NCBI GenBank assembly: GCA_016928495.1
Contig: JAFGKQ010000272.1
Span: forward strand, 1-5,593
Reading direction: 5' to 3'
From: Candidatus Fermentibacterales bacterium
GTDB taxonomy: Bacteria > Fermentibacterota > Fermentibacteria > Fermentibacterales > JAFGKQ01
DNA: 5,593 nt
This document shows, piece by piece, positions 1 through 5,593 of the stretch (position 1 is the stretch's first letter; every line of letters begins with the position of its first letter). The notes under the pieces were generated by a model. It ran no database searches and had not been told where the DNA came from. It saw nothing but the letters and a program-made list of their open reading frames with translations. Both the position numbers and the translations under genes were made by a program.

Positions 1-1656
1 GAAGGGGCCCTTGTCCAACAGCTTCCTGAACGTCACAACGGGCGCCCCCGAGTCGAGGTCGAGGTAGTTGCCCATGGGCTGGGTCAGCTCGCCGTCGGTG
101 TAGAGGGAGATGATGTAGGCCAGCGAGGGGTAGACCGACGGATGCTCGCGGATGACGGGCTCGAGATCGACGGTCTCGAACCTGCGGGAGGCTAGGTTGA
201 TGACGTCCAAGCTCTTCTGCGCGTAGCGCATGGTCTCCTCGGGGGTCACGTTGACCCGGAGCCCGGGTTGCCCGGGGCTTACCAGAACCGGGAAGTCGGA
301 TCCCGTGCGGTCCACGGCTCGCGTGCCCAGTCCGGTGACGAGCCTTATGATCCCGTCGTCCCTGCCTATCCTGGGAGACCACCTGAACTCGTTCTTGCTG
401 AAGGCCACCCCGGCGTAGGCGGGGAAGAAGTAGTCGCCGACCCGCCTTCCGACCACCTCCTGGATGAGGATGCCCATCTCCTCGTTGAAGTCCAGGAGCC
501 CCCTCTCGCGCCTGTACTCGATCGGATCGGGGCCGAACACGCTCGCGTAGACCTCCAGCACGGCATCCGCGAGGGCCTCGAGCCTCTCTTCCTTGGTTCC
601 GATATTGGCGACGAACAGGCTCCGGTACTTGCCGGCAAAGGATGCTCCTACGCTGTCCTCGAGGAGGCTGGAGGAACGCACGACCAGCGGGACCTCCCCC
701 AGATCGTCGAGAGCCATGCTCAGACCCGTCATGATCTCGGAGGGCAGCGCAGAGTTCTTGAAGATCTGCCTGAGGTAGACGTGTTCCTGCCTTATCTCGT
801 TGGGATCACAGTACTTGATCGATAGGAGCTCCTCCAGGGCGTTGTGATGGATGAACTCCAGGATGGCGTCCGAGGTGATGAACCAGGTCTTGGGCACCGT
901 GAGGTTGCGCAGGATGATGTTATCCTTCTGTGCCGCCTTCAGGATCATCTCCGCCCTCAGGAGGCCCGCGGCCTTCCCGCCCAGCTTCCCGTTCCCGGAG
1001 GGTGGACCGATCGTGCTCTCGAGCAGATCGCCGAACTTCAGCACGGTGACGAGCTTCTTCATCGTGTTGATGTAGAACAGGTCTTCGCTCAGGAACCGCC
1101 TGATGAGCGCCACTCTCAGGGCCACGCTGTCTTCGGGCGAGAGGTTCCTCTGGTTCTCGGGCAGCATCACGAACCGCTCCACGGCCTCGGAGATCTGGCT
1201 GAGGGACACGTCCCTCTTCTCGGCCGTCACGAACAGGAATCTGGTCGTCTCGTCTCTCAGCCAGATCCTGATCATGCTGGTCAACTGGTCCGAGGTGAGC
1301 TCTTCCTCGGCGATCCGGAAGACCTCGTCTACGACGCTCTCGAGCTGAGTCAGGTTGACCTTGCGGGCAGGCACGTTCTCGCCCACTGCCCCGGACTCGA
1401 AGTCGGCCATCTCGTGATCGGCAAGCCTGGACATCAGTTCACCGATCTTCCTCACGTTCCGCTTGAAGAGGTAGTTCATCATCTTGCGGCCGATGCGCTG
1501 CAGCATGATGGGGTTGGTGTCTCTCAGCAGGTTGATGATGACCTTCCACTCGCCCTCGATGTAGGGTGAGCCGGAAGGCGGGGCCGCTTCCTGCGGACTC
1601 CCGGTGCTGCAGCTCGACTCGCTCTTGGTGACCGGTCGCTGGGCTTCGTCAGTCAT
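1..1656 (-). CDS. PEP/pyruvate-binding (PEP synthase/PPDK N-terminal-like) protein, 3' end off the left edge
   Basis: Only the first 552 codons are in the window; the frame stays open to base 1. The N-terminal ~30 residues are polar and low-complexity. Residues ~35-215 are a mostly helical region I do not recognise. From ~residue 222 the protein matches the ATP-grasp nucleotide-binding domain of PEP synthase/pyruvate phosphate dikinase: KLGGKAAGLLRAE (224-236), VPKTWFIT (254-261), VVRSSSLLEDSVGASFAGKY (325-344), ILIQEVVG (396-403), and LVTGLGTRAVDR (439-450). K228 and R327 correspond to conserved nucleotide-contacting positions of the family. The phosphohistidine and PEP-binding domains, if present, lie beyond the edge, so a true PEP synthase cannot be told from a PPDK_N-domain relative of unknown substrate. 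The start is ATG at 1656, with AAGGGGGT (about 1667-1675) ~10 nt upstream. It lies 90 bp downstream of gdhA, same strand. Domain call confident, exact reaction not. Confidence 0.88.
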   Translation of the reverse strand, partial: MTDEAQRPVTKSESSCSTGSPQEAAPPSGSPYIEGEWKVIINLLRDTNPIMLQRIGRKMMNYLFKRNVRKIGELMSRLADHEMADFESGAVGENVPARKVNLTQLESVVDEVFRIAEEELTSDQLTSMIRIWLRDETTRFLFVTAEKRDVSLSQISEAVERFVMLPENQRNLSPEDSVALRVALIRRFLSEDLFYINTMKKLVTVLKFGDLLESTIGPPSGNGKLGGKAAGLLRAEMILKAAQKDNIILRNLTVPKTWFITSDAILEFIHHNALEELLSIKYCDPNEIRQEHVYLRQIFKNSALPSEIMTGLSMALDDLGEVPLVVRSSSLLEDSVGASFAGKYRSLFVANIGTKEERLEALADAVLEVYASVFGPDPIEYRRERGLLDFNEEMGILIQEVVGRRVGDYFFPAYAGVAFSKNEFRWSPRIGRDDGIIRLVTGLGTRAVDRTGSDFPVLVSPGQPGLRVNVTPEETMRYAQKSLDVINLASRRFETVDLEPVIREHPSVYPSLAYIISLYTDGELTQPMGNYLDLDSGAPVVTFRKLLDKGPF

Positions 1657-1666
1657 GAGGCGTGCT

Positions 1667-1675
1667 ACCCCCTTA
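1667..1675 (-). promoter_or_regulatory. Ribosome binding site of the PEP/pyruvate-binding gene
   Basis: On the minus strand AAGGGGGT sits about 10 nt before the ATG at 1656. It begins directly after the foot of the hairpin at 1678-1719, so that structure lies immediately 5' of the site without covering it. Confidence 0.6.
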
Positions 1676-1677
1676 TG

Positions 1678-1719
1678 CGTCGCGCCCCGGGCTGGTAATG
1701 GCACCGCCGGGGCGCGACG
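1678..1719 (-). terminator. GC-rich hairpin between gdhA and the PEP/pyruvate-binding gene (attenuator, processing site or weak terminator)
   Basis: The arms CGTCGCGCCCCGG (1678-1690) and CCGGGGCGCGACG (1707-1719) are perfect 13-bp complements. Inside the 16-nt loop, GGT (1694-1696) can pair with ACC (1703-1705). On the minus strand the hairpin starts 28 nt after the gdhA stop codon and ends a few nt before the next gene's Shine-Dalgarno. There is no T-run after the stem (it continues CATAAGGGGG), so it is not a canonical intrinsic terminator. It could reduce read-through, stabilise the gdhA 3' end, or mark an mRNA processing point. The structure is seen directly; the function is inferred. 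Confidence 0.5.
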
Positions 1720-1746
1720 TCAACGGGATGGGCCCGGTTGAGGAGT

Positions 1747-3030
1747 CTAGACCAGACCCCTCAGCCTTGCGGCGGTCGCGACCCTCTCGATCGCGATCAT
1801 GTAGGCCGCGTCGCGCATGTAGACGTTGCGGCGCTCTGCCAGATCCGCCACCGCGTGGAAGGCGTTGGTCATCTTGGTATCGAGCTTCGCGAGGACCTCG
1901 TCCTTCTCCCAGTAGTAGTTCATGTTGTTCTGGACCTGCTCGAAGTAGGAGCAGGTGACCCCGCCGGCATTGCACAGGAAGTCCGGGATGAGGAAGATGC
2001 CGCGCTTGCGGATGGCCTCGTCCGCCTCCGGAGTGGTGGGGCCGTTGGCACCCTCGGCGATGATCTTTGCTCGCTCGTGGATCTTGCCGACGTTGTCGGC
2101 GTTGACCTGGTTCTCCAGAGCGCCGGGCTGGAGGATGTCGGCCTCGGTCTCGATCCAGGCCTCGCCCGGCAGCTTCTCGTAACCGGCCTCGATCGCCTTC
2201 GCCGCATCGATCGTGCCATACCTGTCGGTGATGCTGGTGAGGAAGGCCATGTCGATGCCGTCCATCTTGCGGTAGGTATAGGAGGTCATGTCGGACTGGT
2301 CCCAGCAGGAGACGCAGACCACCTTTCCGCCGTACTTGATGAACAGGTCAGCGGCGTACTGGCTGACGTTCCCGAAACCCTGGCAGGCCATGGTAGTGTT
2401 CCTGATGTCCATTCCCATGCGCTTCAGGGCCTCGCGGACAGTGTAGATGACACCGTAGCCCGTGGCCTCTGTCCTGCCCAGGGAGCCTCCGACGCCCACG
2501 GGCTTCCCGGTTATCACGCCCGGGAACTTGCCTCCGGAGAGGGTCTCGTACTCGTCCATCATCCACAGCATGTGCTGGCCTGTTGTCATGACGTCAGGGG
2601 CCGGAACGTCCTGCACGGGGCCTATGTTCTTCCAGACCTGCCTGACCCATCCGCGGCATATCTGCTCCTGCTCCCTCATCGACAGCTCGTGGGGATCGCA
2701 GATGACTCCGCCCTTGCCGCCGCCCAGCGGTATGTCGACTACGGCGGTCTTCCAGGTCATCCAGGTGGCCAGTGCCCTTACGGTATCGGCGGTCTCCTGG
2801 GGGTGGAACCTTATGCCGCCCTTGCAGGGCCCGCGCACATCGCTGTGCTGTACCCTGAAGCCGCGGAAGACGCGGATGGACCCGTCATCCGTCCTGACGG
2901 GAATGGTGAAGTGGAACTCCCTCTGAGGCCAGCGAAGATACTCCTTTACCCCGGCATCGAGTCCGACCTGCTCCGCGACCCTGTCGAACTGGGCCTGGGC
3001 CATCTCGAACGGGTTGAAGCCCTTCTGCAC
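1747..3030 (-). CDS. gdhA: Glutamate dehydrogenase (Glu/Leu/Phe/Val dehydrogenase family)
   Basis: A complete 427-residue cytoplasmic enzyme, normal length for the hexameric GDH family, interconverting glutamate with 2-oxoglutarate and ammonia using NAD(P). The N-terminal substrate domain has KGGIRFHP (K70), WKTAVVDIPLGGGKGG (K94, K106) and PAPDV (catalytic-type D146). The Rossmann domain starts near 211 with CQGFGNVSQYAA. NAGGVTCSYFE (354-364) provides S361; K70 and S361 match the positions that hold the glutamate side-chain carboxylate in characterised GDHs, favouring glutamate over leucine, phenylalanine or valine. Coenzyme choice is unclear: the nucleotide motif ends in Ser (GFGNVS), and the segment after the second strand is CWDQSDMTS rather than the common Asp-containing turn. 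The start is GTG at 3030, with AGGAGGT (3036-3042) 5 nt away, and the protein begins MQKGFNPFEMA, typical for the family. It lies upstream of the PEP/pyruvate-binding gene on the same strand. Confidence 0.95.
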   Translation of the reverse strand: MQKGFNPFEMAQAQFDRVAEQVGLDAGVKEYLRWPQREFHFTIPVRTDDGSIRVFRGFRVQHSDVRGPCKGGIRFHPQETADTVRALATWMTWKTAVVDIPLGGGKGGVICDPHELSMREQEQICRGWVRQVWKNIGPVQDVPAPDVMTTGQHMLWMMDEYETLSGGKFPGVITGKPVGVGGSLGRTEATGYGVIYTVREALKRMGMDIRNTTMACQGFGNVSQYAADLFIKYGGKVVCVSCWDQSDMTSYTYRKMDGIDMAFLTSITDRYGTIDAAKAIEAGYEKLPGEAWIETEADILQPGALENQVNADNVGKIHERAKIIAEGANGPTTPEADEAIRKRGIFLIPDFLCNAGGVTCSYFEQVQNNMNYYWEKDEVLAKLDTKMTNAFHAVADLAERRNVYMRDAAYMIAIERVATAARLRGLV

Positions 3031-3255
3031 TTCAGACCTCCTGATGGTGGCTGTGGCGCAACCTGAGTCGGCCGTTAGCTGATAGATACGGAATACACAT
3101 CCTCGCTGGCGGGTAGCCCATTCCGCCTGACGGAACGAGGATAGGGAAGATAGTCTGTCTCAACGAGACCCGCAAGCTGAGAAGCCCGATTGCCGCTCTT
3201 GACAGGGCCGCCGATCGGAGAGAGAAAAGCACGGGCCCCGAAGGAAGGGAGTTTC
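3031..3255. promoter_or_regulatory. Divergent intergenic region between gdhA and the TPR gene
   Basis: 225 bp that must hold both divergent promoters. A TTGACA (3199-3204, plus) resembles a -35 box, but no convincing -10 lies 16-18 bp downstream. Two short inverted repeats are visible: TTCCG-5 nt-CGGAA (3121-3135) and GTCTC-AAC-GAGAC (3157-3169). They could be operators or small hairpins, but 5-bp arms are weak evidence. No ORF in it looks coding. The gdhA ribosome binding site is at 3036-3042. Confidence 0.4.
3036..3042 (-). promoter_or_regulatory. Ribosome binding site of gdhA (decides the GTG start)
   Basis: A full AGGAGGT on the minus strand, 5 nt before the GTG at 3030. No in-frame ATG gives a better family match, so this site supports the non-ATG start. 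Confidence 0.8.
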
Positions 3256-4182
3256 ATGCCTGGCGAAGAGGAGAAGACTCCCGACCCGTCCCCCGAGGAG
3301 CCCTCCGGAGACAGCGGGAAGGCCCCGGTGGCCTCGTCATCGGAACCGGCCTGGGACGAGCTGACTGCTCTCGCCAGCTTCACCCGCGGCAAGAGGATAC
3401 GGCTTGGCCTGCTCGGACGCTTGACTACGTCCTCTCCGGAGATCCGCCTGGTGGATGGCTTCAACTTCCTGATAAGGGGTGTGCCGGGCAGGGCCATGCG
3501 CTACCTTCGACAGGCCGCCTCTATCTCCGACGCTCTCTTCCTTACCGGCTTCCTGGCCCTGAGGACGGGAGACCTCGACTCCGCCGAGAAGGACCTGACG
3601 GCCGCGCCGCTGGCGAGGGGGGGTATCGGGCGTTACTTCCGCAAGTACGGCTTCGAGCCCGAGCTCCGCGTCGCTCTTCGCCACGGCGCGAGCTGCGCCG
3701 TCCCGCTCGACAGGTTCGGCTCCATGCTGATGCTGGTGGAGATCAGCAGCAGGAAGCCTGACATCGACAGGGCGATCTCGATTGCCGGGGACGTATGCAG
3801 ACTGGCCCCGGAGCTCCTGCTGGCCAGGGTTATGCTGGCGGAAACCCTGGACCTGGCGGGCAGGAGCGACAAGGACACGCTCGAGGAGGTCGTGAAGCTC
3901 GGGAGGGCCGTCGAGAACAGGGGGGCGGTCCACGCTGCGATGCTCTACTACAAGGGCAAGGCCCTGCGGAAACTGGGCATCTACACCGCGGCCCTGGAGA
4001 CGCTCGAGACGGCCATGATGAACCCGAAGCTCCGGACAGAGGAGCTCATCAAGGCTGCCACCTACGAGCACGCGCTGGCCCTGGAGCAGTCGGGCAACAA
4101 GCTGGAGTCCAGGAAGCAGCTCGAGCACCTCTACGCCGAGGACCCGGAGTACGAGGACATCAGGAAGCGTCTGCAGCTCTGA
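3256..4182 (+). CDS. Tetratricopeptide-repeat (TPR) protein of unknown function
   Basis: A 308-residue protein with no signal peptide or membrane segment, so probably cytoplasmic. Residues 1-33 are acidic, Pro/Ser/Glu-rich and likely disordered. Residues ~65-308 are helical with TPR-like pairs of small and aromatic residues. The clearest are ALFLTGFLALRTGDLDSAEKD (93-113, split here by helix turn), AMLYYKGKALRKLGIYTAAL (228-247) and ATYEHALALEQSGNKLESRK (268-287), followed by a YAEDPEYED tail (293-301) of the kind that often ends bacterial TPR arrays. The middle (~140-220) is a degenerate TPR or a different helical domain. I chose the ATG at 3256 because AAGGAAGGGAG (3241-3251) precedes it. 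A TTG at 3190 would add 22 residues but has no ribosome binding site. TPR arrays are protein-binding scaffolds; the partner cannot be inferred. It is divergent from gdhA and convergent with nfo, so transcribed alone. Confidence 0.85.
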   Translation: MPGEEEKTPDPSPEEPSGDSGKAPVASSSEPAWDELTALASFTRGKRIRLGLLGRLTTSSPEIRLVDGFNFLIRGVPGRAMRYLRQAASISDALFLTGFLALRTGDLDSAEKDLTAAPLARGGIGRYFRKYGFEPELRVALRHGASCAVPLDRFGSMLMLVEISSRKPDIDRAISIAGDVCRLAPELLLARVMLAETLDLAGRSDKDTLEEVVKLGRAVENRGAVHAAMLYYKGKALRKLGIYTAALETLETAMMNPKLRTEELIKAATYEHALALEQSGNKLESRKQLEHLYAEDPEYEDIRKRLQL

Positions 4183-4302
4183 CGCACTGCCCGCTCGATT
4201 CCAGAAGGCATCAGGAGGACCATCACCACAGCGGCCGTTCTAGGCCAGTGCCCGCCGGACGCCTGCCTCTGCGGAGCTTGGGACAATGGCGCGTGTCCCC
4301 GT
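4183..4302. other. Convergent intergenic spacer between the TPR gene and nfo
   Basis: 120 bp between two converging stop codons. The only notable structures are a 4-bp GGCC hairpin (4233-4246) and the 6-bp hairpin at 4280-4299. I see no coding signal. Confidence 0.6.
4280..4299. terminator. Possible weak bidirectional terminator hairpin
   Basis: GGGACA (4280-4285) pairs with TGTCCC (4294-4299) across an 8-nt loop, in the spacer where nfo and the TPR gene converge. The stem is short and there is no T-run on either side, so the terminator role rests mainly on position. Confidence 0.25.
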
Positions 4303-5124
4303 CTACGCGCGCCTGCGTATCCTCCTTGCGTCCCTCAGCCTGTCCCGATCCGTCCCGGGAGTCTCCACGATGCCAACCGCGTGCTGAAGCCGGGGAAGCC
4401 TGCACAACGCGGCAAGCGGGCCGACACCGATGAGGCCGCAGCCCACCTCCTCGTGCCTGTCGGACTTGCTTCCCAGATCGCTCCTCGAGTCGTTGAGGTG
4501 AAGTGCAAGCACCCGCTCGAGGCCGACAGCCCGGTCAAGGAGCCCGGCGGCGTGCTCCATCGCGGGCACGGAGGAAAGGTCGTAGCCTGCAGCAAAGGCG
4601 TGCGCCGTGTCGAAGCAGACGCCCGTCCTGCGCGGTAACCCGACCAGGTCGAGCATGCCGGCCAGGTCTTCGAGCCTGGAGCAGATACCGGTGCCCTGCC
4701 CCGCGGAGTTCTCCAACAGCACGCCTACCTCCCCGGGGCAGTCCATCAGGGCGCTCCTGAGACGCTTTGCGGCAGAGCTCAGTCCGGCTCTGACGCCCCT
4801 TCCGAGATGCGAGCCGGGATGCAGCACGATCCAGTGTATGCCCAGAAAGCCGGATCTCTCCAGCTCCTGCCTGATAGCCATCTCGGAGAGGCGCACCACG
4901 TCGGGCCTCGAGGACGCCAGGTTGATCAGGTAGGAGGCATGGGAGAAAACGGGGATGCCAAGGCTGGCGGCGGCTCCCTCCTCGACGGGGTCCAGCTTCC
5001 TGCCCGCCCACTGCCGCTGGTTGGAGGTGAAAATCTGGATCGCCTTGCAGCGCAGTTCCTTCGCCCTGGCAGCGATCGAGAGCATCCCCCCGGAGGAGCT
5101 GAGATGAATGCCGATCCTGATCAT
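4303..5124 (-). CDS. nfo: Deoxyribonuclease IV (apurinic/apyrimidinic endonuclease, endonuclease IV)
   Basis: A 273-residue protein of normal family length (E. coli Nfo is ~285) that would cleave DNA 5' of abasic sites and process damaged 3' ends in base excision repair. It is a zinc-dependent TIM barrel, and all nine expected ligands are present: H62 (SHASYLINLA), H102 (LHPGSH), E138 (LLENSAGQG), D172 and H175 (CFDTAHAFAAG), H209 (LHLNDS), D222 and H224 (DRHEEVG), E254 (VETPG). GIHLSSSGG (5-13) and IFTSNQRQWAGR (31-42) are typical of the N-terminus. The start is the ATG at 5124, because the family alignment begins at MIRIGIHLS. There is no Shine-Dalgarno directly before it: a mobile repeat begins 2-4 bp upstream. 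The frame stays open upstream through the repeat (GTG at 5268), but those 48 residues are repeat-derived and should not be counted. The C-terminus is Arg-rich (RDARRIRRRA). Confidence 0.94.
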   Translation of the reverse strand: MIRIGIHLSSSGGMLSIAARAKELRCKAIQIFTSNQRQWAGRKLDPVEEGAAASLGIPVFSHASYLINLASSRPDVVRLSEMAIRQELERSGFLGIHWIVLHPGSHLGRGVRAGLSSAAKRLRSALMDCPGEVGVLLENSAGQGTGICSRLEDLAGMLDLVGLPRRTGVCFDTAHAFAAGYDLSSVPAMEHAAGLLDRAVGLERVLALHLNDSRSDLGSKSDRHEEVGCGLIGVGPLAALCRLPRLQHAVGIVETPGTDRDRLRDARRIRRRA

Positions 5125-5125
5125 T

Positions 5126-5238
5126 ACGGGGACATAACACTTATCTCCAAGGCTCGGTTGGAGAGCGTGCTCCGAAATCCACTCAACCGTACTCTTCCAT
5201 CTGAGAGTCGCAGTGCGTCCGCATCCCTTGGAGATAAG
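5126..5238. repeat. MITE-like repeat copy A1, right end missing
   Basis: From GGGGACA at 5128 to GGAGATAAG ending at 5238, this copy aligns without gaps to copy A2 at a fixed offset of 128 bp; I count about 10 differences in 111 bp. The left terminal repeat (ACGGGGACATAACACTTATC, 5126-5145) is intact, but the right one stops after GGAGATAAG and then changes to GGGAGATATGGAG, so roughly the last 14 terminal bases are lost. The left end lies against the nfo start codon. It is non-coding although open in some frames. Confidence 0.85.
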
Positions 5239-5248
5239 GGGAGATATG

Positions 5249-5385
5249 GAGATATGGGGACACAACACTTATCTCCAAAGCTCGGCTGGAGAGCGTGCTC
5301 TGAAATCCACCCAAGCGCACTCTTCCATCTGAGAGTCGCAGTGCGTCCGCTTCCCCAGGAGATAAGTGTTATGTCCCCATATCTC
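5249..5385. mobile_element. MITE-like non-autonomous element copy A2, intact, with 28-bp terminal inverted repeats
   Basis: A 137-bp element whose ends, 5249-5276 and 5358-5385, are inverted complements over 28 bp with one mismatch (5263/5371); each end carries ATATGGGGACA outside and AACACTTATCTCC inside. The interior has smaller dyads: AGAGC-GT-GCTCT (5290-5301) and ACTCT-8 nt-AGAGT (5319-5336). A 32-bp core (5319-5350) is identical in copy A1 (5191-5222). It encodes no transposase, so any movement would need an enzyme supplied elsewhere. Size, terminal repeats and multiple copies fit a MITE or a REP/BIME-like element; single-strand folding into one long hairpin would suit a REP-associated tyrosine transposase, but that link is inference. 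Confidence 0.8.
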
Positions 5386-5400
5386 ATGTCCCCATATCTC
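5371..5400. repeat. Perfect tandem duplication of a 15-bp unit at the right end of copy A2
   Basis: ATGTCCCCATATCTC occurs at 5371-5385 and again, without change, at 5386-5400. The first unit is the outer end of A2's right terminal repeat, so the second extends the element outward. A related but imperfect doubling (GAGATATGGAGATATGGGG, 5241-5259) is present on the left side of A2. Confidence 0.85.
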
Positions 5401-5406
5401 CGTGAC

Positions 5407-5593
5407 TCACCGGTCCGGCCTCCGAGATAAGTGTTGTGTCCCCATAACTGCGAGGAAGTGGGCCACGTTCTCCAGCGAGGCCTTCGCGAGCTGCTCCCTC
5501 ACTTGGGCCAGTTGCTTCCAGATGTCCGGAGCGGCCGCCCAGGCAAGGTCGACCACAGCCGCGGCCCTGGGGATGGTCCCCTCGGAGAGCCTC
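5407..5593 (-). CDS. C-terminal fragment of an unrecognised gene, ending inside repeat sequence
   Basis: The last 61 codons of a minus-strand frame that enters from the right edge and stops at TGA (5409-5407). Residues read from the edge, RLSEGTIPRAAAVVDLAWAA, then APDIWKQLAQVREQLAKASL and ENVAHFLAV, form a plausible amphipathic helical domain with many Ala, Leu and charged residues; the alternative frames give Gly/Arg-rich sequence typical of shadows. The final residues, MGTQHLSRRPDR, are encoded by the solo terminal repeat and adjacent bases, so the native C-terminus seems replaced by repeat sequence. No family recognised. It lies upstream of nfo on the same strand, with the repeat cluster between them. 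It could also be a decayed gene remnant. Confidence 0.5.
   Translation of the reverse strand, partial: RLSEGTIPRAAAVVDLAWAAAPDIWKQLAQVREQLAKASLENVAHFLAVMGTQHLSRRPDR
5424..5446. repeat. Solo terminal inverted repeat of the same family
   Basis: GAGATAAGTGTTGTGTCCCC followed by ATA matches the right end of A2 over 23 bp with one difference (G for A at the position that also varies between the two ends of A2). No element interior is attached. It overlaps the coding end of the gene at the right edge. Confidence 0.75.

Follow-up and report, generated by a model that had tools for sequence, protein, structure and literature searches.

Probable non-autonomous doublets of a TIRtron-like element at gene borders of a Fermentibacterales draft genome

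TIRtrons, as described in the parts of Di Nocera et al. 2013 (PMC3733652) accessible to us, carry a RAYT-like gene within long inverted ends that contain the motif GGGGWSAS, and are dispersed as singles, dimers, and groups; the same parts report that the termini of GTAG REPs often provide the stop codon TAG. Most TIRYTs fall into subclass 2.1 of the TnpAY1 transposases (Quentin et al. 2018, PMC6006769). In REPINs, the length of the spacer and its capacity to form a hairpin outweigh its sequence (Bertels and Rainey 2011, PMC3116915). Here, we describe a repeat cluster at positions 5125-5449 of a bacterial contig, which very probably consists of non-autonomous, REPIN-like doublets of a TIRtron (Y1, HuH/Tyr; the RAYT/TIRYT kind) that are mobilized in trans.

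The window, i.e., the whole stretch of 5,593 nucleotides that was analyzed, is contig C34 of a Fermentibacterales draft genome (2.31 Mb, 337 contigs, 81% complete); among the matches listed, its closest named relative is a Fermentibacteraceae bacterium of the same order. Ordinary genes occupy positions 1-4182 (a PPDK_N-domain protein, a Glu/Leu/Phe/Val-type dehydrogenase, and a TPR-like protein). The cluster and its neighbor are composed as follows:

4303-5124, minus strand: flanking AP endonuclease family 2 (endonuclease IV-like) gene, Pfam AP_endonuc_2
5125-5149, plus strand: left end of A1, TACGGGGACATAACACTTATCTCCA, abutting the ATG of the endonuclease IV-like gene (CAT at 5122-5124)
5125-5238, plus strand: A1, a doublet copy whose right end is truncated after GGAGATAAG
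5228-5238, minus strand: remnant of the right end of A1, TTGGAGATAAG
5249-5385, plus strand: A2, a complete doublet with 28-bp inverted ends and an 81-bp interior
5249-5276, plus strand: left end of A2, GAGATATGGGGACACAACACTTATCTCC
5358-5385, minus strand: right end of A2, reverse complement GAGATATGGGGACATAACACTTATCTCC
5386-5400, no strand given: tandem duplicate of the outer half of the A2 right end (ATGTCCCCATATCTC at 5371-5385 and at 5386-5400)
5423-5449, minus strand: third right end, GTTATGGGGACACAACACTTATCTC on the minus strand

The endonuclease gene, whose start codon abuts the cluster, is a neighbor and lies outside the element. An earlier, sequence-only reading had described A1 and A2 as MITE-like copies without coding content, about 91% identical without gaps over 111 bp, sharing a 32-bp core, and with near-perfect 28-bp inverted ends on A2. 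This description holds well: A1 (5125-5238) and positions 5253-5366 of A2 are identical at 103 of 114 sites (~90%) without gaps, the 11 differences are scattered substitutions, the core at 5191-5222 is exactly common to both copies, and the ends of A2 (5249-5385) are complementary at 27 of 28 positions. A2 folds as a single long hairpin (z = -7.8 against shuffles). Three features had been overlooked, i.e., the truncated right end of A1, the tandem end duplicate, and the end at 5423-5449. The last of these pairs with the left end of A1 (5124-5153 with 5418-5447, 87%) to form an outer pair, and the gene coming from the right runs into it. An outer-half end duplication of 15 bp is also present on contig C299 (locus L012, about 943-972), where GTGTCCCCTTATCTC occurs twice; these duplications (5371-5400 in the window, and that on C299) are perhaps the footprint of nested insertion or of an abortive reaction. 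A1 and A2 had been taken for separate or old insertions. Since they are adjacent and have the only related interiors, local duplication of one doublet is the simpler and most likely origin. Comparison with relatives yielded no empty site for the window, as the neighbor that precedes nfo here is not conserved beside nfo there; nor was transposition or excision observed for any copy. Viral contigs gave no match.

The whole 2.3-Mb draft genome was searched with the end pattern GGGGACANAACACTTATCTC, allowing at most three mismatches, and the reversed pattern was used as a control. The ends match 39 times versus 0 for the control, far from the "two-copy family" proposed earlier. When A2 itself was used as a query against the host genome, a search that the sequence-only reading had suggested, its interior matched only A1, whereas its 24-28 bp ends returned many matches. 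Most end matches form inverted pairs, amounting to about 14 doublets without transposase, in addition to a few single ends (C271, C265, C321). Inverted pairs are found on C9, C301 (two, nested), C299, C71 (two), C205, C232 (two), C133, C2, C158, C74, and C90, and in the window, and ends are clustered on C34, C133, and C301. Measured from GGGG to CCCC, 8 of 14 doublets are 109-123 bp long and four are 59-72 bp. The left and right ends of the same doublet resemble each other more than expected by chance, with 12 mismatches in total between the 20-mers of the 14 pairs versus 25.3 expected when the right ends are shuffled (P = 0.0004). Apart from A1/A2, the interiors of the pairs show no mutual similarity beyond extra end copies, and the C205 interior occurs only once in the genome. 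A common interior body was therefore rejected as the mark of the family: A1 and A2 are related, as first proposed, but no other copy has their body, and the ends alone define the family.

Whole doublets fold with z-scores of -7.8 to -10.4. The interiors alone give a weak overall structure signal (Stouffer z -2.9), which comes mainly from a second family described below. For single ends, the folding energies are 0 to -2.5 kcal/mol, and GTAG is absent; these energies rule out a single-end hairpin (GAGATAAG..CTTATCTC) that had been suggested by eye. An integron attC-like reading was also set aside, given a Y1 transposase between identical ends and no cassette arrays seen.

A REP-associated-type tyrosine transposase within the same ends, which the sequence-only reading had proposed to look for, is present in the same genome. 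At C90:4181-4996, identical 24-bp inverted ends, both containing the GGGGWSAS motif as GGGGACAC, surround an intact gene of 238 aa with a Y1_Tnp match (PF01797). The genome contains both a dispersed family of ends and a transposase with identical ends. The Pfam score, 23.0 bits, equals the cut-off, and the NCBIfam model of REP-associated tyrosine transposases gives E = 3.7e-17 and 62.6 bits, under its cut-off of 80. The HuH motif (NHVH; H72-x-H74) and the catalytic Tyr (Y131) are invariant in 14 aligned proteins. The best PDB match of the AlphaFold model (pLDDT 83) is 4er8 (E 3e-7), the structure of a RAYT in complex with a REP hairpin, followed by IS608 and ISDra2. Judged by its motifs and predicted structure, the C90 protein is a Y1 transposase of the RAYT/TIRYT kind. 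Its last residues, EISDVSP, are encoded by the transposon end. A point against the TIRtron reading of the cluster is that the ends of the C90 transposase, the sole one found with such ends, belong to a CAT subtype and the window copies to a CAA/TAA subtype. Because the draft genome is only 81% complete, a second cognate transposase may be absent from the assembly.

A second RAYT of 359 aa is encoded on C225 (locus L019, 1050-2310) within its own 45-bp inverted ends, which have 20 matches in the genome. Four of the six doublets of this family are exactly 148-149 bp long, and their interiors do not align. The C225 family independently repeats the pattern, with ends that match, lengths that cluster, and interiors that are unrelated. 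Reading inwards from its ends, each of the three frames has a stop codon (+10, +14, +24).

Transposases are paired with their ends across genomes as well. Several related transposases of the same order have distinct inverted ends of their own, and one such end family of relatives (CAGTGCCACCCACYAWTAAAA) is present at 4-36 copies per genome in five relatives' genomes and at 0 copies here; many of its listed copies are far from any other. Beyond the order, RAYTs of Omnitrophota and Aminicenantes, 46-48% identical to that of C90, carry GGGGACACA... ends. GGGGACACAWCACTTAATTATT adjoins both transposases, and was seen on one flank only of the Aminicenantes gene. A more distant Syntrophaceae transposase has GGGGACACAATACTAAATTATT beside the gene, also an end of the GGGGACACA... 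type. In Aminicenantes (locus L059, 983-1034), the same ends enclose an interior of 12 bp, and a T8 run comes after this doublet, which would be an ideal intrinsic terminator.

The outer borders of the ends frequently coincide with the ends of host genes. A host stop codon was found at 14 of 31 outer borders versus 2.8% at control positions (P = 4e-14). The count is ORF-based and takes in stops that lie at -10 to +4 and close an open frame of 100 codons or more. This P value is only indicative, because the interval was picked once the pattern was known and because one case among the 14 (C232 right) is probably spurious. Several of these gene ends are natural, since the flanking acetate kinase, thioredoxin, and DUF554 genes match their Pfam models to the end of the model or nearly so. 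In the convergent pair on C74, both host genes end in ..LN-stop. On C71, a tRNA-Ser gene (locus L013, 3697-3781) ends two bases from a doublet. The effect is not universal: for the other end family of relatives, border stops were seen in no more than 4 of 42 cases.

Read outwards, the right end contains GGAG-N7-ATG in the CAT subtype, with TTG in the other subtype. The right-end start on C90 shares its frame with a ygiQ-type radical SAM gene (C90:4980-6500, MCPHN-WLPTT), in which the Pfam match begins at residue 6 and the start codon and first five residues come from the transposon end and replace the native start of relatives; these have their own Met about seven residues ahead of the conserved LPV/LPI. 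A metallophosphoesterase gene on C232 (C232:7965-8894), for which no close homologue was found in the order, starts with MCPHN.. from one doublet and ends with ..QISDVSP-stop inside a second doublet. On C133, the right-end start reads into a protein with a signal-peptide-like start. The supply of start codons by such ends was not found in those portions of the literature on these repeats that were accessible to us, a targeted search included. A tentative idea, which we regard as possible but rather doubtful, is that the ends mimic an operon junction (stops at the outer edge, GGAG-N7-start outwards), that the transposase or selection places them precisely at stops, tRNA 3' ends, and starts, and that mobile DNA thereby re-caps genes at both termini, for which the metallophosphoesterase gene on C232 would be an example.

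Several other origins could be envisaged for such repeats. Inverted ends of 28 bp and noncoding copies of about 110-120 bp would suit an ordinary MITE belonging to an insertion sequence of the double-strand (DDE) type, whose transposase makes target-site duplications. This origin is strongly disfavored and highly improbable: a Y1 enzyme is the only transposase that was found with such ends, about 12 doublets inspected have no consistent direct repeat flanking them, their edge tetramers coincide in few copies only, coincidences that can be put down to the AT-rich edges, and their interiors are unrelated, whereas ordinary MITE families have common bodies. The diversity of the interiors would rather be expected if the doublets were immobile, single ends having reached gene borders one by one through insertion or copying, and the "interior" being no more than bracketed host intergenic DNA. 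The existence of single ends (C271, C265, C321) and the host genes that abut both outer sides in several convergent pairs, e.g., on C74, point in the same direction. However, the two arms match beyond chance, including the nested pair on C301 and the CTTAATTC variant common to both arms on C158, and lengths cluster at 109-123 bp in the first family and at 148-149 bp in the second, which is unexpected of host spacers; we consider independent insertion of single ends unlikely.

The location of many copies at gene 3' ends, often between convergent genes and once abutting the 3' end of tRNA-Ser, together with the very stable hairpins into which the doublets would fold, might instead suggest a signal maintained by the host in RNA or transcription (a 3'-end hairpin, a terminator, or an mRNA stabilizer) and not a mobile element. 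Such an origin is quite unlikely: the same ends occur on a complete transposon, the ends are specific to their transposases from genome to genome, the doublets of this genome are not followed by a T-run, and Rfam gave 0 matches in the window at gathering score. A role as a host signal could still be a secondary function of the doublets.

For doublets of a TIRtron mobilized in trans, we infer the mobility, the cutting and insertion, and the cause of the exact placement at gene borders as follows. The C90 transposase would act in trans on the doublets that have no transposase of their own. In a single-stranded state, the two inverted ends would pair into a long hairpin, and the enzyme would recognize the conserved ends, cut nearby, and join the ends at a new site. 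As the interiors have no detectable common ancestry, it is from the matched arms and similar lengths that we infer movement of a doublet as a unit. The interiors may be unrelated because transposition keeps only the ends and the approximate length, so that everything between them would drift to unrelatedness, in line with what Bertels and Rainey described for REPIN spacers. Near-neutrality at gene borders would explain why copies persist: their outer edge would provide a stop codon or keep the existing one, and the right end, in its outward reading, might offer a new ribosome-binding site and start.

These findings provide a new transposase-repeat pairing from an uncultured phylum and enlarge the TIRYT branch of single-strand transposases, which has been little studied. 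With two such systems in one genome, which agree in having ends that match, a length that clusters, and interiors that are unrelated, nature provides a test of the enzyme's requirements. The persistence of short repeats in compact genomes could be explained from the gene-border pattern, in a way open to testing: the repeats would rebuild the stops and starts that they would otherwise destroy.

The sequence-only reading recognized no named family. The kind to which the repeat belongs has already been described in the TIRtron/TIRYT and REPIN literature. Like TIRtrons, this system has a RAYT-like gene (on C90) in long inverted ends with GGGGWSAS, conserved catalytic HuH and Tyr residues with a RAYT fold in the C90 model, and ends dispersed as singles, doublets, and clusters. 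It differs in end sequence and phylum, and in the fine structure at gene borders, including the supply of starts, which is not described for TIRtrons in the accessible parts of PMC3733652. By motifs (NHVH, FQ, and Y...NP) and length (238 aa), the C90 protein resembles TnpAY1 subclass 2.1, although its Y motif is YAHQNP instead of YIELNP or Y[IV]HLNP. The doublets share with REPINs two inverted conserved ends, a clustered length, a poorly conserved spacer, and a hairpin formed by the whole unit, but their ends are without the GTAG/GGAG-tagged REP hairpin (0 to -2.5 kcal/mol) and there are about 14 copies versus hundreds. As with GTAG REPs, the ends lie downstream of genes and often supply the stop codon; in contrast, single ends here have no stable fold, the stops arise from TAA or from T+AG at the edge, and some ends also give a start codon. 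The family adds an example to a kind of mobile DNA that is already known, and its notable trait is the exact position at gene ends with the supply of stops and starts.
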